Assembly (NCBI RefSeq): GCF_020042345.1 | Contig: NZ_CP083387.1 | Coordinates: 1,860,001-1,924,000 of the forward strand | Length of the DNA: 64,000 bases | DNA from: Arachidicoccus terrestris | Lineage (GTDB): Bacteria; Bacteroidota; Bacteroidia; Chitinophagales; Chitinophagaceae | Direction of reading: 5' to 3' | Part shown: positions 1 to 64,000 of the stretch, piece by piece | How positions within the stretch are numbered: position 1 is the first letter of the stretch | How the letters are laid out: each line of letters starts with the position of its first letter | Made by a program: the position numbers and the translations under genes | The notes under the pieces: generated by a model | What the model saw: the letters and a program-made list of their open reading frames with translations, nothing else | Database searches by the model: none | What the model was told of the DNA's origin: nothing

Positions 1-1008
1 AATCCGGACAGAGAAGCCAGCGGTTCTATTGTGGAAGCTTCTTTGGATAAAGGCCGTGGATATGTAGCGACCCTGCTGGTTCAAAACGGCACCCTCCGCC
101 AGGGAGACCTGGTTGTGGCCGGTCAATATTATGGCAGAATGAAGGCTATGTTCAATGAGTTGAACCAACGCATTGAAGTAGCGGGACCTTCTACCCCGGT
201 ACAGGTATTGGGCCTGAATGGTGCGCCACAGGCGGGTGAGAAAATCAAAGTGTATCAGGATGAATCTGAGGCTAAGGATATCGCTAATAAAAGAGCACAG
301 ATCATGCGTGAACAGGGACTTAGAACCCGTAAACATATTACCCTTGATGAAATCGGACGCCGTCTGGCTCTGGGTAACTTTAAAGAACTTAACATTATCA
401 TCAAAGGTGACGTAGACGGTTCCGTGGAAGCCCTTAGCGATTCGCTGCAAAAACTTTCAACAGAAGAGATTGTCGTTACTGTGGTTCATAAAGCGGTGGG
501 ACAGATCTCGGAAAGTGATGTATTGCTCGCTACAGCCTCTGATGCTATCATACTTGGCTTTAATGTCCGTGCCTCTGCTCAGGCAGCCCGCCTGGCTGAT
601 GAAGAAGGAGTGGAAATCAAGACCTATTCCATCATCTACAACGCAATTGAAGAAATCAAGAGCGCCATGGAAGGCATGCTTGAACCGAAGATCCAGGAGA
701 AAGAAGTGGCTACGGTTGAGATCAGGGAAGTTTACAAGTTTGATAAGGCCACCGTTGCCGGATGTTATGTACTGGAAGGTAAAATCAAAAGGGACCACAA
801 AGTCCGGTTATTCCGCGATGGTATCCTGGTTTACCCAAGACAGGAAGGCGCCTACACAGAACTGGGCAGCTTAAAGCGTTTCAAAGATGATGTCAAGGAA
901 GTTGCGCAGGGATACGAGTGCGGTCTGACCCTGAAGACCTTTACAGATATTCAGGTAGGAGACAATATCGTAGCCTACGAGCAGGAAGAAATCAAACGTA
1001 CACTCTGA
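1..1008 (+). CDS. infB: Translation initiation factor IF-2, C-terminal part (5' end outside window)
   Basis: IF-2 is the GTPase that places initiator fMet-tRNA on the 30S subunit and promotes 50S joining. The frame is open from base 1, so only about 335 C-terminal residues are present and the G domain lies upstream of the window. What is seen is the domain II beta-barrel at the start ([17 protein letters not shown]), then the C1 domain beginning at [15 protein letters not shown], then the C2 fMet-tRNA-binding domain ending in [17 protein letters not shown]. These match IF-2 closely. A strong hairpin terminator follows, so infB ends its transcription unit here. Confidence 0.97.
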
Positions 1009-1072
1009 TCATCAGTTCATTTGAATACGACTTAAATGACTGATTACCAGATGAGCAACCGATAAAAGAACA

Positions 1073-1117
1073 AAGGGCTAAATTATTTTTGGAAAATGAT
1101 TTAGCCCTTGTTTTTTC
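1073..1117 (+). terminator. Rho-independent terminator after infB
   Basis: A perfect 11-bp stem (AAGGGCTAAAT at 1073-1083 with ATTTAGCCCTT at 1099-1109) is followed at once by GTTTTTTC. Confidence 0.9.
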
Positions 1118-1154
1118 GGCACCATACATTTTGTTAAAACCCGCCACGGCTGGC

Positions 1155-1182
1155 TTTAACTGCCCTCAAATCACTATTTTTG
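1155..1182 (+). promoter_or_regulatory. Candidate Bacteroidota promoter of the SurA-like gene
   Basis: TATTTTTG at 1175-1182 fits the -7 consensus TAnnTTTG, and TTTA at 1155-1158 is a poor -33 candidate at slightly short spacing. The start codon follows about 50 bases downstream of the -7 box. This is consensus matching only. Confidence 0.4.
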
Positions 1183-1231
1183 AGACCGCCTCCGGCACTG
1201 CCAGAAGGTGAAACACAGATAATCATTGGTA

Positions 1232-2677
1232 ATGCATAGAAAAATGATAAAAAAGGGACTGACCCTGGCTGCTATAGCGATGAGCCTTGCCTTTGCGGCT
1301 AAAGCACAGCAAAACACTTCTAATAAAGTAGTAGTCGATAAGATTATTGCACAGGTAGGGGACGATATCGTCCTTAAATCCGATATCGATGAAGGTGTCA
1401 GGCAGTATACGGGCAATCCGGAATTCACCAACCTTCCGCCGAACCTGGATTGTCAGATTCTTAAGACACGTATCATGATGAAAGCACTGGCCTTACAGGC
1501 CAAGCGGGACTCCCTTCCTTTTTCTGATGATGAGGTCGAGAGTGCTTTTCAGAGCAGAATTCAAAATTATCTGCGTCAGTTCGGATCCAGGGAGGCCCTG
1601 GAACAGGCAGCCGGCAAAACGATCGAACAAATGCGTCAGGAGTGGACACCTGAGCTGAAGCAAACCATTCTGTCAGAAAAAATGCAGCGTTCCATTGCAC
1701 AAAATGTAACGATTACGCCTGTAGAAGTTGAAAACTATTATAATACGATCCCCAAGGACAGCCTTAAGTTCTATGAAAGCCAGTTTGAGGCCAGTCAGAT
1801 CATCATCTATCCGAAGCCCAATGGTGATGTCATTGCTTACATCAAAAATGAGTTAGAAGACTGGAAAAGACAGGTAGAAGAGAAAAAGGCCAATTTTGCG
1901 GCGCTGGCAAAATTATATTCCGACGAACCCGCCGCCAAAGAAACCGGCGGCCAGCTGAGTATCAACCGCCAGGATGATAAAGGCAGAATTGATCCGGACT
2001 TTATGAATGCAGCCTTCCGTTTAAGAGAGGGCCAGATATCTCCCGTTATTAAATCCCAGATGGGTTATCATATTATTCAGATGGTCAGCCGTGCCGGTAA
2101 TGACGCTGTCGTAAGGCATATCATTAAAATTCCACCGGTAACCGATGAAGAGGTTCAGATTGTAAAAAAGAAGATGGACAGCATTAAAGATCTCCTGACC
2201 ACTGATAAAATGACTTTTTCTGAAGCATTCAACCGTTTTAATGAAGACAAGGAGGCTAAATACAATGCCGGCGCCATCTATGGAATAGAAAACTATAGCC
2301 CGGTGACTACCTTTACCATCGATCAGCTCCGGGATAAAGATCTGGTGAAGCTGCTACCCACCATGAAAGTAGGCGAATATTCTGATCCGCAGGTCTTTAC
2401 TGACCAGACCGGCAGACAAGGCGTTCGTATCATTTATCTGAGAGTGCGTACAGAACCGCACAGAGAAAATATCAAAGATGATTACGACAAAATTGCCCAG
2501 CGGGCGCTCACTATCAAGAAACAGGAAGCACTGGATGACTGGCTCACCAAACACATGAAAGACTTTTATATCCAGATCGACCCTGCCTATGCTCATTGTC
2601 CGGAACTCGTTAAGTGGATGCAGGGTACCAATGAGAAAGTAGAGCACTATTCTTCAGAGGAATTGAAAAACAAGTAA
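1232..2677 (+). CDS. SurA-like periplasmic peptidylprolyl isomerase/chaperone
   Basis: Predicted periplasmic chaperone that helps unfolded outer-membrane proteins cross the periplasm. The N-terminus is a signal peptide (MIKKGLTLAAIAMSLAFAAKA, cut near AKA-Q), followed by a SurA-type opening (KVVVDKIIAQVGDDIVLKSDID) and a helical SurA N domain. A PpiC/parvulin domain follows at about residues 180-290 (SQIIIYPKPNGD to GYHIIQMVSRAG), then a second, more diverged parvulin-like segment (VRHIIKIPP onward). Length (about 480 aa) fits the family. ATG codons at 1232 and 1244 and a TTG at 1226 are all possible; 1244 gives the most compact signal peptide. A terminator follows directly. Confidence 0.9.
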   Translation: MHRKMIKKGLTLAAIAMSLAFAAKAQQNTSNKVVVDKIIAQVGDDIVLKSDIDEGVRQYTGNPEFTNLPPNLDCQILKTRIMMKALALQAKRDSLPFSDDEVESAFQSRIQNYLRQFGSREALEQAAGKTIEQMRQEWTPELKQTILSEKMQRSIAQNVTITPVEVENYYNTIPKDSLKFYESQFEASQIIIYPKPNGDVIAYIKNELEDWKRQVEEKKANFAALAKLYSDEPAAKETGGQLSINRQDDKGRIDPDFMNAAFRLREGQISPVIKSQMGYHIIQMVSRAGNDAVVRHIIKIPPVTDEEVQIVKKKMDSIKDLLTTDKMTFSEAFNRFNEDKEAKYNAGAIYGIENYSPVTTFTIDQLRDKDLVKLLPTMKVGEYSDPQVFTDQTGRQGVRIIYLRVRTEPHRENIKDDYDKIAQRALTIKKQEALDDWLTKHMKDFYIQIDPAYAHCPELVKWMQGTNEKVEHYSSEELKNK

Positions 2678-2700
2678 TATTTATTTTTTTATAGAAAATA

Positions 2701-2720
2701 GCCGCATCAGCGGCTTTTTT
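2701..2720 (+). terminator. Rho-independent terminator after the SurA-like gene
   Basis: Stem GCCGC (2701-2705) with GCGGC (2710-2714), four-base loop ATCA, then TTTTTT. Confidence 0.85.
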
Positions 2721-2820
2721 CGTGTATAATATCTCCCGATGGCCACAGGTTCGCAATCTTGCTTTAATTTTGAGCCGAAAGGGTCACCCGGCGATACGCC
2801 TTATAACAAAGAAATTTTAT

Positions 2821-4089
2821 ATGCAGTCATCGGGCTTACATAAACTCCGGAACATTCTCCAACCGATGGGCCGACACAGGCAGCTTTTGTCACGGTGGCT
2901 GCTCAGTTGTGTTGTATTCCTGTCAGCTTTCCCACAACAGGAGGCCAGTGCCCAAGCTGCAAAAGAAAGAACTTTCTCTTCCCAAAGACTCACGCAGATT
3001 AATTATGTTTTGCAGCGCCTTGATAGCCAGCAAGTGAAGGACGGATCAGATCCGGTATTCCTTGTCGGGAGCTATCCTTCCTATATCCATCACAGAAGAC
3101 ACTTTAAAAAAAAGAAAAAAGACATCACCATATTCTTTAATATCCTGATTGATATAACGCTTAAAAGTGTCCGGTCACAACTGCCCGATAGCCTTCAGAC
3201 TAAAATCGATACACTGCTGCACCGCTCTGCAGCCATCTATCCCCGATTCTACAATCAAAAGCGGGGTTCTTACAATTTCTGGCTCCGGGATTCTGCCTAC
3301 AGATTCCCCTATTCCTGGTGGATACCGATCATTAAAAAAAACGGGGCCGTTCCGGACGACATGGATGACACCGTACTGTCCCGCTTCGTAGATCCCAAGG
3401 GCGGCAAAGACTCCCTGGAAAATTTGCATCAACGCATGCAGGCCTATACCCACAAGCAGGGCGAAAAACTGCGCACGGCACCCCGGGCTTACCGAAATTA
3501 CGCCACCTACTCTACCTGGTTCGGTAAAAAGTTCCCCGTTGTCCTTGACGGGGTCGTCCTGAGCAACATACTGAGCTTTGTCAATCATTATGCGCTGCCC
3601 TGGACCGGAGCGGATTCAGCGGCCCTGCGATTTATCATACAGACCGTTCGTTCCGGTGACTACATTAACCGCCCGCTGGCGATCTCCCCCTATTACGGTA
3701 AAACATCCATTATACTCTATCATTACAGCCGGCTGATGCAGCAAGGCCGGCTACCTGCTCTTGACAGCCTTCGCCCGGAATTGATCCGGACATGCCATCA
3801 CCTGTTAAATGCCGGTACGGGCACAGCGCTGATGGAAAAGATCATTGCCGCCAATGCGCTGGTCTGGCTGGGCGAACCGGCACCAGAGTTATCTCTTCCG
3901 GGCAGAAAAAACTGGAAGGAACAGATTGAACACAGTGATTTTGCCTACTTTATCGGCAATATACCTTCCTATATGCCCCGTCCCGTACAGGGAGCCCTGA
4001 CCGGTATCAATGGTCTGATGTACTATCATTACTGTCCGGCCTTCAACGACGCATTGGTATTGCAGTATCTGGTATCAAACCCCGGATAG
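2821..4089 (+). CDS. Secreted protein with a DxDDT motif, possible alpha/alpha-toroid enzyme
   Basis: I cannot assign this protein to a named family. The start at 2821 gives 422 aa; the frame is open from 2722, and a later ATG at 2866 is also possible. A hydrophobic stretch (LLSRWLLSCVVFLSAF) ending near ASAQA looks like a signal peptide. The mid-part carries YNFWLRDSAYRFP and then PDDMDDTVLSRF, with the DMDDT at 3358-3372 (residues 180-184 from the 2821 start). DxDDT is the acid motif of class II terpene cyclases, but the surrounding sequence is not a recognisable squalene-hopene cyclase. An (alpha/alpha) toroid of another function is equally possible. The gene stands alone between two terminators or hairpins. 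Confidence 0.75.
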   Translation: MQSSGLHKLRNILQPMGRHRQLLSRWLLSCVVFLSAFPQQEASAQAAKERTFSSQRLTQINYVLQRLDSQQVKDGSDPVFLVGSYPSYIHHRRHFKKKKKDITIFFNILIDITLKSVRSQLPDSLQTKIDTLLHRSAAIYPRFYNQKRGSYNFWLRDSAYRFPYSWWIPIIKKNGAVPDDMDDTVLSRFVDPKGGKDSLENLHQRMQAYTHKQGEKLRTAPRAYRNYATYSTWFGKKFPVVLDGVVLSNILSFVNHYALPWTGADSAALRFIIQTVRSGDYINRPLAISPYYGKTSIILYHYSRLMQQGRLPALDSLRPELIRTCHHLLNAGTGTALMEKIIAANALVWLGEPAPELSLPGRKNWKEQIEHSDFAYFIGNIPSYMPRPVQGALTGINGLMYYHYCPAFNDALVLQYLVSNPG

Positions 4090-4095
4090 GCCACT

Positions 4096-4119
4096 GACAG
4101 ACAGGCAAATCTGTCTGTC
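4096..4119. other. Perfect hairpin without T-tract
   Basis: GACAGACAG (4096-4104) pairs with CTGTCTGTC (4111-4119) across a six-base loop, just downstream of the DMDDT gene. No T-run follows on the plus strand, so it is either an RNA-stabilising 3' hairpin or a weak terminator. Confidence 0.5.
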
Positions 4120-4177
4120 CAAAAAGAGGCTGATTAAAAGGGCAGCGCTCTCCAGCTGTTTTTCGCAACTTTTGTCA

Positions 4178-4185
4178 TAAATTTG
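4178..4185 (+). promoter_or_regulatory. -7 box of purL promoter
   Basis: TAAATTTG matches TAnnTTTG exactly and sits 38 bases before the purL ATG. A T-rich patch at 4158-4163 could serve as the -33 element. Confidence 0.5.
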
Positions 4186-4222
4186 CGTGGCATTTCAATT
4201 ACAATTTTTCTTAAAGATTCCA

Positions 4223-6442
4223 ATGGAAATTACCGTACAACACGCCGAAGAGCTGCGGCTCACCGCAGAAGAATTTGAACTGATTAAACAAAAATTAGGT
4301 CGTACACCGAACTTCACCGAACTCTGTATATTCAGTGCAATGTGGAGTGAGCACTGCAGTTATAAAAACTCTATTAAATGGCTGAAAACCCTGCCCCGTG
4401 AAGGCGGCAGAATGCTGGTGGCTGCCGGAGAGGAAAATGCAGGCTTAATGGATATGGGTGATGGTTACGGTGTCGTATTCAAAATTGAAAGTCATAACCA
4501 CCCCAGTGCCATTGAGCCCTTCCAGGGAGCGGCCACAGGAGTAGGCGGTATCCAGCGCGATATCTTCACCATGGGCGCCCGCCCCATAGCTTCATTAAAT
4601 AGCCTGCGTTTCGGCAACCTGAAAGATAAGAAAACACAGCGCCTGATGGCCGGTATTGTACATGGAATCGGCCATTATGGGAACTGCTTCGGTGTCCCGA
4701 CCGTTGCCGGCGAAGTATATTTTGAAGACTGCTATCATACCAATCCGCTGGTCAATGCCATGAGTGTCGGCATAGTAGACACCAAAAGAACCGTCAGCGC
4801 GACGGCAGAAGGTAAGGGCAACCCTATTTTCTTTGTCGGCAGTGCCACAGGAAAGGACGGAATCGGGGGAGCAAGCTTCGCTTCTGCCAATATCACGGAA
4901 GAAAGTACCGAGGAACTTCCTGCCGTTCAGGTAGGGGATCCTTTCCAGGAGAAAAAATTACTGGAAGCCTGTCTGGAAGTACTTCAGACAGACGCTGTAG
5001 TGGGTATGCAGGATATGGGTGCAGCCGGAATTATCTGTTCCACGGCGGAAATGAGTGCGAAAGGAGGTGTGGGCATGCACATTGATCTGGAAAAAGTGCC
5101 CACCCGTCAGAAGAATATGAAGGCCTGGGAACTCCTGCTCAGCGAAAGCCAGGAAAGAATGCTGCTGGTAGCACACAAAGGCAAGGAAAACCAAGTCCTG
5201 GAAGTATTTGAAAAATGGGACCTCCCTTGCAGCGAAATCGGTTATGTAACAGATGACGGCCAACTTAGATTCTACATGAATGGCCAACTGGAAGCCGAGG
5301 TTCCGGCTGAAGAACTGGTATTGGGTGGTGGCGCACCGCAATACGACAGAGCCTACAGCCGCCCCGCCTATTTAGATAAAGTAGAAGCATTTGACCAAAA
5401 TACGGTTGCGGACCTGACAGACAATGCGGCTATCAAAGTAGCTGCAGAAAATCTGATCCAACTTCCCAATATTGCCAATAAAAGATGGGTAACCGTACAA
5501 TACGACTCCATGGTCGGCACGGCCAATACCCAGACCAATGCACCCAGCGATGCTGCAGTCGTCCTGGCCAAAGGTACCGGCAAGGCCCTGGCGGTCACCA
5601 CGGATTGCAATAGCCGTTATGTGTACGCGGACCCGTTCGTCGGTGCAGAGATCGCGGTAGCAGAAGCAGCCCGGAACATTATCTGCTCCGGAGGAGAGCC
5701 CATTGGCGTAACCAACTGTCTGAATTTTGGGAATCCCTATAATCCAGAGGTATATTATCAGTTTGTAAAAGCCGTTCAGGGTATGGGAGAAGCCTGCAGG
5801 AAATTTAATACACCGGTTACGGGTGGTAATGTGAGCTTCTATAACCAGAACCCAACCGGCCCGGTCTATCCGACCCCCACCATTGGCATGGTCGGCATTC
5901 TGGATGACATCAATAATAAAATGAGCCTGGACTATAAAAAAGCAGGCGATGCCATTTACCTGATCGGAGAAAGCAAAGACGATATCGGCTCTTCTGAATA
6001 TCTACACAAGCTCCATAAAGTAGAACATTCCAGGGTGCCGGCCTTTGATCTGGAAGAAGAATACAATATACAACAGCTCATAGCGGAGCTGATCAAGGCC
6101 GGACAGATCAGCAGCGCGCACGACATCAGTGAAGGTGGCCTAATGATCACCCTGCTGGAAAAAGGCTTTAACCGTAACCTGGGATTCGACGTCCGCAATC
6201 AAACGCAGGTCAGACAAGATGCCTTCTGGTTTGGAGAAGCACAGAGCCGTGTTGTCGTCAGTGTACCTGCTGACGGGGCCAGCGCATTTGAATCGGGACT
6301 GAAAGCCAAAGGGGCTGCCTTCAGCAAATTAGGAACGGTCACTTCGGGCGAACTTGTCGTAGATGGGATCAACTGGGGTACAATTACCGCTTGGAAAGAC
6401 AAATATGATACCGCCATCGAAAATCTGATCGCGGAAAACTAG
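4223..6442 (+). CDS. purL: Phosphoribosylformylglycinamidine synthase, small-type PurL subunit
   Basis: Catalyses the ATP- and glutamine-dependent conversion of FGAR to FGAM in de novo purine synthesis. The 739-aa length is that of the small, multi-subunit PurL, which needs separate PurS and PurQ proteins; neither is in the window. Clear family blocks are SAMWSEHCSYKNS near residue 37, ESHNHPSAIEPFQGAATGVGG, the QDMGAAGI block, a second half with GGNVSFYNQNP, and AHDISEGGL. The ATG at 4223 is chosen because the protein then starts with MEITVQHAEELRLT, a normal PurL beginning; the frame is open to 4187. It is monocistronic, with its own promoter box and terminator. Confidence 0.96.
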   Translation: MEITVQHAEELRLTAEEFELIKQKLGRTPNFTELCIFSAMWSEHCSYKNSIKWLKTLPREGGRMLVAAGEENAGLMDMGDGYGVVFKIESHNHPSAIEPFQGAATGVGGIQRDIFTMGARPIASLNSLRFGNLKDKKTQRLMAGIVHGIGHYGNCFGVPTVAGEVYFEDCYHTNPLVNAMSVGIVDTKRTVSATAEGKGNPIFFVGSATGKDGIGGASFASANITEESTEELPAVQVGDPFQEKKLLEACLEVLQTDAVVGMQDMGAAGIICSTAEMSAKGGVGMHIDLEKVPTRQKNMKAWELLLSESQERMLLVAHKGKENQVLEVFEKWDLPCSEIGYVTDDGQLRFYMNGQLEAEVPAEELVLGGGAPQYDRAYSRPAYLDKVEAFDQNTVADLTDNAAIKVAAENLIQLPNIANKRWVTVQYDSMVGTANTQTNAPSDAAVVLAKGTGKALAVTTDCNSRYVYADPFVGAEIAVAEAARNIICSGGEPIGVTNCLNFGNPYNPEVYYQFVKAVQGMGEACRKFNTPVTGGNVSFYNQNPTGPVYPTPTIGMVGILDDINNKMSLDYKKAGDAIYLIGESKDDIGSSEYLHKLHKVEHSRVPAFDLEEEYNIQQLIAELIKAGQISSAHDISEGGLMITLLEKGFNRNLGFDVRNQTQVRQDAFWFGEAQSRVVVSVPADGASAFESGLKAKGAAFSKLGTVTSGELVVDGINWGTITAWKDKYDTAIENLIAEN

Positions 6443-6466
6443 CAAGATAAGGCTACTACGTCAAGA

Positions 6467-6509
6467 AACCTTCCCGGCGGATATCTCATCTATGCCGGGA
6501 AGGTTTTTT
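6467..6509 (+). terminator. Rho-independent terminator after purL
   Basis: A perfect 12-bp stem (AACCTTCCCGGC at 6467-6478 with GCCGGGAAGGTT at 6494-6505) runs into a T-tract. Confidence 0.9.
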
Positions 6510-6616
6510 ATGACCGCAACCAGAATAAATGATTCCTGATTTCGATACTCATTTTCCAGAATCCATAAACGGATAATACAATAATATTCCATCTTTGTTG
6601 ACATAAAAAGTGGAAT

Positions 6617-6946
6617 ATGTGCGATTTTAATAACCTCAGTTCTAATGAAAACGGATTTATTCTCCGCTGCAGGCAATGCGGATACTATCAAGTTGGCTTT
6701 GCAGGTATAATGCTCTCACTCAACGGGGAAGACTATGACAAATTTTGTCGTCTGATTGAACATCTGAATGGCAGGCCTGTTGACGAAGATAAACGGCATT
6801 CCCGTCATATTGTGATTCCCACACCGTATTATGGTGTCAATCTCCTTTTGTGCAAACACGAAATAGACGAATTGCAGATGCTGTTGTCTACCGCCGAGAC
6901 CGAACTGGTAGCACAATCTATGATGGCGCTGTTCACCGATAACTAA
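6617..6946 (+). CDS. Small cytosolic protein with a CxxC pair
   Basis: Function unknown. The 109-aa protein has no signal peptide or membrane segment. Residues 18-21 form CRQC in the context ILRCRQCGYYQVGF, which looks like half of a zinc ribbon; further cysteines are at 2, 44 and 79. The C-terminal part is helical (HEIDELQMLLSTAETEL). It has the look of a Bacteroidota-restricted domain of unknown function. It stands alone, downstream of the purL terminator, with an imperfect -7-like box (CATCTTTG) just upstream. Confidence 0.8.
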   Translation: MCDFNNLSSNENGFILRCRQCGYYQVGFAGIMLSLNGEDYDKFCRLIEHLNGRPVDEDKRHSRHIVIPTPYYGVNLLLCKHEIDELQMLLSTAETELVAQSMMALFTDN

Positions 6947-7070
6947 AGTAATATTAAGTCCAGATAGGTAATGGTGCGGCAGCGATCGTAAACTTCTTTG
7001 CCGCGGACAGGATGATACAAGCCGGCTTAGGCTGCTTATCTGGCACAAATTCCGGTCCGAGTCCATGTTT

Positions 7071-7097
7071 AAAAACTGACCGGTCGACAGTTTTTTT
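7071..7097 (+). terminator. Possible terminator after the CxxC gene
   Basis: AAAAACTG (7071-7078) pairs with CAGTTTTT (7088-7095), and the loop contains ACCGGT. The T-run continues to 7097. The stem is AT-rich and 125 bases from the stop codon, so confidence is moderate. Confidence 0.5.
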
Positions 7098-7109
7098 CCG
7101 ACCATTTGT

Positions 7110-7141
7110 CCCGGTTCTCATTTGAAGAACCGGGTTTTTTA
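7110..7141 (+). terminator. Rho-independent terminator ahead of the Pr6Pr-like gene
   Basis: CCCGGTTCT (7110-7118) pairs with AGAACCGGG (7126-7134) and is followed by TTTTTT. It sits about 50 bases upstream of the next start codon. It may end read-through from the left or act as a leader attenuator; the remaining sequence between 6947 and 7192 shows nothing else. Confidence 0.7.
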
Positions 7142-7192
7142 TTTCTGTTGAAGGAAGTAACTTTGGAGATCAGACCAACCATAGAAATAAAC

Positions 7193-7819
7193 ATGGCGCT
7201 TACGCTCACATACTCAGTTTCTACCGTCCGTTTTATTGCCGGCACCCTGGCAGTACTTTGCTGGTTAAGTCTGCTGCTGCAATGGACACTCCTATACGGG
7301 CGCGTGAACCATTCTGTGCGCCATACCCTGGCCAGATTCTTCGGTTATTTTACGATACTGTCCAACACCCTGGTGGCCATTAGCTTTAGCCTATGGTTTA
7401 TCTATCCGGTGGACCGCCTGAGCGGCACTTTGCAGGCTACACTATTTACTGCCATTTGCGTCTATATAATCATCGTAGCTGTTATCTATCATGCTCTGCT
7501 TAGAAAACTGGCGGTATTGCAAGGCCTGGATCAACTGGTCAATGCCATGCTGCATACCTGGTTACCTGTTTCATATATCGTATGCTGGCAGCTACTGATG
7601 CCTGCTGGCCTCCTCGATTTTACTCTGATCCCTTATTTTCTGATCTTCCCCGTCCTTTACCTGGTATATGTACTGCTATTAGGGTATAAGACGGATCATT
7701 ATCCCTATCCTTTTATAAACGTGCTGGAATCCGGCTACGCTGCAGTGTTGCGTAACGCCGTATTTATCACCCTGGGCTTTATCCTGCTTTCTTGTCTGTT
7801 GATATGGTGGAAAAGCTAG
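7193..7819 (+). CDS. Pr6Pr-like integral membrane protein
   Basis: A 208-aa, almost wholly hydrophobic protein with about six membrane helices. It begins MALTLTYSVSTVRFIAGTLA and has polar loops such as LLYGRVNHSVRHTLARFFGYF, which includes the FFGYFTILSNTL block typical of the Pr6Pr/FAR-17a-AIG1-like family. Biochemical function in bacteria is not established. ATG 7193 was chosen over the longer frame beginning at 7106 because the extension overlaps the terminator and is unlike the family start. No partner genes are obvious. Confidence 0.75.
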   Translation: MALTLTYSVSTVRFIAGTLAVLCWLSLLLQWTLLYGRVNHSVRHTLARFFGYFTILSNTLVAISFSLWFIYPVDRLSGTLQATLFTAICVYIIIVAVIYHALLRKLAVLQGLDQLVNAMLHTWLPVSYIVCWQLLMPAGLLDFTLIPYFLIFPVLYLVYVLLLGYKTDHYPYPFINVLESGYAAVLRNAVFITLGFILLSCLLIWWKS

Positions 7820-7876
7820 TACTTTAAAATATACTCCTGATTTGCCCAGGGCCGGGTATGCACATAAATATCGAAA

Positions 7877-8284
7877 TTAATAGGGTTTATATCCAACACC
7901 CGCCTTTTTTAATTCTTCCAGACTAATAGCGGGTATTTGTCCTGTTTTCAGCTTCTCAGCGACGACATGCCCGATCTGGTCAGCCCCTGCCTTACTACTG
8001 AATCCACATCTGCCGGAAACGGCAGGTACCCGTAACTGCCGGACAAGGACACGTCCTCCTGCGTAGATTTCATAGCCCCAGAGATGGTCACTGCCAGGCA
8101 GCGAAATGGTCTGTACGGTAAGGCTCAATGTATCCTCTTGCAAAGAGGATACGGCGGGTTGCCCCGCAGCAACCTGTTCAGTAGCTTTTTTAATTGTACC
8201 GGAGTGGTTATCCCTGCAACTGCCCAGCAATACTATTGCTGTGAATCCTGCAATATGCAAAAACCTGTTTTTTACGTGCATCAT
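7877..8284 (-). CDS. DUF4907-like lipoprotein
   Basis: A short lipoprotein (135 aa) with a signal peptide and lipobox (IVLLGSC). The mature part carries GYEIYAGGRVLVRQLRVPAVSG and GFSSKAGADQIGHVV, the pattern I associate with DUF4907. Proteins of this type often sit beside kelch lipoproteins in Bacteroidota. Here the gene starts 15 bases after the kelch gene on the same strand, so the two are almost certainly co-transcribed. Function is unknown; an envelope role together with the kelch protein is an inference. Confidence 0.75.
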   Translation of the reverse strand: MMHVKNRFLHIAGFTAIVLLGSCRDNHSGTIKKATEQVAAGQPAVSSLQEDTLSLTVQTISLPGSDHLWGYEIYAGGRVLVRQLRVPAVSGRCGFSSKAGADQIGHVVAEKLKTGQIPAISLEELKKAGVGYKPY

Positions 8285-8299
8285 ATTTGCTGTGATTTC

Positions 8300-9328
8300 C
8301 TAATCATTTTCTTCATAGGTATCGGCCGGCAGGAATTCATCAAAATTATCAAATGGAGAACCTGTATTAATTCCGGTGCCGACAAAGGCCCGGCCATCTA
8401 CCGTAAAGGCAACAGCGCCACGACGGCTGGCTCTGGAGCTTTCATAAGGAGTTTTACGTGTCCAGCGGTCCGTTGCAAAATTATAGCACCAGGTCTTGTT
8501 GACGTAGCTGCCGTTGTCCACACGCTGACCAGTGGTAATAAATCCTCTGTCTCCTATTACAAAAGCCACGCCATTTGTGCGAACGATATCCGTATAGTCA
8601 TCATCAAAATCTTCATCGGAGACAGTACTAATGGTATTCAACTTGGTCCAGGTATCGGAAGAAGGGCTGAATTTCCAGAAATCGGTGGCTGCCTGGCCAC
8701 TGCTGTTCGTACCGCCTACAATATAAGCTTCGTCATTATAAACAAAGCTCATCGCACCTACCCGCTTATCGCCACCCAGGGATATTTCGGTATCCCAGCT
8801 ATCGGTAGCGGGGTTATAGGCATACATATCTTTAAAATAAGTGCCATCCCAACCACAGGTAATATACCCCTTGGACCCCACCGCAAATCCGACGGCTCTG
8901 GAACGGGCAGCGCCGGCAAAATCGGCTTTCTGGGTCCAGCTATTTGTGGCCGGATTGTATGCATAAAAATCCTTGTAATAATTGTTCAGACCGTCCGTTC
9001 CGGTGCCAACGTAGCCCTTATCACCAATGGCGAACCCAACGGCAGAATGCCTTCCCCGGGGCATGGAGGCCACCTGGGTCCAGCTGTTTGTATTGGGGTC
9101 ATACCGCCAAAAATCGCTCAATAGCTGGTTATTGCCATCCAGACCGGTGCCAATATAGCCGTAGCTGCCGATTGTAAAGGCAACAGCAAACGATCTTGCT
9201 GATCCGTCCAGCGTGGAGCGTTCCACCCAGTTTCCGTCCGTTTCGTCATCTGAAGCGGTTGATTTCGTACATGCAATACCCATAGCAAGGCAGATCCCTA
9301 ACAACAGGAACAGTCTATTTGTTTTCAT
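8300..9328 (-). CDS. Kelch-repeat beta-propeller lipoprotein
   Basis: Signal peptide and lipobox (LGICLAMGIAC) precede about six kelch blades. The repeats share a pattern such as FWRYDPNTNSWTQVASMP, FYAYNPATNSWTQKADF and FWKFSPSSDTWTKL, each followed by a GxxGYVGTG-type turn. The propeller probably serves protein or glycan binding at the cell surface; no enzyme is implied. It forms an operon with the DUF4907-like gene and lies next to the LytS/LytR-type pair, 130 bases from the end of the regulator gene on the same strand. Confidence 0.88.
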   Translation of the reverse strand: MKTNRLFLLLGICLAMGIACTKSTASDDETDGNWVERSTLDGSARSFAVAFTIGSYGYIGTGLDGNNQLLSDFWRYDPNTNSWTQVASMPRGRHSAVGFAIGDKGYVGTGTDGLNNYYKDFYAYNPATNSWTQKADFAGAARSRAVGFAVGSKGYITCGWDGTYFKDMYAYNPATDSWDTEISLGGDKRVGAMSFVYNDEAYIVGGTNSSGQAATDFWKFSPSSDTWTKLNTISTVSDEDFDDDYTDIVRTNGVAFVIGDRGFITTGQRVDNGSYVNKTWCYNFATDRWTRKTPYESSRASRRGAVAFTVDGRAFVGTGINTGSPFDNFDEFLPADTYEEND

Positions 9329-9458
9329 AAATACCTTTTTTCGATTTGTTTAGCTGTGAAAGTATCCGTTCTGGTAAGCTTCAAATCGTTAAAATGGATT
9401 CAAAACGGGTATTTATGGACGAAATGCCCCGATTCATCTACCAGGGTCCGAAGCTTAT

Positions 9459-10163
9459 CTATGAATGGAGCTGGATTATTTTGTTCAGATGCTCCCTGAA
9501 CCCGTCACTGATAGGCAGCTCCCTGCGTCCGATAAGTACACTGCTTTTATGGATCATTTCAATCTGGGTTACAGAAATGATATAGGACCGATGCACCCGA
9601 ACGAAATGGTTGCTGGGCAGCTTCTCCTCGAAAGACTTCAGGTTCTGCAGCGTAATAATAGGTTTATCTTTCTGCTTTATAAATATCTTCGAATAATCTT
9701 TCATGCCTTCTATGAAAAGAATATCACCGTAATTGATCTTCATAAGTTTATACTCGGTGCGTACAAATAAGAAATCGTGTCCGGCACTCCTTTCCATGCA
9801 GGCGGCTTCTTCCAGCTTCTTACGCACCTTCTGGATCACCGTCAGAAACTGGCTATAGGCGATTGGTTTTTCCAGAAAGCCCATGACATCAAACTGATAA
9901 CCCTGGACAGCAAACTGCTGATAGGCAGTGGTTAGAACGACCATAGGCTTACGGTTCAGATGCTTTAAAAAATCCATACCATTCAGGTCAGGCATCTGAA
10001 CATCTAGAAATATTAGCTCCGCATCAGAGCCCTCCACAAAAGCTAACGCCTCTGTAGCACTGAGAAAACTTGATTCCAGCAGGGTTTCGGGCGTCCTTTC
10101 AATAAAATCCTGCAAAATTTCAATGGCCAGCGGTTCGTCATCAATGATAATACATTTAATCAT
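9459..10163 (-). CDS. LytTR-family response regulator
   Basis: A 234-aa regulator. Residues 1-120 form a receiver domain with acidic pocket D8/D9 and phospho-acceptor D54 in LIFLDVQMPDLNG. The C-terminal half is a LytTR DNA-binding domain (LFVRTEYKLMKINYGDILFI, then HFVRVHRSYIISV). The start codon lies inside the 3' end of the histidine kinase gene (8-base overlap), so the pair is translationally coupled. Targets are unknown; the adjacent kelch/DUF4907 operon is a natural candidate. Confidence 0.93.
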   Translation of the reverse strand: MIKCIIIDDEPLAIEILQDFIERTPETLLESSFLSATEALAFVEGSDAELIFLDVQMPDLNGMDFLKHLNRKPMVVLTTAYQQFAVQGYQFDVMGFLEKPIAYSQFLTVIQKVRKKLEEAACMERSAGHDFLFVRTEYKLMKINYGDILFIEGMKDYSKIFIKQKDKPIITLQNLKSFEEKLPSNHFVRVHRSYIISVTQIEMIHKSSVLIGRRELPISDGFREHLNKIIQLHS

Positions 10164-11451
10164 ACAGGTCTTTTTTTATTTTGTTTAATGAAATTTGCAA
10201 TCTAACATAATAGCGTTGCCTGTCTTGCTCGATTTTCAACAGGTAATGGTTGCCATATAGTAGTTTTAAACGTTCCCTTACGTTGGTCAGCCCTACACCG
10301 CCCTGCTCATTAGCCCCGGACACCCTATGCCGTACAATGGGGTTGTCTACTTCCATGAACAGCTCGTCTTCTTTTACCTGTAAACGAATATTGATCTTTG
10401 AGGGTGTCAGATAACTAACGCCATGTTTGAATGCATTCTCAATGAAAGGGAGTAATAACATAGGTTCGATACAATGTCCCTCCTGAATACCTTCTGCCTT
10501 GCATGTGATGTCAACAAAATCCGGCATCCTGAGTCGCTGTAAGGCGATATAATTTTTTATGTAATCTACCTCCTTTTGTAATGGAACCGCTGACCTGTTG
10601 GTGTCATAAATCATATATCGCATAATATAGGACAACTTTAAAATGGAAGTCGAAACTTTAGACTGTTCTTTGTAAGACAGGGCATAAAGACTATTGAGTA
10701 CGTTAAATAAAAAATGAGGGTTGATCTGTGACTTCAGCAATTTTAACTCTGCGCTCAGTTTCTCTTTTTGCAGGGTTTCTCTTTCCTTTTCTGCCCTGGA
10801 CCAGACAAAAGATAATTTCCAGATAGATCCCACCATCAGTAAAAGCAAAGAAGTGCTGAAGGCCCTTCTGATCACCATAACAAAAGCAAAGTCATCCATA
10901 TCTCTGAACCAACGGACACCGGCACCCATATGTGGGCCACCTGGTCTGTCCGGATTAAAAGCACCCTCTCTCGGTAAGATCACAGGCCGGGGCGGCAACC
11001 CATATTTTTTAATAAATGCGCTGTCGCCCAGCTTGTCCGGCGGAATATTCTGTATACTGTCCAGGCGGATTTCACCCTTGGCTCCATTGGGTTCTATAAC
11101 TGCGTGAAAGGTCACTTTATGATGTCCGAACCTGGGCCACATGGGCGGCTGGAATGCCCGTTCCGTTATAAGCTGCTGGGCAATAACGACCAACAACAGC
11201 ACCAATACCCCAATAAAGTATTTAACCTTCCTGCCTCTAATTAAATAGTTAGGCAACAGGTAACTGACATTCACATAAAAAAGCAATACAAAGAAGATAT
11301 TATCGAGAAGCTGCCGCTGAAAAAAATGCGGGTCCATGATTCGGACATTGTACAAATGCAACGGAAACAAAAAGAACATTACCCATAGCACCACCTGTCC
11401 CATAATAGAGATCGCCCTGGAGCCCAGAATCAGTTGTTTAATCTTTTGCAA
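10156..11451 (-). CDS. LytS-type sensor histidine kinase
   Basis: About 431 aa. There are three membrane helices in the first 100 residues, a roughly 80-residue extracytoplasmic segment rich in Pro/Gly (PPMWPRFGHH, GPHMGAGVRWF), and one more helix near residue 200. The His_kinase domain follows, with LKSQINPHFLFNVLNSL (phospho-accepting His), then a HATPase with PFIENAFKHGV and GGVGLTNVRERL. The first available start is TTG at 11451; ATG at 11403 (MGQVVLWVMFF) is the alternative and would still give an intact first helix. It is the partner of the overlapping LytTR regulator. Confidence 0.92.
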   Translation of the reverse strand: MQKIKQLILGSRAISIMGQVVLWVMFFLFPLHLYNVRIMDPHFFQRQLLDNIFFVLLFYVNVSYLLPNYLIRGRKVKYFIGVLVLLLVVIAQQLITERAFQPPMWPRFGHHKVTFHAVIEPNGAKGEIRLDSIQNIPPDKLGDSAFIKKYGLPPRPVILPREGAFNPDRPGGPHMGAGVRWFRDMDDFAFVMVIRRAFSTSLLLLMVGSIWKLSFVWSRAEKERETLQKEKLSAELKLLKSQINPHFLFNVLNSLYALSYKEQSKVSTSILKLSYIMRYMIYDTNRSAVPLQKEVDYIKNYIALQRLRMPDFVDITCKAEGIQEGHCIEPMLLLPFIENAFKHGVSYLTPSKINIRLQVKEDELFMEVDNPIVRHRVSGANEQGGVGLTNVRERLKLLYGNHYLLKIEQDRQRYYVRLQISLNKIKKDLYD

Positions 11452-11743
11452 TGTATGTTTAATCTAAATTGTTGAAGAATAATTTTGGGTTGAAACGAGA
11501 AATTACTGTCAGTAATGCGCCTGACCTTTTCACCGGTTTTCTCTGCAAAGGAAGGGGGCTTCCCCGAGAAATCAGGTTAAAATTATGGGAATTTTTTTCC
11601 CTGAAATGCACGTCTGTATTGCATTACGGCCTTGTCGACACATTTTGCCAATTCGTCTATGCAATTGCCTGTTTGGTACACACTAACACCTTTCTAACAA
11701 TTAATGCCGCTAACATTGCCGCTCAATATTTTTCCATCGATTT
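11452..11743. other. Divergent intergenic region, kinase gene / DUF4270 gene
   Basis: About 290 bases between two divergent genes, so promoters for both must lie here. No strong TAnnTTTG box or inverted repeat stands out. An open frame across part of it on the plus strand has no recognisable content and overlaps the DUF4270 start. Confidence 0.6.
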
Positions 11744-13117
11744 ATGTCTTTTTTCAAGAAAAGGGATCTTTACAGCAGCTGGCAACGCATAGGCGCTACT
11801 GTCATACTGGTAACCGTGATGATAACGAGTTGCACTAAAAAAGACATTCAATATGGTGGTCAGTTTGTCGATGGTCAGTATACCCAGATCATCCAGTTAG
11901 ACAGCCTGACACCTGTCCTGTCTACCATTTACACAGATAGCTTTGAAACCGGGAATTCAGCTACGGCCCTGATCGGATATATCTCAGATACTGCAGTGGG
12001 CAACATAACACTCAGTTCATACTTTGAGCTACAGCCGCCTACCTACAACGGCACAGCGACGACCTATGACCATGCGACACTCGACTCAATCTGCCTGGTG
12101 ATGCATGTTGATTCGGGTAAATATGCCGGAGATACACTAGTGCCTTTGAAAGTAAATATCTATCGGTTGAAAGAACAAATCACGACGGGAACAGATGATG
12201 CCCTATACAGCCATGACGCTTTCACAGCTGCAACCACCGCACTGGCAACCGGCTCCAAATTGCTTCGCCCCAATTTACCATCAGTCACCGATTCGCTGAG
12301 TATCCGGTTGCCCGATGATCTTGGCCAGGAACTGCTCGACCTGTTAACCAACAAAGATGCCGCTATCCAGTCAGTCAACCAGTTCCTGCCATATTTTAAA
12401 GGGTTGAAAATCGCACCTGCCACAGAGAACAAGATTGCCTACGGATTTAAGGATAGCATTGAAATACGGGTATATTACAGAACGCCGGGCGTCCCGGAGG
12501 CCGCGAAGGGGGTTGCAATCTTCCCGCTTAATGATGCCACCCATCAGTTTAACCACCTGGATATCGACCGTCGCGGAAGTGTGGCGATGGCCGGCATTGG
12601 CCTTGCCAACAAGGTCATCATCAGTGACAGCTCAGGCAACAACGCCATTTTACAGGCCCTTGCAGGATATACTGTCAAAGTCCGGTTCCCCTCCATTCAG
12701 CAACTTGTGCAAAGAGAAGGCTTCCTGCAAATCATCGCTGCAAAACTATACTTGCAGCCAACAGATCAAGGTTCTTCAAGACAATTTGCCTTGCCGGGAG
12801 CGATCAATCTCTATACCACAGATCTCAATAATGCTTTCGGAGATCAGCTGACAGACGGATCCGGCAATGCGCTTACAGGTGATCTGACCATTGACTATCA
12901 GAACACCTCAGGATTAGGCACTTATTATTCTTTTGACATTACGGATTACCTGACCACGCTTATGAGTGACAATACGGCCAATTCCCTGAAAAAAGGATTG
13001 CTGTTAACCAGCCCTTATAGTGATCGCTATGCTAGCTTTAACCGGCTACAGCTGGGTAACGCCGCCAGTGCTAAAGGAAAAGCCATGCTCAAAATTCAAT
13101 ACTTATCAGTTCAATGA
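11744..13117 (+). CDS. DUF4270-family lipoprotein
   Basis: A 457-aa protein with a short signal peptide and lipobox (VTVMITSC), followed by the DUF4270-type start (GGQFVDGQYTQIIQLDS, IYTDSFETGNSATALIGY). The rest is beta-rich with repeated YY/ITDYL elements. The family is widespread in Bacteroidota, probably outer-membrane anchored, and of unknown function. Its stop codon overlaps the next start in ATGA, so it is translationally coupled to the outer-membrane protein that follows and the two probably act together. Confidence 0.85.
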   Translation: MSFFKKRDLYSSWQRIGATVILVTVMITSCTKKDIQYGGQFVDGQYTQIIQLDSLTPVLSTIYTDSFETGNSATALIGYISDTAVGNITLSSYFELQPPTYNGTATTYDHATLDSICLVMHVDSGKYAGDTLVPLKVNIYRLKEQITTGTDDALYSHDAFTAATTALATGSKLLRPNLPSVTDSLSIRLPDDLGQELLDLLTNKDAAIQSVNQFLPYFKGLKIAPATENKIAYGFKDSIEIRVYYRTPGVPEAAKGVAIFPLNDATHQFNHLDIDRRGSVAMAGIGLANKVIISDSSGNNAILQALAGYTVKVRFPSIQQLVQREGFLQIIAAKLYLQPTDQGSSRQFALPGAINLYTTDLNNAFGDQLTDGSGNALTGDLTIDYQNTSGLGTYYSFDITDYLTTLMSDNTANSLKKGLLLTSPYSDRYASFNRLQLGNAASAKGKAMLKIQYLSVQ

Positions 13118-14424
13118 TGACGGTTAAACCTATAATATACAAATCCATATTATTTCCATGCCTGTCTGTCTGCTGCCTTTGCTTTTCAGGCCATCTTTAT
13201 GCACAGAGTAATATATCCGTCTATTCCATGCTGGGAATCGGTAACATACGTACAGACAGTTATGATTACGGCAGTGGCATGGCCGGTGCAACGATCAGTC
13301 TGAGAGACGGACGCTATATATTAGATGACAACCCGGCCTCCCTCCCCTTTCTGGATGATCATTACTTCGCAATGGAACTCAGTGGCTCCTTTGAATCAAT
13401 CAACTATACCGGCGACCCGATTACAACACCCACCCGCTCCAATCAGGCGCAGTTCCAGCGCTTTACCATGGCAACAAAGCTTACCAAATTCTGGGGTGCT
13501 CCCTGGGGCCTGAAGCAGTTCAGCAGCAGTAACTACAGTCTGTATGGGCAGAAAAATATCATTGGAACCAGTGATTATATTACTACCTATTATGAAGGGA
13601 CCGGCGGTATCAATCAGGTATTCCTGTCCAACGGCTGGTCACTGGGTAAACACTTCTCGGTGGGCCTCAACAGTTCCTATCTGTTTGGCAATATGACCCA
13701 GACAGAATACCTGTATGGAGAGAACTATGTCGGTAGCCAGCTCAATACGTCCAACAGGTTATATTATGCGGGTTTCTATTTCACAGGAGGCCTACAGTAT
13801 CAGGGAAAGATCAGTGATAAATTACTGCTGGGCATTGGTATGACAGCGTCCAGAAATATGACCCTCAAAGGAGACAGGTCCTTATCCATGAGTGCCGGCG
13901 ATCCGGACGAAGGCAGCCCCACCAATATCATCGCAGATTCCTCCCTCGGCTCGACTGCCTTTCGTATTCCCGATATGCTCGCAGGAGGTGTTTCTTTCAC
14001 TTATGATAGGACTTTTACACTGGCCGGCGACTATCAGTACGGCAAATGGGCCGATGCAGGCAATTCCACCAATGGTTACAACTATAAATACAATAACAGC
14101 TCAGGACTCTCCATCGGTATGAGTTACGCTCCCAGAAAAGTCTTTACGTATCAGGGGCAATACGTCGAAGTGGAGAAGTACCGGCTGCAGGGTGGATTTT
14201 ATCTGAATCACGAATATATAAACATGTATGGACAACAAATCTCTGACAAGGGTGTTTCACTAGGTATCGGGCTGTTCTCTAAAAGATCTACCCTAGGCTA
14301 TATGCTGAACCTGCAATATGGTTCCAGAGGCACGACCCTGAATAATCTGATCAAAGAAAATTATTTTAAGATCGGCATCACCCTATCCTACCGGGATCTG
14401 TGGAAAAAGCGCCGGCTCCAATAA
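13114..14424 (+). CDS. Outer-membrane beta-barrel protein (FadL/PorV-like appearance)
   Basis: 436 aa with a signal peptide (SGHLYAQ-S) and a long series of amphipathic beta strands rich in Tyr, Gly and Ser. The early motif YSMLGIGNIRTDSYDYGSGM followed by ILDDNPASLPFL resembles the NPA-containing hatch region of FadL-like barrels. No substrate can be inferred. Overlap of ATGA with the DUF4270 gene makes a two-gene operon. It ends with LGITLSYRDLWKKRRLQ, so it lacks the common terminal Phe. Confidence 0.75.
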   Translation: MMTVKPIIYKSILFPCLSVCCLCFSGHLYAQSNISVYSMLGIGNIRTDSYDYGSGMAGATISLRDGRYILDDNPASLPFLDDHYFAMELSGSFESINYTGDPITTPTRSNQAQFQRFTMATKLTKFWGAPWGLKQFSSSNYSLYGQKNIIGTSDYITTYYEGTGGINQVFLSNGWSLGKHFSVGLNSSYLFGNMTQTEYLYGENYVGSQLNTSNRLYYAGFYFTGGLQYQGKISDKLLLGIGMTASRNMTLKGDRSLSMSAGDPDEGSPTNIIADSSLGSTAFRIPDMLAGGVSFTYDRTFTLAGDYQYGKWADAGNSTNGYNYKYNNSSGLSIGMSYAPRKVFTYQGQYVEVEKYRLQGGFYLNHEYINMYGQQISDKGVSLGIGLFSKRSTLGYMLNLQYGSRGTTLNNLIKENYFKIGITLSYRDLWKKRRLQ

Positions 14425-14527
14425 ACAAATTAAAAGGCCAGTGACAAGCGGGCCATTATCACGTAAGCGCTATTAAGAGTCTCCGGGTTTTCTAAGCGGC
14501 CCGGCGAGAAAATAAGATGTAATGCGG

Positions 14528-14558
14528 GGGGATATTCCTATCTCCCCTATTATTTTTT
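14528..14558 (+). terminator. Weak terminator after the outer-membrane protein gene
   Basis: A five-base G/C stem (GGGGA 14528-14532 with TCCCC 14543-14547) is followed by TATTATTTTTT. Confidence 0.4.
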
Positions 14559-14580
14559 CAGTCTGCAATATAAGTGCAAA

Positions 14581-14619
14581 ATGCAAAAAGGCGCCCTGTA
14601 AGGCACCTTATTTTTGCAT
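14581..14619. repeat. Long imperfect hairpin at the left of a gene-free tract
   Basis: ATGCAAAAAGGCGCC (14581-14595) pairs with GGCACC...TTTTTGCAT (14602-14619), with one mismatch and a three-base bulge. It could be a bidirectional terminator between convergent genes or the left-end hairpin of the structured element that follows. Confidence 0.55.
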
Positions 14620-14638
14620 ATTTATGCTAAGTCTGGTG

Positions 14639-14870
14639 AACTACCCACCTACGCTAAAGCGATGAATGGGCTTCGTGCTTCACAGCGACTTGCTTACTGC
14701 CCAAATGGGTTAGAAGTCTTATTATCGCTCCACACGTGTACTCGCAAGTCCCTTACGAGGTTTTAAGTCTTTTACTGACAAAACGAAGTAAATGTACTTT
14801 GTAAAACAGCCAAATACTTTTGTGCCTTACATCCCACCCACACTACGTGATGAATGGGTTTTACGGCACG
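14639..14870 (+). ncRNA. Structured non-coding element resembling an IS200/IS605 right end / omega-RNA, no tnpB present
   Basis: Two copies of one structured unit lie at 14641-14670 and 14832-14858. Each has CCCA ... ATGAATGGG enclosing a small hairpin. In copy 1 the inner stem is CGC/GCG; in copy 2 it is CAC/GTG, so the pairing is kept while the bases change. Copy 2 sits inside a longer imperfect hairpin from GTGCC (14822) to GGCAC (14869), with TGGGTTTTACGG on its right side. The tract between the copies has no coding potential. The layout recalls the 3' scaffold and right-end hairpin of TnpB-type elements, but this is memory of general appearance, not an alignment. The whole 14425-14906 interval has no gene and lies between convergent genes. 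Confidence 0.4.
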
Positions 14871-14906
14871 TTCTATAAATTCTTTCTTTCAGGAATACTT
14901 TCCCGG

Positions 14907-15506
14907 TTAATCCGCTTCAGCGATCACTTCCTTTACTTCAGGGATCATTCTTTTCATCATGCCCTCGATTCCCGCCTTCAATGTGATCATTGAAGAAGGG
15001 CAACCGCTGCAGCTTCCCTGCAGCATCAGGTTAACGACTCCCTGATTGTAACTTTTGTACTGAATCGCACCACCGTCCATTTCAACGGCTGGCCTTACGT
15101 AGTTATCGAGCAATTCCTTGATTCTTTTAACGATGTCATCATCATCTGCTGCGATCGTATTGCTGGATTCAGGGACAATCTTGGATACTTCTTCCTCATT
15201 GACGATTGTTCCGCCATTTTCTATATACTCTTTGAGAAACTGTTTAACCTGGGGAATCACTTCCTGCCAGTCCTCAACATCGTTTGTTTTCGTAAGGGTT
15301 ACAAAATTACTGGCAATAAACACACTTTTGATAAATGGAAAGCTGAACAATTCCTTCGCTAACGGAGAAGGCCCTGCCATTGTTTCATCCTGAAAATCAA
15401 TACTTTTCCCAGGGTAAAGGAGCTTGTTGGCCACAAATTTCATGGTTGCCGGATTCGGCGTCATTTCTGTATAAATACTGATAATAGGGTTTCCTGTCTT
15501 AATCAT
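14907..15506 (-). CDS. Nfu-type iron-sulfur cluster carrier (NfuN + NifU-C domains)
   Basis: A 199-aa cytosolic Fe-S carrier. The N-terminal Nfu domain is clear (IYTEMTPNPATMKFVANKLL, then FSFPFIKSVFI). The C-terminal NifU domain carries VRPAVEMDGGAIQY and the cluster-binding GSCSGCPSS (CxxC near residue 166). It delivers [4Fe-4S] clusters to client enzymes. It is a single gene, convergent with the outer-membrane protein gene, and has its own promoter box. Start ATG 15506 keeps the whole Nfu domain. Confidence 0.93.
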   Translation of the reverse strand: MIKTGNPIISIYTEMTPNPATMKFVANKLLYPGKSIDFQDETMAGPSPLAKELFSFPFIKSVFIASNFVTLTKTNDVEDWQEVIPQVKQFLKEYIENGGTIVNEEEVSKIVPESSNTIAADDDDIVKRIKELLDNYVRPAVEMDGGAIQYKSYNQGVVNLMLQGSCSGCPSSMITLKAGIEGMMKRMIPEVKEVIAEAD

Positions 15507-15530
15507 GATGGATCATTTAAAATTCTATTG

Positions 15531-15538
15531 CAAAGATA
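15531..15538 (-). promoter_or_regulatory. -7 box of the Nfu gene promoter
   Basis: On the minus strand this reads TATCTTTG, an exact TAnnTTTG match, 25 bases before the start codon. Confidence 0.5.
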
Positions 15539-15709
15539 CTACAAATAGCATGGCAACAATATCAAAAATCCCTAGAATTCCTTTAAAAACCCTGTATTTA
15601 CGATAAATTGCAGTAATCTGACAATACGTTTCCTGCAGTATAGTCAGGGTGTCTGTTATCCTGTTTCCGGCATTTTCTGGCCCCAATACGAAAACACCCG
15701 AATTAAACG

Positions 15710-15717
15710 TACTTTTG
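15710..15717 (+). promoter_or_regulatory. -7 box of the queA promoter
   Basis: TACTTTTG matches TAnnTTTG and lies 26 bases before the queA ATG. Confidence 0.45.
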
Positions 15718-15742
15718 CAGCCAGTTTGTAATATTCAGCAGC

Positions 15743-17002
15743 ATGAGTGTAACTAATCCCGCATCATTTCCAACTCCCCACCCCAGAGAGCTCTCAATTG
15801 AAACGTATGATTATCCACTTCCCGAAGAGCGGATCGCCAAGTACCCGCTACCGGTCAGAGATCAGAGCAAACTTCTGATATACAAAAAAGGGGTTATCGA
15901 AGAGCGGGTATATCACCAGCTGGACGAAGTAGTGCCGGAGGGAAGTCTTCTGGTATTTAACGATACAAAGGTAGTGGAAGCCCGGTTGCTCTTTAAAAAG
16001 GAGACGGGTAGCAGCATTGAGCTCTTTTGCCTGGAGCCAGGGGAGAATTATCCGGATATCACCACAGCTATGCTGCAAAAAGGCACGGTCGTATGGAAAT
16101 GCCTGGTCGGCGGCGCCAAAAAATGGAAATCCGGGCAACTTACAATGAAGGTTCCTTCCAATGGACAAACCATTGAACTTCATGCCGAGAAACTGGAAAA
16201 ACTGGCAGACAGCTTCCTGATCCGCTTTCACTGGGCACCGGAAAAATGTAGCTTTGCAGAGATCCTGCACCTGGCAGGACAGTTGCCGCTGCCTCCCTAT
16301 CTGAACCGGGCAACTGAAGCAAAAGACCTGGAAACCTATCAGACCGTCTATGCTTTGCATGACGGATCTGTGGCAGCTCCGACAGCGGGTCTTCATTTTA
16401 CACCGGGGCTCCTTAAAAAGTTAAGCGATAAAGGCATTAACGAAGCCTTTCTCACCCTTCATGTCGGTGCCGGCACGTTCAAGCCCGTTAAGGCGGACAA
16501 AATGAAAGATCATGAAATGCATGCCGAGTTTATGGAAATACCACTTTCTTTTATAGAAATACTTTATCAAAAAGCCACCGGCGGGAAGCAGGACGGTAAA
16601 ATCCTGGCCGTCGGCACGACCTCCCTCAGAACCCTGGAAAGTCTTTATTGGATTGGGGTAAAACACCTAACAAAGGCAACTGACCCCTACGTGGTCCACC
16701 AATGGGAACCCTATCAGCTGCCACAGGACATTACACTTACTGCCGCACTGGCAGCAGTAATAGAAGGCCTGAAGCACGACGGGAAATCTACATTGATCAC
16801 CCATACCCAGATCATTATTGCCCCTGGGTACCAGTTAAAGGTGGCTGATGCCATATTAACGAACTTCCACCAGCCCCGGTCTACCCTGCTTTTATTAATT
16901 GCGTCTATCGTGGGGGAAAACTGGCGGACGATTTACCGGTATGCACTGGAACACGATTTTAGATTCCTGAGCTATGGGGACGGTAGTTTACTCTGGAAAT
17001 AA
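15743..17002 (+). CDS. queA: S-adenosylmethionine:tRNA ribosyltransferase-isomerase
   Basis: QueA transfers and isomerises the ribose of SAM onto preQ1-tRNA to make epoxyqueuosine. The protein is 419 aa, longer than the usual 340-360. Recognisable blocks are DYPLPEERIAKYPLPVRDQSKLL, LLVFNDTKVVEARL, the APTAGLHFTPGLL block, TLHVGAGTFKPV and ILTNFHQPRSTLLLLI. The extra length comes from a long N-terminal lead and an inserted stretch around residues 300-330. It stands alone; no other queuosine gene is in the window. Confidence 0.95.
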   Translation: MSVTNPASFPTPHPRELSIETYDYPLPEERIAKYPLPVRDQSKLLIYKKGVIEERVYHQLDEVVPEGSLLVFNDTKVVEARLLFKKETGSSIELFCLEPGENYPDITTAMLQKGTVVWKCLVGGAKKWKSGQLTMKVPSNGQTIELHAEKLEKLADSFLIRFHWAPEKCSFAEILHLAGQLPLPPYLNRATEAKDLETYQTVYALHDGSVAAPTAGLHFTPGLLKKLSDKGINEAFLTLHVGAGTFKPVKADKMKDHEMHAEFMEIPLSFIEILYQKATGGKQDGKILAVGTTSLRTLESLYWIGVKHLTKATDPYVVHQWEPYQLPQDITLTAALAAVIEGLKHDGKSTLITHTQIIIAPGYQLKVADAILTNFHQPRSTLLLLIASIVGENWRTIYRYALEHDFRFLSYGDGSLLWK

Positions 17003-17138
17003 GCTATAATATATTTGCTTTAATAATGATATTTAAGAATAAATACAGCATTTGCCGCCTGTCGGCACCAGCCGTCCGCCACAATCCGGCCAATTCAACT
17101 ACAGACAGGGGTTTATGGCGGTTTAAAATCGAAAAAAG

Positions 17139-17171
17139 TTTTTTAGATACAACCCGATTGTCATAACTTTG
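17139..17171 (+). promoter_or_regulatory. Candidate promoter of the four-helix membrane protein gene
   Basis: TAACTTTG at 17164-17171 is an exact TAnnTTTG box, with TTTTTT at 17139-17144 about 20 bases upstream. The start codon is 40 bases downstream. Confidence 0.5.
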
Positions 17172-17210
17172 TAACCTGATAATTTAATATTTATTCAAAA
17201 GTATTCCTGC

Positions 17211-17687
17211 ATGGACAATCAAAATCTTTCAGAGAACAGGGTGGTATATGATTTTCAAAGCTACCACACACCCGTTACGCGTGCTATCTACGTTGGTGTG
17301 TTTTTAGGGTTCATTACCGCTATTGTCAATATTGCCTATTGGTCAATTTATGTTAATGTTACTGCATTAGGCATGTCTTCTTATATTGTCAATGTACAGA
17401 CCATCAGTTTTGGTTCCATCCTTCCACTGGTGACTTTTGGAATTCTCTGGGCTACATTCAGTCACTATTTCAAAAAAGCCGGTCCATTGATTACGATCAT
17501 ACTATTTGCGCTGGCCACCTTATGGTTAATTATGGTTGTTGCCGGTGGTGATTACGGTACGAACCCCACTACGATAGCACAGTTTAAAGAATTGGTGATC
17601 CCTATTCTGGCTTTCATCGGTATTGCTGGCTGTATCGCTTTCCCGATCTGCTTTAAGAGCAAGAAAGTAGAAGATATGATGTTATAA
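17211..17687 (+). CDS. Small integral membrane protein, four predicted helices
   Basis: Function unknown. The 158-aa protein has a polar N-terminus of about 24 residues and four hydrophobic segments (near residues 25-50, 62-85, 92-112 and 128-148), ending in a lysine-rich cytoplasmic tail (FKSKKVEDMML). No enzymatic motif is seen. It has its own promoter box and a strong terminator, so it is transcribed alone. Confidence 0.8.
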   Translation: MDNQNLSENRVVYDFQSYHTPVTRAIYVGVFLGFITAIVNIAYWSIYVNVTALGMSSYIVNVQTISFGSILPLVTFGILWATFSHYFKKAGPLITIILFALATLWLIMVVAGGDYGTNPTTIAQFKELVIPILAFIGIAGCIAFPICFKSKKVEDMML

Positions 17688-17710
17688 AATCATCCGATTT
17701 ATAAAAAACT

Positions 17711-17746
17711 AAAGGGGACCTCCAGTTACGGAACGTCCCCTTTTTT
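17711..17746 (+). terminator. Rho-independent terminator
   Basis: AAAGGGGAC (17711-17719) pairs with GTCCCCTTT (17735-17743) in a T-run to 17746. It lies only 17 bases before the next start codon. Confidence 0.88.
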
Positions 17747-17763
17747 AAGGCCTCATCTGAAAA

Positions 17764-19158
17764 ATGAAACAAATACCTAAATTAATCGCTTCCTTCTCCA
17801 CACTCATCCCCTATAAGCGCTGCTGCTATCTGGTGGCCCTTTTAGTTTTTGTGGGTTGTAACCAACAAAAAGCAAACGGTGAAAATAAAGGAGCTGCAGC
17901 GCCGCCAGCTGCTCAAATGGTCGCCGGGAGCAGTCAACATCTTACCGCAGCCGAAAAGGCCAACAGTATTATGGTTGTCAACTGGAATATAGAATGGCTG
18001 GGTTCCGCCGTCAACGGACCCAAGAATAAAGAACAGCAACTTCGAAACGCTGTCAAAATACTGCAGTACCTGAAGGCCGACCTCTATTGCCTCTGTGAGA
18101 TCGTGGACCCCGCATCACTGATAAAGTTAACAGAGGCTCTGGGCAGCAACTATGCCTATGCCCTGTCTCCATATGCATCCGGTGCCAGATCCGCCAAAGA
18201 TCCGGGATACGGCAATGCCCAGAAACTCGCTTTTATCTATAATACCACCCGGTTTAAAAATATAAAGACCAGCGCTTATTTATCGCGTGACCCCAGAGCG
18301 GGCTTTTACTTTGCGTCCGGCAGGTATCCATTTAACCTGGAGGCCACTGTCCATACAGCCGAAGTTGACCAGCCGGTAGATTTTATGATCCTTCATGCAA
18401 AGTCTGGTGCGGACCAGAGCAGCTATGACAGAAGACGCAAAGCCGCCATGGCATTAAAAGCGGCCATCGATAAAGAGAAAAATAGCGAAGCAATCATGTT
18501 ATTGGGTGATTTTAATGACCATGTCAAAGGCTCTATCACTGCCGGTAAGCCTTCTCCTTATATTGCTTTTACTGAGGACCCTGCCTATCATGTCCTCACA
18601 GAAAGCCTGGCAGATGGGAGATCGACTCTTGACTATGCGGGTGTGATAGATCAACAGATCATTTCCAAGGCCCTGAACAGATATTATCTATCCGGCTCCA
18701 CAGGAATCCGGGCGGATATTACTTCTGTTGTCCCTGACTTTAAAAGAGGGGGGACATCAGATCATTATCCGGTCAGCAGCGTGTTTATTTTCGACAAAAA
18801 ACGATACGATGCACCGCCTTTAGCGACAGTGATAAACAATAGTCTGAAGACTTCCAAAGATGATGCAGATGAGGCAGAAGACGCAGCGACAGCTTCAAAA
18901 CCGCAGAAACTTCAGCAAAAAATCTTTTCCGCTAGTGTTTCGACCGGCAACATTCTGATTCAGGCAGCGGTAAAAAGCCAGCATATCCAGTTCATCCTAT
19001 ACAACAAACGGCAACACAAAGTATTATCCGTACACAGGAAATATATACTTAAAGGAGACCATTTTAGACTGAAAACCCCCGATTTATATAAGGGAGACTA
19101 CACGCTGGTTATCTTTTCAGATCATGGCAAGCAGGTGATCCCCTTTACGGTTAAATAA
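17764..19158 (+). CDS. Lipoprotein endonuclease/exonuclease/phosphatase family protein
   Basis: 464 aa. The N-terminus is a signal with lipobox (LVFVGC). Residues about 60-350 form an EEP-fold hydrolase: VVNWNIEWLG, then LYCLCEIVD (metal-binding Glu), ILHAKSGADQSS, LLGDFNDHV (catalytic Asp/Asn), and TSDHYPVSSVF (final His). These are the DNase I/endonuclease-like motifs, so a surface nuclease or phosphodiesterase is expected. A low-complexity acidic linker (DDADEAEDAATA) leads to an 80-residue beta-rich C-terminal domain (FILYNKRQHKVLSVHRKYI) that resembles a secretion or wall-sorting tail without being assignable. It sits alone, 17 bases after a terminator. Confidence 0.85.
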   Translation: MKQIPKLIASFSTLIPYKRCCYLVALLVFVGCNQQKANGENKGAAAPPAAQMVAGSSQHLTAAEKANSIMVVNWNIEWLGSAVNGPKNKEQQLRNAVKILQYLKADLYCLCEIVDPASLIKLTEALGSNYAYALSPYASGARSAKDPGYGNAQKLAFIYNTTRFKNIKTSAYLSRDPRAGFYFASGRYPFNLEATVHTAEVDQPVDFMILHAKSGADQSSYDRRRKAAMALKAAIDKEKNSEAIMLLGDFNDHVKGSITAGKPSPYIAFTEDPAYHVLTESLADGRSTLDYAGVIDQQIISKALNRYYLSGSTGIRADITSVVPDFKRGGTSDHYPVSSVFIFDKKRYDAPPLATVINNSLKTSKDDADEAEDAATASKPQKLQQKIFSASVSTGNILIQAAVKSQHIQFILYNKRQHKVLSVHRKYILKGDHFRLKTPDLYKGDYTLVIFSDHGKQVIPFTVK

Positions 19159-19160
19159 CG

Positions 19161-19712
19161 TTATTCAGGTTTCTGTTTTTTAGTCCTCTCTGCTTTTTCC
19201 CAGGTCGTAAGCACATTTCTGGCAGCAGAAGTCAACCCGGCGGCGCCATCCTCAAAATGATATTCAATTATGGCCCTGACCTCGGGCCTGATTTCAGGGA
19301 CCGCCCGGCCGATCTGCCCCAAAATATGCATGGCAAAGGCCCGAATGGCAATCGCCTTGCCAGGATCCTGAACCAGCTCAAAACAATAATAGGCGGTCTT
19401 ATCATACAGATCGGGATGCAAGGTACAATCTCTCAATATCCGAAGCGTATTTCTGAGAAGCGCGTCCTGTGGATTCTCCATGTCTAATAACGCTACCAGC
19501 TCAGCCTGACAGCTATCCGTCCAACCCGGCTTCAATTTAGCCGCCAGGCTAAAACACCATGCAGCCCTTTTGCCGAGAGTCACGTTCTGCGAAGACATCA
19601 GCTTTAGTAAATGCCTAAAGTCAATTTCTGACCGGGTCGCCGAAACGGCGATTTGCTCTACCTGCTCTTTGTCCAGGTGTTTAGGAGCCAATAAAGCGTT
19701 CTCTATCGTCAT
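19161..19712 (-). CDS. HEAT/ARM-repeat-like protein
   Basis: A 183-aa soluble, all-helical protein with regularly spaced LGKRAAWCFSLAAKL, LLRNTLRILRD and IRAFAMHILGQIG helices, which is the pattern of HEAT-like repeats. Such folds bind other proteins; no partner is known. Its start is 24 bases upstream of the cutC stop region's neighbour, so it is the downstream gene of a cutC operon on the minus strand. Its end is two bases from the convergent nuclease gene. Confidence 0.75.
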   Translation of the reverse strand: MTIENALLAPKHLDKEQVEQIAVSATRSEIDFRHLLKLMSSQNVTLGKRAAWCFSLAAKLKPGWTDSCQAELVALLDMENPQDALLRNTLRILRDCTLHPDLYDKTAYYCFELVQDPGKAIAIRAFAMHILGQIGRAVPEIRPEVRAIIEYHFEDGAAGLTSAARNVLTTWEKAERTKKQKPE

Positions 19713-19736
19713 AGCTAGCCCACTTTTTAAAATAGA

Positions 19737-20450
19737 TCATTTTGATAACAGCGCTTTCATGGCATGGATTTCTCCCGTATCAACTATCAAATTATCCAGG
19801 CGCTCATTCATTTCCGGGACAGTATATTCCATAGCGGAAGGCACAACCATGCGAGCACTGGAATGGAACTCCTCCGCACCTGCTGCTATTAGCTGGGGCA
19901 AGGTTGTACTGCGCACGCCACTGCCAGGTAAAATAATAATGTCATTACCGGCCATGCGAATCAGTTCGCTGATTAGGGCCATCCCTCCTGCCACTGTCGG
20001 ATGCTGTCCACTAGTCAGTACACGGTTACAGCCGCAATCAATCAGATCGTTTAATGCTTCCAGGGGTGCTTTTGCCCGGTCAAAGGCTCTATGAAAAGTA
20101 ATTTCGAGCGGATAACTGAGCTCCACCAAACGGCGGGTACGTTCCTTATCAATACTGCCATCCTTGTCTAACAAGCCAAGTACGGCACCGGTAAACCCTA
20201 ATTCCTTACACAATAGCAGGTCCTTTTTCATCACTTCATAGCTATCTTCGTCATATAAAAAATCTCCTCCTCTTGGCCGGATTATCGGAAATGCCGGTAT
20301 CCCTACCTTCTCAATAACGGTTCGTAATGTGCCATAAGAAGGCGTTGTGCCGCCTTCTTCGGGATTCTCACAGAGTTCCAGACGATCCGCGCCTGCTTTT
20401 TCTGCCAGAATTGCAGAGTGAACATTAAAAACGGCAATTTCCAATAACAT
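19737..20450 (-). CDS. cutC: CutC-family protein
   Basis: A 237-aa TIM-barrel protein of the CutC family, historically tied to copper homeostasis though the true biochemical role is disputed. Signature blocks are EIAVFNVHSAILAEKAGADR, LCENPEEGGTTPS, IRPRGGDFLYD, the ITFHRAFDRA block and RVLTSGQHPTVAGG. Length and start are standard. It leads a two-gene unit with the HEAT-like gene. It lies directly downstream of rplL, in the place where rpoB is normally found. Confidence 0.92.
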   Translation of the reverse strand: MLLEIAVFNVHSAILAEKAGADRLELCENPEEGGTTPSYGTLRTVIEKVGIPAFPIIRPRGGDFLYDEDSYEVMKKDLLLCKELGFTGAVLGLLDKDGSIDKERTRRLVELSYPLEITFHRAFDRAKAPLEALNDLIDCGCNRVLTSGQHPTVAGGMALISELIRMAGNDIIILPGSGVRSTTLPQLIAAGAEEFHSSARMVVPSAMEYTVPEMNERLDNLIVDTGEIHAMKALLSK

Positions 20451-20545
20451 ATAGAATCAGGGTTAATTTCAATAAAAGTACAGGAGGCAAATTACAAAAT
20501 AACCTTGAACGTTTCCCACAATTAATTGCCAATGGGCTATAAATA

Positions 20546-20574
20546 CAAAACCCGCTGCCATGCAACGGGTTTGT
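20546..20574 (-). terminator. Terminator after rplL
   Basis: On the minus strand ACAAACCCG pairs with CGGGTTTTGT across an 11-base loop. It closes the ribosomal-protein unit before cutC. Confidence 0.75.
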
Positions 20575-20611
20575 GTTGAATATTCTTGGAAGCCCTAATG
20601 GGTGAACGAAC

Positions 20612-20983
20612 TTATTTTACTTCCACTTCAGCTCCAGCGTCTTTCAGTTTAGCCGCAACTTCGTCAGCTTCTGCTTTAGAAACACCTTCTTTGATTGCTT
20701 TAGGAGCACCGTCTACCATTTCTTTAGCTTCTTTCAGACCTAAGCCAGTGATTTCTTTAACCACTTTAACTACGCCTAACTTGCTAGCGCCACCGCTAAC
20801 CAGAACTACGTCAAATGCAGTTTTTTCTTCAGCTGCAGCTTCACCTGCACCACCACCAGAAACAACTACTGCAGCAGCAGCTGGTTCGATACCGTATTCA
20901 GTTTTCAGAACTTCTGCTAATTCCTGTACTTCTTTTACTGTTAAGCCTACTAATTGCTCGGCTAATGCTTTTACTTCTGCCAT
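20612..20983 (-). CDS. rplL: 50S ribosomal protein L7/L12
   Basis: Stalk protein that recruits translational GTPases. The protein is 123 aa from the ATG at 20983 ([20 protein letters not shown]). An upstream in-frame ATG at 21010 would add nine residues unlike the family. The alanine-rich hinge and the C-terminal domain ([22 protein letters not shown], then LKEAKEMVD) are clear. It is the last gene of rplK-rplA-rplJ-rplL and is followed by a terminator, not by rpoB. Confidence 0.97.
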
Positions 20984-21056
20984 TTTGTTTTCAATTTTTT
21001 CCGCTTTCATTGCCTTAAAGCGCTCCAGCGGAGGGTTTTAAAAAAATTATTAATAC

Positions 21057-21085
21057 TTGGCACGCTATAGATCATGCGCTGCCAA
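21057..21085 (-). promoter_or_regulatory. Hairpin between rplJ and rplL
   Basis: On the minus strand TTGGCAGCGC pairs with GCGTGCCAA (one bulged base) around a ten-base loop. An AT-rich tract with TTTTTTT follows before rplL. It resembles a leaky terminator or an RNA-processing site that could set the L7/L12 to L10 ratio (four or six to one in ribosomes). Confidence 0.55.
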
Positions 21086-21136
21086 AAAGTTTACCTATTA
21101 TGCAGTCCTTATGCTGCACAATAAGATAGATTTACA

Positions 21137-21715
21137 TTATTCTGCTGCAGGCGCTTCAGGAGCCTCGGGTGCAGCAGGTGCTTCTGCTGCCGGAGCCTCT
21201 TCAGTCGTTGCATCTGCACCTTCTGCTTTATTCTCCTTATTCTGTAAAGCAGCAACAACGCGCTGGATTGGAGACTGCAGTAAGCCGATAACTTCACCGA
21301 TAAGCTCTTCTCGTGTCTTGATCTTGGTCAGCGCATCCAGATTCTTATCACCGCTGTAGATCTCACCATTGATGAAAGCTGCTTTCAGCTCAGGTTTCTC
21401 TTTTTTACCCTCTTTACGGAAACTGCTGATGATAACGGCCGGCTCTTTGGGATTCTCAGAGAACATCAAAGCGGTTACGTTATTCAGCGATTCGTAAACA
21501 CCTGTATATTTTTCAGCGTCAATAGCTTCCAGTGCCTTTTTAATCAGCGTGTTCTTCGCCACTTTCATTTCAACATTCTTGTTGAAACAAGCCCGGCGTA
21601 AAGTACCGATTTGTTCTACGGTAAGAGATTCCGTATTGGTTACATAGAAGTTATTATATTGATTGAACTTTTCTTTTAAAAGTTCAATTACTTCATTTTT
21701 TTGATCTTTGGTCAT
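21137..21715 (-). CDS. rplJ: 50S ribosomal protein L10 with acidic tail
   Basis: L10 anchors L7/L12 dimers to the 50S stalk base. ATG 21715 gives MTKDQKNEVIELLKEKF, a normal start; a TTG two codons earlier is also in frame. The body matches L10 (FYVTNTESLTVEQIGTLRRA, KVAKNTLIKKALE). After residue about 165 there is an Ala/Pro/Glu repeat tail of about 25 residues (EEAPAAEAPAAPEAPEAPAAE), which is not part of the canonical fold. Spacing to rplA is 43 bases and to rplL 153 bases. Confidence 0.96.
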   Translation of the reverse strand: MTKDQKNEVIELLKEKFNQYNNFYVTNTESLTVEQIGTLRRACFNKNVEMKVAKNTLIKKALEAIDAEKYTGVYESLNNVTALMFSENPKEPAVIISSFRKEGKKEKPELKAAFINGEIYSGDKNLDALTKIKTREELIGEVIGLLQSPIQRVVAALQNKENKAEGADATTEEAPAAEAPAAPEAPEAPAAE

Positions 21716-21758
21716 TTTCAAAAATTTTTGATGTTTGTAAACTAATCTTTTTACAAAA

Positions 21759-22454
21759 TTAGTTCTGAACAGATTTAGTATCTACTGCGATGCCAGGTCC
21801 CATAGTGGCAGCCAGGCTGACACCTTTTACGTACACACCTTTTGCTGCAGTCGGTTTCAATTTGATCAGGGCATTGATCAGTTCCTGACCATTTGCAGCG
21901 ATCTTATCAGCTGTGAAGGAGATACGACCAATAGATGCGTGAACAATACCTGCCTTATCTACTTTAAAGGCGATTTTACCACCTTTAACGTCGTTTACAG
22001 CGGCTGCAACATCATTGGTTACGGTACCGGTTTTAGGGTTAGGCATCAGGTTACGGGGACCTAAGATTTTACCTAAGCGACCGATTTTAGGCATCACGGA
22101 AGGCGTAGCGATAATTACATCGACATCTGTCCAACCGCCATCAATTTTTTGGATGAATTCGTCCAGACCAACAAAATCAGCACCTGCTTCAGTAGCAGCT
22201 GCTTCTTTATCAGGTGTACAAAGTACCAGAACTCGTTTCGTTTTACCAGTTCCATGAGGAAGGGTTACAGTGCCACGCACCTGCTGATCTGCTTTCTTAG
22301 GATCAACACCCAGACGGATGTGTACATCCACAGAACTATCAAACTTGGTAGTATTGGTTTCTTTAACCAATGCAGAAGCTTCTGTCAGTGAATAGAACTT
22401 ATTGCTATCGACTTTCGCTTCCGCTACTTTTCTTTTTTTAGTAATTTTTGCCAT
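21759..22454 (-). CDS. rplA: 50S ribosomal protein L1
   Basis: 231-aa L1, which shapes the L1 stalk and helps release E-site tRNA. It begins [15 protein letters not shown] and contains [33 protein letters not shown], and the signature [20 protein letters not shown] near the middle. It lies 25 bases downstream of rplK in the same operon. L1 usually represses its own operon by binding the mRNA leader; no such site could be recognised by eye here. Confidence 0.98.
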
Positions 22455-22479
22455 TACAAATGAGTTTTAAGGATAAGAA

Positions 22480-22923
22480 TTAATTTTCCCACGGAGCGGT
22501 GCCATCAATAGTGAGACCCATGCTGCGTGCAGTGCCGGCAACCATTTTCATGGCGCTTTCAATAGTGAAACAGTTCAGGTCAGGCATTTTGTCTTGTGCG
22601 ATGGCCTCAACTTGTGCCCAAGTCACTTTTCCCACTTTGTTACGATTGCTTTCCTTAGAACCCTTTTTGATTTTGGCTGCTTCCATTAACTGGATAGAAG
22701 CTGGTGCTGTTTTGATGACAAAGTCAAAAGACTTATCAGAATAAACAGTAATTAATACCGGAAGCACTTTACCGGGTTTGTCCTGCGTTCTTGCATTGAA
22801 CTGCTTGCAGAATTCCATAATGTTTACACCTTTGGAACCCAGAGCAGGTCCTACCGGTGGCGCAGGATTGGCTTGTCCGCCTTTAACCTGCAACTTTACG
22901 AAACCAGAGATTTCTTTTGCCAT
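22480..22923 (-). CDS. rplK: 50S ribosomal protein L11
   Basis: 147-aa L11, part of the GTPase-associated centre. Sequence begins [29 protein letters not shown] and contains [14 protein letters not shown] and [17 protein letters not shown]. It is the first gene of the block. No nusG or secE lies upstream: the neighbouring gene is a divergent thioesterase 285 bases away, and a good promoter precedes rplK. Confidence 0.98.
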
Positions 22924-23008
22924 TTTAATACATTTTTTGGTGATAACGTCTTCGCAAAATGCTTAGACTCCCAATTCGCTATTCTCAAAAAAGAACTATT
23001 TGGGGCTG

Positions 23009-23044
23009 CAAAGGTAGAATAAAAAATGTAATATTGTGCAAAAA
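23009..23044 (-). promoter_or_regulatory. Promoter of the rplKAJL operon
   Basis: On the minus strand TACCTTTG (23009-23016) is an exact TAnnTTTG box, preceded about 22 bases upstream by TTTTTG (23039-23044), a good -33 match. Confidence 0.65.
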
Positions 23045-23160
23045 TTGGCGCATTTTCCTTTAAAAGGAAGAAATTCAGCGTATTATGGGGTGTATTTTAT
23101 GAATTTCGCGATAAAAACACAACAGCCCCATAAAAATAAGGATGTGCCTCCAGAATGTCG

Positions 23161-23168
23161 TAATTTTG
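23161..23168 (+). promoter_or_regulatory. -7 box of the thioesterase promoter
   Basis: TAATTTTG matches TAnnTTTG exactly, 40 bases before the start codon. Confidence 0.5.
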
Positions 23169-23208
23169 CCGCGCAAATCTCTCAATCATCAAGATCGAAG
23201 CTAAAACG

Positions 23209-23601
23209 ATGAACTTTTATACCCGAAAACTGATCAAACCCGGTGACCTGAACTCCAATAACACGCTTTTTGGAGGAACACTTTTAAAATGGATAGATGA
23301 AGAGGCCGCCATTTATGCCATTATCCAGCTGGGAACAGGCAATTGTGTCACTAAATTCATGTCTGAGATTGACTTTGTCAGCTCACCCAGACAGGGAGAC
23401 ATTATCGAGCTGGGTATCAAGGCCATCAAATTCGGTACAACATCGCTGACCCTGGCTTGCCAGGTCCGCAATAAGATTGACCACTCCATCATTCTCACCA
23501 TTGACAAAATTGTCTTTGTAACAGTGGATGCATCGGGCAAGCCCGTCCCCCATGGCAAAACAGAGATCACTTATACTGACCCACGGCTAAGAGAAGAGTG
23601 A
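23209..23601 (+). CDS. Acyl-CoA thioesterase, hotdog fold (YciA/BFIT type)
   Basis: A 130-aa single-hotdog-domain protein predicted to hydrolyse acyl-CoA thioesters in the cytosol. The diagnostic stretch is DLNSNNTLFGGTLLKWIDEEAAIYA, in which the Asn/Gly and Asp/Glu residues form the active site, followed by SEIDFVSSPRQGDIIELG. Length fits the YciA-like group. It is divergent from rplK and convergent, with six bases between stops, with an acyl-CoA dehydrogenase-like gene. Confidence 0.9.
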   Translation: MNFYTRKLIKPGDLNSNNTLFGGTLLKWIDEEAAIYAIIQLGTGNCVTKFMSEIDFVSSPRQGDIIELGIKAIKFGTTSLTLACQVRNKIDHSIILTIDKIVFVTVDASGKPVPHGKTEITYTDPRLREE

Positions 23602-23607
23602 GATAAA

Positions 23608-24756
23608 TCATACTGACTTTTTCTTTGTATGGCTTTTAGGCCGGGGAACGAACAGCGCATGCTGACTTCCGGTCTGAAAATCCCGCCAGACTTTGCCAAT
23701 GGCAGAATTCATACTTGCACCGGTTAGCCCTGTATATGGATATAATGTATCAACGATCTCCCGGCAAAGTACCGCCTGCGCCTGTGCATGCACAGAAACA
23801 GCTTTTGATTTTTGCAGATATGTCCTATTATCGGCTAGCCGCTCAACGGACATATGTTTTTTTACAAAGGACTCAAGCTCCTTGACCGCGCTCCACAACC
23901 TTTCCCTGACCTCGAGCCATCTGTTATAATAGTTATCCAGCAGCCGCCAGGCGTCAGCCGTCCAGTCAGGTATGGAGGCTCCTTTCGGCCGGCTCGCCTT
24001 TTTTTGCTTCCATAATAGCTCAACCTCCTCCATAAAATGCAGTGTCATACCGGATAAATTGGCCGCGATGGTTGCTTCTGCCAGAGGGCCGAAGGGCATG
24101 CGGTACAGGTTTTCCCTGATAACCGGCTTATCAGGATCGATATCGAAGGCTCTTTCAGATCCGATGGTCAGGTCAGTGACGGCAAAGGATTCACTAGCCG
24201 ATGCGATCAGCCCAATTGGATTCCAGGTCTTTTTTATGATTACTTCTTCTGGCAAGAATAAAAATGCGCGGACATTTTGTTGGCTTTGCAGGTAAACATT
24301 TGCTGTAAAAATCGTGGCGTGCGGCGCTCCGGTAGCATACTGCCATTCTCCTGTTATCACCGCCTGGCCATCTTTATTAGTCCTGCCCCTACCACCCACT
24401 GCACCGCTACCGGCCAGACACGCGTTTTCAGGTTTAAAGATCCTGCCGGCAAGTTGGGGGTCTAAATACCCCCCAAACCAACCGGCCCCACTACAGAGTG
24501 TAAAGACCCAGCCGGCACTTCCCTCTGCCCAACCAATGGCTTCCTCAAAACAGACGACTTCTATTAACGACCACTGCAGGCCTCCATAAGCCTTGGGGAC
24601 CAGTGCTTTAAACCAGCCCTGCGCATAAAACAGCTGAAGCTGCCTGGAGGTTAGCCTCCCGGTCGTCGTTGCCTTATCTGCCTCGCTTCTGAGTGTTGTG
24701 ATCCAGGCAGGATCCAAAAGTTTAGATGGGTGTGCGGCGTGGGAATGTTCGATCAT
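23608..24756 (-). CDS. Acyl-CoA dehydrogenase-like flavoprotein
   Basis: 382 aa. The N-terminal helical domain (FKALVPKAYGGLQWSLIEVVCFEEAIGW) and middle segment (SGAVGGRGRTNKDGQAVITGEW, then FAVTDLTIGSERAF) are those of the acyl-CoA dehydrogenase superfamily. The C-terminal half is diverged and lacks an obvious catalytic Glu in the usual setting. It resembles the DszC/HpaB-like side branch that includes flavin monooxygenases, so dehydrogenase activity is not assured. It lies 94 bases downstream of the PIG-L-like gene on the same strand. Confidence 0.8.
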   Translation of the reverse strand: MIEHSHAAHPSKLLDPAWITTLRSEADKATTTGRLTSRQLQLFYAQGWFKALVPKAYGGLQWSLIEVVCFEEAIGWAEGSAGWVFTLCSGAGWFGGYLDPQLAGRIFKPENACLAGSGAVGGRGRTNKDGQAVITGEWQYATGAPHATIFTANVYLQSQQNVRAFLFLPEEVIIKKTWNPIGLIASASESFAVTDLTIGSERAFDIDPDKPVIRENLYRMPFGPLAEATIAANLSGMTLHFMEEVELLWKQKKASRPKGASIPDWTADAWRLLDNYYNRWLEVRERLWSAVKELESFVKKHMSVERLADNRTYLQKSKAVSVHAQAQAVLCREIVDTLYPYTGLTGASMNSAIGKVWRDFQTGSQHALFVPRPKSHTKKKSV

Positions 24757-24850
24757 GTACTACGGTCTCTTATATGCAGCTGTGAAGGTAGTCCTTTACA
24801 ATCATAAATCATATCCCTGACTTGGCAGGCGGCTGAACGGCAAACATGGC

Positions 24851-27562
24851 TTATTTTATTTTTGGAGCAGTGCAAGCCAGCATATTGGCTAAAAACTTGT
24901 ATGCTGCCGCCTTGCCATTGCTTAAAGCAGGGGCCAATTCCATAAAACAATTGACCAAAACGCCATTATCCGGATATTGTATACTCAAAGGAGAAAGAAA
25001 TGCCTTTCTGTTTTTTTCTCGCCTCACTACCTGCAGAGGATACGGTATGCTGACGTTCCGAACGGGTAACGACCCTCGGGACAGCACGCCTTCCCATTTC
25101 CGGAAAAAAGCAGCCGGCACCTTATTAGGGGTATTAAATAATGCAGATAAACTATCCACCTGTATGCGCCCTGAATTACCGTCTGCAATCAACATTTGTG
25201 AGCGGACGCTGTCGAAAAGTGGCAGCTGTTTCTGTAATGCCGGATCGGCGTTCAGGTTAATCAGACGGCCGCCGCTCTTAACATACGCATGTAAAATATA
25301 ACGCAGTCTTTGAAGCTGAATTGAATCCGTAGGCAACACTTCATCCGCCCCGGAAATGACAATGGCATCTAATTTCCGCAGACTGTCTTTTACCATTGAA
25401 GAAATGGTCCCGCTATTTAAGTCCACTTCGTCGATCCAGGAAGTAAAATCCTTAAATCCCGCATCCTGCACTTCATAGCCCAGTTGGTTAAAGGCGTTCT
25501 CAAATACGTCTCCCGACAGACCATTCAGATACAGTATCCGACCGCCACCGGTATGGATAGTATCCCCTACAACCATTGTCTGACTATGGTAGTTATATAT
25601 CCTGGGAGATTGATAGGGATAGCCTACAGATTTAATATTGGACGAAAAGGCCTGTACCCCTTCCGGCAGCTTTAAAAGTACAGTCGGCTTTAATACGGGC
25701 GTTAATGGATTCAGGTGATCAATCACTGAGGTGTTCAGTACCCAGCCTATTTTCGTTCTGGCGCCGGGTGCAGGTTTGATATATCCGGCATCCTGATAGA
25801 CCATGCTGGCGGTATCTGATTGAACCTTTTGGCCGTTGACCATCGCCTGAATGCCCACTTGCCGGATCTTAAAAAGGACTACCTGTGCAGTATCTTTAAA
25901 TAATGTTTTCATATTTATATGGAGTTCCTTTTGCCTTATAGGATAATTTCCTCTAAAAACATGCGTCAGCAAAACAGTAGGTGTAAGCGCCAAAAGAACC
26001 GGCTCTATGGTATAAAATGGCCTTTGTATCTGCCCCTCCATACGATCAAAATGCCTGTAAAAAACGGGGAAACGATATGTCAATGTATCAGTACCGTTTG
26101 ATACGAGTGCTTCCACACGATAGCTGGTCGTGTCCGACAACCTTCCTTGCATTTTCGTATCAATATTATAGGAGCCGTCGCTTCGCATGGACTTGTTTAA
26201 CCAAAATGGCTGATAGGCTTCCTGCATTAAAGGAATATGCAAGGCCGTATCCAGCAAAACCGCGGCCATTTCTCTATTCGCTGCGGGAATAACAGGCGAG
26301 GCTACCAGACCAGGTATCCGGACACTCAATACAGAAACCGGAATCTGCATTCCTGCTCCTTCTCTCGCGGTGATCTTTAGTCTAAACTCCTGCCCCAAAA
26401 CACCCAACTCTTTATCAGATGTAGCCAAGAAATGCATGTCCACTATTGTTTTGCGCATCACCTGAAGCTGGCTTAGTACCCAAAGACGATCGGGGTTTAT
26501 CTGCATTTTTTCATTATTATTTTCCGCATGCCCTCTCATCAGCAAGTCAGATATTCCCCTTAATGCCATCGAAACTGAACGATAATCATGCATCTGTAAT
26601 AGAGCCGGAACATTCTTTAGTTGCATTTGTACCGTCCTCACATCAACACCGGCTGACTCCAGTCTGTTCCAGACACCAAATTCAGCGTTAGCAGCCAGAT
26701 CCGAGAAAAGATGTGTTATAACCGCAGGCACACTGCCGCCTTCTGTCGCACTCAGCCAACTTAACCGCGCCGTATCTCCCCTCAGTGGAATACTATCCAG
26801 ATCTGGATAGATTGACCTAAAGGCTAACTTGCTGTCTAGCGATACCTGTTGAAAGGACCTGCCGCTTATTGAATCTTCTCCGCCAACCGTGATGGCCGTT
26901 GACAGAGGATAGGCTAGTGCGGAAGAGGCATCCAAGCTTCCAAAAGGCGTATTATCCGCTAAAACGTCATGTACGCCGTAAGCATCTAAAGCTGTATCTT
27001 CCAGTTTGGTATTGGCGGCAGCCAACTGGCAGGCCGTCTGGCAAATACTATCTATCCAGTAATTAAATCCCTTCCCTGAAAGAAGTGTATCGCTGCGGTG
27101 TCCTATAATCATCATGTCCGGCCGGAACTGACGGATAACAGCTGTCAGGTCAAGAATTAATCTGTCAGTAGACAATGTAGCATTTATCGTAGCGGTATCT
27201 CTGGCGCCCATATCCTTGCAGGAGCTTACAAAAGGAAAGTAGCCGGCCACATTTGCGGCAGCTTCCATTTCTGCGACATGAATCACACCCAGATCAATGC
27301 CTTTTTCCGGGCCGTTATAATTGCGCATGCCTTCTCCCCTGGTCATCCAAAAGACCGCTGTATTGCAATGATACCGTCTACTGACCGCCGTTAACAATCG
27401 TGTATTTTCCTGTCCGGGCAGAAAACTTATATACAACAGTTTCTTACCATTTTCCAGATGTCTAAGTTGTTCTGATAGCTGTAACTGTCTTTTGACAGAA
27501 GATGGTTGGGCCAAAGCAACCCTCACAAACATTCCTAAACAAAATATTAGTATTAGCCTCAT
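24851..27562 (-). CDS. Large PIG-L/LmbE-family protein with degenerate active site
   Basis: 903 aa with an N-terminal signal peptide (LILIFCLGMFVRVALA-Q). Residues 40-230 align by eye to the PIG-L deacetylase fold: KLLYISFLPGQENTRLLTAV, then FWMTRGEGMRNYNGPEKG and LGVIHVAEMEAA. In active members the first block reads AHPDDEN, where His and Asp bind zinc. Here it is FLPGQEN (residues 47-53), so only Pro and Glu-Asn remain. The second motif, usually with a HGHH-type histidine, reads IGHRSDTLLSGKG. The remaining 650 residues are beta-rich domains plus a C-terminal ThuA/glutamine-amidotransferase-like part (LNGLSGDVFENAFNQLGYEVQ). It is probably periplasmic and probably catalytically dead as a deacetylase. 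Confidence 0.8.
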   Translation of the reverse strand: MRLILIFCLGMFVRVALAQPSSVKRQLQLSEQLRHLENGKKLLYISFLPGQENTRLLTAVSRRYHCNTAVFWMTRGEGMRNYNGPEKGIDLGVIHVAEMEAAANVAGYFPFVSSCKDMGARDTATINATLSTDRLILDLTAVIRQFRPDMMIIGHRSDTLLSGKGFNYWIDSICQTACQLAAANTKLEDTALDAYGVHDVLADNTPFGSLDASSALAYPLSTAITVGGEDSISGRSFQQVSLDSKLAFRSIYPDLDSIPLRGDTARLSWLSATEGGSVPAVITHLFSDLAANAEFGVWNRLESAGVDVRTVQMQLKNVPALLQMHDYRSVSMALRGISDLLMRGHAENNNEKMQINPDRLWVLSQLQVMRKTIVDMHFLATSDKELGVLGQEFRLKITAREGAGMQIPVSVLSVRIPGLVASPVIPAANREMAAVLLDTALHIPLMQEAYQPFWLNKSMRSDGSYNIDTKMQGRLSDTTSYRVEALVSNGTDTLTYRFPVFYRHFDRMEGQIQRPFYTIEPVLLALTPTVLLTHVFRGNYPIRQKELHINMKTLFKDTAQVVLFKIRQVGIQAMVNGQKVQSDTASMVYQDAGYIKPAPGARTKIGWVLNTSVIDHLNPLTPVLKPTVLLKLPEGVQAFSSNIKSVGYPYQSPRIYNYHSQTMVVGDTIHTGGGRILYLNGLSGDVFENAFNQLGYEVQDAGFKDFTSWIDEVDLNSGTISSMVKDSLRKLDAIVISGADEVLPTDSIQLQRLRYILHAYVKSGGRLINLNADPALQKQLPLFDSVRSQMLIADGNSGRIQVDSLSALFNTPNKVPAAFFRKWEGVLSRGSLPVRNVSIPYPLQVVRREKNRKAFLSPLSIQYPDNGVLVNCFMELAPALSNGKAAAYKFLANMLACTAPKIK

Positions 27563-27653
27563 TTTGAATATTTTGCACTAAAATACTAACTTATTAGTTA
27601 TTCACCTAACTTTCTCTTATATGAAGCAATGAACTCATCGACCGGATACCCCC

Positions 27654-27692
27654 AAAAAAACCGGACAACGACTGATCGGTCATTGTCCGGTT
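27654..27692 (-). terminator. Terminator after acs
   Basis: A perfect ten-base stem (AACCGGACAA 27659-27668 with TTGTCCGGTT 27683-27692). Read on the minus strand it runs into TTTTTTTGGGG. Confidence 0.88.
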
Positions 27693-27714
27693 CTTACATC
27701 CGAAACTTTATAGA

Positions 27715-29631
<1,917 letters not shown>

Positions 29632-29756
29632 AATCACATTTTTTAGAAAAGATTCTGATTTTTAAGAGGATAATATTACAATATTTTTTCAGAACGGGAA
29701 AGTTATTTGTTCAGTTTCTTATAGTAAAACGATTGCTCAAACGCCATAAACTACAT

Positions 29757-29800
29757 AAAAAAAGCATTTGTCCGAGACAATTAAGTCTGACAAATGCTTT
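29757..29800 (-). terminator. Terminator after the lipocalin-like gene
   Basis: AAAGCATTTGTC (29761-29772) pairs perfectly with GACAAATGCTTT (29789-29800); on the minus strand a T-run (complement of the A-run 29757-29763) follows. Confidence 0.88.
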
Positions 29801-29832
29801 CTATTCTTTTATATACGGAAAACGCTTCCTGT

Positions 29833-30246
29833 CTATAGTTTCCGCTTGTAATTATACGTGTCTGTGGTGCCCGCAACAGTATCCTTGCTGACCAATGTCA
29901 GGTTCGTCGAATTAATGGTTGTCATGTCAAAGGTCACGCCATCAAAAGAAATCGTATTCTTATCGTCGAAAGAATAATTCACATCATGAACAACGGAACC
30001 ATTATCATCATAGATCCTGTAATGACCGCCAGAAGTAAAAGAAATCACTTCAGCCGCGCCTTCAATAGTCACGCCGCCGCCCTCATCTGTCGTACGGATC
30101 GCACTGATCAATTGCCATTTGCCTGCAGTTAACAGCGCCTTATTACCGGTTTGGCTGATTTCATCTTTAGAACAGGACAATAAAAGCCCTGTAATACATA
30201 ACAGTACAGCACAGACAGCCGCACTTTTAAAAAAGGTGTTTTTCAT
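29833..30246 (-). CDS. Lipocalin-like lipoprotein
   Basis: 137 aa. A signal peptide and lipobox (ITGLLLSC) precede a small beta-barrel-like domain with TAGKWQLISAI near its start and alternating strands (ISFTSGGHYRIYDDNGSVV, ISFDGVTFDMTTIN). This is the layout of the short lipocalin-like domains common in Bacteroidota lipoproteins. Ligand unknown. Transcribed alone, with its own terminator. Confidence 0.78.
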   Translation of the reverse strand: MKNTFFKSAAVCAVLLCITGLLLSCSKDEISQTGNKALLTAGKWQLISAIRTTDEGGGVTIEGAAEVISFTSGGHYRIYDDNGSVVHDVNYSFDDKNTISFDGVTFDMTTINSTNLTLVSKDTVAGTTDTYNYKRKL

Positions 30247-30311
30247 GGGTTATCAGTATTTAATAAGCAATAGCTGGCAATATCTATGCCAGCTAAGAAA
30301 ATGAAAAGAAA

Positions 30312-30340
30312 AAGCCGCTCATTCATATAGGGAGCGGCTT
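30312..30340 (-). terminator. Terminator after the LysM gene
   Basis: AAGCCGCTC (30312-30320) pairs with GAGCGGCTT (30332-30340); on the minus strand TTTTTCTTTT follows. Confidence 0.85.
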
Positions 30341-30386
30341 AAATGATTTTTCTCAGACGGCTTATCCACCGTATACAAATTATGCT

Positions 30387-31322
30387 TTATTCTGATTTAA
30401 AGTATGAAACGATAATATCCGTCTGATCGCCGCTAATACCTAACGCGGAAGCTGCGGCGTCACTGACTCGGTAACTGAGGCCTGCATTCTCTTTAACATT
30501 ACCCAGGTTCCACAGCACTTTAGCATATATAGTTTTACCTTTCGTCTGAATTTTAACCAATGTACCGGGAGCAACTTCATTCATCAGAATAAAATATTTA
30601 CCATCCTTCCATCCACTGGCTGACTGAAACTTACCTGCCAGCCCCTTGGTAATGAGCTCCGTCCCACTTGCCTGGCTTTTGTAAGCCACCGCAAACGCAC
30701 CTTCATTACCTGAAGTTACGCCGGCAGCTGAAGCTGGCTCCGTACCTGCATTATCTGCAAAAACCGTCTGGCCTCTTTGCTTGTCGGCGGATTGTGCCTG
30801 GTCTTCCGCCTGATTGCTCATATCCGAATCTGTGCTGGCAGCCTCCGTAGCCTGGTCATTGCCGGTTGTTGAAACAGGATCAACGGGCTGTGACGCATCA
30901 CCGGACGACACCACTGGCAATGCACTTTCTGTCGCACCGGAAGACACCTTCAGTGTCTGGCCTACCTGAATATTATTACCGGTTATATTGTTCCAGTCGC
31001 GCAACTGATTGACCGTAACTCCATATTTTTTACTGAGTTGATATAAGGTCTCGCCCTTTTCAACAATGTGTGTCTTCGCTGTACCGCCAGCCACAACAGT
31101 TTCACCGGCGGCAGGGATTTTCACTTTCTCTCCCACAAAAAGCTTGCTATCGGAATTCATGCCGTTGAAACGCATGATATCCCCTACAGTAGTTCCGTAT
31201 TTTTTGGCCAGCTGAGAAAGGGTCTCTCCTTCCTTAATTTCGTGAACGGTCTGCACTGCCTGGGCCATCGCTGTGCCAAGTGATAAAAGTATGCCTGCTG
31301 CTATAATACCTATTTTCTTCAT
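30387..31322 (-). CDS. Secreted LysM protein with C-terminal double-psi beta-barrel
   Basis: 311 aa from ATG 31322, with a signal peptide (MKKIGIIAAGILLSLGTAMA-Q). Two LysM peptidoglycan-binding motifs follow (HEIKEGETLSQLAKKYGTTV and HIVEKGETLYQLSKKYGVTV, near residues 27-70 and 84-128). Then comes a Ser/Thr/Gln-rich linker and a C-terminal domain of about 100 residues (LAGKFQSASGWKDGKYFILMNE, then VKIQTKGKTIYAKVL) that looks like an RlpA-type double-psi barrel. The RlpA catalytic Asp/His signature is not evident, so wall binding is more likely than cleavage. A TTG two codons upstream (31328) is an alternative start. Confidence 0.88.
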   Translation of the reverse strand: MKKIGIIAAGILLSLGTAMAQAVQTVHEIKEGETLSQLAKKYGTTVGDIMRFNGMNSDSKLFVGEKVKIPAAGETVVAGGTAKTHIVEKGETLYQLSKKYGVTVNQLRDWNNITGNNIQVGQTLKVSSGATESALPVVSSGDASQPVDPVSTTGNDQATEAASTDSDMSNQAEDQAQSADKQRGQTVFADNAGTEPASAAGVTSGNEGAFAVAYKSQASGTELITKGLAGKFQSASGWKDGKYFILMNEVAPGTLVKIQTKGKTIYAKVLWNLGNVKENAGLSYRVSDAAASALGISGDQTDIIVSYFKSE

Positions 31323-31495
31323 GTTCAATTATCTATATTTCTTTTTATGCCTGCTCCTTCTTCGTTTTTCAGGGCAGATTTTAAATTGTGTCCGGCAATT
31401 GCCTGTTTTACATGACTTCGGGCAATAAAATTGCCTAATTTCTATGAGAAAAAATGTTAATCTTTGGAATATACATTCGTTCTACCCGTTTTAGT

Positions 31496-32881
31496 TTAAT
31501 CCTTGAGTATTCGCCAGTTCCTGGGGTAATAATTATTGACCCTGTGTTGCAATATCTTCATCCACCCCAACCCAATGCCTTCAAATGTGGCCAGATGCCA
31601 CCCCGGGGTAGATTCATCTAATTCAATATCCGGCTCCTGACATTTCAGGTATTGCAAACTTTGTGCCCTATCCAGAGGCTGACGAGGTACCCTGGGATGG
31701 ACCCATGGGCTGACCGCCAGATCGTGGGCAGGAACGAGATTTTTACCCTTGATCTGGCCTATTTTCACACCTGCCTTTTTCAAAAATAGATTTTTTTGTA
31801 ATACGGCCAGATCCTGTATCCATTTATTTTCCATTGCAAGCACTTCTTCGCCTTGCTTAAAAAAAAATAAATCCAGATCCGGTTTTACCCAATCTCCCAT
31901 AATCGCCTGCTCCTTTGCGGGGATAGCCGGGATAGCGTCTCCGGTGTGATACCCGGGCAGTTCTGCACTTAATTTCTTAAAAACACTGATAAAAAAACCC
32001 TCGCTACGCACTTTATCGGGGAAAAATTTATAGCCGACAGGTAGTTTGCCGTTATAGTCTTTCAACTTGCCTTTAACCTCAGTAATCCCTTTTGAAATAG
32101 CAGTCAACTGAACAGTGCAGAGGCCAGCCTGACCCACCAGAAAGTCCATGATATCCTCGTCTTCTGCGGGAGCGTACGAACAGGTGGAATAGATCAGCAG
32201 ACCGTTTTCTTTAAGCGCCGGCAGGCAATCTTTTAAAATTCGCTCCTGCCTTTTACTGCAAAGAGCCACCAGCTCGGGCGTCCATTGATCCACGGCGACC
32301 TGATCCTTTCTGAACAGCCCGCTACCACTACAGGGCGCATCTATAACGATCAGGTCAAAAAAACCTTTTAGCCGCTGAAAATGAGTGGGATCATTATTGG
32401 TGACAATAATATTGCCACTGCCCCACTTCGTCGCGTTTTCAGTCAGGACGGCGGCCCTGTTTTTCATAATTTCATTACCGACAATCAGACCGTTTTTGAA
32501 AAAAGAGGCTAACAAAGTGGCTTTACCACCTGGGGCCGCACATAAATCCAGTATCCTTAAGCTTTGATTTGGATCTGTAGTTTGCCTCAAGGCCTCCCAG
32601 AGGAACTGGCTTCCCGGCTCCTGTACGTAATATAAGCCTCCGTGGAATAAAGGATCATGCGTAAAAGAGGGTCTTTTTTGCAAATAGTAGCCATAAGGGC
32701 TCCAGCTGATTCGCTCTGAAGCAGCAGGTATTGCGCCCTTAAAGGCATTTATCTTTTGAGGATTATACCTGATTGATGTGTTGGGTAACCCGGCTTCATG
32801 GGCTTCTATAAAAGACGTCCGGTCAAATCCGGGCGAGCCTTCCAGCACGTCAACCAGGCCTTTTGGTATTGATAAGGACAC
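31496..32881 (-). CDS. RsmF/NOP2-family rRNA (cytosine-C5) methyltransferase
   Basis: 461 aa, class I SAM-dependent m5C methyltransferase. Seen in order: LDLCAAPGGKATLLASFF (SAM motif I), VIDAPCSGSGLFRKD (motif IV with a conserved Cys), and LIYSTCSYAPAEDE (motif VI with the catalytic Cys). A C-terminal RsmF-like RNA-binding extension follows (LAVSPWVHPRVPRQPLDRAQ). The only start in frame is GTG at 32881. Target position in 16S or 23S rRNA cannot be told from sequence. It stands alone between the LysM gene and the DUF4399 gene. Confidence 0.9.
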   Translation of the reverse strand: MSLSIPKGLVDVLEGSPGFDRTSFIEAHEAGLPNTSIRYNPQKINAFKGAIPAASERISWSPYGYYLQKRPSFTHDPLFHGGLYYVQEPGSQFLWEALRQTTDPNQSLRILDLCAAPGGKATLLASFFKNGLIVGNEIMKNRAAVLTENATKWGSGNIIVTNNDPTHFQRLKGFFDLIVIDAPCSGSGLFRKDQVAVDQWTPELVALCSKRQERILKDCLPALKENGLLIYSTCSYAPAEDEDIMDFLVGQAGLCTVQLTAISKGITEVKGKLKDYNGKLPVGYKFFPDKVRSEGFFISVFKKLSAELPGYHTGDAIPAIPAKEQAIMGDWVKPDLDLFFFKQGEEVLAMENKWIQDLAVLQKNLFLKKAGVKIGQIKGKNLVPAHDLAVSPWVHPRVPRQPLDRAQSLQYLKCQEPDIELDESTPGWHLATFEGIGLGWMKILQHRVNNYYPRNWRILKD

Positions 32882-33004
32882 GTTAATTCTATATTTATGG
32901 CCTCAAAAATAAGAAACTAAGAGAGGATTCGTTTTGAAATCTTTGCAGTTGGTCTTACCTTTAACCTTCAGTGACATATTTTTAATCTTAAAACATAAAC
33001 GATT

Positions 33005-33520
33005 ATGCGAAAGTTATTTGTCATCCCCGCCTTTTTATTGGTTGCTATGGTAGCCTGTAATTCAGGGACAGAGCAAAATACGAATACAGATTCTGCTGCA
33101 GCTGCGACAACAGAACATAATATGGAAGACATGACTGCCGGCGAAGCGGTTGCTCCGCTACCAGCCATCCCAGACGGTGCTAAAGTGTATTTCAAAAATG
33201 TAAAGGACGGTGAAACCGTCTCTTCTCCGCTGAAACTGGAATTTGGCGTTGACAAAATGACTGTTGCTAAGAAAGCGCCAGACAGTAAAATTGAAGAAGG
33301 TATCGGACATCATCATCTGCTTATTGACGCGGGAGATTCAATCCCGGCCGGGACCGTTATTCCTGATGACAGCACACATATCCATTATGGTGGCGGTCAG
33401 ACAGAAGCGACAGTCAATTTAACTCCTGGCAAGCATACGCTGACACTTCAGTTTGGCGATGCGATCCATCGTTCATATGGAGCGCCACTGGCCAGTACGA
33501 TTACCGTTACTGTAAAATAA
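33005..33520 (+). CDS. DUF4399-domain lipoprotein
   Basis: 171 aa. Lipobox VAMVAC with Cys18, then a Thr/Ala/Glu linker and one DUF4399 domain (residues about 60-170): VYFKNVKDGETVSSPLKLEFGV, EGIGHHHLLIDAG, and HIHYGGGQTEATVNLTPGKHTLTL. The His-rich HHH and HIH segments suggest metal binding, which is inference. Own terminator. It is the last recognisable gene before the sparse region. Confidence 0.9.
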   Translation: MRKLFVIPAFLLVAMVACNSGTEQNTNTDSAAAATTEHNMEDMTAGEAVAPLPAIPDGAKVYFKNVKDGETVSSPLKLEFGVDKMTVAKKAPDSKIEEGIGHHHLLIDAGDSIPAGTVIPDDSTHIHYGGGQTEATVNLTPGKHTLTLQFGDAIHRSYGAPLASTITVTVK

Positions 33521-33549
33521 GCAGTATACTTCTAACAATACTTACAGGG

Positions 33550-33578
33550 CCGGCACCGCTATACGTGGTGCCGGTTTT
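33550..33578 (+). terminator. Rho-independent terminator after the DUF4399 gene
   Basis: CCGGCACC (33550-33557) pairs with GGTGCCGG (33567-33574) and is followed by TTTT. Confidence 0.82.
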
Positions 33579-33614
33579 GTTGGATCAAGTCGAATTCTTT
33601 GCGGGATTAACCCT

Positions 33615-33640
33615 TTTAACCATGGATTTGCATGGTTAAA
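33615..33640. repeat. Perfect inverted repeat without T-tract
   Basis: TTTAACCATG (33615-33624) pairs with CATGGTTAAA (33631-33640) around GATTTG. It lies in the gene-free 33521-33941 interval, which otherwise shows only low-GC sequence and no reading frame. Confidence 0.5.
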
Positions 33641-33941
33641 TAGACTCATCATTGAATAGGATAATAGAATTAGTAAAACTTTTATTGCCGGAAAGTCCCT
33701 TGAAATATTTTGAGTTGATAAGAGTTTTACGATAAAGGTACAACGACGACTACCGCCAAATGCTTACGCTTAATTGCTCTTCTGATGAACTCAGATATAA
33801 CCTCTTAACGAAGCACTTGCATCAGCTTTTTTGAAAATAAATGCAGTTCAGAAATACTCCTGCACGGTTTTCTGCTTGTTTATAATTGGTTTGTTAGTTG
33901 GATTATTATGTGCTTTCGGGTTTGATTTCAGTCATCCACTT

Positions 33942-34451
33942 TTACACTGTCCTACGTTTTAAAGATTTCTGCTCTATTCGAACCAATTTGTTTGTCTCAG
34001 GATGAACATAGAACTCTATGAATTGAGGTTGAGTTTTGATTTCTGTCCAATGAACTGATTTGTTTACAGCTTCACCTGTCCAAATAAATTTTTGAGATTT
34101 TTTATTCCAAGGTTTACCTTCAACGAGTTCTACTTTATCAGCAACAAACCAAAATACCATCTCTTTATAGTCAAGAAGTTTTGTCGGAATACGGCTAATA
34201 ATTTCAGAATAAATACTGTCCCAATTATTGCCAACGTTTTGACGCAAAAACCTTACTAAAAGCCCATAATTAATTTTTCCATTATAAAATTTCTGTGTCA
34301 CCCTTATACTCTCGTGACTTGGTAATTCATCAAAGTCGAAGTTCTTTTGTAAATGTCTCTCGTCGGAGTATTTACGATTAAGTAAATGATCTCTTTTACT
34401 GCCTGAAGTTTTCAGCATACTTATCAACCATCTTTTATTATCCTCTCTCAT
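33942..34451 (-). CDS. Unrecognised 169-aa protein in a sparse AT-rich region
   Basis: No family assigned. The protein is soluble and basic, without signal or membrane segments. A central block (NYGLLVRFLRQNVGNNWDSIYSEI) has the feel of a small conserved family I have seen in Bacteroidota and Planctomycetota accessory regions, but I cannot name it. The C-terminus (FIEFYVHPETNKLVRIEQKS) ends in several Lys/Arg. Base composition is more AT-rich than neighbouring genes, and the gene is flanked on both sides by 400-530 bases without genes, both signs of a foreign insertion. ATG 34451 is the natural start. Confidence 0.65.
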   Translation of the reverse strand: MREDNKRWLISMLKTSGSKRDHLLNRKYSDERHLQKNFDFDELPSHESIRVTQKFYNGKINYGLLVRFLRQNVGNNWDSIYSEIISRIPTKLLDYKEMVFWFVADKVELVEGKPWNKKSQKFIWTGEAVNKSVHWTEIKTQPQFIEFYVHPETNKLVRIEQKSLKRRTV

Positions 34452-34983
34452 TTGAATGAAGCATCAGTTTAGCGTTACAGCCACTTGTGAATTGGCCTAG
34501 TATGAATTACTATTAATCAAATATAAGTATATTTTTGTTAATTATATGGAACAGGTGCCAAATAATATTTTACAAGTGCAATCTATTTAACCGAGTATCA
34601 GAATCAATAAATACCCTCACTATAGTATTGATCTAATAAAATTACCATTGAACTATTCATAATGTACTACGATACAGAAATGGCCTTTACCAGATTCATT
34701 CGGCTAATAGTAGATTTGGTCAGCCGCTCAAATCATCGTATGCTACTTATCTTCGGAAATGCCCGGCCCATATATACTTTTTCTATTGAACCCAAGACAT
34801 ACTTTACCATCTACATTGCTTTTTCCCGTTCATTAAAAGCCTATATTTGATTCGGCTTTAATAAGGACAATGGTCGATCTTTAAGATAACGGGGGCCGCT
34901 TGATGATATTCAGGTACGGCTATTCAGTTTAAAAAGCCTGGAAAAATGCTTAAAACGACTATTCCATCATAAATAGAATCATT
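34452..34983. other. Gene-free AT-rich interval before the glycan locus
   Basis: 532 bases with no convincing reading frame, repeat or terminator. The first AraC gene's promoter should lie in the last 100 bases, but no clear TAnnTTTG box is seen. Confidence 0.5.
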
Positions 34984-35868
34984 ATGAAAAAAAAGAAAGA
35001 TGGTTTTGATGGGCAAAAAGCTATTGTTATCCCAAGAAAGATACTGGGTGCCTATTGCGATGCAATTCCTTTGATAAGAGATTTATATGTTACCGACATC
35101 GGCTATTATCCCAAGGCAAAACACCACTACAGGGAACGAATAAGCGGCGCAGATCAGCATATTCTTATTTATTGCATTGATGGAAAAGGCCATGCTACTA
35201 TACGTCAGGAACAAAATGAAATCCGGCCGGGCGACTTTATCCTTATTCCGGCCGGAATGGCACATATATACGAAGCCGATACCAGTAACCCCTGGACGAT
35301 TATTTGGGTACACTTTACAGGTTCATTGGCTACTGCAATGGTCGAAACCTTCCTTAAAGGAAATCAGAGTTCTAAAGGAGCGGTTTATTTTCAGACAAGC
35401 AGGGTTCAACTCTTCGATGATATGTATGCGAATCTCGAAATGGGCTATAGTAACGACATATTATGTTATACAAATCTATGTTTCAAGTATTTTTTAGCTT
35501 CCTTTGTTTATAAGGATAATTTTAATCGATCAGAGAAGCAACATACAGGGGATCTGATTGAAATCTCTATTGAGTTCATGAAAAAAAACATAGATAAACA
35601 ACTATCATTAGATGATTTAGCACAGGCAGTTCATCTGTCAGCCTCTCACTATTCATTTTTATTCAGAAAAAGAACAGGATTCTCTCCTATTGAGCATTTT
35701 AATCATTTAAAGGTACAAAAGGCATGTCAGTTTCTACTGTTTACAAACCTGAGGATTAAAGAAATTGCCGACAAACTGGGCGTTGAAGATCAATATTACT
35801 TCTCCAGAATGTTCTCAAAAATAATGGGCATTTCTCCTGCAGGTTATAGAGTAAAAAGAATCAATTAA
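34984..35868 (+). CDS. AraC-family regulator with cupin sensor domain (paralogue A1)
   Basis: 294 aa. The N-terminal half is a sugar-sensing cupin (IGYYPKAKHHYRERISGADQH, LIYCIDGKGHATIRQ, GDFILIPAGMAHIYEAD, WTIIWVHFTGS). The C-terminal 100 residues are two HTH motifs (DDLAQAVHLSASHYSFLFRKRTG and IKEIADKLGVEDQYYFSRMFSK). It resembles the regulator at 53166 more than the other two. It faces the GH2 gene convergently and probably controls enzymes of this locus. Confidence 0.93.
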   Translation: MKKKKDGFDGQKAIVIPRKILGAYCDAIPLIRDLYVTDIGYYPKAKHHYRERISGADQHILIYCIDGKGHATIRQEQNEIRPGDFILIPAGMAHIYEADTSNPWTIIWVHFTGSLATAMVETFLKGNQSSKGAVYFQTSRVQLFDDMYANLEMGYSNDILCYTNLCFKYFLASFVYKDNFNRSEKQHTGDLIEISIEFMKKNIDKQLSLDDLAQAVHLSASHYSFLFRKRTGFSPIEHFNHLKVQKACQFLLFTNLRIKEIADKLGVEDQYYFSRMFSKIMGISPAGYRVKRIN

Positions 35869-35895
35869 CCCATATGTAATTGCGTGCAAAGCAAA

Positions 35896-35927
35896 GAAGC
35901 AGTCCCACCAGAAGATGCAACTGCTTC
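35896..35927. terminator. Possible shared hairpin between convergent AraC and GH2 genes
   Basis: GAAGCAGT (35896-35903) pairs with ACTGCTTC (35920-35927) across a 16-base loop; T-runs on either side are short, so terminator activity is uncertain. Confidence 0.35.
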
Positions 35928-35964
35928 CAAAAGCCCGTGAAGGCCGGTCGCACAGACGCTACAG

Positions 35965-38868
35965 CTATTCAGCTTTGAACAAAGATGTTATTTTCCGCAC
36001 CGGCACTTCAACTGCCGGATCGAAAGAATCTGATTCCATATAATGCATTAAACTATATTTTAATTGCCTCGCTTCAGGGCGATTCTTTTCATCTCTGATC
36101 AAATCTATTCCAGTAACGATTAATTTGCCGGCACCTACCTTACATTCAAAAATCAACCCTAAGGATCTGGCCGTCACCCAGTCATCAATCACTCTGACAA
36201 TAGGCCGAATAGCGTTTGAGACGCTGTCTAACTCAATTGCAGAACTGTGGCTCATGCCATCCCACCACTGCCAGCTGGCATAATAATCCGTTGGGAAATC
36301 AGCCAGGGCCGGGTGTTTCGGGTTACAGAGAATCCCCAGGGAATGAGGTGGCTGACCATGCGTCCAGGCTGTATTCCAGAAAATGCTTGAAAATCCTATA
36401 GGGATCTTTTCTCCTTTGTCTTCGCGAAGCATGCCTTTTTTGATACTTAACAGTACCTTGCCGCCCGATGCTAAAGTAGCAAGGGCTTTTTGATTTAACT
36501 GTTGTGTTACCAGAATGTCATGCAAGGCAGGCGTTTCAGCAGGGTAAACAAACACCTGCCAACTGTTTTGATGCTGCCCAACCCGGACGGTCAATGTCAA
36601 TTCAGATGCTTTCCTGATATTATTTAATGGAACCTGAATTGCTCCCAGTTGGATGTCATTACCCAAAGCAATATCCGTAACCGGTAATACCCCGCTTTTG
36701 ATCTTATTCCCATTTTGATCTTGTAATGTCCATGTGGGCTTTATGGCACTTAAAGAGGCCATGCCAAAATTAGCGATTTCAATCTTTGCATTTAAAGTTT
36801 CATTATTCAGCCAGACCATTTTCGGCAATCTCGCTAAAGGCACGACCGCGTTACAAAATCGGCTGTACTGATCACTCGTTACATATCCTTTTTCCTTCCA
36901 AAACGGGCTGAGTACACCGACCAATGCGGTCCCTTGCCCGGGAAAATCATGCAGATCCAGCAATTGAAAGCCGCCAAAGCCAGGCGTTCTCAGCGCAGCT
37001 TCAATATCAGCCTTATAACACAGAACCTGCAATTTTCCTGATGCCAGCAAAAAGCTGTCTGCCAGATTTCCTAATCCACTATTGTTGAGTTTGTCTTGAA
37101 ATATCTCAAAATTCTTCGCCTTCATCACACCTGTATAGTCCTTGATTTCTTTGAAATCCGGATAAACACACCATTGGCCGATTTCATGGCTAACGGTTGG
37201 ATGTTGCCATTTGGCAATAATATTCCGCCAGTCATAAGCCGTATTGGGAGGCTTGGCGTTAATAATACTCTTTAAACCCGATCCCCAGGCTTGAATCCGA
37301 GGATCTGGTGTCGAATTATAATCACTTTCAGCTATTACCGGCCATCCGGCTGCGGTCGTATATAATCGTCTGGGATCCTTTTCTTTCCAATACTGTACAA
37401 AACGGGTCAGATAATCTGTCAGATGTTCGCCCGCCGGCTCATTGCCGTAGGCCATCATACAAAAAGACGGATGATTGCCGTAAGCGGCTACAATCCTGTT
37501 GCTTTCCCTATACAAATAAGCATCCAGCGGCTTACCGTCTCCTACAGTCGCACCCGAATTGGCCCAGGACCCGCATTCAACCTGTAAATAAAAACCCGCT
37601 TCATCTGCGGCCGCAAAGGCGGCCTCGGGAGGGCACCAGGAATGAAATCTCATATGATTAAGCCCGTAAGCGCGTGCAATTTTAAAAATCCTGCTCCAGG
37701 CAGCTTTATCAGTGGGTGGGTAACCGGTAAGTGGGAAAATGGCACATTCCAGTGTTCCTCTCAGAAATGTCTTCCGGCCATTAATAATGAACTGCGTCCC
37801 TGAAGTTGTAAACGCCCGCATTCCAAACTGCACTTCTTTTCTACTGCTTTGCGTATCTGGTTTTCCTGTCGCGGATTTCATTAATACGGTCAATTTATAA
37901 AGATTGGGATGGAACTCGTCCCACAACATTGGATCACTTCCCATACCATATTGCAATTCAACAGTACTGCTATCAACAGGGACCTCTAACGTCTTGTTCA
38001 TGGGCGCCAGCTTTACTGAATTTGCGCCTCCGGTCGTCTGAGCAGATACATTCAGTGTCACACTTGTCTTAATCTTGGAACGGTTCACTACGCGTACCCG
38101 CACATTTATCCTGTTGTTTTTAATATCCGGGAATACCTGAACATCTTCCAGATAAATCAAAGGTTTTTCAATAAGCTGTATTTTACCAATCATACCATTC
38201 CAGTTTCCCTGTGTATGATCAGTGATACTGTGAGAATTCATGCCCACATTGACCTCCTTTGTCCGATTGTCTACACGTATAGAAACCCTATGCCTTCCGG
38301 GCGGCAGTAGCCGGGAGAGGTCATAGACATGTGCAGTAGACAAACTATTCTCGCTGCCCGCTTTTTGACCATCCACCCAAACGGTTGTCTCCCAGTGAGC
38401 TCTTTCGATGGATAACTCTATTGGACGCCCTTTCCAATCAGCCGGAATGTTTACTTCTTTTTGATACCATGCAGCTCCTTTATAATACTTAACCGGCTGT
38501 AGCCAAAATGGGATCTTTATATTCCCTGGCTGGCGGTAAGCTGCATACCCGGGATCAAAGAACCAGGAAGAATCGACAATTTGGCCGGTCCAGGGCGTCG
38601 TTAAGGAAATATCATTCCCCTTGTTGTTTGTCGTCATGGAACCTGGTAGCGCGATCGTTTCCCCGAAGTCATTGTTAAACCACCCTTCGGCTTCACCTTT
38701 ATCCAACGAATCGATTCTAAACTGCCAGGTACCAGACAAATCGATTAGATGTGGCCAATTCTTCCTCTGCCCCTTTGCAAAAAGGCAAAGCAGTAATAAG
38801 AGAATGGACAAGTATCCGGCTCTCCGCATCCATGCACTCGTCTGATTGACAAAGATTTTACTACTCAT
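35965..38868 (-). CDS. Glycoside hydrolase family 2 protein (beta-galactosidase-like)
   Basis: 967 aa with an N-terminal membrane/signal segment (AGYLSILLLLLCLFAKG). The GH2 sugar-binding domain is clear (LIDLSGTWQFRIDSLDKG, YKGAAWYQKEVNIPADW, ERAHWETTVWVDGQ). Next come an Ig-like domain and a TIM barrel with MAYGNEPAGEH (acid/base Glu477) and TVSHEIGQWCVYP (nucleophile Glu562). Extra C-terminal domains bring it to nearly 1000 residues. GH2 covers beta-galactosidase, beta-mannosidase and beta-glucuronidase; galactose fits the neighbourhood but the fold alone does not decide. It is the last enzyme of the minus-strand series. Confidence 0.88.
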   Translation of the reverse strand: MSSKIFVNQTSAWMRRAGYLSILLLLLCLFAKGQRKNWPHLIDLSGTWQFRIDSLDKGEAEGWFNNDFGETIALPGSMTTNNKGNDISLTTPWTGQIVDSSWFFDPGYAAYRQPGNIKIPFWLQPVKYYKGAAWYQKEVNIPADWKGRPIELSIERAHWETTVWVDGQKAGSENSLSTAHVYDLSRLLPPGRHRVSIRVDNRTKEVNVGMNSHSITDHTQGNWNGMIGKIQLIEKPLIYLEDVQVFPDIKNNRINVRVRVVNRSKIKTSVTLNVSAQTTGGANSVKLAPMNKTLEVPVDSSTVELQYGMGSDPMLWDEFHPNLYKLTVLMKSATGKPDTQSSRKEVQFGMRAFTTSGTQFIINGRKTFLRGTLECAIFPLTGYPPTDKAAWSRIFKIARAYGLNHMRFHSWCPPEAAFAAADEAGFYLQVECGSWANSGATVGDGKPLDAYLYRESNRIVAAYGNHPSFCMMAYGNEPAGEHLTDYLTRFVQYWKEKDPRRLYTTAAGWPVIAESDYNSTPDPRIQAWGSGLKSIINAKPPNTAYDWRNIIAKWQHPTVSHEIGQWCVYPDFKEIKDYTGVMKAKNFEIFQDKLNNSGLGNLADSFLLASGKLQVLCYKADIEAALRTPGFGGFQLLDLHDFPGQGTALVGVLSPFWKEKGYVTSDQYSRFCNAVVPLARLPKMVWLNNETLNAKIEIANFGMASLSAIKPTWTLQDQNGNKIKSGVLPVTDIALGNDIQLGAIQVPLNNIRKASELTLTVRVGQHQNSWQVFVYPAETPALHDILVTQQLNQKALATLASGGKVLLSIKKGMLREDKGEKIPIGFSSIFWNTAWTHGQPPHSLGILCNPKHPALADFPTDYYASWQWWDGMSHSSAIELDSVSNAIRPIVRVIDDWVTARSLGLIFECKVGAGKLIVTGIDLIRDEKNRPEARQLKYSLMHYMESDSFDPAVEVPVRKITSLFKAE

Positions 38869-38906
38869 ATGTGTTGATTTAACTGGTCAGTATAAAAACC
38901 ATTATT

Positions 38907-38914
38907 CAAATGTA
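38907..38914 (-). promoter_or_regulatory. -7 box of the GH2 gene promoter
   Basis: On the minus strand the box reads TACATTTG, an exact TAnnTTTG match about 39 bases before the start codon. The same TACATTTGA occurs at the GntR gene (62887-62895). Confidence 0.45.
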
Positions 38915-39053
38915 CCAGTCATAAATAATCACAATGATGGATAAAATCCGTTAATAGATGGACTATTTTACTTTTTCATTATAAAAAAGTAAACACAAGA
39001 CGGATCATTATATTGCTCGAAGTAATGAACTGTATAATAAAGCAATAAATCCG

Positions 39054-41210
39054 CTACGGTTCCAGGCAGAAGATTGCGGCATCTTGCTTCGGCAGCTCCA
39101 TATTGAGGGCTTGAGAGGACAAACTGCATTTCGTTTCCTTGCCGCCCATGATCATTGTGACCTTTGACGGGCTTTTAACGCCTAATTTGCTATACAGCAC
39201 ATTGAACCGGCCTGGCTGCGCTGCATAGTTGAAAACGCCCAGATACAACTTATCCCCCACCCGCTTTTCAAAAATATTTCCGGCCCCGTTACCTACATTT
39301 ATTGTGTAAGGCATAAACGATTTACCGTCAAGGCCGACCAATGCCAATAACGCCTGATTTTGCAGTAATCGCCGAGCTGTCGTCCGCCAGGGACCAGGCT
39401 TGCTGTAATCGTCACCGGTTATTAGCGTTCCTGTCATGACTGCTGAAGCCAGCCTGGCCCGGTTCTCACCGGAAGCCCCTCCCTTGAATACAACATGATC
39501 TGCATCCATGTAGTCATATAAATGAGACTGCCACCAACCATAAGTCAAGCTGTTTAATGCATAGGCGGTTTCTGAAATGGATTTAAAAGCATCACAGGCT
39601 ATACGTCTCATATGAACGTACCTTGCAGTAGCAAGATTGGGAGAAATAGCTGCATATACCAGCATTTTATTATCCAGCAGGCTGTCCAGGAACTCCATTC
39701 CACTGCAAAAAGCCTCCATTCCGGTTTTCACCTGAGGGTCGTAATAATGATCTGCCTCTAATGTTGCATGACCCAGGAAATCAATTTTGATCATTTTAAA
39801 ACCCATTGATTTAAAAAACCCAATGTATTTAATAATCCGGCGGCGGGTAGCAGGATGTGTCGGATCCATTGCCCGTCCTCCGTCCACATCGAGCGGCTTT
39901 CCGTTGATGGACGTCCAGCAATCCTGGTAGGTATAATCGGAACCCTCAACCCGCCGGCTCCCCTGCTTCCCCCAGTCCGTAAAGGGCGCCCAATAGATTC
40001 CGGGTTCAAAACCTCTGGATTTGCAATAGTCCACAAAGGATTTCAATTCTCCTACGTCTCCACCCAGTCCATTTTTTATCATCCGGTCCCAATAAGAATC
40101 CAGATCGATAAACAGCTTTCTGTCTTTGGTCCTGAATAATTTACAGGAATCTGCAAAAAAATCCACCACCCCTTTTGCTGAAGGCAGATCAATCTTATCC
40201 TGTAAGACGCCCCAGCTGTTCCAGCCCACTGGTGTCGCTCCTTTCCAGGACTGAATAAAAGGCGGTTCTGTCAACCGGTTATTTTTGGCATACGCTTCCA
40301 TGCCCGTCCGCCAGTCTCCAAAATAACCGACCATCATTTGAGGGGAACAGGTCGAACCATCGGCTGACCGGACAACACCGTGAGGACGGCGATCATGTGT
40401 CACTGTTGCATTTGTATAACCACCAAAGGCAGTGAGCCGAAGAGAATGTGCAGATGTTGATTCAAGACGAATACCTGATTTCCAGATCTTATGCTCCAGG
40501 GAGCCAATGACAAGGCCTGCCCTGTCTGCATTAAAAACAGTCGAAACCTCGCTGCTGACAAAATGGACGGTGTCCAGTCTCGCCGTTTCATATCTGGCCC
40601 ACATATCATTATCAAAAGGGCAGCGTAAGGTATAGTTCTCTCCCGCCCAGTCCAGATCTATAGTAGCTGCAGACAATGGACTACAGTAATTAACCGGACC
40701 GCGTACATGACTGAACCTGGCTTTAACTAAAAAATAGTCCTTACTGGTGAAAACAGTGAAGTCCTGTTCCATAAGGACACCTGTCGACGTCTTTCTCAAT
40801 ATCTTATATAGGACAGCATGCCCCAGTGGACTGCTAACCGGCGTCTTCGTATATCTGACATATGCCATATCAGCGCTTCGCTGTAAAGGCCTGACGTCAC
40901 CCAGCGTATCCGCCATACCGGCGATGGCGGTTGCCTGACGTATATTCACGCCCCCGTAAAAGGTTACGTCATAACTTCCTGTAGCAAGATGATAAATAAT
41001 GACGTTATTTTGGCCAAAAGGAATACGAAGTATTGCATCCTTATTATTGACCGTTCGATCATCAATAATCTTGCAATAACCATTCTTAACGCTCAGCGCC
41101 AAAACAAGGAAAATCAAAAGGTACACGCTTTTCATTGTAATATCGTTAAACCAATATTTTCCGGTTACCGGCAATTCTTTACCTGATCGTGTTGATGTAG
41201 TATATCTCAT
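39054..41210 (-). CDS. GH36/GH27-like alpha-galactosidase-related enzyme
   Basis: 718 aa from ATG 41210, or 693 aa from ATG 41135, which places a signal peptide (MKSVYLLIFLVLALSVKNGYC) at the very N-terminus and is the better start. A beta-sandwich N-terminal half leads to a TIM barrel with TPVGWNSWGVLQ, FIDLDSYWDRM, and KMIKIDFLGH. In the last, Asp452 (numbered from 41135) is in the position of the clan GH-D nucleophile. A later IACDAFKSISE could supply the acid. It is clearly clan GH-D but differs from the GH36 enzyme at 42491; exact family is uncertain. Likely substrate: alpha-galactosides. Confidence 0.8.
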   Translation of the reverse strand: MRYTTSTRSGKELPVTGKYWFNDITMKSVYLLIFLVLALSVKNGYCKIIDDRTVNNKDAILRIPFGQNNVIIYHLATGSYDVTFYGGVNIRQATAIAGMADTLGDVRPLQRSADMAYVRYTKTPVSSPLGHAVLYKILRKTSTGVLMEQDFTVFTSKDYFLVKARFSHVRGPVNYCSPLSAATIDLDWAGENYTLRCPFDNDMWARYETARLDTVHFVSSEVSTVFNADRAGLVIGSLEHKIWKSGIRLESTSAHSLRLTAFGGYTNATVTHDRRPHGVVRSADGSTCSPQMMVGYFGDWRTGMEAYAKNNRLTEPPFIQSWKGATPVGWNSWGVLQDKIDLPSAKGVVDFFADSCKLFRTKDRKLFIDLDSYWDRMIKNGLGGDVGELKSFVDYCKSRGFEPGIYWAPFTDWGKQGSRRVEGSDYTYQDCWTSINGKPLDVDGGRAMDPTHPATRRRIIKYIGFFKSMGFKMIKIDFLGHATLEADHYYDPQVKTGMEAFCSGMEFLDSLLDNKMLVYAAISPNLATARYVHMRRIACDAFKSISETAYALNSLTYGWWQSHLYDYMDADHVVFKGGASGENRARLASAVMTGTLITGDDYSKPGPWRTTARRLLQNQALLALVGLDGKSFMPYTINVGNGAGNIFEKRVGDKLYLGVFNYAAQPGRFNVLYSKLGVKSPSKVTMIMGGKETKCSLSSQALNMELPKQDAAIFCLEP

Positions 41211-41529
41211 AATAAATTTACATTAACTGGAACATTCGAACCATAGAAAAATGTATGCTCAGAGCCGATGATCCCATAAAAATTTGCACTGGATACGCCC
41301 GGATACACCCGCTTGTATTGTTTATAGAACTGTCTGTCAGTATTCACCACTTATTTACCCCCAGGCAGACGCACATACAGACATGCAAGGCTGTCACAAA
41401 CTTATAACAAAATCTGCCAATAAAGTGTGCTCAGAAAAAGAGGTACCCCTCAGAGCTGGTGGTATTTAGCAACCAGTTATGTCCACTGTAACGCTCATTT
41501 AAAGACCTATATTAAAACACTTAAAGCCA
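41211..41529. other. Intergenic region between GH36/27-like and AraC genes
   Basis: About 320 bases; both flanking genes are on the minus strand, so it should carry the promoter of the GH36/27-like gene. No exact -7 box or inverted repeat was seen. Confidence 0.5.
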
Positions 41530-42435
41530 TCAGGCAGAGATACTCTTTGTCGCCTCTTTGTATAATAATGGAGACACCTTCATATGTTTCTTAAATTGCC
41601 TGGAAAAATAGAAAGGGTCCTCATAGCCGATCGCTTCAGCGACCTCTTTTACCTTCATGTTATCTGAATATAATAATTGACACGCTTTCTGCATCTTTAA
41701 CTGAATAAAATAATCCATCGGTGGCATACCGGTCGCTTTTCTGAAAATAGCTGAAAAATGAGAACTGGACAACTGTAAACGGGCTGCTAAGGTCTCTACC
41801 GTAATTCTGGAATCGACCATATTCTCCATATAATGGATAGTCTCTTCAATGTGGTCACGATCGTCTTTTTGTTGACTTGCCGGCTCCGGATATAAGAATG
41901 AAGCAATAAAGTGATGGAGGCATAAATTGGCGTGCCGGAGGTTATCAATATTTAATCCATTTGTCAGACATTGATACATTTCCTCCCAGACAGATAATCC
42001 ACGGTTATTAAGCGGTAAAGAGACAGGACCTCTATGGACACCGATACCCAGGGATTGATTAAAAGCGGCAATATCGGGGCCTGTAAAATGTACCCAATAA
42101 ATGGTCCAGGGTTCATCACTGTCTGCTCCATAGGTAACCACATCGGATGTCGCCGGTAGTATCAGATATTGATTCGGTAAAATATCAAATCGGTATTCTC
42201 CGATTTCACAATATCCCTTTCCATGCAGACAATATATCAGGATATTATCCCTACAACCATTCGAACGACGTATATAATGGCTTCTGGCATGGGGAAAGTA
42301 TCCAATATGCGTGATATAGAATTGATTAAAAGCGGGCGTCGATTTACAAAAGCTGTCACATATTTCACCCGGTAAACTGATCATCTTTTCACCTTCAAAG
42401 CCATCTGTTCTATTGTATGTTTCCATAAAACACAT
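41530..42435 (-). CDS. AraC-family regulator with cupin sensor domain (paralogue B1)
   Basis: 301 aa from ATG 42435, with a second ATG at 42426. N-terminal cupin: IGYFPHARSHYIRRSNGCRDN, LIYCLHGKGYCEIG, YLILPATSDVVTYGAD, WTIYWVHFTG. C-terminal AraC domain: VETLAARLQLSSSHFSAIFRKATGMPP and VKEVAEAIGYEDPFYFSRQFKKHMK. It closely parallels the regulator at 54077, including the WEEMYQCL and LHHFIASFLYP segments. It sits 55 bases downstream of the GH36 gene in the same direction. Confidence 0.93.
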   Translation of the reverse strand: MCFMETYNRTDGFEGEKMISLPGEICDSFCKSTPAFNQFYITHIGYFPHARSHYIRRSNGCRDNILIYCLHGKGYCEIGEYRFDILPNQYLILPATSDVVTYGADSDEPWTIYWVHFTGPDIAAFNQSLGIGVHRGPVSLPLNNRGLSVWEEMYQCLTNGLNIDNLRHANLCLHHFIASFLYPEPASQQKDDRDHIEETIHYMENMVDSRITVETLAARLQLSSSHFSAIFRKATGMPPMDYFIQLKMQKACQLLYSDNMKVKEVAEAIGYEDPFYFSRQFKKHMKVSPLLYKEATKSISA

Positions 42436-42490
42436 TTTTTATTATCAAATCCGGCTCGGTTCCGTCGGCCATGATTATATTTTTGTGGTC

Positions 42491-44731
42491 TTATTCATCC
42501 AGCGCCTGAGCAACCAATACGACACTGGATCTTGCAGCATCCACGTTCGGATTAAAGCCAACTGTCATCAGGAACTCACCGGTATATATCTGATTGCCGG
42601 TTATTGAGGATTGTGTGCCGGGATAAAGATTAATTTCCTCAATCCGGTAGGTACGGTCAGGATCAAGTCCTTTCCACCGGATCGGCGTATGACTTCCTGA
42701 CGCGTAACGCTGATTGACCAGATAGTTAAAGATAACTGCATGTAATTTATTCCGATCTACGTACAACAGACTGGCCACATCATGCGTCCACGGACTTTGT
42801 AGCCGATACTGGTCTCCATGCCATATGACATTTTTCACTTTATTATAATTCCTGACGGAACTTTGACAAAAAGCCAGATCCGGAGCGCTTAAATCGTGAA
42901 CCGGTATATCAAAGCCGAGCTTTCCCATCATCGCGACATCTACCCGGTATTTCAGTGGTTGTTTCCCCCAATTGGTAACATGGTTGGCACTGGCTATCGC
43001 AGGATAGAAATAAGAATACGACCACTGCATATATATCCGCTCCAGCGGATCTGTATTATCACTGGGCCAGTATTCTGTAAAATACTGAAGAGCAGCATAA
43101 TCTACCCGTCCGCCACCACCCGAACAAAGCATCATTGGCACTTTAGGATACTTAGCACGGATCCTTTTCAGAATTTTATACAATCCTTCCACATAGTCAA
43201 CATACAGGCGCTCCTGCTGAGATTCATGCATGGAATGGGCATTATAGATAACGGCATTACAGTCCCACTTTATATACGCCAGCTCTGGGTTTTTTACAAA
43301 TAACGAATCAATTGTATGAAAGATAAAGTCCTGAACAGAGGGATTGGTAAGATCCAAGACTAATTGGTTTCTAAAATAATACTCTGGCCGCTCAGGTTGT
43401 TTAAGCACCCAGTCAGGATGACTATGATATAGATCGCTGTTTGGATTGACCATTTCCGGCTCGAGCCAGATTCCGAATTTAATACCCTGACCCGTTGCCT
43501 CTTTGACCAGATTACCTATACCATTAGGCAACTTTTTACGGTTAACCTGCCAATCGCCCAGCCCGGCATGGTCTCCGTTTCTCGGATAATGATTACCAAA
43601 CCATCCGTCATCCAGCAGAAACAAGTCTACTCCCAGCTTTTTAGTATCTTGCAGAAGGGACCTTAATTTCGACTCATTAAAGTCAAAGTAAGTAGACTCC
43701 CAGTTATTCAGCAAAGTCAACCGTTGTCCGTTTCCATCAAGAATTTTGTAATCTCTTGCCCAACGTTGTAACTGCCTGCTTGCCTGCCCCTTTCCCTTAT
43801 CAGAATATGTGTAAAGAAATTTGGCCGTTGCGAACAGGCTATCCGCAGGTAATTGAAAATTGGATGCATAGTTATTAATCCCGGGAATGACCCGCAAATT
43901 ATTAAGATTGTCCAGTTCAAGGTCAGTCCGGAAATTGCCACTCCATTCTACAGATCCATACAGTACTTTACCTGCATCTTCGGTTGCTTTCTGGTCAAAA
44001 GAGATCATAAATACCGGCGGCTGGAAAAGATTCGCTCTTGTTCCCAACTTAGAATCGAGCGTTTTAATGCCGTGCGTCAGCAGTGTCTGCTCTGGCTTCA
44101 TTTCCTGTGCCCAATCTCCGTGATAATGTGTTAACCAGAACTTCCTGCCTCGCAGATACAAACCGGCAGAAGCAAATTTATTCAGGGTGATCATCCCTTT
44201 TTCGTCATGTTCAATCTCAGCCCAGGTTTCCACGACATCTGTTGCGAAATAGGTCTTAAAATATAGATGAACCTTCAAGGGATAGACCCCGTCTTTTAGG
44301 AGAATTTCCGTAACATTGACATCTTTATTCACTTTTGTTGTATTGACGTCGGCGAATTTTAAATCCAGTGAAAGATTGCCGTCATTGTGCCTGACCTCAA
44401 TTGCAGGTTCAAAAAGCGCCTGACTGCCCGATCCGGGGTAGACAACGTCTGATACTTCTGAATAATCACTACCCTGGTGATATTGCTGTACGATCTGTTT
44501 ATACTCGTCCCGCCTGGACAACCTGGCCCCCAGATAAACCATATGTAAACGGTTATCCTTACCGACTTCAAAGACAGTTGCGCTGTGCGCCGTTTCAATA
44601 GGGATTAACTGAACTCCCTGTAATTTATTTTTTCCGTTGTCTCCATTTTGCGCGCACGACACGAACGGACCGTTCATGAAAATAAGTAAGCCAATAATAG
44701 AAAATAAGGAAAAGGAGATGCTTTTATTCAT
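42491..44731 (-). CDS. Alpha-galactosidase, GH36
   Basis: 746 aa, exported (LFSIIGLLIFMNGPFVSCAQ; the Cys may be lipidated). The middle carries the GH36 barrel: LFLLDDGWFGN, LGDWQVNRKKLPNGI, FGIWLEPEMVNPNSDLY, YIKWDCNAVIY with nucleophile Asp490, and EYWPSDNTDPLERI with the acid/base Asp. All match retaining raffinose/melibiose-type alpha-galactosidases. It removes terminal alpha-1,6 or similar galactose from oligosaccharides in the periplasm. Adjacent to GH97 in the same direction. Confidence 0.94.
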   Translation of the reverse strand: MNKSISFSLFSIIGLLIFMNGPFVSCAQNGDNGKNKLQGVQLIPIETAHSATVFEVGKDNRLHMVYLGARLSRRDEYKQIVQQYHQGSDYSEVSDVVYPGSGSQALFEPAIEVRHNDGNLSLDLKFADVNTTKVNKDVNVTEILLKDGVYPLKVHLYFKTYFATDVVETWAEIEHDEKGMITLNKFASAGLYLRGRKFWLTHYHGDWAQEMKPEQTLLTHGIKTLDSKLGTRANLFQPPVFMISFDQKATEDAGKVLYGSVEWSGNFRTDLELDNLNNLRVIPGINNYASNFQLPADSLFATAKFLYTYSDKGKGQASRQLQRWARDYKILDGNGQRLTLLNNWESTYFDFNESKLRSLLQDTKKLGVDLFLLDDGWFGNHYPRNGDHAGLGDWQVNRKKLPNGIGNLVKEATGQGIKFGIWLEPEMVNPNSDLYHSHPDWVLKQPERPEYYFRNQLVLDLTNPSVQDFIFHTIDSLFVKNPELAYIKWDCNAVIYNAHSMHESQQERLYVDYVEGLYKILKRIRAKYPKVPMMLCSGGGGRVDYAALQYFTEYWPSDNTDPLERIYMQWSYSYFYPAIASANHVTNWGKQPLKYRVDVAMMGKLGFDIPVHDLSAPDLAFCQSSVRNYNKVKNVIWHGDQYRLQSPWTHDVASLLYVDRNKLHAVIFNYLVNQRYASGSHTPIRWKGLDPDRTYRIEEINLYPGTQSSITGNQIYTGEFLMTVGFNPNVDAARSSVVLVAQALDE

Positions 44732-44799
44732 TTTTATATCTTTAAGCGGTGTAGGCTACGAAAGTGTATTTTTAAATGATCATATCATAAGTTGAATAC

Positions 44800-46899
44800 T
44801 TAATCAATCGGTTTTAGCCAGAGTGCGGCACCTCCTCCGGGGGCAAGATGCATATTCAGCTTTGAGGCATGGGTCAGTTCCAATTTCTCCACGACATAAT
44901 CTGTCGCCTGATGATCCGCATCAGGACCGTCTTTAAAAATTGTTGCCGCGTATTTTTTCCCTTTCGGCAAAAACGCACAATCAATCGAAATATCACGCTG
45001 GCTCCAGTTTGTCATTGCGCCTATGAACCATTGTTCATCACTGCGTTTAGCAATAACCGCATAATTACCCAAAGAAGCACTTAGCACCTTCGTATCGTTA
45101 AAGGTCGTCGGTACCCGTGAAAGATAACTGAGGACATCAGGGTACTTTTCATACACACTGGGCGCGTCACAAAGCATTGCCAGCGGTTGATCAAAAACGA
45201 CATACATGGCCAGTTCATGGCACCTTGTTCCCATCGCAGAGGGAAGCCCTTCTCCTATTGGCCTGAAAGAGGCTCTGGTTTTATTACGCATGGCTCCAGA
45301 CGTATAGTCTATGGGGCCTGCCAGCATTCGGATAAAGGGAACTGTCAGGTGATGCCCGGGATTGGCCGTCGTATCCCACTTATCACATTCTGCTCCTCTA
45401 ACAGCCTCATAATTGATAATATTAGGATAAGTTCTTTCCAGTCCTGAGGGCTTTGTGCATCCATGAAAATCAACCAGCAAATGCCGCTTCGCCGCCTGCT
45501 GAGCTATTGATTCCATCCACGCTGACGCAACCTGATCATCTCTGTCAAAAAAGTCTACTTTTAGCCCCGCGATCCCGAGACCTGCCAGATAATCCATGTT
45601 GCCGGGTAGGTCTTTAAGTAATGAACTGGCAACGCACCAGAGAAATACACCTACATGTTTCGATCTTGCCCGGCGGATAACTTGACGAATATCAATTTTG
45701 GGATTAGGTTTTTGTATGTCATAGACATTGGACCATCCGGCGTCAATCATCAGGTACTCCAGATCATGCTTAGCGGCAAAGTCAACATAGTAATTGTATA
45801 GGGCAGTATTGCGGTTATCCATACCTGAAGGCATATTCACACCCGGCAATATGGCATCATGCCACCACTCCCAGGTAGCTTTTCCGGGTCTGATCCAATG
45901 TGTATCAGGCAATCTGTTCGGTTCGGACAACAGGTAAATCAACTTATTGGTCAGCAAACTCCGGTCATCGTCTGTCGCGATAATGACTCTCCAGGGAAAT
46001 TTATGATGACCGGCCGTTTTGGCGATATAATTCTGCCGGTCCTTTACAACCGAAACAAAATTGCCCCAGCTACCCATAGCGGTAGTTTTAGGATAAGAAG
46101 CCCAATAACCGGACAGTAGTTCTCCTTTCCGTTGAAGATACATGCCTGGATAGGCCCGAACATCCGCCTCAGCGATGACGATCCGGCATTCAGGCTGTGT
46201 TACTGTAAACAGCGCAGGAGTGATGGCATGCAGGCTGTCCGGAATCGCCCTTACTGAGCTATATTGTTGATAGGGCAGTTCCCAGGCCGTCAGATTATTG
46301 GTCATGGCAATATCAGCGGTAACCTCTCCGGGCAGCCTAAAATCGGCCTGTTCCCCGATAATGGTTAACGAATCTGCTGACTTTGTTTTAAAGCGGTATG
46401 CAATGCCTTGATCATAGGCTCTGAAAATCACATCGAAGTCACTTTCAAAATGTATGGTCAATTCATTATAACGTTCTGCGAGATGGTCAAAATCCCCATA
46501 AACGGGATAAGCTATTGTATCAACTTCTCTATAAGCTGTGTTAAGAACCTGTTCATGGCTACCCAATACCCTGGAAGGTAATTTCAGGCTGATGGCAGGA
46601 GAACTGGCGACTTTGCGGTTCTTGTAGAAGAGCTTCCAGGAAATAGCATCTCGTGTTTCAATTGAAAGCCTGTACATCTTGTCAGGGGACTGAAGTTCGA
46701 GGTGTTTTGCTTGAACTTTATTTTTTGATCCATCCTTGGCAATTCCCGCGGCATTTGACTGAATGACCACAGCCAGCAAAGCCGCTACCAGGCAAAGTAT
46801 CCGATATCCAGATAAACATGAATGGGTTTGCCGCATATATAAAACCGGCACTGCGAACATTGACTCACTCTTTTGCTGTCTCTTAATCAAATACTTCAT
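44800..46899 (-). CDS. Glycoside hydrolase family 97, retaining type
   Basis: 699 aa from ATG 46899; ATG 46836 (MRQTHSCLSGYRILCLV) gives a cleaner signal peptide. The N-terminal beta-sandwich begins QSPDKMYRLSIETRDAISW, typical of GH97. The barrel contains YLMIDAGWSNVYD, LGIAGLKVDFFDRDDQ and NYEAVRGAE. GH97 divides into inverting alpha-glucosidases (SusB, with Gly at the nucleophile position) and retaining alpha-galactosidases with Asp. KVD (Asp449 in 46899 numbering) places this enzyme with the retaining group. It starts 12 bases before the end of the galM gene's neighbour and is probably co-transcribed with galM. Confidence 0.9.
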   Translation of the reverse strand: MKYLIKRQQKSESMFAVPVLYMRQTHSCLSGYRILCLVAALLAVVIQSNAAGIAKDGSKNKVQAKHLELQSPDKMYRLSIETRDAISWKLFYKNRKVASSPAISLKLPSRVLGSHEQVLNTAYREVDTIAYPVYGDFDHLAERYNELTIHFESDFDVIFRAYDQGIAYRFKTKSADSLTIIGEQADFRLPGEVTADIAMTNNLTAWELPYQQYSSVRAIPDSLHAITPALFTVTQPECRIVIAEADVRAYPGMYLQRKGELLSGYWASYPKTTAMGSWGNFVSVVKDRQNYIAKTAGHHKFPWRVIIATDDDRSLLTNKLIYLLSEPNRLPDTHWIRPGKATWEWWHDAILPGVNMPSGMDNRNTALYNYYVDFAAKHDLEYLMIDAGWSNVYDIQKPNPKIDIRQVIRRARSKHVGVFLWCVASSLLKDLPGNMDYLAGLGIAGLKVDFFDRDDQVASAWMESIAQQAAKRHLLVDFHGCTKPSGLERTYPNIINYEAVRGAECDKWDTTANPGHHLTVPFIRMLAGPIDYTSGAMRNKTRASFRPIGEGLPSAMGTRCHELAMYVVFDQPLAMLCDAPSVYEKYPDVLSYLSRVPTTFNDTKVLSASLGNYAVIAKRSDEQWFIGAMTNWSQRDISIDCAFLPKGKKYAATIFKDGPDADHQATDYVVEKLELTHASKLNMHLAPGGGAALWLKPID

Positions 46900-46911
46900 A
46901 ATTACTTTTCC

Positions 46912-48057
46912 TCATTTTTGTTTAACAACAGAAAACGTGTATGTTATATATTCGAGATACGGTTTGTCAACATCAATAATTGCGGGCGGGAAAGAAGGCT
47001 GGTTCGGACTATCGGGGTAATACTGACATTCCAGAGCCACCCCGTCAAAGGGTTTATAAGCACATCCGGCATGACCCGGCAGACGGCTGTACAGACGGTC
47101 TCCTGTATAGACTAACAGGCCGGGATAACTCGTCCGGACTTCCAATTTTCTTCCCGAATGGTCACACACAAGCTGGCAGGCAAGGGATTCATCTGTCTTC
47201 AGCAGCTCAAAACAAGTGTTTAACCCCCCAACATTACCGGCATCCTCCTCCAAATGTGTCATACGGCAATTCTCCTTCGGTTTACCGCCCGATAATCTGC
47301 CGCCAGGCATCCCTGCCTGCTGCGTTCTCCTGTCTAAACATTGATCTGCGATCAGGCCTGAAATCTGCTCCTTACGCACAGAGATCTTCCGTCCTGTCGG
47401 GATATAGTCGGTACCGGCTTCCAGAATCTTATCTGCTTCAATCTGCAATCTGTGATCCAGGCAGTTTTTGTGGCCACCAAAGGATCCGGATGCACCAGAC
47501 AGATTAAAATAACTGTGATTGGTCAGATTCAGAATCCCCTTACGGTCTGAGCATGCTTCATAGATAATATGTAAGCTATCCTCTTTCTCCCCCCAACAAT
47601 AGGATACTTTTAGTTGCAAGTTACCTGGGAAACCTCCGTTACTATGTTTGTCCGCTAAACAAAATACCAGTTTCGCCGCAGCCCCCTCTTTAGACAATTC
47701 CGATACCTGAAAAACCTGATGATCAAAACCTGCGGCTCCGCTATGATTACTATGAAGGCCTTCATTTGCTTCTAACCTCCAGACCTGTTGATCCAATGTA
47801 AATCTGGCATTTGAAATTCTATTGGCGAACCGGCCAATTGTAGCTCCCATAAAACTCTGGTCCTCCAGATAGGCTTTCAGTGAATCAAAACCCAAAATAA
47901 CATCATCCAATCGCCCCTTCTTATCCGGTACTCTGGCGGCTACGACCCTCGCTCCATAATTAGTTAATTTAACAACACTTCCGGCTGAATTAGTGAGTGT
48001 AAACAAATACACCGGTTGAGCACAATAAGTTCCCCAGCGTTCCTTTCTTACTTGCAT
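46912..48057 (-). CDS. galM: Aldose 1-epimerase (galactose mutarotase)
   Basis: 381 aa, interconverts alpha and beta anomers of galactose or glucose. Blocks: LTNYGARVVAARVPDKKGR, MGATIGRFANRISNARF, LHSNHSGAAGFDHQVF, LTNHSYFNLSG (catalytic His), and a C-terminal VALECQYYPDSPNQPSFPP. An inserted stretch around residues 240-270 (RTQQAGMPGGRLSGGKPKEN) is unusual. No signal peptide, so cytoplasmic. It lies eight bases from susD and 13 from GH97, inside one operon. It would convert anomers released by the retaining galactosidases and taken up by the symporter. Confidence 0.93.
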   Translation of the reverse strand: MQVRKERWGTYCAQPVYLFTLTNSAGSVVKLTNYGARVVAARVPDKKGRLDDVILGFDSLKAYLEDQSFMGATIGRFANRISNARFTLDQQVWRLEANEGLHSNHSGAAGFDHQVFQVSELSKEGAAAKLVFCLADKHSNGGFPGNLQLKVSYCWGEKEDSLHIIYEACSDRKGILNLTNHSYFNLSGASGSFGGHKNCLDHRLQIEADKILEAGTDYIPTGRKISVRKEQISGLIADQCLDRRTQQAGMPGGRLSGGKPKENCRMTHLEEDAGNVGGLNTCFELLKTDESLACQLVCDHSGRKLEVRTSYPGLLVYTGDRLYSRLPGHAGCAYKPFDGVALECQYYPDSPNQPSFPPAIIDVDKPYLEYITYTFSVVKQK

Positions 48058-48064
48058 AGTTTGT

Positions 48065-49621
48065 CTAATGATTATAGCCCGGGTTCTGATCCGTATCTGG
48101 GATATCCGTATTTTGAAGTATTTCTGTTAAAGGAATCGGATATAACTGGTTATAAGCTTGTATTGTGCCACTTTCTTTAGCCCACTTATTTCTAGATTTA
48201 ATCAATTCTACAAATTTTCCGGAGCGGATTAAATCCATTCTCCGCCAGCCCTCAAAACATAGTTCGCGCATCCTTTCATCCAACACCTCTTTTCGGAACT
48301 GTTCCTGATTCATAGCGGCACTCCACCGGTCCGCCTCAGGCAAGGTGCCTCCAAATGCGCGCCTGCGAATCTGGTCATTGACAATTTGCACGGCTTCAGC
48401 AGTCTTTCCAGTCTCATTGAGACACTCTGCGTAGTTCAATAAAATATCAGCGTATCTGAGATAGAACACGTCTTTTCCTGAATACCAGAAACTCAACGAT
48501 CCCTGTGTTCTCGGGTCCTCATACTTCTTGACGTGGGGATCCAGTTCATCACCACCAAAGCCTGCCGGAATGGTAGGATGTATGCTATCCTTATAGGTAA
48601 AGTCGTAACGGATGCTCGCGTCTTTTCTCAAGTCGCCGGTTTCCCATATTCCGCCATCCTTTGCATCGCTATAACAGTACTTGGTCGGCACAAGCAAGTC
48701 ATACCCTCCGAAATAACAATTACCATCAATATTGGCCAGCGCGCGCGATCCCATCTGCCACTGGATCTGGTTATTATCCGGATACACATTATTAAACTGA
48801 AATTCATAAATAGATTCCGTGGAATTCGGCTTTGTGGGATCGAAAAGATCTGCGAAGTTCGCCACCAGCTGATACTTATGTGAATCGATAACCTGTTTAA
48901 AATATCCGGCGGCTTTTTCATAATCTCTGAACCCGGAAGAGTCCGGGGCGTATAGATACACTTTCCCCAAAAGTGAAAGTGCCGCGTATTTAGTAATATT
49001 CTTCTTATCCGCCTGCGTTTCCGGCAAATTTTCCACTGCCGTTAAAAGATCAGCGGTTATCTGTGTATAAATATCCTTTAGCGGCTGCCTGCCAGTGCCA
49101 AGTTCTGTTAGTCTGGCAGCATCTACAATTGGAATACGTCCCCAGTACTGTGTCAGCTCGAACATCATCGCAGCCCTGATAAAACTCGCTTCTCCCAACA
49201 ATTCCTTTCGTTTCGTTTCATTGGAGGCATCCTTAAGATTCTCCAGTGCAAAGACCGCCTGTGCCGCGGCCGCCACGATGGGCCAACGGGGATTCCACTG
49301 CCCCGTTAAGGCATTATTGCTAGAAGCAAGATAACTCCCATATTTATCCAACGCTGACTGGTCAGGATCGGTCATCACCTGATAAGCCCCTTGCTGCGTT
49401 TCATCTGTCCCTAATTGAAAAACAAATCCCCCTCTGTCTTTGTGTATATTACGCCAATTTGTCAACAGCCCCGATAACAATGGTTCAATATTCTCCAATT
49501 TTGCGTAAACCTGTTCCTGTGTCAAAGCTGTCTGCGGCTCCCTGTCCAAAAACTTATTACAGGAAATACAACCCAGCAGCAACACAAGCAACACACTATA
49601 CCGAACTATAAATCGTTTCAT
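48065..49621 (-). CDS. SusD/RagB-family glycan-binding lipoprotein
   Basis: Surface lipoprotein that caps the SusC channel and binds oligosaccharide. From ATG 49621 the protein is 518 aa: a signal with lipobox (LLLGCISC), then NKFLDREPQTALTQEQVY, SusD-type TPR helices, and a C-terminal SusD block (VLDERMRELCFEGWRRMDLIRSG and YPIPLTEILQN). A GTG two codons upstream is the only other start. It follows susC by 25 bases, the normal order. Ligand specificity cannot be read from sequence. Confidence 0.96.
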   Translation of the reverse strand: MKRFIVRYSVLLVLLLGCISCNKFLDREPQTALTQEQVYAKLENIEPLLSGLLTNWRNIHKDRGGFVFQLGTDETQQGAYQVMTDPDQSALDKYGSYLASSNNALTGQWNPRWPIVAAAAQAVFALENLKDASNETKRKELLGEASFIRAAMMFELTQYWGRIPIVDAARLTELGTGRQPLKDIYTQITADLLTAVENLPETQADKKNITKYAALSLLGKVYLYAPDSSGFRDYEKAAGYFKQVIDSHKYQLVANFADLFDPTKPNSTESIYEFQFNNVYPDNNQIQWQMGSRALANIDGNCYFGGYDLLVPTKYCYSDAKDGGIWETGDLRKDASIRYDFTYKDSIHPTIPAGFGGDELDPHVKKYEDPRTQGSLSFWYSGKDVFYLRYADILLNYAECLNETGKTAEAVQIVNDQIRRRAFGGTLPEADRWSAAMNQEQFRKEVLDERMRELCFEGWRRMDLIRSGKFVELIKSRNKWAKESGTIQAYNQLYPIPLTEILQNTDIPDTDQNPGYNH

Positions 49622-49646
49622 GATCACATGTTTAAATTTAATTGAA

Positions 49647-52600
49647 TTAGAACGAAAGATTTATCCCGACTACAACCGATTTGAAATTGGGATAGTCATC
49701 ACCTGTCTCCGGATCAAAGCCCTTGTCTTTTGTCCATAATAGCAGATTGGTGCCTGAAACATACAAGCGAAGCCTGTCTAAAAAAGAGGGCCTCAACTTT
49801 TGATCGAAAGTATAAGATATCGTGCAGTTCGAGAGCCGGAGAAAAGAAGCATCCTGAACGCCCAGGTCCACATTGCCATAGGAATAGACGGATTCTCCAT
49901 AGGCGACTCTGGGGATAAGCGTGTTCGTATTTTCCGGTGTCCACCTGTCAAGCAGATCTCCGGAAGCGGCGCTCATCCCTGTTGATCCGATCAGGCTATT
50001 ATATAAATAACTGATCCTTTTTGCGCCGTGAGAATAATTAAAAAATGCATTCAACGCCCATCCCTTATAACTCAATGTGGTTCCGAATCCGCCATAATAT
50101 TTGGGATCTAGAGTGCCTACTACAGATCTGTCATTATCATCTATAATATTATTGCCATCCAGATCTACCGGGATAATGTCTCCGGGGCGAATCGTCCGGC
50201 CACCAAAGTCGATATCTTTAATGGCATCCATATCTGACTGTTGTGCAATTTTTTTAAATTTATACAGATAGATGGCGTTTACAGGCTCTCCTAGAAACAG
50301 ATTGCCCGTCGGCTGAATTTCAACGCCTGTATATCCACCTTTGTTATATATCGCATCAACGTCAGCATACAGTTCCGTTACTTTATTCTTCGATGAGGAT
50401 ACGGAGAAATTCACATTCCAGTTTAGCCCGCTGCCTCTTAAAATCGCATAATCAAATGAAAACTCAAGGCCCTTGTTAGTCAGTTCTCCGACATTGGCTA
50501 CTGTATTAGTGAATCCCGTTACAGTAGACAAAGTTTTGTTCATCAACAGATTGCTGTTATTGATTTTAAAATAATCGAAAGAGGCATTCAGGCGGTTATC
50601 AATAAAGCTCATATCCAGGCCAAGGTTTAACTGCTTCTGTCTTTCCCACTGTAAATCAGGGTTTCCCAGACGTCCATCAGACACATATACAAACTGTCCG
50701 TTGGTAGTGGTCGGACGGTATAAGCTATACATAGCATAATCAGGAATATTCTGGTTACCAGCAATCCCATAACCTGCTTTAAACTTAAGCTGTTCTACCC
50801 AATTCACATTTTTCATAAAGTCCTCTTTTGCCATATCCCAGGCTACAGCTACGGAAGGAAACGTCCCCCATTTATGATCCGGGCCGAATTTGGAAGATCC
50901 GTCAAAGCGTAAGGTTGCCGTCGCAAAATACCTCTGATCATAGTTATAGTCCGCTCTCGCATAAAAGGACAATAACGAAGTGGTTACAAAATCTGACGCT
51001 AACACCGTCTGATCTTTTGAATAAGCACCATTCAGGAATTTATAGCCAAAATCATCATTGGGAAACCCATGCGCCTGAATATCATTGTAATTACTCGTAT
51101 TTTTCTGAACCGACATCCCGCCCAATAAGTTGAGACGATGGGCGCCCAAATGCATGTCATACGTGGCTGTGTTATCCCATTGCAGGTTCGTGGTCTCACT
51201 TTTATAATGTTCTGCGCTGCCATGATAACTGTTGCGTAAGTCCTGTCCGGTATGCGCCGGTATGTATTTATACTGTTGTTGATTGATGTTATCTATAGAA
51301 AACGTGGAGCGCAGATCCAGATTGTGCACTGGTGTAATGGAAATATAGCTGCTTGATAAAAGGCGTGTCAGATATTGTTTGTTCAGGATATTGAGGCTTA
51401 GTAAGGGATTAAATTGATCCTGATTTTTAACATCAGCCCATTTAAGATAAGCTAAGTCAGTAGTATCGATGGCCAAAAGCGGATTGGCGCCCAATGCAGC
51501 ACTAAATACGCTTCCATCAACTATGTTCTCGGTTGTCTTCGAAAATGTTGTATGGGTTCCCACTTTTAACCATGATTTTACTTTCTGTTCCAGGTTAATG
51601 CGCCCGCTGTATCTCTGATAGTCAGATTTCTGCATCAGCCCGTTCTGATCTGTATAATTGAGGCTTATCAGGTACGTTCCTTTATCCGTGCCGCCGGAAA
51701 AACCAATCGTATGATTTTGCTTGACGCCCGTTCTGGTCACGCGGTCCAACCAGTTATAGGAATCGCCATTTTTATAAGCTTCCAGCTCATATGCGCCAAA
51801 AGCGACCGAGCTATCACTTAAAAGATAACGATTGATATAATCCTGACGATCGGCTCCCGGATTTTTATCGATATAGGCATTCGCATATGCATCTACCCGT
51901 AAATCAAATATATCATGGCCATCCATCAGGTCTAACTTCTTACTAAAAGAATCCCAGCCTACCCAGCCATCATAGGTTATTTTCCCCTCGCCACGGTGCC
52001 CTGCCTTTGTCGTTACCAAAACGACACCGTTTGCCCCTCTTGAACCATAGATAGCCGTAGCGGAAGCGTCTTTTAAAACAGTGACACTTTCAATTTCATC
52101 CGGGTTAAGGGTATTAAATCCGCCATCTATAATAGTGCCATCTACAACAAAGATAGGGTTTGTGCCATATTGAATGGAATTGATGCCACGTATCTGAATG
52201 CTAGCTCCACTTCCGGGCTGGGCACTGGACTTAACATATACCCCGGGCAATTTTCCCTGTATCGCCTGATTGATATCTGTTGTCGGTGTAGCAGCTATTT
52301 GATCCGCTGAGATCGTCGCCACGGCGCCCGTCAGATCACTTTTCTTCATGATTGCCCCGGCTACCACGACAACATCCATTGTCGCCGCCGTAGGCACCAT
52401 AGCTACATTCAATTCTTTATTACTGCCTACAGGCCGTTCGATACGCTCAAAGCCGATATACGCAAACACTAATGTATCAGTGCTATTCACTACTAATTGG
52501 TAATGACCCCGGGCATTAGTAATAGCGCCCTTTGAGGTTTGTTTTACAGTTACCGAAGCACCATCTATCGGCAGCCCCGTTTCGGCACTGGTAACTGTAC

Positions 52601-52730
52601 CACTGATAGTCACATTTGTCTGTGCCTGAGCAGCAAAAGCAAACAACAGAGAGCTGAACAGCAACCAACAATTTCGCCTGAGAGCCCTTATCGGAAGCTT
52701 GCTTTTACACACGTTGCCCATATTTTTCAT
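49647..52730 (-). CDS. SusC/RagA TonB-linked outer-membrane transporter
   Basis: 1027 aa. Signal peptide (LLFSSLLFAFAAQA-Q), then a carboxypeptidase-like regulatory domain (VTISGTVTSAETGLPIDGASV), a plug with LQGKLPGVYV-type text (AIQGKLPGVYVKSSAQPGSG, IQIRGINSI), the DPNEIES-like segment LNPDEIESVTVLKDASATAI, and a 22-strand barrel ending VVVGINLSF. No N-terminal STN/secretin domain is present, so it is not linked to an anti-sigma factor. It imports oligosaccharide with the adjacent SusD. Promoter elements lie in the 435-base region shared with a divergent AraC gene. Confidence 0.97.
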   Translation of the reverse strand: MKNMGNVCKSKLPIRALRRNCWLLFSSLLFAFAAQAQTNVTISGTVTSAETGLPIDGASVTVKQTSKGAITNARGHYQLVVNSTDTLVFAYIGFERIERPVGSNKELNVAMVPTAATMDVVVVAGAIMKKSDLTGAVATISADQIAATPTTDINQAIQGKLPGVYVKSSAQPGSGASIQIRGINSIQYGTNPIFVVDGTIIDGGFNTLNPDEIESVTVLKDASATAIYGSRGANGVVLVTTKAGHRGEGKITYDGWVGWDSFSKKLDLMDGHDIFDLRVDAYANAYIDKNPGADRQDYINRYLLSDSSVAFGAYELEAYKNGDSYNWLDRVTRTGVKQNHTIGFSGGTDKGTYLISLNYTDQNGLMQKSDYQRYSGRINLEQKVKSWLKVGTHTTFSKTTENIVDGSVFSAALGANPLLAIDTTDLAYLKWADVKNQDQFNPLLSLNILNKQYLTRLLSSSYISITPVHNLDLRSTFSIDNINQQQYKYIPAHTGQDLRNSYHGSAEHYKSETTNLQWDNTATYDMHLGAHRLNLLGGMSVQKNTSNYNDIQAHGFPNDDFGYKFLNGAYSKDQTVLASDFVTTSLLSFYARADYNYDQRYFATATLRFDGSSKFGPDHKWGTFPSVAVAWDMAKEDFMKNVNWVEQLKFKAGYGIAGNQNIPDYAMYSLYRPTTTNGQFVYVSDGRLGNPDLQWERQKQLNLGLDMSFIDNRLNASFDYFKINNSNLLMNKTLSTVTGFTNTVANVGELTNKGLEFSFDYAILRGSGLNWNVNFSVSSSKNKVTELYADVDAIYNKGGYTGVEIQPTGNLFLGEPVNAIYLYKFKKIAQQSDMDAIKDIDFGGRTIRPGDIIPVDLDGNNIIDDNDRSVVGTLDPKYYGGFGTTLSYKGWALNAFFNYSHGAKRISYLYNSLIGSTGMSAASGDLLDRWTPENTNTLIPRVAYGESVYSYGNVDLGVQDASFLRLSNCTISYTFDQKLRPSFLDRLRLYVSGTNLLLWTKDKGFDPETGDDYPNFKSVVVGINLSF

Positions 52731-52820
52731 GATATAAATTATTAAGTGAGGTAATAATTATCTAAGCCGTTTAACAACTAAAAGAAAATCGTTCAATTAA
52801 AATCTTCAAGGACAGGAAGA

Positions 52821-52828
52821 CAAAACTA
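52821..52828 (-). promoter_or_regulatory. -7 box of the susC promoter
   Basis: On the minus strand TAGTTTTG matches TAnnTTTG, giving a leader of about 85 nt. Confidence 0.45.
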
Positions 52829-52913
52829 CCGTCTTATATTTTACTATAAAATGGATTATTCTTTAAAAAGGATGGACATTTTAATTTTTCAAAAAAAAAA
52901 TACGGATAGTGAA

Positions 52914-52931
52914 TCAATTTTTCAAAATTGA
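52914..52931. promoter_or_regulatory. AT-rich palindrome
   Basis: TCAATTTT-TC-AAAATTGA is a perfect eight-base inverted repeat with a two-base centre, a plausible protein-binding site. Confidence 0.35.
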
Positions 52932-52956
52932 AGATTCCCATGAAAATTCTACCCTA

Positions 52957-52985
52957 TCATATGCGCACACCTATAGCGCATATGA
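52957..52985. promoter_or_regulatory. Perfect inverted repeat, candidate operator
   Basis: TCATATGCGC (52957-52966) and GCGCATATGA (52976-52985) are exact complements separated by nine bases. No T-run follows on either strand, so a terminator is unlikely. It lies between susC and a divergent regulator gene. Confidence 0.45.
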
Positions 52986-53165
52986 CATGAAACATGCTCA
53001 TAGCAAGGAGTTTAGAGAACAGCGATAAAACTAATTTTCCGTAGCTTCAAAAACCGATACTTAATCTATAAACCCGCATACAAAAAAACTTATTTCACCA
53101 CACCATTTTTTTTGTGCATATTTGGTATGTCGGCTGATATCTAAAAAATATAAAATCAGTGAAAT

Positions 53166-54071
53166 ATGCCTACCTCTAAACATACAAAATTCCCATCGTT
53201 GGAAGAAGGCTTTATTGGTCAGAAGCGGATCGTCCTTCCTCCGGATGTTCAAAACAAACAGACATCCAGCAAATTAATCCGACAGTTTTTCATCACCGCC
53301 ATTGGCTATTACCCCAACGCCAAACATCATCAGATTCACCGGGTAGACGGCGCTCCAGATTACATCTTCATTTATTGTGAAACCGGTGAAGGGAGCATCA
53401 AAGTTGAAGGTGTTCAATATCACTTACGTCCAAATACCTATTTTATTATACCCAAAAAGACCGCTCATCAATACAAAAGTAGCGAGGAACAGCCCTGGAC
53501 GATCTATTGGGCACATTTCAACGGTACAATTGCCGGTACTTTGTTCAAACGTGGGCTGGGGCCAGAAAAAGGACTCCAGCTCCAGTCCTTTGCATTTAAT
53601 GAGCAGATTTTCGAATTATTTGACCAAACAATTTCCATGTTGGAGCATAACTATACGACCGCTCAGCTTGAAGTAACAAATTTGAACTTCTTATATTTTA
53701 TCTCCCGTTTTGTCTATCACCAACAAATTAACCATAATCTCTATGATAATGATAATATCAGCGCATCGATAAAATTCATGAAAGAAAATCTTTCCAAATC
53801 CCTCACACTTGACGATCTGGCAAAAAGATCCGGCCTTTCCGCGTCCCATTTTGCCTTATTATTCAAAAAGAAGATGGGTATTGCGCCTATACACTATTTC
53901 AATCAGCTTAAGATTCAGAAGTCCTGCCAATACCTTTACTTTACCACGTCTTCCATAAAAGTGATCTGTTATGAGCTGGGATTCGAGGATCCCTACTATT
54001 TTTCCAGACTGTTTAAAAAATGCATGGGCGTATCACCCTACCACTATAGAAAGACACATAATCCTGCGTAG
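53166..54071 (+). CDS. AraC-family regulator with cupin sensor domain (paralogue A2)
   Basis: 301 aa. Cupin half: FITAIGYYPNAKHHQIHRVDG, FIYCETGEGSIKVEG, YFIIPKKTAHQYKSSEEQPW, TIYWAHFNGT. AraC half: LDDLAKRSGLSASHFALLFKKKMG and IKVICYELGFEDPYYFSRLFKKCMG. Being divergent from susC, it is the most likely direct activator of the susC-susD-galM operon. Its stop is five bases from the stop of the convergent regulator at 54077. Confidence 0.94.
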   Translation: MPTSKHTKFPSLEEGFIGQKRIVLPPDVQNKQTSSKLIRQFFITAIGYYPNAKHHQIHRVDGAPDYIFIYCETGEGSIKVEGVQYHLRPNTYFIIPKKTAHQYKSSEEQPWTIYWAHFNGTIAGTLFKRGLGPEKGLQLQSFAFNEQIFELFDQTISMLEHNYTTAQLEVTNLNFLYFISRFVYHQQINHNLYDNDNISASIKFMKENLSKSLTLDDLAKRSGLSASHFALLFKKKMGIAPIHYFNQLKIQKSCQYLYFTTSSIKVICYELGFEDPYYFSRLFKKCMGVSPYHYRKTHNPA

Positions 54072-54076
54072 ACCGA

Positions 54077-55024
54077 CTAACCAGCCAATAAAGAAACCTT
54101 CATCCCCTGTCCCAGTTCAGAGATAACCGGTCTATTATCCGGTCTACCGGAAGATTTATACGCCAAAGGTGACATCTTCATATGTTTTTTAAAAAGGCGT
54201 GAAAAATGAAAAGGGTCATCATAGCCAATTGCGTCTGCAACATCCTTCACTTTCAGGCCTCTTTCTTTCAGTAAACGGCAGGCGTTTTGCAGCTTCAACT
54301 GAATAAAGTATTCCAGTGGAGGAATACCTGTCGCTTTCCGGAATAAAGCAGAGAAATAAGAAACGGACAAGTTAAGGCGCTCTGCCAGATCCTCAACGGA
54401 TAGTTTTTCACGGATCATCTCTTCCATGAAGACGATGGTCTCCTGAACCCAGTTTTCCGCCTCATTCTTTTTTGATTCACTGGAAGGAAAAAGAAAGGAA
54501 GCCAAAAAATGATAAAGACAAAAATTCGCATGTGCATAATCAGAACTGGAAATTTCTTCACTGAGTAAGCGGTACATTTCTTCCCATATTTCAATTCCTT
54601 TTCTGTTAACACCTATATCGACAGGCCTGATCGATGGATTGATGCCAGATGAATCATTAAAATAAGAAATGTTGCAGCCGTCAAAATGGGTTATATAAAC
54701 ACCCCAAAAGTCATTATTCTTAACGCCATATGCCACCGGCAACTCCGTAGCCGGGATTAACACATATTGATTCGGATGTAGCGTATGCAAGCTGTCCCCG
54801 ATACTGCACCATCCACTTCCACTGGTACAGTAAATCAGGATATTAAAGTCCGTACCTTTCTTAAAGTATCGGTGATAATGCGTCGCTTTCGGTAAATGTG
54901 TCAGGCTGGTAATAAAGAACTGGCCCGGGAACGGACACTCAGCCAGGAAATGAACATATACATCATTTGTGAACTGAACGCTCCTTTCACAAACGTGGTC
55001 AATTGTGTTTTGATATGTACTCAT
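54077..55024 (-). CDS. AraC-family regulator with cupin sensor domain (paralogue B2)
   Basis: 315 aa from ATG 55024 (MSTYQNTIDHVCERS); a GTG at 55051 gives nine more residues. Cupin half: FITSLTHLPKATHYHRYFKKG, LIYCTSGSGWCSIGD, YVLIPATELPVAYG. AraC half: VEDLAERLNLSVSYFSALFRKATGIPP and VKDVADAIGYDDPFHFSRLFKKHMK. It matches paralogue B1 along most of its length. The 290 bases upstream show no clear promoter box. It may govern the symporter/GH95/esterase genes to its right. Confidence 0.92.
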   Translation of the reverse strand: MSTYQNTIDHVCERSVQFTNDVYVHFLAECPFPGQFFITSLTHLPKATHYHRYFKKGTDFNILIYCTSGSGWCSIGDSLHTLHPNQYVLIPATELPVAYGVKNNDFWGVYITHFDGCNISYFNDSSGINPSIRPVDIGVNRKGIEIWEEMYRLLSEEISSSDYAHANFCLYHFLASFLFPSSESKKNEAENWVQETIVFMEEMIREKLSVEDLAERLNLSVSYFSALFRKATGIPPLEYFIQLKLQNACRLLKERGLKVKDVADAIGYDDPFHFSRLFKKHMKMSPLAYKSSGRPDNRPVISELGQGMKVSLLAG

Positions 55025-55313
55025 CGGAGTTTTTTTAATACAGAACTGCACCTTATGACTGCACTTCCATTTAAAAGTAACTTTATGTTACTTAGTCTAT
55101 ACTATACTATACTACTAACAAATATATAAACAAATTCTCTAAGTTTCGAAACTTTTTTAACAGGGGAAATACCGTTGTTTGCTTTTTATAAGAAGACTGT
55201 TTTACCGAGGAACACTTAAGTTGTTGTAGACCAGTAAACTCAAAAGTACCATGAATAAGGATTGACACGTACAGTTCATATCAGAACAATAGCGCAAAGT
55301 TTTTGAACGCTGA

Positions 55314-56915
55314 CTATGCCTTTGCCAGCCCGAGGGGTGAAAACAGAAAGAATATGCCCAGCATCAGCAAAATCAGTATAATTGAAAAAACATACCGGTG
55401 CTTCCAGGGGTGAATGGGAACCAGATTGGCCAGTTCCTGCCGGTATGGGACGGTTAAAGGCTTAATCCGTCCGATGATCAGCATTATGACACAGGTGATG
55501 ATAAACAAGATGGCTAAAAGATGTAAAAAATGGATCTTGAGTGGCCATACCGTCTCCAATATGGCGTAGCTAAACGTAAAGAACAGCAATCCGGCTTTTG
55601 CCGCAATGGGCGGGACTCTTTTGGTTAAAAATCCTATCAGTATAATTGTAAAAATCGGCAAGCTGAAAAAACCATTCACCCGTTGGATGTAATTATAAAA
55701 TCCGTCCTTCGCAAAAAAAATAAAGGGGGCAATCATGACGGCACAAAAGCAGGCCAGCAGTTCAAAACGTTTAGCCACTCTAAGTAAATCCCTTTCAGTA
55801 AATGACGGCCCTTTCTTCTCCCGCCACGGCTTATAAATATTTAAGGTAAAAAGTGTCGATGCACTGTTTATACCAGCATTAAAAGTCGTCAGGCTCGCCC
55901 CAAATACGATCGCGGCCAGATAACCGATAAGATAGGGAGGAGAGGTGAGTCTGATCAGGGCAGGAAACACAGAGGCAGTGTTATCCAAACCCGAAAGAAG
56001 GTGGACCGCGATCAACCCCGGAACATTGAGCATGAGAATAGACAATATCTTACCAAAACAGGCTACCGCAATACCTTTCTGACAGGTAGCGAGATCCTTG
56101 GAGGCCAGTACTTGCTGAACGATATATTGCTCCGTTCCCCAATAGTATAGATTCATCAGCAACATACCGGTAAATAATGTACTAAAGGGTACGGCGTCGT
56201 TTTTTCCTCCTATACTGTTCAGATGACCGGTCTTAGCAGTAAGGACTTTTTCGAGTCCTTGATGCCAGTCTCCATGACCCAGATACCGAAATCCAAAATA
56301 CGGTAAGGCAATGCCTCCGATAAATATGCCGATTCCTAACAGCGTATCTGAAATAGCGATAGCCCGTATCCCACCTAAAACAGCATAAAGACATCCGGCC
56401 AGCCCCATCAGCCAGATAATGATCCATAAGGATGCCCAATAATCTAAATGCCAGACATCAGATAATTTAAACAGGCCGTTAAACGCGACGGCACCTGTAT
56501 AAAGCACTGACGGCAAGAGATTAACGACATAGCTCACCAGAAAGATCACCGTTACGATCGTTTTCGTCGATTTATCATAGCGGGCTTCAAGATAATCAGG
56601 CGTTGTTGTAATACCGGTTTTTAAATAGATGGGCATAAACAGTTCCGAAACCACCAGCATTGCTAAAACAGAAGTAAGCCCCCATGCCATAACGGACATG
56701 TTATTGGTATAGACCAACTCGTTTTCTCCAATAATCGTTGCTGTATTAATATTGGAAAACAATAGCGCACCGCCGATCATGATGAAATTCAGGCTACGAT
56801 TGGCTAAAAACAAAGAACTTACGGTTTTGATTTTGTGCCGCCTTGTCTTTCGCCATGCCAAAAATGCAGTGAAGGCGAAAAATACCAGAAAAACAGTAAA
56901 TGATAGCCAATCCAT
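55314..56915 (-). CDS. Sodium:solute symporter (SSS family, sugar type)
   Basis: 533 aa from ATG 56915 (MDWLSFTVFLVFFAF); an upstream TTG is less likely. About 13 membrane helices with hydrophilic loops. Family marks are SLFLANRSLNFIMIGGALLFSNINTATIIG, DYLEARYD, GGIRAIAISDTLLG, and YWGTEQYIVQQVLASKDLATCQKGIAVA. They resemble bacterial SGLT-type galactose/glucose carriers. Located in the inner membrane, it would bring monosaccharide released in the periplasm into the cell. It follows GH95 on the same strand, separated by 124 bases. Confidence 0.93.
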   Translation of the reverse strand: MDWLSFTVFLVFFAFTAFLAWRKTRRHKIKTVSSLFLANRSLNFIMIGGALLFSNINTATIIGENELVYTNNMSVMAWGLTSVLAMLVVSELFMPIYLKTGITTTPDYLEARYDKSTKTIVTVIFLVSYVVNLLPSVLYTGAVAFNGLFKLSDVWHLDYWASLWIIIWLMGLAGCLYAVLGGIRAIAISDTLLGIGIFIGGIALPYFGFRYLGHGDWHQGLEKVLTAKTGHLNSIGGKNDAVPFSTLFTGMLLMNLYYWGTEQYIVQQVLASKDLATCQKGIAVACFGKILSILMLNVPGLIAVHLLSGLDNTASVFPALIRLTSPPYLIGYLAAIVFGASLTTFNAGINSASTLFTLNIYKPWREKKGPSFTERDLLRVAKRFELLACFCAVMIAPFIFFAKDGFYNYIQRVNGFFSLPIFTIILIGFLTKRVPPIAAKAGLLFFTFSYAILETVWPLKIHFLHLLAILFIITCVIMLIIGRIKPLTVPYRQELANLVPIHPWKHRYVFSIILILLMLGIFFLFSPLGLAKA

Positions 56916-57063
56916 ATGATTCGGTTGCTTGTTCGTCAATCATGGAGATAGCCGGTTGCGTAAATATGAACCTTCCACCGGGCACTGCTTTATGCAACAC
57001 CCTTTTCAAAATTAATAAAACTAAACGAATGCGGCCGGATTTCAGCAAGCCTCCCGGGGCCAA

Positions 57064-59484
57064 TTATAGCTTAGTGACGACACTGCCTGATCGCTGTTCA
57101 GACCAAATATTTTTAATCCTCCCATTTACTTTAATCCTGACAGGCCGGGACTTCGGACTGTAGACATTATAATTGATCACTTTTCCTTTTTTCCATTCAA
57201 AATCAACCGTAAAATTGCTTCTTGCCTTAAAGCCGGTTACTTTTCCGCTGACCGCCCACGAATCGGGCAGGGCCGGCAGAAGATTAATAAACCCGTCGTG
57301 GCTTTGCAGTAGCATTTCTGCAATACCCGCTTCCCCTCCAAAATTAGCGTCAATCTGGAACGGCGGACCGGCAGAAAACAGATTGGGATAAACGCCGCCG
57401 CCGGCGCCGTAATTCATATGCGTATCCAGGGTAGGCCGCAGCAGATCTTTTAGCAATTTAAACGCATGATTGCCCTTGTATAGCCTGGCCCACCAGAGCA
57501 TTTTATAGGCGATCGACCAGCCAGGCCCGTCGTCGCCGCGTGCTTCAAGGGTTTTGGCCGCCGCTGTCGCAAGCTCGGGGGTCTTTTCCGGCGTAATCAG
57601 GTCTGCCGGGTAAAGCCCGTATAAATGGGAGACATGCCGGTGATGGGGATCTGTTTCCTTATAATCTTTCAGCCATTCCATGATACGCCCGTCGGGAGCG
57701 ATCCGGGCCACCGGCGGCACCTCTTTCAGGCGCGCCGCTAAAGAATCCCGCAGTGCCTGATCGACATCCAATATCTTTGCCGCCGTGATCACATGGCCAA
57801 AGAGCTCGCGGATGATCTGATTATCGATGGTAGGCCCCATACAGATACTGGCGGTTTTTCCGTTAGGCAAATAAAAACTATTTTCCGGTGAGGAAGAAGG
57901 AGACGTCACCAACCATCCTGTTGCCGGATCTTTTACAAGCATATCGTTATAGAAAATGGCTGAGCCTTTTAATACCGGGTATATTTTCTTGAGATAGGCC
58001 CGGTCCGTCGTAAACGCATAATACTGCCATAGATTATTACAAAGCCATCCGGAACCCGACTTCGTGACGCCCCAGGAAGCGCTTTCGCCGGGTTCCGTAA
58101 ATAACCATGGATTTGTAATAACATGCGCCACCCAGCCCCTGGCATTGTAATACGCCTTGGCTGTCTTCTCGCCATGTGACACCATTCTTTCAACCAGATC
58201 CGCCAGCGGCAGCTCCAGTTCAGAAAGATTCGCCACATCCAAAGGCCAATGATTCATTTCCACATTGACGTCTAAATGATAATCCCCGTTCCAGGGCGTC
58301 TGTATCTGATTCGCCCAAAGTCCCTGAAGGTTTGGCGGAAGCAGCCCCACTCTGGTGCTGCTTATGCTCAGATACCGGCCAAACTGAAAAAACAAGGCTG
58401 CCATGTTCTTATCCGCATCAGGGTCTTTCTGAAAGGCGGCCAGCCGTTCACCTATCGGCAACAGATACTTGTCCGATGCCGAATCGCCGATCTGGAGGGT
58501 AGCGCGGTCAAATAACTTACGGAAGGCATCCATGTGCGCCTGTTTTTGTGTCGCATAAGGAACCTTTGCGGCATGATTCAGCAGGCTATCTATAACATGT
58601 TTAAAAGCAGCACCTTCGTAATCCGTTCCGGCAGAAACAAATATCAAAACTGAATTTGCACCCTTTACTTCTATAGCCTTTGCACTTGCTGTGATTTCTC
58701 CCCCATCAGGTATCGCCTTTACGCTTGCCAGATAGCGCATGCCCCGGCCGTCTGTTCCGTTATCTAAACGGCCCTGCATCTGTAATACCCCGTTATCGTT
58801 TGATACGATGCCCTTTTCCTGCCGGCTGACCGTAACTTTACAACTAATCTTTCCTTTTCTATCCGCAGTCAACCGAATCACATTCACATCATCCGCAAAA
58901 CTGCAAAAATACTCCCGCCGATAGTGTACCCCGTTTAACTCAAAACTGCAGTCGGCAACTGCCTTTTGTAAATCTAATGAACGGCTATAGTGTTTGTATT
59001 GAGTGGAGGTCTCCACCGGCCGCCGGTAGCCGCCGCCATAATCAAAAATGATCTTCAGGTCCCCCAAAACCTGGTAACATCCAAAAGGAACAGAAGCCGA
59101 ACCCTTACCGGTGCAAATAAAGTGTTGATCGACTAAAGCCTGGGCCTCCACATTTTTACCGGCAAAGAGTAGTTTTCGGATCTTGGGCAGATAGGTATAT
59201 GCGTTATAATTATTAGCATCCTGCTCCGCTCCCGACCATAGGGTTATGTCGTTTAAAACAATATGCTCTGTATCAACACCGCCGTCCGGGGTCATACCGA
59301 GACGGCCATTACCCAGGGGCAGCGTCTGTTCCCATTGCCCGGCGGGCTGGTCAAACCATATGCCTAATTTAGGCGCCTGCGCACCGGCAAATGAGCAGGC
59401 AAGATGCCACAAAACCACCGTCAATCCTGCCTTTCTGATTCCTTTTAATCCTTTAATCACTTTTTTCAGTTTAAAGATGTACAA
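57064..59484 (-). CDS. Glycoside hydrolase family 95 (alpha-L-fucosidase or alpha-L-galactosidase)
   Basis: 806 aa from TTG 59484 or 798 aa from GTG 59460; no upstream ATG exists, so the start is non-standard. Signal peptide (LTVVLWHLACSFAGAQA). GH95 blocks: IWFDQPAGQWEQTLPLGNGRLGM, ITLWSGAEQDANN, the barrel NGDYHLDVNVEMNHWP, whose paired Asn residues are in the active site, SPSSSPENSFYLPNGK with the likely acid Glu, and DPHHRHVSHLYGLYP. Both fucosidase and L-galactosidase occur in the family; sequence alone does not separate them here. Retention of all blocks implies activity. Confidence 0.9.
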   Translation of the reverse strand: MYIFKLKKVIKGLKGIRKAGLTVVLWHLACSFAGAQAPKLGIWFDQPAGQWEQTLPLGNGRLGMTPDGGVDTEHIVLNDITLWSGAEQDANNYNAYTYLPKIRKLLFAGKNVEAQALVDQHFICTGKGSASVPFGCYQVLGDLKIIFDYGGGYRRPVETSTQYKHYSRSLDLQKAVADCSFELNGVHYRREYFCSFADDVNVIRLTADRKGKISCKVTVSRQEKGIVSNDNGVLQMQGRLDNGTDGRGMRYLASVKAIPDGGEITASAKAIEVKGANSVLIFVSAGTDYEGAAFKHVIDSLLNHAAKVPYATQKQAHMDAFRKLFDRATLQIGDSASDKYLLPIGERLAAFQKDPDADKNMAALFFQFGRYLSISSTRVGLLPPNLQGLWANQIQTPWNGDYHLDVNVEMNHWPLDVANLSELELPLADLVERMVSHGEKTAKAYYNARGWVAHVITNPWLFTEPGESASWGVTKSGSGWLCNNLWQYYAFTTDRAYLKKIYPVLKGSAIFYNDMLVKDPATGWLVTSPSSSPENSFYLPNGKTASICMGPTIDNQIIRELFGHVITAAKILDVDQALRDSLAARLKEVPPVARIAPDGRIMEWLKDYKETDPHHRHVSHLYGLYPADLITPEKTPELATAAAKTLEARGDDGPGWSIAYKMLWWARLYKGNHAFKLLKDLLRPTLDTHMNYGAGGGVYPNLFSAGPPFQIDANFGGEAGIAEMLLQSHDGFINLLPALPDSWAVSGKVTGFKARSNFTVDFEWKKGKVINYNVYSPKSRPVRIKVNGRIKNIWSEQRSGSVVTKL

Positions 59485-59579
59485 GTACCGCCAGACCGGT
59501 TACACCTGTTCTAATGTGACATACAAAAATATCGTATTGAGAAACGGCGGAAAATAGAGAATTCTACTATTCTCCTGTA

Positions 59580-61547
59580 CTATTTTCGGGCGAACGCGCC
59601 TGAAAAGCTACCGTTGTCCGTTCTGAACGGAGATGCCGGTAACCCTTTTTTATTATATAAATTAAGTCCTTCAGGATCATCTTCCCAGCCATAGCGCACC
59701 GCAACAGGCCTCTTAACCTTTCTGCTGCTGACCAACACCTTCCCATGTTTTATCAAAGCATCCGCCGGAACAAATCCGCCATCACGGCCTGCAACAACGA
59801 ATCCATGCACCACACCACGGGCATTACCTTTTGATATGAGTCCGCTACCTATTTCAGAAAATGTCAGAACGAGTTTCCTCCCTTTTCTCTTCATCGATTG
59901 AAGAACCGGCCCGGAGCAGACGCTGTCCTTCAGATAGGCCACCTTCAAAGCAGAAAGCGCCAGACGGTAACCTACGTCCTGTTTATTTGTCGGATGAATA
60001 TTTTTCGATTCTCCCAGATCGATGGCGACGGCCTCACCCGTATTGGGTAATGCCAGTGCCTGATGTTGTCCCTCCCTTACCAGGGCCCAATGGCTATGTA
60101 AATCGTCTGTATTTCCCGGATCAAAGTTTGCCAGCTGAACCCATAGAAACGGAAACACTGATTTACGCTTTCTTCTCCAATCCTTAATGAGCATCTTAAA
60201 TAATTGGCCATACTGTTTCGAATCCGCATAGGAGTTCGTGTTCTGTTCCCCCTGATACCAGATAACCCCTTTAATCGAAAACCTGTTCAGTGGCGCTATC
60301 ATACCATTATAAAGTTGGGAAGCAAACGTATTAGGCCCTTTAAAATGAACATTAAACTGTGTACTCAGTACAGAAGGCCTGGCCCGCCACCTTCCGGAAA
60401 GGGGCATAGAATCCTTACCACCCCATACCAGAACCGGACTGTGACCGTCCTTCACGAATCCGCCGCCCCCATCCGCATTGGTCAGCTTAACAGCTATCAC
60501 ATTGCGCCCCGCTTTCATAGTCCCCGCAGGCAAGTGATAATGCCTGGCACTATACCAATTGCCGGTTTGGCCGACCCGAACGCCGTTTACATAAGTAACA
60601 TCCTTGTCGTCAATAACACCTAAATCCAAGACAGCGCCTTTAGCGGCCTGATCAGCTGTAAGACTAATTTCTTTCCTATACCAGACAGTTCCCGTAGCGT
60701 CGTGCCAGGGGGCGTGTGACCAGTCTTCAGGCACGATTGTCTCTTGCCAGGCGGCGGTATCGGTCTCTAGCTGAAACCAGCTATTCAGCTCACCTGCATC
60801 CCTGGCCATCGCGCTGTCATATCTCATTTTGGCAGTTTGCATCCTGCTTTCAATAGCTACAGAGTCTTTTGGATCAAAACCCTTATATGCGGGCAGCTTT
60901 CCGATGACATCCCAGCCGATCCAGTCCTGGATCAGTGTGCCTCCCCAGTTAGCACTGATCAGGCCTACCGGAACATGCAGATCCCTGTTTAATTTTCTTC
61001 CGAAAAAATAAGCAACTGCCGAAAACGAAGGTATGTTTTCCGGCGTGCACACATTCCATTCTCCGGATTGTATATCTGCAGCAGGCAGATAATTCATCGC
61101 CCGGCCAACAGTAAACAGTCTTATCTCCGGATGATCTGCCTGAGCGATCTCCTGTTTTGAACGATTGACTTTTGCCCAGCCGGAAACAGGAAACTCCATA
61201 TTAGACTGACCGCCGCACAACCATACATCTCCCAGCAAAATGTTGTGGTAGACAATGGTATCTCTTGTACCAGATATGGTCATGATATGTGGGCCGCCAT
61301 AGCACATGGGCCTAAGCAATACTGCCCACCTGCCATTTTCGTCAGCCATACCGATTGCATGTTGGCCATTAAAATCAACCTTTACCGGTTCATGGCTGTC
61401 GGCCCAGCCCCAGATCTTTACCGGCTGATCACGCTGTAAAACCATATTGTCGCTAAAAATCCTTGCTACGCGTATTTGTGCAGTTGCCGCCGTTGCAAAA
61501 AACAGAAGCCATTGCAATAAAATAACAAAACAAATGCTCGCCCTCAT
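59580..61547 (-). CDS. SASA-domain carbohydrate acetylesterase (sialate O-acetylesterase-like)
   Basis: 655 aa from ATG 61547 (MRASICFVILLQWLLFF signal, ending ATAQI); the frame runs to 61655. The opening IFSDNMVLQRDQPVKIWGWAD is standard for the SIAE-like group. The nucleophile block is LCGGQSNMEFPVSGW, and a later IWYQGEQNTNSYA supplies the second block. The two halves of the SGNH fold are separated by a galactose-binding-like beta domain (DVTYVNGVRVGQTGNWYSARHY), the usual architecture. Despite the name, such enzymes deacetylate many plant sugars. It follows GH95 by 95 bases upstream on the same strand. Confidence 0.9.
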   Translation of the reverse strand: MRASICFVILLQWLLFFATAATAQIRVARIFSDNMVLQRDQPVKIWGWADSHEPVKVDFNGQHAIGMADENGRWAVLLRPMCYGGPHIMTISGTRDTIVYHNILLGDVWLCGGQSNMEFPVSGWAKVNRSKQEIAQADHPEIRLFTVGRAMNYLPAADIQSGEWNVCTPENIPSFSAVAYFFGRKLNRDLHVPVGLISANWGGTLIQDWIGWDVIGKLPAYKGFDPKDSVAIESRMQTAKMRYDSAMARDAGELNSWFQLETDTAAWQETIVPEDWSHAPWHDATGTVWYRKEISLTADQAAKGAVLDLGVIDDKDVTYVNGVRVGQTGNWYSARHYHLPAGTMKAGRNVIAVKLTNADGGGGFVKDGHSPVLVWGGKDSMPLSGRWRARPSVLSTQFNVHFKGPNTFASQLYNGMIAPLNRFSIKGVIWYQGEQNTNSYADSKQYGQLFKMLIKDWRRKRKSVFPFLWVQLANFDPGNTDDLHSHWALVREGQHQALALPNTGEAVAIDLGESKNIHPTNKQDVGYRLALSALKVAYLKDSVCSGPVLQSMKRKGRKLVLTFSEIGSGLISKGNARGVVHGFVVAGRDGGFVPADALIKHGKVLVSSRKVKRPVAVRYGWEDDPEGLNLYNKKGLPASPFRTDNGSFSGAFARK

Positions 61548-61747
61548 TGTCAAACACTTTAAATATGTGATAAAAGCCTGCTTATCCGGCCAAATGGTAC
61601 TCAACGGCGTAAGTAAGTCCCGGAAGGCATTATATCTATGGCCAGAAACCTGCAAGGGTGTCGTACCCTTAATATAACAACACGCCCTCCTATGTAGCCG
61701 GCCCGCCAGATGCGGAAAAGATTTTTAAAAGGATGAATGCTCTTATA

Positions 61748-62773
61748 CTATAATGAGTTCCGTCTGATTAATACTGTAGGAATCGTCTCGTGAATAGGCT
61801 CACGGTGGATGACAAATTCAGCGGCCTTCTTTGCCATCAGCGGAAAATCAGTGGAATATGTTGTTATTCCGTCACAGATAATTTCTTTAACGATATCATC
61901 ATTATGCGACAATATGCCGACGTCCTTTCCAATAACCAGATGCTGTACCTTACAGTCCTTTAACATCGCCCAGAGCTCCGTATTATTTATCGTAAAATAT
62001 ACATGGCCTTTTTGTATCGATCCCGGAATGTACTCGGGACAAATCTCATTGCGGATTCTAAAATCCCGTACAAACTTTTTAAATGCACTTAAGATCTCTA
62101 TAGGTGTATCGGACTGCGGCCGATGATAATAATGCATCATTTTAAAACTTGCGATCGTATCCGCCAGTTGCGCAAAAGCTGTATAACTGGACTTTTTAAA
62201 TTCCTGCGTTACAAAATTAAAATCTGTCCCAAGTTTTTCATGTCGGTCGATCATTAAAAACTTATCCCTTGGCAGTGTCAACAAAATTCCGGCGGTCTTT
62301 TTATGGGGTATCGGAGCAACAACATACATTCCGTATTTACCGCGAATGGTGGCTATTATATTCTCAAAGATTACGATATTGTTATGGTGGAAGAATACGT
62401 CAATCTGAACATTGTCGCTCACATTTGCCCGGAATGTTTTATAGAACGTCTCCTGAAACGTGTCAAAAGCAAACAGAACAAGTGCCACCTTCAGCTCTTG
62501 CTGTATGTTACTATTCGCCACAAAAAAACCAATCCTGTTTTTGGATTCAACAACACCTCTGCGGATTAATTCTTTATAGCCTTTAGCAATCGTTTCCCGG
62601 GCAAAATTCGTCTCTTTCATAAACTCATTGACAGAAGGTAACTTATCCCCCTGTACAAGCGACTTATTATGGATAGCATTTAAAATACCCTGAATAAACT
62701 GTTCATGTTTAGAAATATCCAACACGCCACTCAGTTTATGAAACTCTTCAAAAACCTTTTTCATTGATCGCAT
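61748..62773 (-). CDS. GntR-family regulator with a periplasmic-binding-protein-like sensor
   Basis: About 341 aa from ATG 62773 (62764 also possible). N-terminal winged helix: FIQGILNAIHNKSLVQGDKLP, SVNEFMKETNFARETIAKGYKELIRRGVV, the standard GntR HTH. The C-terminal 270 residues are a LacI-like sensor (VALVLFAFDTF, YGMYVVAPIPHK, LPRDKFLMIDRHEK). Such regulators in Bacteroidota control monosaccharide catabolism, for example FucR for fucose, so sensing of a sugar from GH95 is reasonable. An inverted repeat lies over its likely promoter. Confidence 0.88.
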   Translation of the reverse strand: MRSMKKVFEEFHKLSGVLDISKHEQFIQGILNAIHNKSLVQGDKLPSVNEFMKETNFARETIAKGYKELIRRGVVESKNRIGFFVANSNIQQELKVALVLFAFDTFQETFYKTFRANVSDNVQIDVFFHHNNIVIFENIIATIRGKYGMYVVAPIPHKKTAGILLTLPRDKFLMIDRHEKLGTDFNFVTQEFKKSSYTAFAQLADTIASFKMMHYYHRPQSDTPIEILSAFKKFVRDFRIRNEICPEYIPGSIQKGHVYFTINNTELWAMLKDCKVQHLVIGKDVGILSHNDDIVKEIICDGITTYSTDFPLMAKKAAEFVIHREPIHETIPTVLIRRNSL

Positions 62774-63086
62774 GGTTAAATTAGTTTGCAAAAGAGGCCT
62801 TTTTGAAACGTACCCTCTCCTTCATATATGGTGTTTCATTCTGTTGCTCCATCCCCGATAAAAGCATCTGTACTATTCTATACCTGTCAAATGTAAAGAA
62901 AACATTTGAAGCACCGAGTTTTTTAATTCATAAAATCCTTATCATGGGAATATCCAAATTGTCAAACTAAAAAATGCAACTCGCAGAAGCGGCCGATCTG
63001 ATTACAACACCTGTATCCAGCCTTTGTGCCATCTAAAACAGTTCGCATCCCGCCACAAAAACCAAAACCCGCCCACAACAATATCG
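62774..63086. other. Intergenic region upstream of the GntR gene
   Basis: Some 310 bases with one notable element, the inverted repeat at 62887-62909. No reading frame of interest. Confidence 0.5.
62887..62909 (-). promoter_or_regulatory. Inverted repeat over the GntR gene -7 box
   Basis: TCAAATGT (62887-62894) and ACATTTGA (62902-62909) are perfect complements with a seven-base A-rich spacer. On the minus strand the left arm reads TACATTTGA, which contains an exact TAnnTTTG -7 box (62888-62895), so a repressor bound here would block RNA polymerase. Confidence 0.45.
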
Positions 63087-63464
63087 TCATCTGCTAAATG
63101 TCAGAAAACCGGCACTCCGACCAGGCAGCTCTATTGCCCCTTTTTCCATGTGCATTCCTGCAATCATTGGCAATTGCTCTTTTTCGGTCATCTTCAGTAC
63201 GTACCCGTTTAGTTTAATATTGTAGCTGTCTAAGGTCAATATGTACTGTCTGCCGGTGGCCGGAATACCAACAGTAACCGGCTTCGGGGTGGTATTAATA
63301 AGTAAAACAGACCAGCCCTCATCGCTCCCCTTTAAGCTATGTACGAAAAGATAAACACCCGTTCTTTGACTGCCGGCATCAAATACCTCCGTTCCCATCA
63401 GTCTGGCCCAGAGTAAGACAGGTTCATCAAACTGTATTCGCTGGAGGTTAAGGTATTATGATTT
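63087..63464 (-). pseudogene. Isolated C-terminal fragment of a GH79-like glycosidase
   Basis: The frame is open for 126 codons after a stop at 63465-63467, and begins inside a protein: DEPVLLWARLMGTEVFDAG. It continues GVYLFVHSLKGSDEGWSVLLINTT and ends LPGRSAGFLTFSR. This is the look of the C-terminal beta-domain of heparanase-like GH79 glycosidases. An in-frame ATG (63398) would give 103 aa but would remove conserved text. No catalytic barrel is found upstream in any frame; instead a terminator and another gene's end lie there. A gene remnant is the best reading. Confidence 0.6.
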
Positions 63465-63490
63465 TACCTCATTGGAGTAACGGGCAGCCT

Positions 63491-63519
63491 AAAAAATTTT
63501 GCCTGCTTTGCAGGCAAAA
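63491..63519 (-). terminator. Terminator after the DUF5013-like gene
   Basis: TTTTGCCTG (63497-63505) pairs with CAGGCAAAA (63511-63519); on the minus strand TTTTTT follows (complement of 63491-63496). Confidence 0.82.
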
Positions 63520-63616
63520 TAAAACCACTATCCTTGATTTTGATTACATATTCACTACTCAGCCAAGAACATAATATTTCGCTGATTACCGGCAAGCGGC
63601 CTGTCACCACCTTCTA

Positions 63617-64000
63617 TCAGCGATTTATATATAGCCTGAGGCTGTTGAAACGCATAGAATTCCCGTTGTCTCCCAGATTAACCAGGCAGCCCAGAGAAAG
63701 TGTCGTCTTCTGACTCAATTCAAAAGAAAACTGTACATCTGATCCGTTATCCACCATTTTATAACCGATCGCCGTTGCCAATTCATTCGTATCAGGCAAT
63801 CCTTCTCCCTTGGCTGCGACCAGATACACCTGATTCTGGCCACCATTATTCCACCAGTCAATCGAGCCGTCAAAGGTATATTTACCTGGAGGCAAAGTAA
63901 CCTTTTGATATAGTTTGCCATCTACAATCGCGGGCGCCCCATAACCTGCTTCAAAAAATATCTTATAATCAGAGCCCCCGGAAATATCGGTACCTCCATA
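63617..64000 (-). CDS. C-terminal part of a DUF5013-like surface lipoprotein (5' end outside window)
   Basis: The frame stays open to the right edge (first visible residues YGGTDISGGSDYKIFFEAG). The visible 127 residues form a beta-sandwich with LPPGKYTFDGSIDWWNNGGQN, VYLVAAKGEGLPD and SQKTTLSLGCLVNLGD, ending in SMRFNSLRLYINR. This is the type of C-terminal domain (DUF5013-like) found on SusD-adjacent glycan-binding lipoproteins. It suggests that a second glycan locus starts to the right. The name is from general recall; the carbohydrate-binding idea is inference. Confidence 0.65.
   Translation of the reverse strand, partial: YGGTDISGGSDYKIFFEAGYGAPAIVDGKLYQKVTLPPGKYTFDGSIDWWNNGGQNQVYLVAAKGEGLPDTNELATAIGYKMVDNGSDVQFSFELSQKTTLSLGCLVNLGDNGNSMRFNSLRLYINR

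Follow-up and report, generated by a model that had tools for sequence, protein, structure and literature searches.

The tract between two convergent genes in the window, which is the whole 64-kb stretch analysed here (positions 1860001-1924000 of a single 4.90-Mb contig), almost certainly harbors a miniature, protein-less element of IS200/IS605 type (PATE), in which a left end is fused to a complete right end including a tnpB-derived omega-RNA scaffold. Transcription, mobility and use by TnpB are inferred; the element is probably a PATE that has retained a guide-RNA gene and would borrow both TnpA and TnpB in trans. Its features are gathered in Table 1.

Boundaries and copies of the element

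The tract was bordered on the left by an ORF ending at 14424, without Pfam match, and on the right by the gene of an Nfu/NifU protein (14907-15506, minus strand, PF08712/PF01106). Flanking ORFs and folds confirmed what had been read from the sequence alone, namely a gene-free tract between convergent genes with three hairpins. The lack of a tnpA or tnpB frame nearby was borne out as well: profile searches for PF07282 and PF01797 detected neither gene within the window, the ten PF07282 matches of the genome all lay outside it, and Y1 TnpA (PF01797) found no match anywhere in the genome.

A genome search with 14425-14906 recovered six more near-identical stretches (97-98 %), covering only about 14636-14882, and an additional, shorter right-end match adjoining a truncated tnpB. 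Alignment of the copies uncovered sharp boundaries. On the minus strand, all seven started with AGAACGTGC directly behind TTTAT and closed with AGTTCAC, beyond which the flanks were unrelated. Since the seven copies shared these termini, the element was delimited to 14636-14874 on the minus strand, directly behind TTTAT. The same pentanucleotide was encountered 5' of the left end in related elements with a different left-end sequence.

Three features expected of a PATE were present. The element, with 239 bp, was too short for a transposase, was devoid of a transposase ORF and displayed near-terminal palindromes; its copies (n = 7) had identical termini and no target duplication, only TTTAT, on the left-end side alone, being common to them outside the element; and its ends were homologous to those of elements bearing a Y1 TnpA gene (G003, G215, G407). 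An autonomous IS200/IS605 insertion sequence was rejected, no TnpA or TnpB ORF being found in or near the element.

The sequence-only reading proved right in kind and wrong in orientation and extent, and was therefore partly supported. As the element runs on the minus strand, the long hairpin at 14822-14869, which had been taken for the right end, is the left end. Two of the three hairpins belong to the element (14643-14671 and 14822-14869), whereas the one at 14581-14619 is a flanking terminator outside it, and the proposed extent of 14581-14870 had to be replaced by 14636-14874. The supposed orphan turned out to be one of seven genomic copies. The alternatives that had been offered, a non-autonomous IS200/IS605 element mobilised in trans and a stranded omega-RNA locus with its own guide, were supported together, by seven copies with shared boundaries and by homology of the scaffold to the omega-RNA found at the 3' ends of tnpB. 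An absence of other copies and of any likeness to TnpB-flanking sequences, which would have spoken against that reading, was not borne out: six more copies were found, as were matches of the RNA model R2 (see below) to tnpB right ends.

The two end hairpins resembled each other (repeats D2 and D4). Small sequence variants were observed at several places of the right-end hairpin among the copies of this genome, a variation compatible with decay. The terminator hairpin, scored on the minus strand, displayed a stem at 14609-14588 and a T-rich tail; it stood at once behind the presumed guide, an arrangement likewise displayed by L005 and L082.

Table 1. Features of the miniature element and its immediate surroundings (window coordinates)
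Feature	Position	Strand	Observation
TTTAT target motif, presumed TAM of the empty site	14875..14879	-	5' of the left end in 7/7 copies
Whole miniature element	14636..14874	-	239 bp; left end 14874, right end 14636; seven copies, same termini, unrelated flanks
Left-end imperfect hairpin	14822..14869	-	ssDNA fold -9.2 kcal/mol, z -2.72; homologous to G003 and G215 left ends
TTTG, candidate internal-promoter -33 box	14811..14814	-	Spacing to the -7 position
Degenerate -7 box TTACTTCG	14784..14791	-	Fixed register to GTCAGTA; one base lost in the window copy
Omega-RNA-like scaffold	14636..14779	-	R2 134 bits on the window; tnpB-linked homologues; covariation
Stem-loop 1, CTCGTAAG-GGA-CTTGCGAG	14741..14759	-	98.3 % of cells paired outside the training set
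Two-part stem 2, outer CGTGT/GCACG, inner AGCGA/TCGCT	14674..14736	-	93.3 % and 90.5 % of cells paired
Right-end hairpin	14643..14671	-	Folds; 93.2 % of cells paired on alignment A1
TTCAC right terminus	14636..14640	-	Identical in 7/7 copies
Presumed 16-nt guide CAGACTTAGCATAAAT	14620..14635	-	Flanking DNA; position by analogy with ISDra2 reRNA (PMC8612924)
Flanking intrinsic terminator, adjoining the presumed guide	14581..14619	-	Terminator scan and fold

The omega-RNA-like scaffold and its promoter-like box

The region between the hairpins had been described as non-coding yet structured, and this description held, the structure being indicated by covariation across relatives. The 300-nt region surpassed each of 200 dinucleotide shuffles in folding, whichever strand was taken (z -3.05 on the plus and -4.05 on the minus strand). 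For the 144-nt RNA alone z was only -1.72 and 12 of 200 shuffles were equally good, which is why the claim of a structure is founded on covariation and not on folding energy. The 5' part of the scaffold corresponded to the 3' end of tnpB, and individual folds mostly agreed on stem-loop 1, the two-part stem 2 and the right-end hairpin.

In alignment A1, composed of 11 tnpB-linked and tnpB-less sequences, 92.3 % of cells were paired versus 74.4 % in shuffles, and both sides had changed in 17 of the 26 pairs. As A1 mixed both kinds of sequences, model R2 was trained on tnpB-less copies alone. R2 matched the unseen right ends of several tnpB genes or remnants (L078, 2e-20; L091, 2.5e-19; L027, 5e-19; L104, 8.5e-17; L008, 5.5e-13; L014, 1.7e-7); on 25 other loci derived from TnpB or TnpA, E was never better than 0.015. 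In 15 sequences outside the R2 training set, 84.1 % of cells were paired versus 65.2 % after shuffling, the values for helices 1-3 being 98.3, 93.3 and 90.5 %, with numerous pairs changed on both sides; this alignment was fitted to R2 and leans towards the model, helix 4 is badly aligned in it (52 %) and relatedness inflates its counts. As in TnpB omega-RNAs, sequence and structure were homologous to the RNA at tnpB 3' ends and terminated at the right end. Homology to tnpB 3' ends, with compensatory changes, is thereby established for this RNA.

Nothing relevant was found in Rfam for the whole window at gathering score or for the surroundings of the element at E<=10. A class-level search with R2 under a strict filter gave no new genome, and within the limits of that filter the RNA family is rare or confined. 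No similar DNA was detected by blastn in plasmid and GenBank phage collections, and the right-end pattern occurred in only two records of the genome contig collection, a Chitinophagaceae MAG and a Taibaiella MAG.

Promoters of Bacteroidota recognised by sigma-ABfr have the consensus TAnnTTTG at -7 and TTTG near -33 (PMC7366714). In six loci (L075, L106, L107, L108, L110 and L111) the -7 box TATATTTG kept a constant spacing to the conserved GTCAGTA start, its background being 0.00066 per base in these loci, and in 10 of the 18 copies listed a TTTG or TTG preceded the -7 position by 19-21 nt. The sister copies in the window's genome have TACTTTCG or TACCTTCG at this place. Judged by these boxes, a promoter is likely for the RNA family; the case for the window copy, given its degenerate -7 box, is weaker. 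A sigma-70 promoter scan was negative, as expected for Bacteroidota. The promoter-plus-start pattern was also encountered in 32 stretches of IMG/VR, of which the 27 new ones did not match the RNA model and were therefore dismissed as chance matches of an AT-rich pattern.

TnpB genes, relatives and phage contigs

The only intact related TnpB of the window's genome was encoded at L014. It comprised 369 aa, was full-length by Pfam and was followed by a related right end, for which the model score was modest (34 bits); it is the best candidate partner for a putative use of the element RNA. In the surrounding region (L038, 1410500-1416500 of the same genome) this TnpB adjoined a tRNA-Thr, and the tRNA plus its flank was repeated as a partial copy past the L014 right end. 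A separate TnpB family of about 402 aa (L009-L013), with a different right end, consisted of five near-identical genes, being multi-copy though the genome is without detectable Y1 TnpA. This family was rejected as parent of the element, since the right ends differ.

Full elements were numerous in G003, a sister species of the same genus, with divergent Y1 tnpA (PF01797) and tnpB (PF01385, PF07282), intact and ending in ATGGGTAGTTCAC. G003 matched the left end of the window element at 84-87 %, and right-end matches were found as well; it also possessed its own miniatures of about 330 bp. Both tnpA and tnpB were likewise present in the elements of G215 and G407. At two G003 loci (L018, L019) the left end immediately followed the T run of a terminator-like hairpin, which suggests that such sites are frequent targets. 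The order-wide search recovered from another family, in G498, miniatures with the same architecture as the window element and 82-83 % identity over right end and interior; with the RNA model, seven miniatures were counted there, plus one tnpB-linked copy at a contig end. Two tnpB-less copies of G498 (L101, L103) were strongly diverged and differed in their left ends, which speaks for an old origin or for more than one lineage.

A search with the core pattern uncovered copies of the RNA in eight IMG/VR contigs, two of which carried two copies each (L109/L113 and L112/L115). A head-maturation-protease-like protein was encoded close to the RNA in L106. No convincing left end was detected within 400 nt in L106, L108, L109, L110 and L113 (only 52 nt being available upstream of L113), and the upstream DNA of these five was unrelated. 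TnpB was encoded elsewhere on some of the RNA-bearing phage contigs, and a tnpB remnant on phage contig G783 bore a related right end. Some copies were associated with tRNA genes: in L112 (4826-4942) and L114 (4816-4932) the RNA end abutted the start of a phage tRNA-Met (4750-4825 in L112) inside a tRNA array, an arrangement in which RNase P cleavage would fall exactly at the guide boundary, and the copy L109 (3095-3223, on the contig of L113) lay among the 15 predicted tRNAs of a phage array.

Proposed mechanism, alternatives and known systems

The proposed mechanism was modelled on ISDra2 (PMC8612924) and on a plasmid gene-drive study (PMC11870625). The reRNA or omega-RNA of ISDra2 TnpB comprises about 150 nt from the tnpB 3' end and the right end, with the last ~16 nt coming from the flank (PMC8612924); the present element differs in lacking tnpB and in displaying a promoter-like box where the tnpB coding sequence would stand. 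By analogy, a Y1 TnpA acting in trans would excise the element as ssDNA and insert it behind TTTAT. An internal promoter of Bacteroidota type would drive transcription leftwards, through the right end TTCAC into the flank, and each copy would thereby gain a guide matching its own insertion site in the empty state. A trans-acting TnpB, for instance that of L014, would then cut TTTAT plus guide in sister DNA from which the element has gone, with repair bringing it back. As no Y1 TnpA is detectable in the genome, present transposition is unlikely; RNA-guided retention of the copies is possible. Whether the element RNA is a working guide in trans appears evenly balanced. A broader proposal, to be held tentatively, is that the RNA has become a gene family in its own right, a TnpB guide RNA with its own transcription that would spread in miniature transposons and, in phages, without left ends, and would partner in trans with TnpBs from other loci.

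Homogeneous PATEs of Haloquadratum walsbyi displayed strain-specific insertions though nearly all tnpA genes were pseudogenes (PMC3119063). Like the present copies they are transposase-free, multi-copy and more than 90 % identical, with IS605-type near-terminal palindromes; they differ in being archaeal and in including terminal-only 52-bp forms, too short for a guide-RNA scaffold (PMC3119063). These 52-bp PATEs, known to be guide-less, agree with a rather unlikely explanation by which the window element too is a plain PATE, with a vestigial RNA: TnpA needs the ends only, the scaffold would be kept by the right end and recent ancestry, and no RNA would act. The degraded -7 box in the window's genome, the differences among right-end hairpins and the lack of TnpA, owing to which the copies may be fossils, are equally in line with it. 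Yet helices 1 and 2, unneeded by TnpA, are kept with compensatory changes in the tnpB-less copies of G498, G603 and the phage contigs, and the -7 box persists at loci from which the left end is gone.

Those loci also bear on an improbable alternative, in which the guide-RNA gene has abandoned the transposon life style and, in phages and possibly also in this genome, would direct TnpB of host or phage origin towards retention, competition or regulation. Phage-contig copies that lack a left end and are preceded by unrelated DNA, some on contigs also encoding TnpB elsewhere, speak for it, but the window copy retains both ends and a seven-fold spread typical of a transposon. It is hardly conceivable that the tract is a regulatory or repeated sequence between genes, whether REP/BIME-like or belonging to the 3' regions of its neighbours, as its position between convergent genes and beside a terminator might suggest: the contexts of the copies are unrelated, their ends are defined and homologous tnpA/tnpB elements exist, and the core claim of this reading was refuted by the seven-copy alignment. 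A PATE that would borrow TnpA and TnpB in trans is the preferred reading.

PATEs as such are already known, one of them with nearly the same anatomy. According to the available part of its description, the PATE-like IS605 element of Halanaerobium hydrogeniformans, about 271 nt long, displays a left-end hairpin, no tnpA, the last 58 nt of tnpB and a full right end (PMC7290912). It is described there as one copy, in contrast to the seven found here, and guide RNA and promoter are not considered in that part; the present element has an omega-RNA supported by covariation, and a promoter-like box is common to its relatives. The halobacterial sotRNAs RF02656 and RF02657 are also omega-RNAs of IS200/IS605 but overlap tnpB (PMC12558985); the Rfam search of the window gave no match to either family. 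In the literature accessible to us, no stand-alone or tnpB-less guide-RNA lineage was described, earlier mention of guide-bearing PATEs being possible. A tnpB-less lineage with covarying guide-RNA scaffold and promoter-like box, in bacteria and phage contigs, hence appears undescribed.

PATEs are usually regarded as bare transposon ends. If the proposed reading is true, a PATE lineage that has preserved a covarying TnpB guide-RNA scaffold and a promoter-like box in bacteria of two families as well as in several phage contigs would parasitise both halves of the IS200/IS605 cycle, TnpA for moving and TnpB for retention. It would constitute a natural trans-acting TnpB system, and would raise the question whether TnpB takes guides from unlinked miniature copies.
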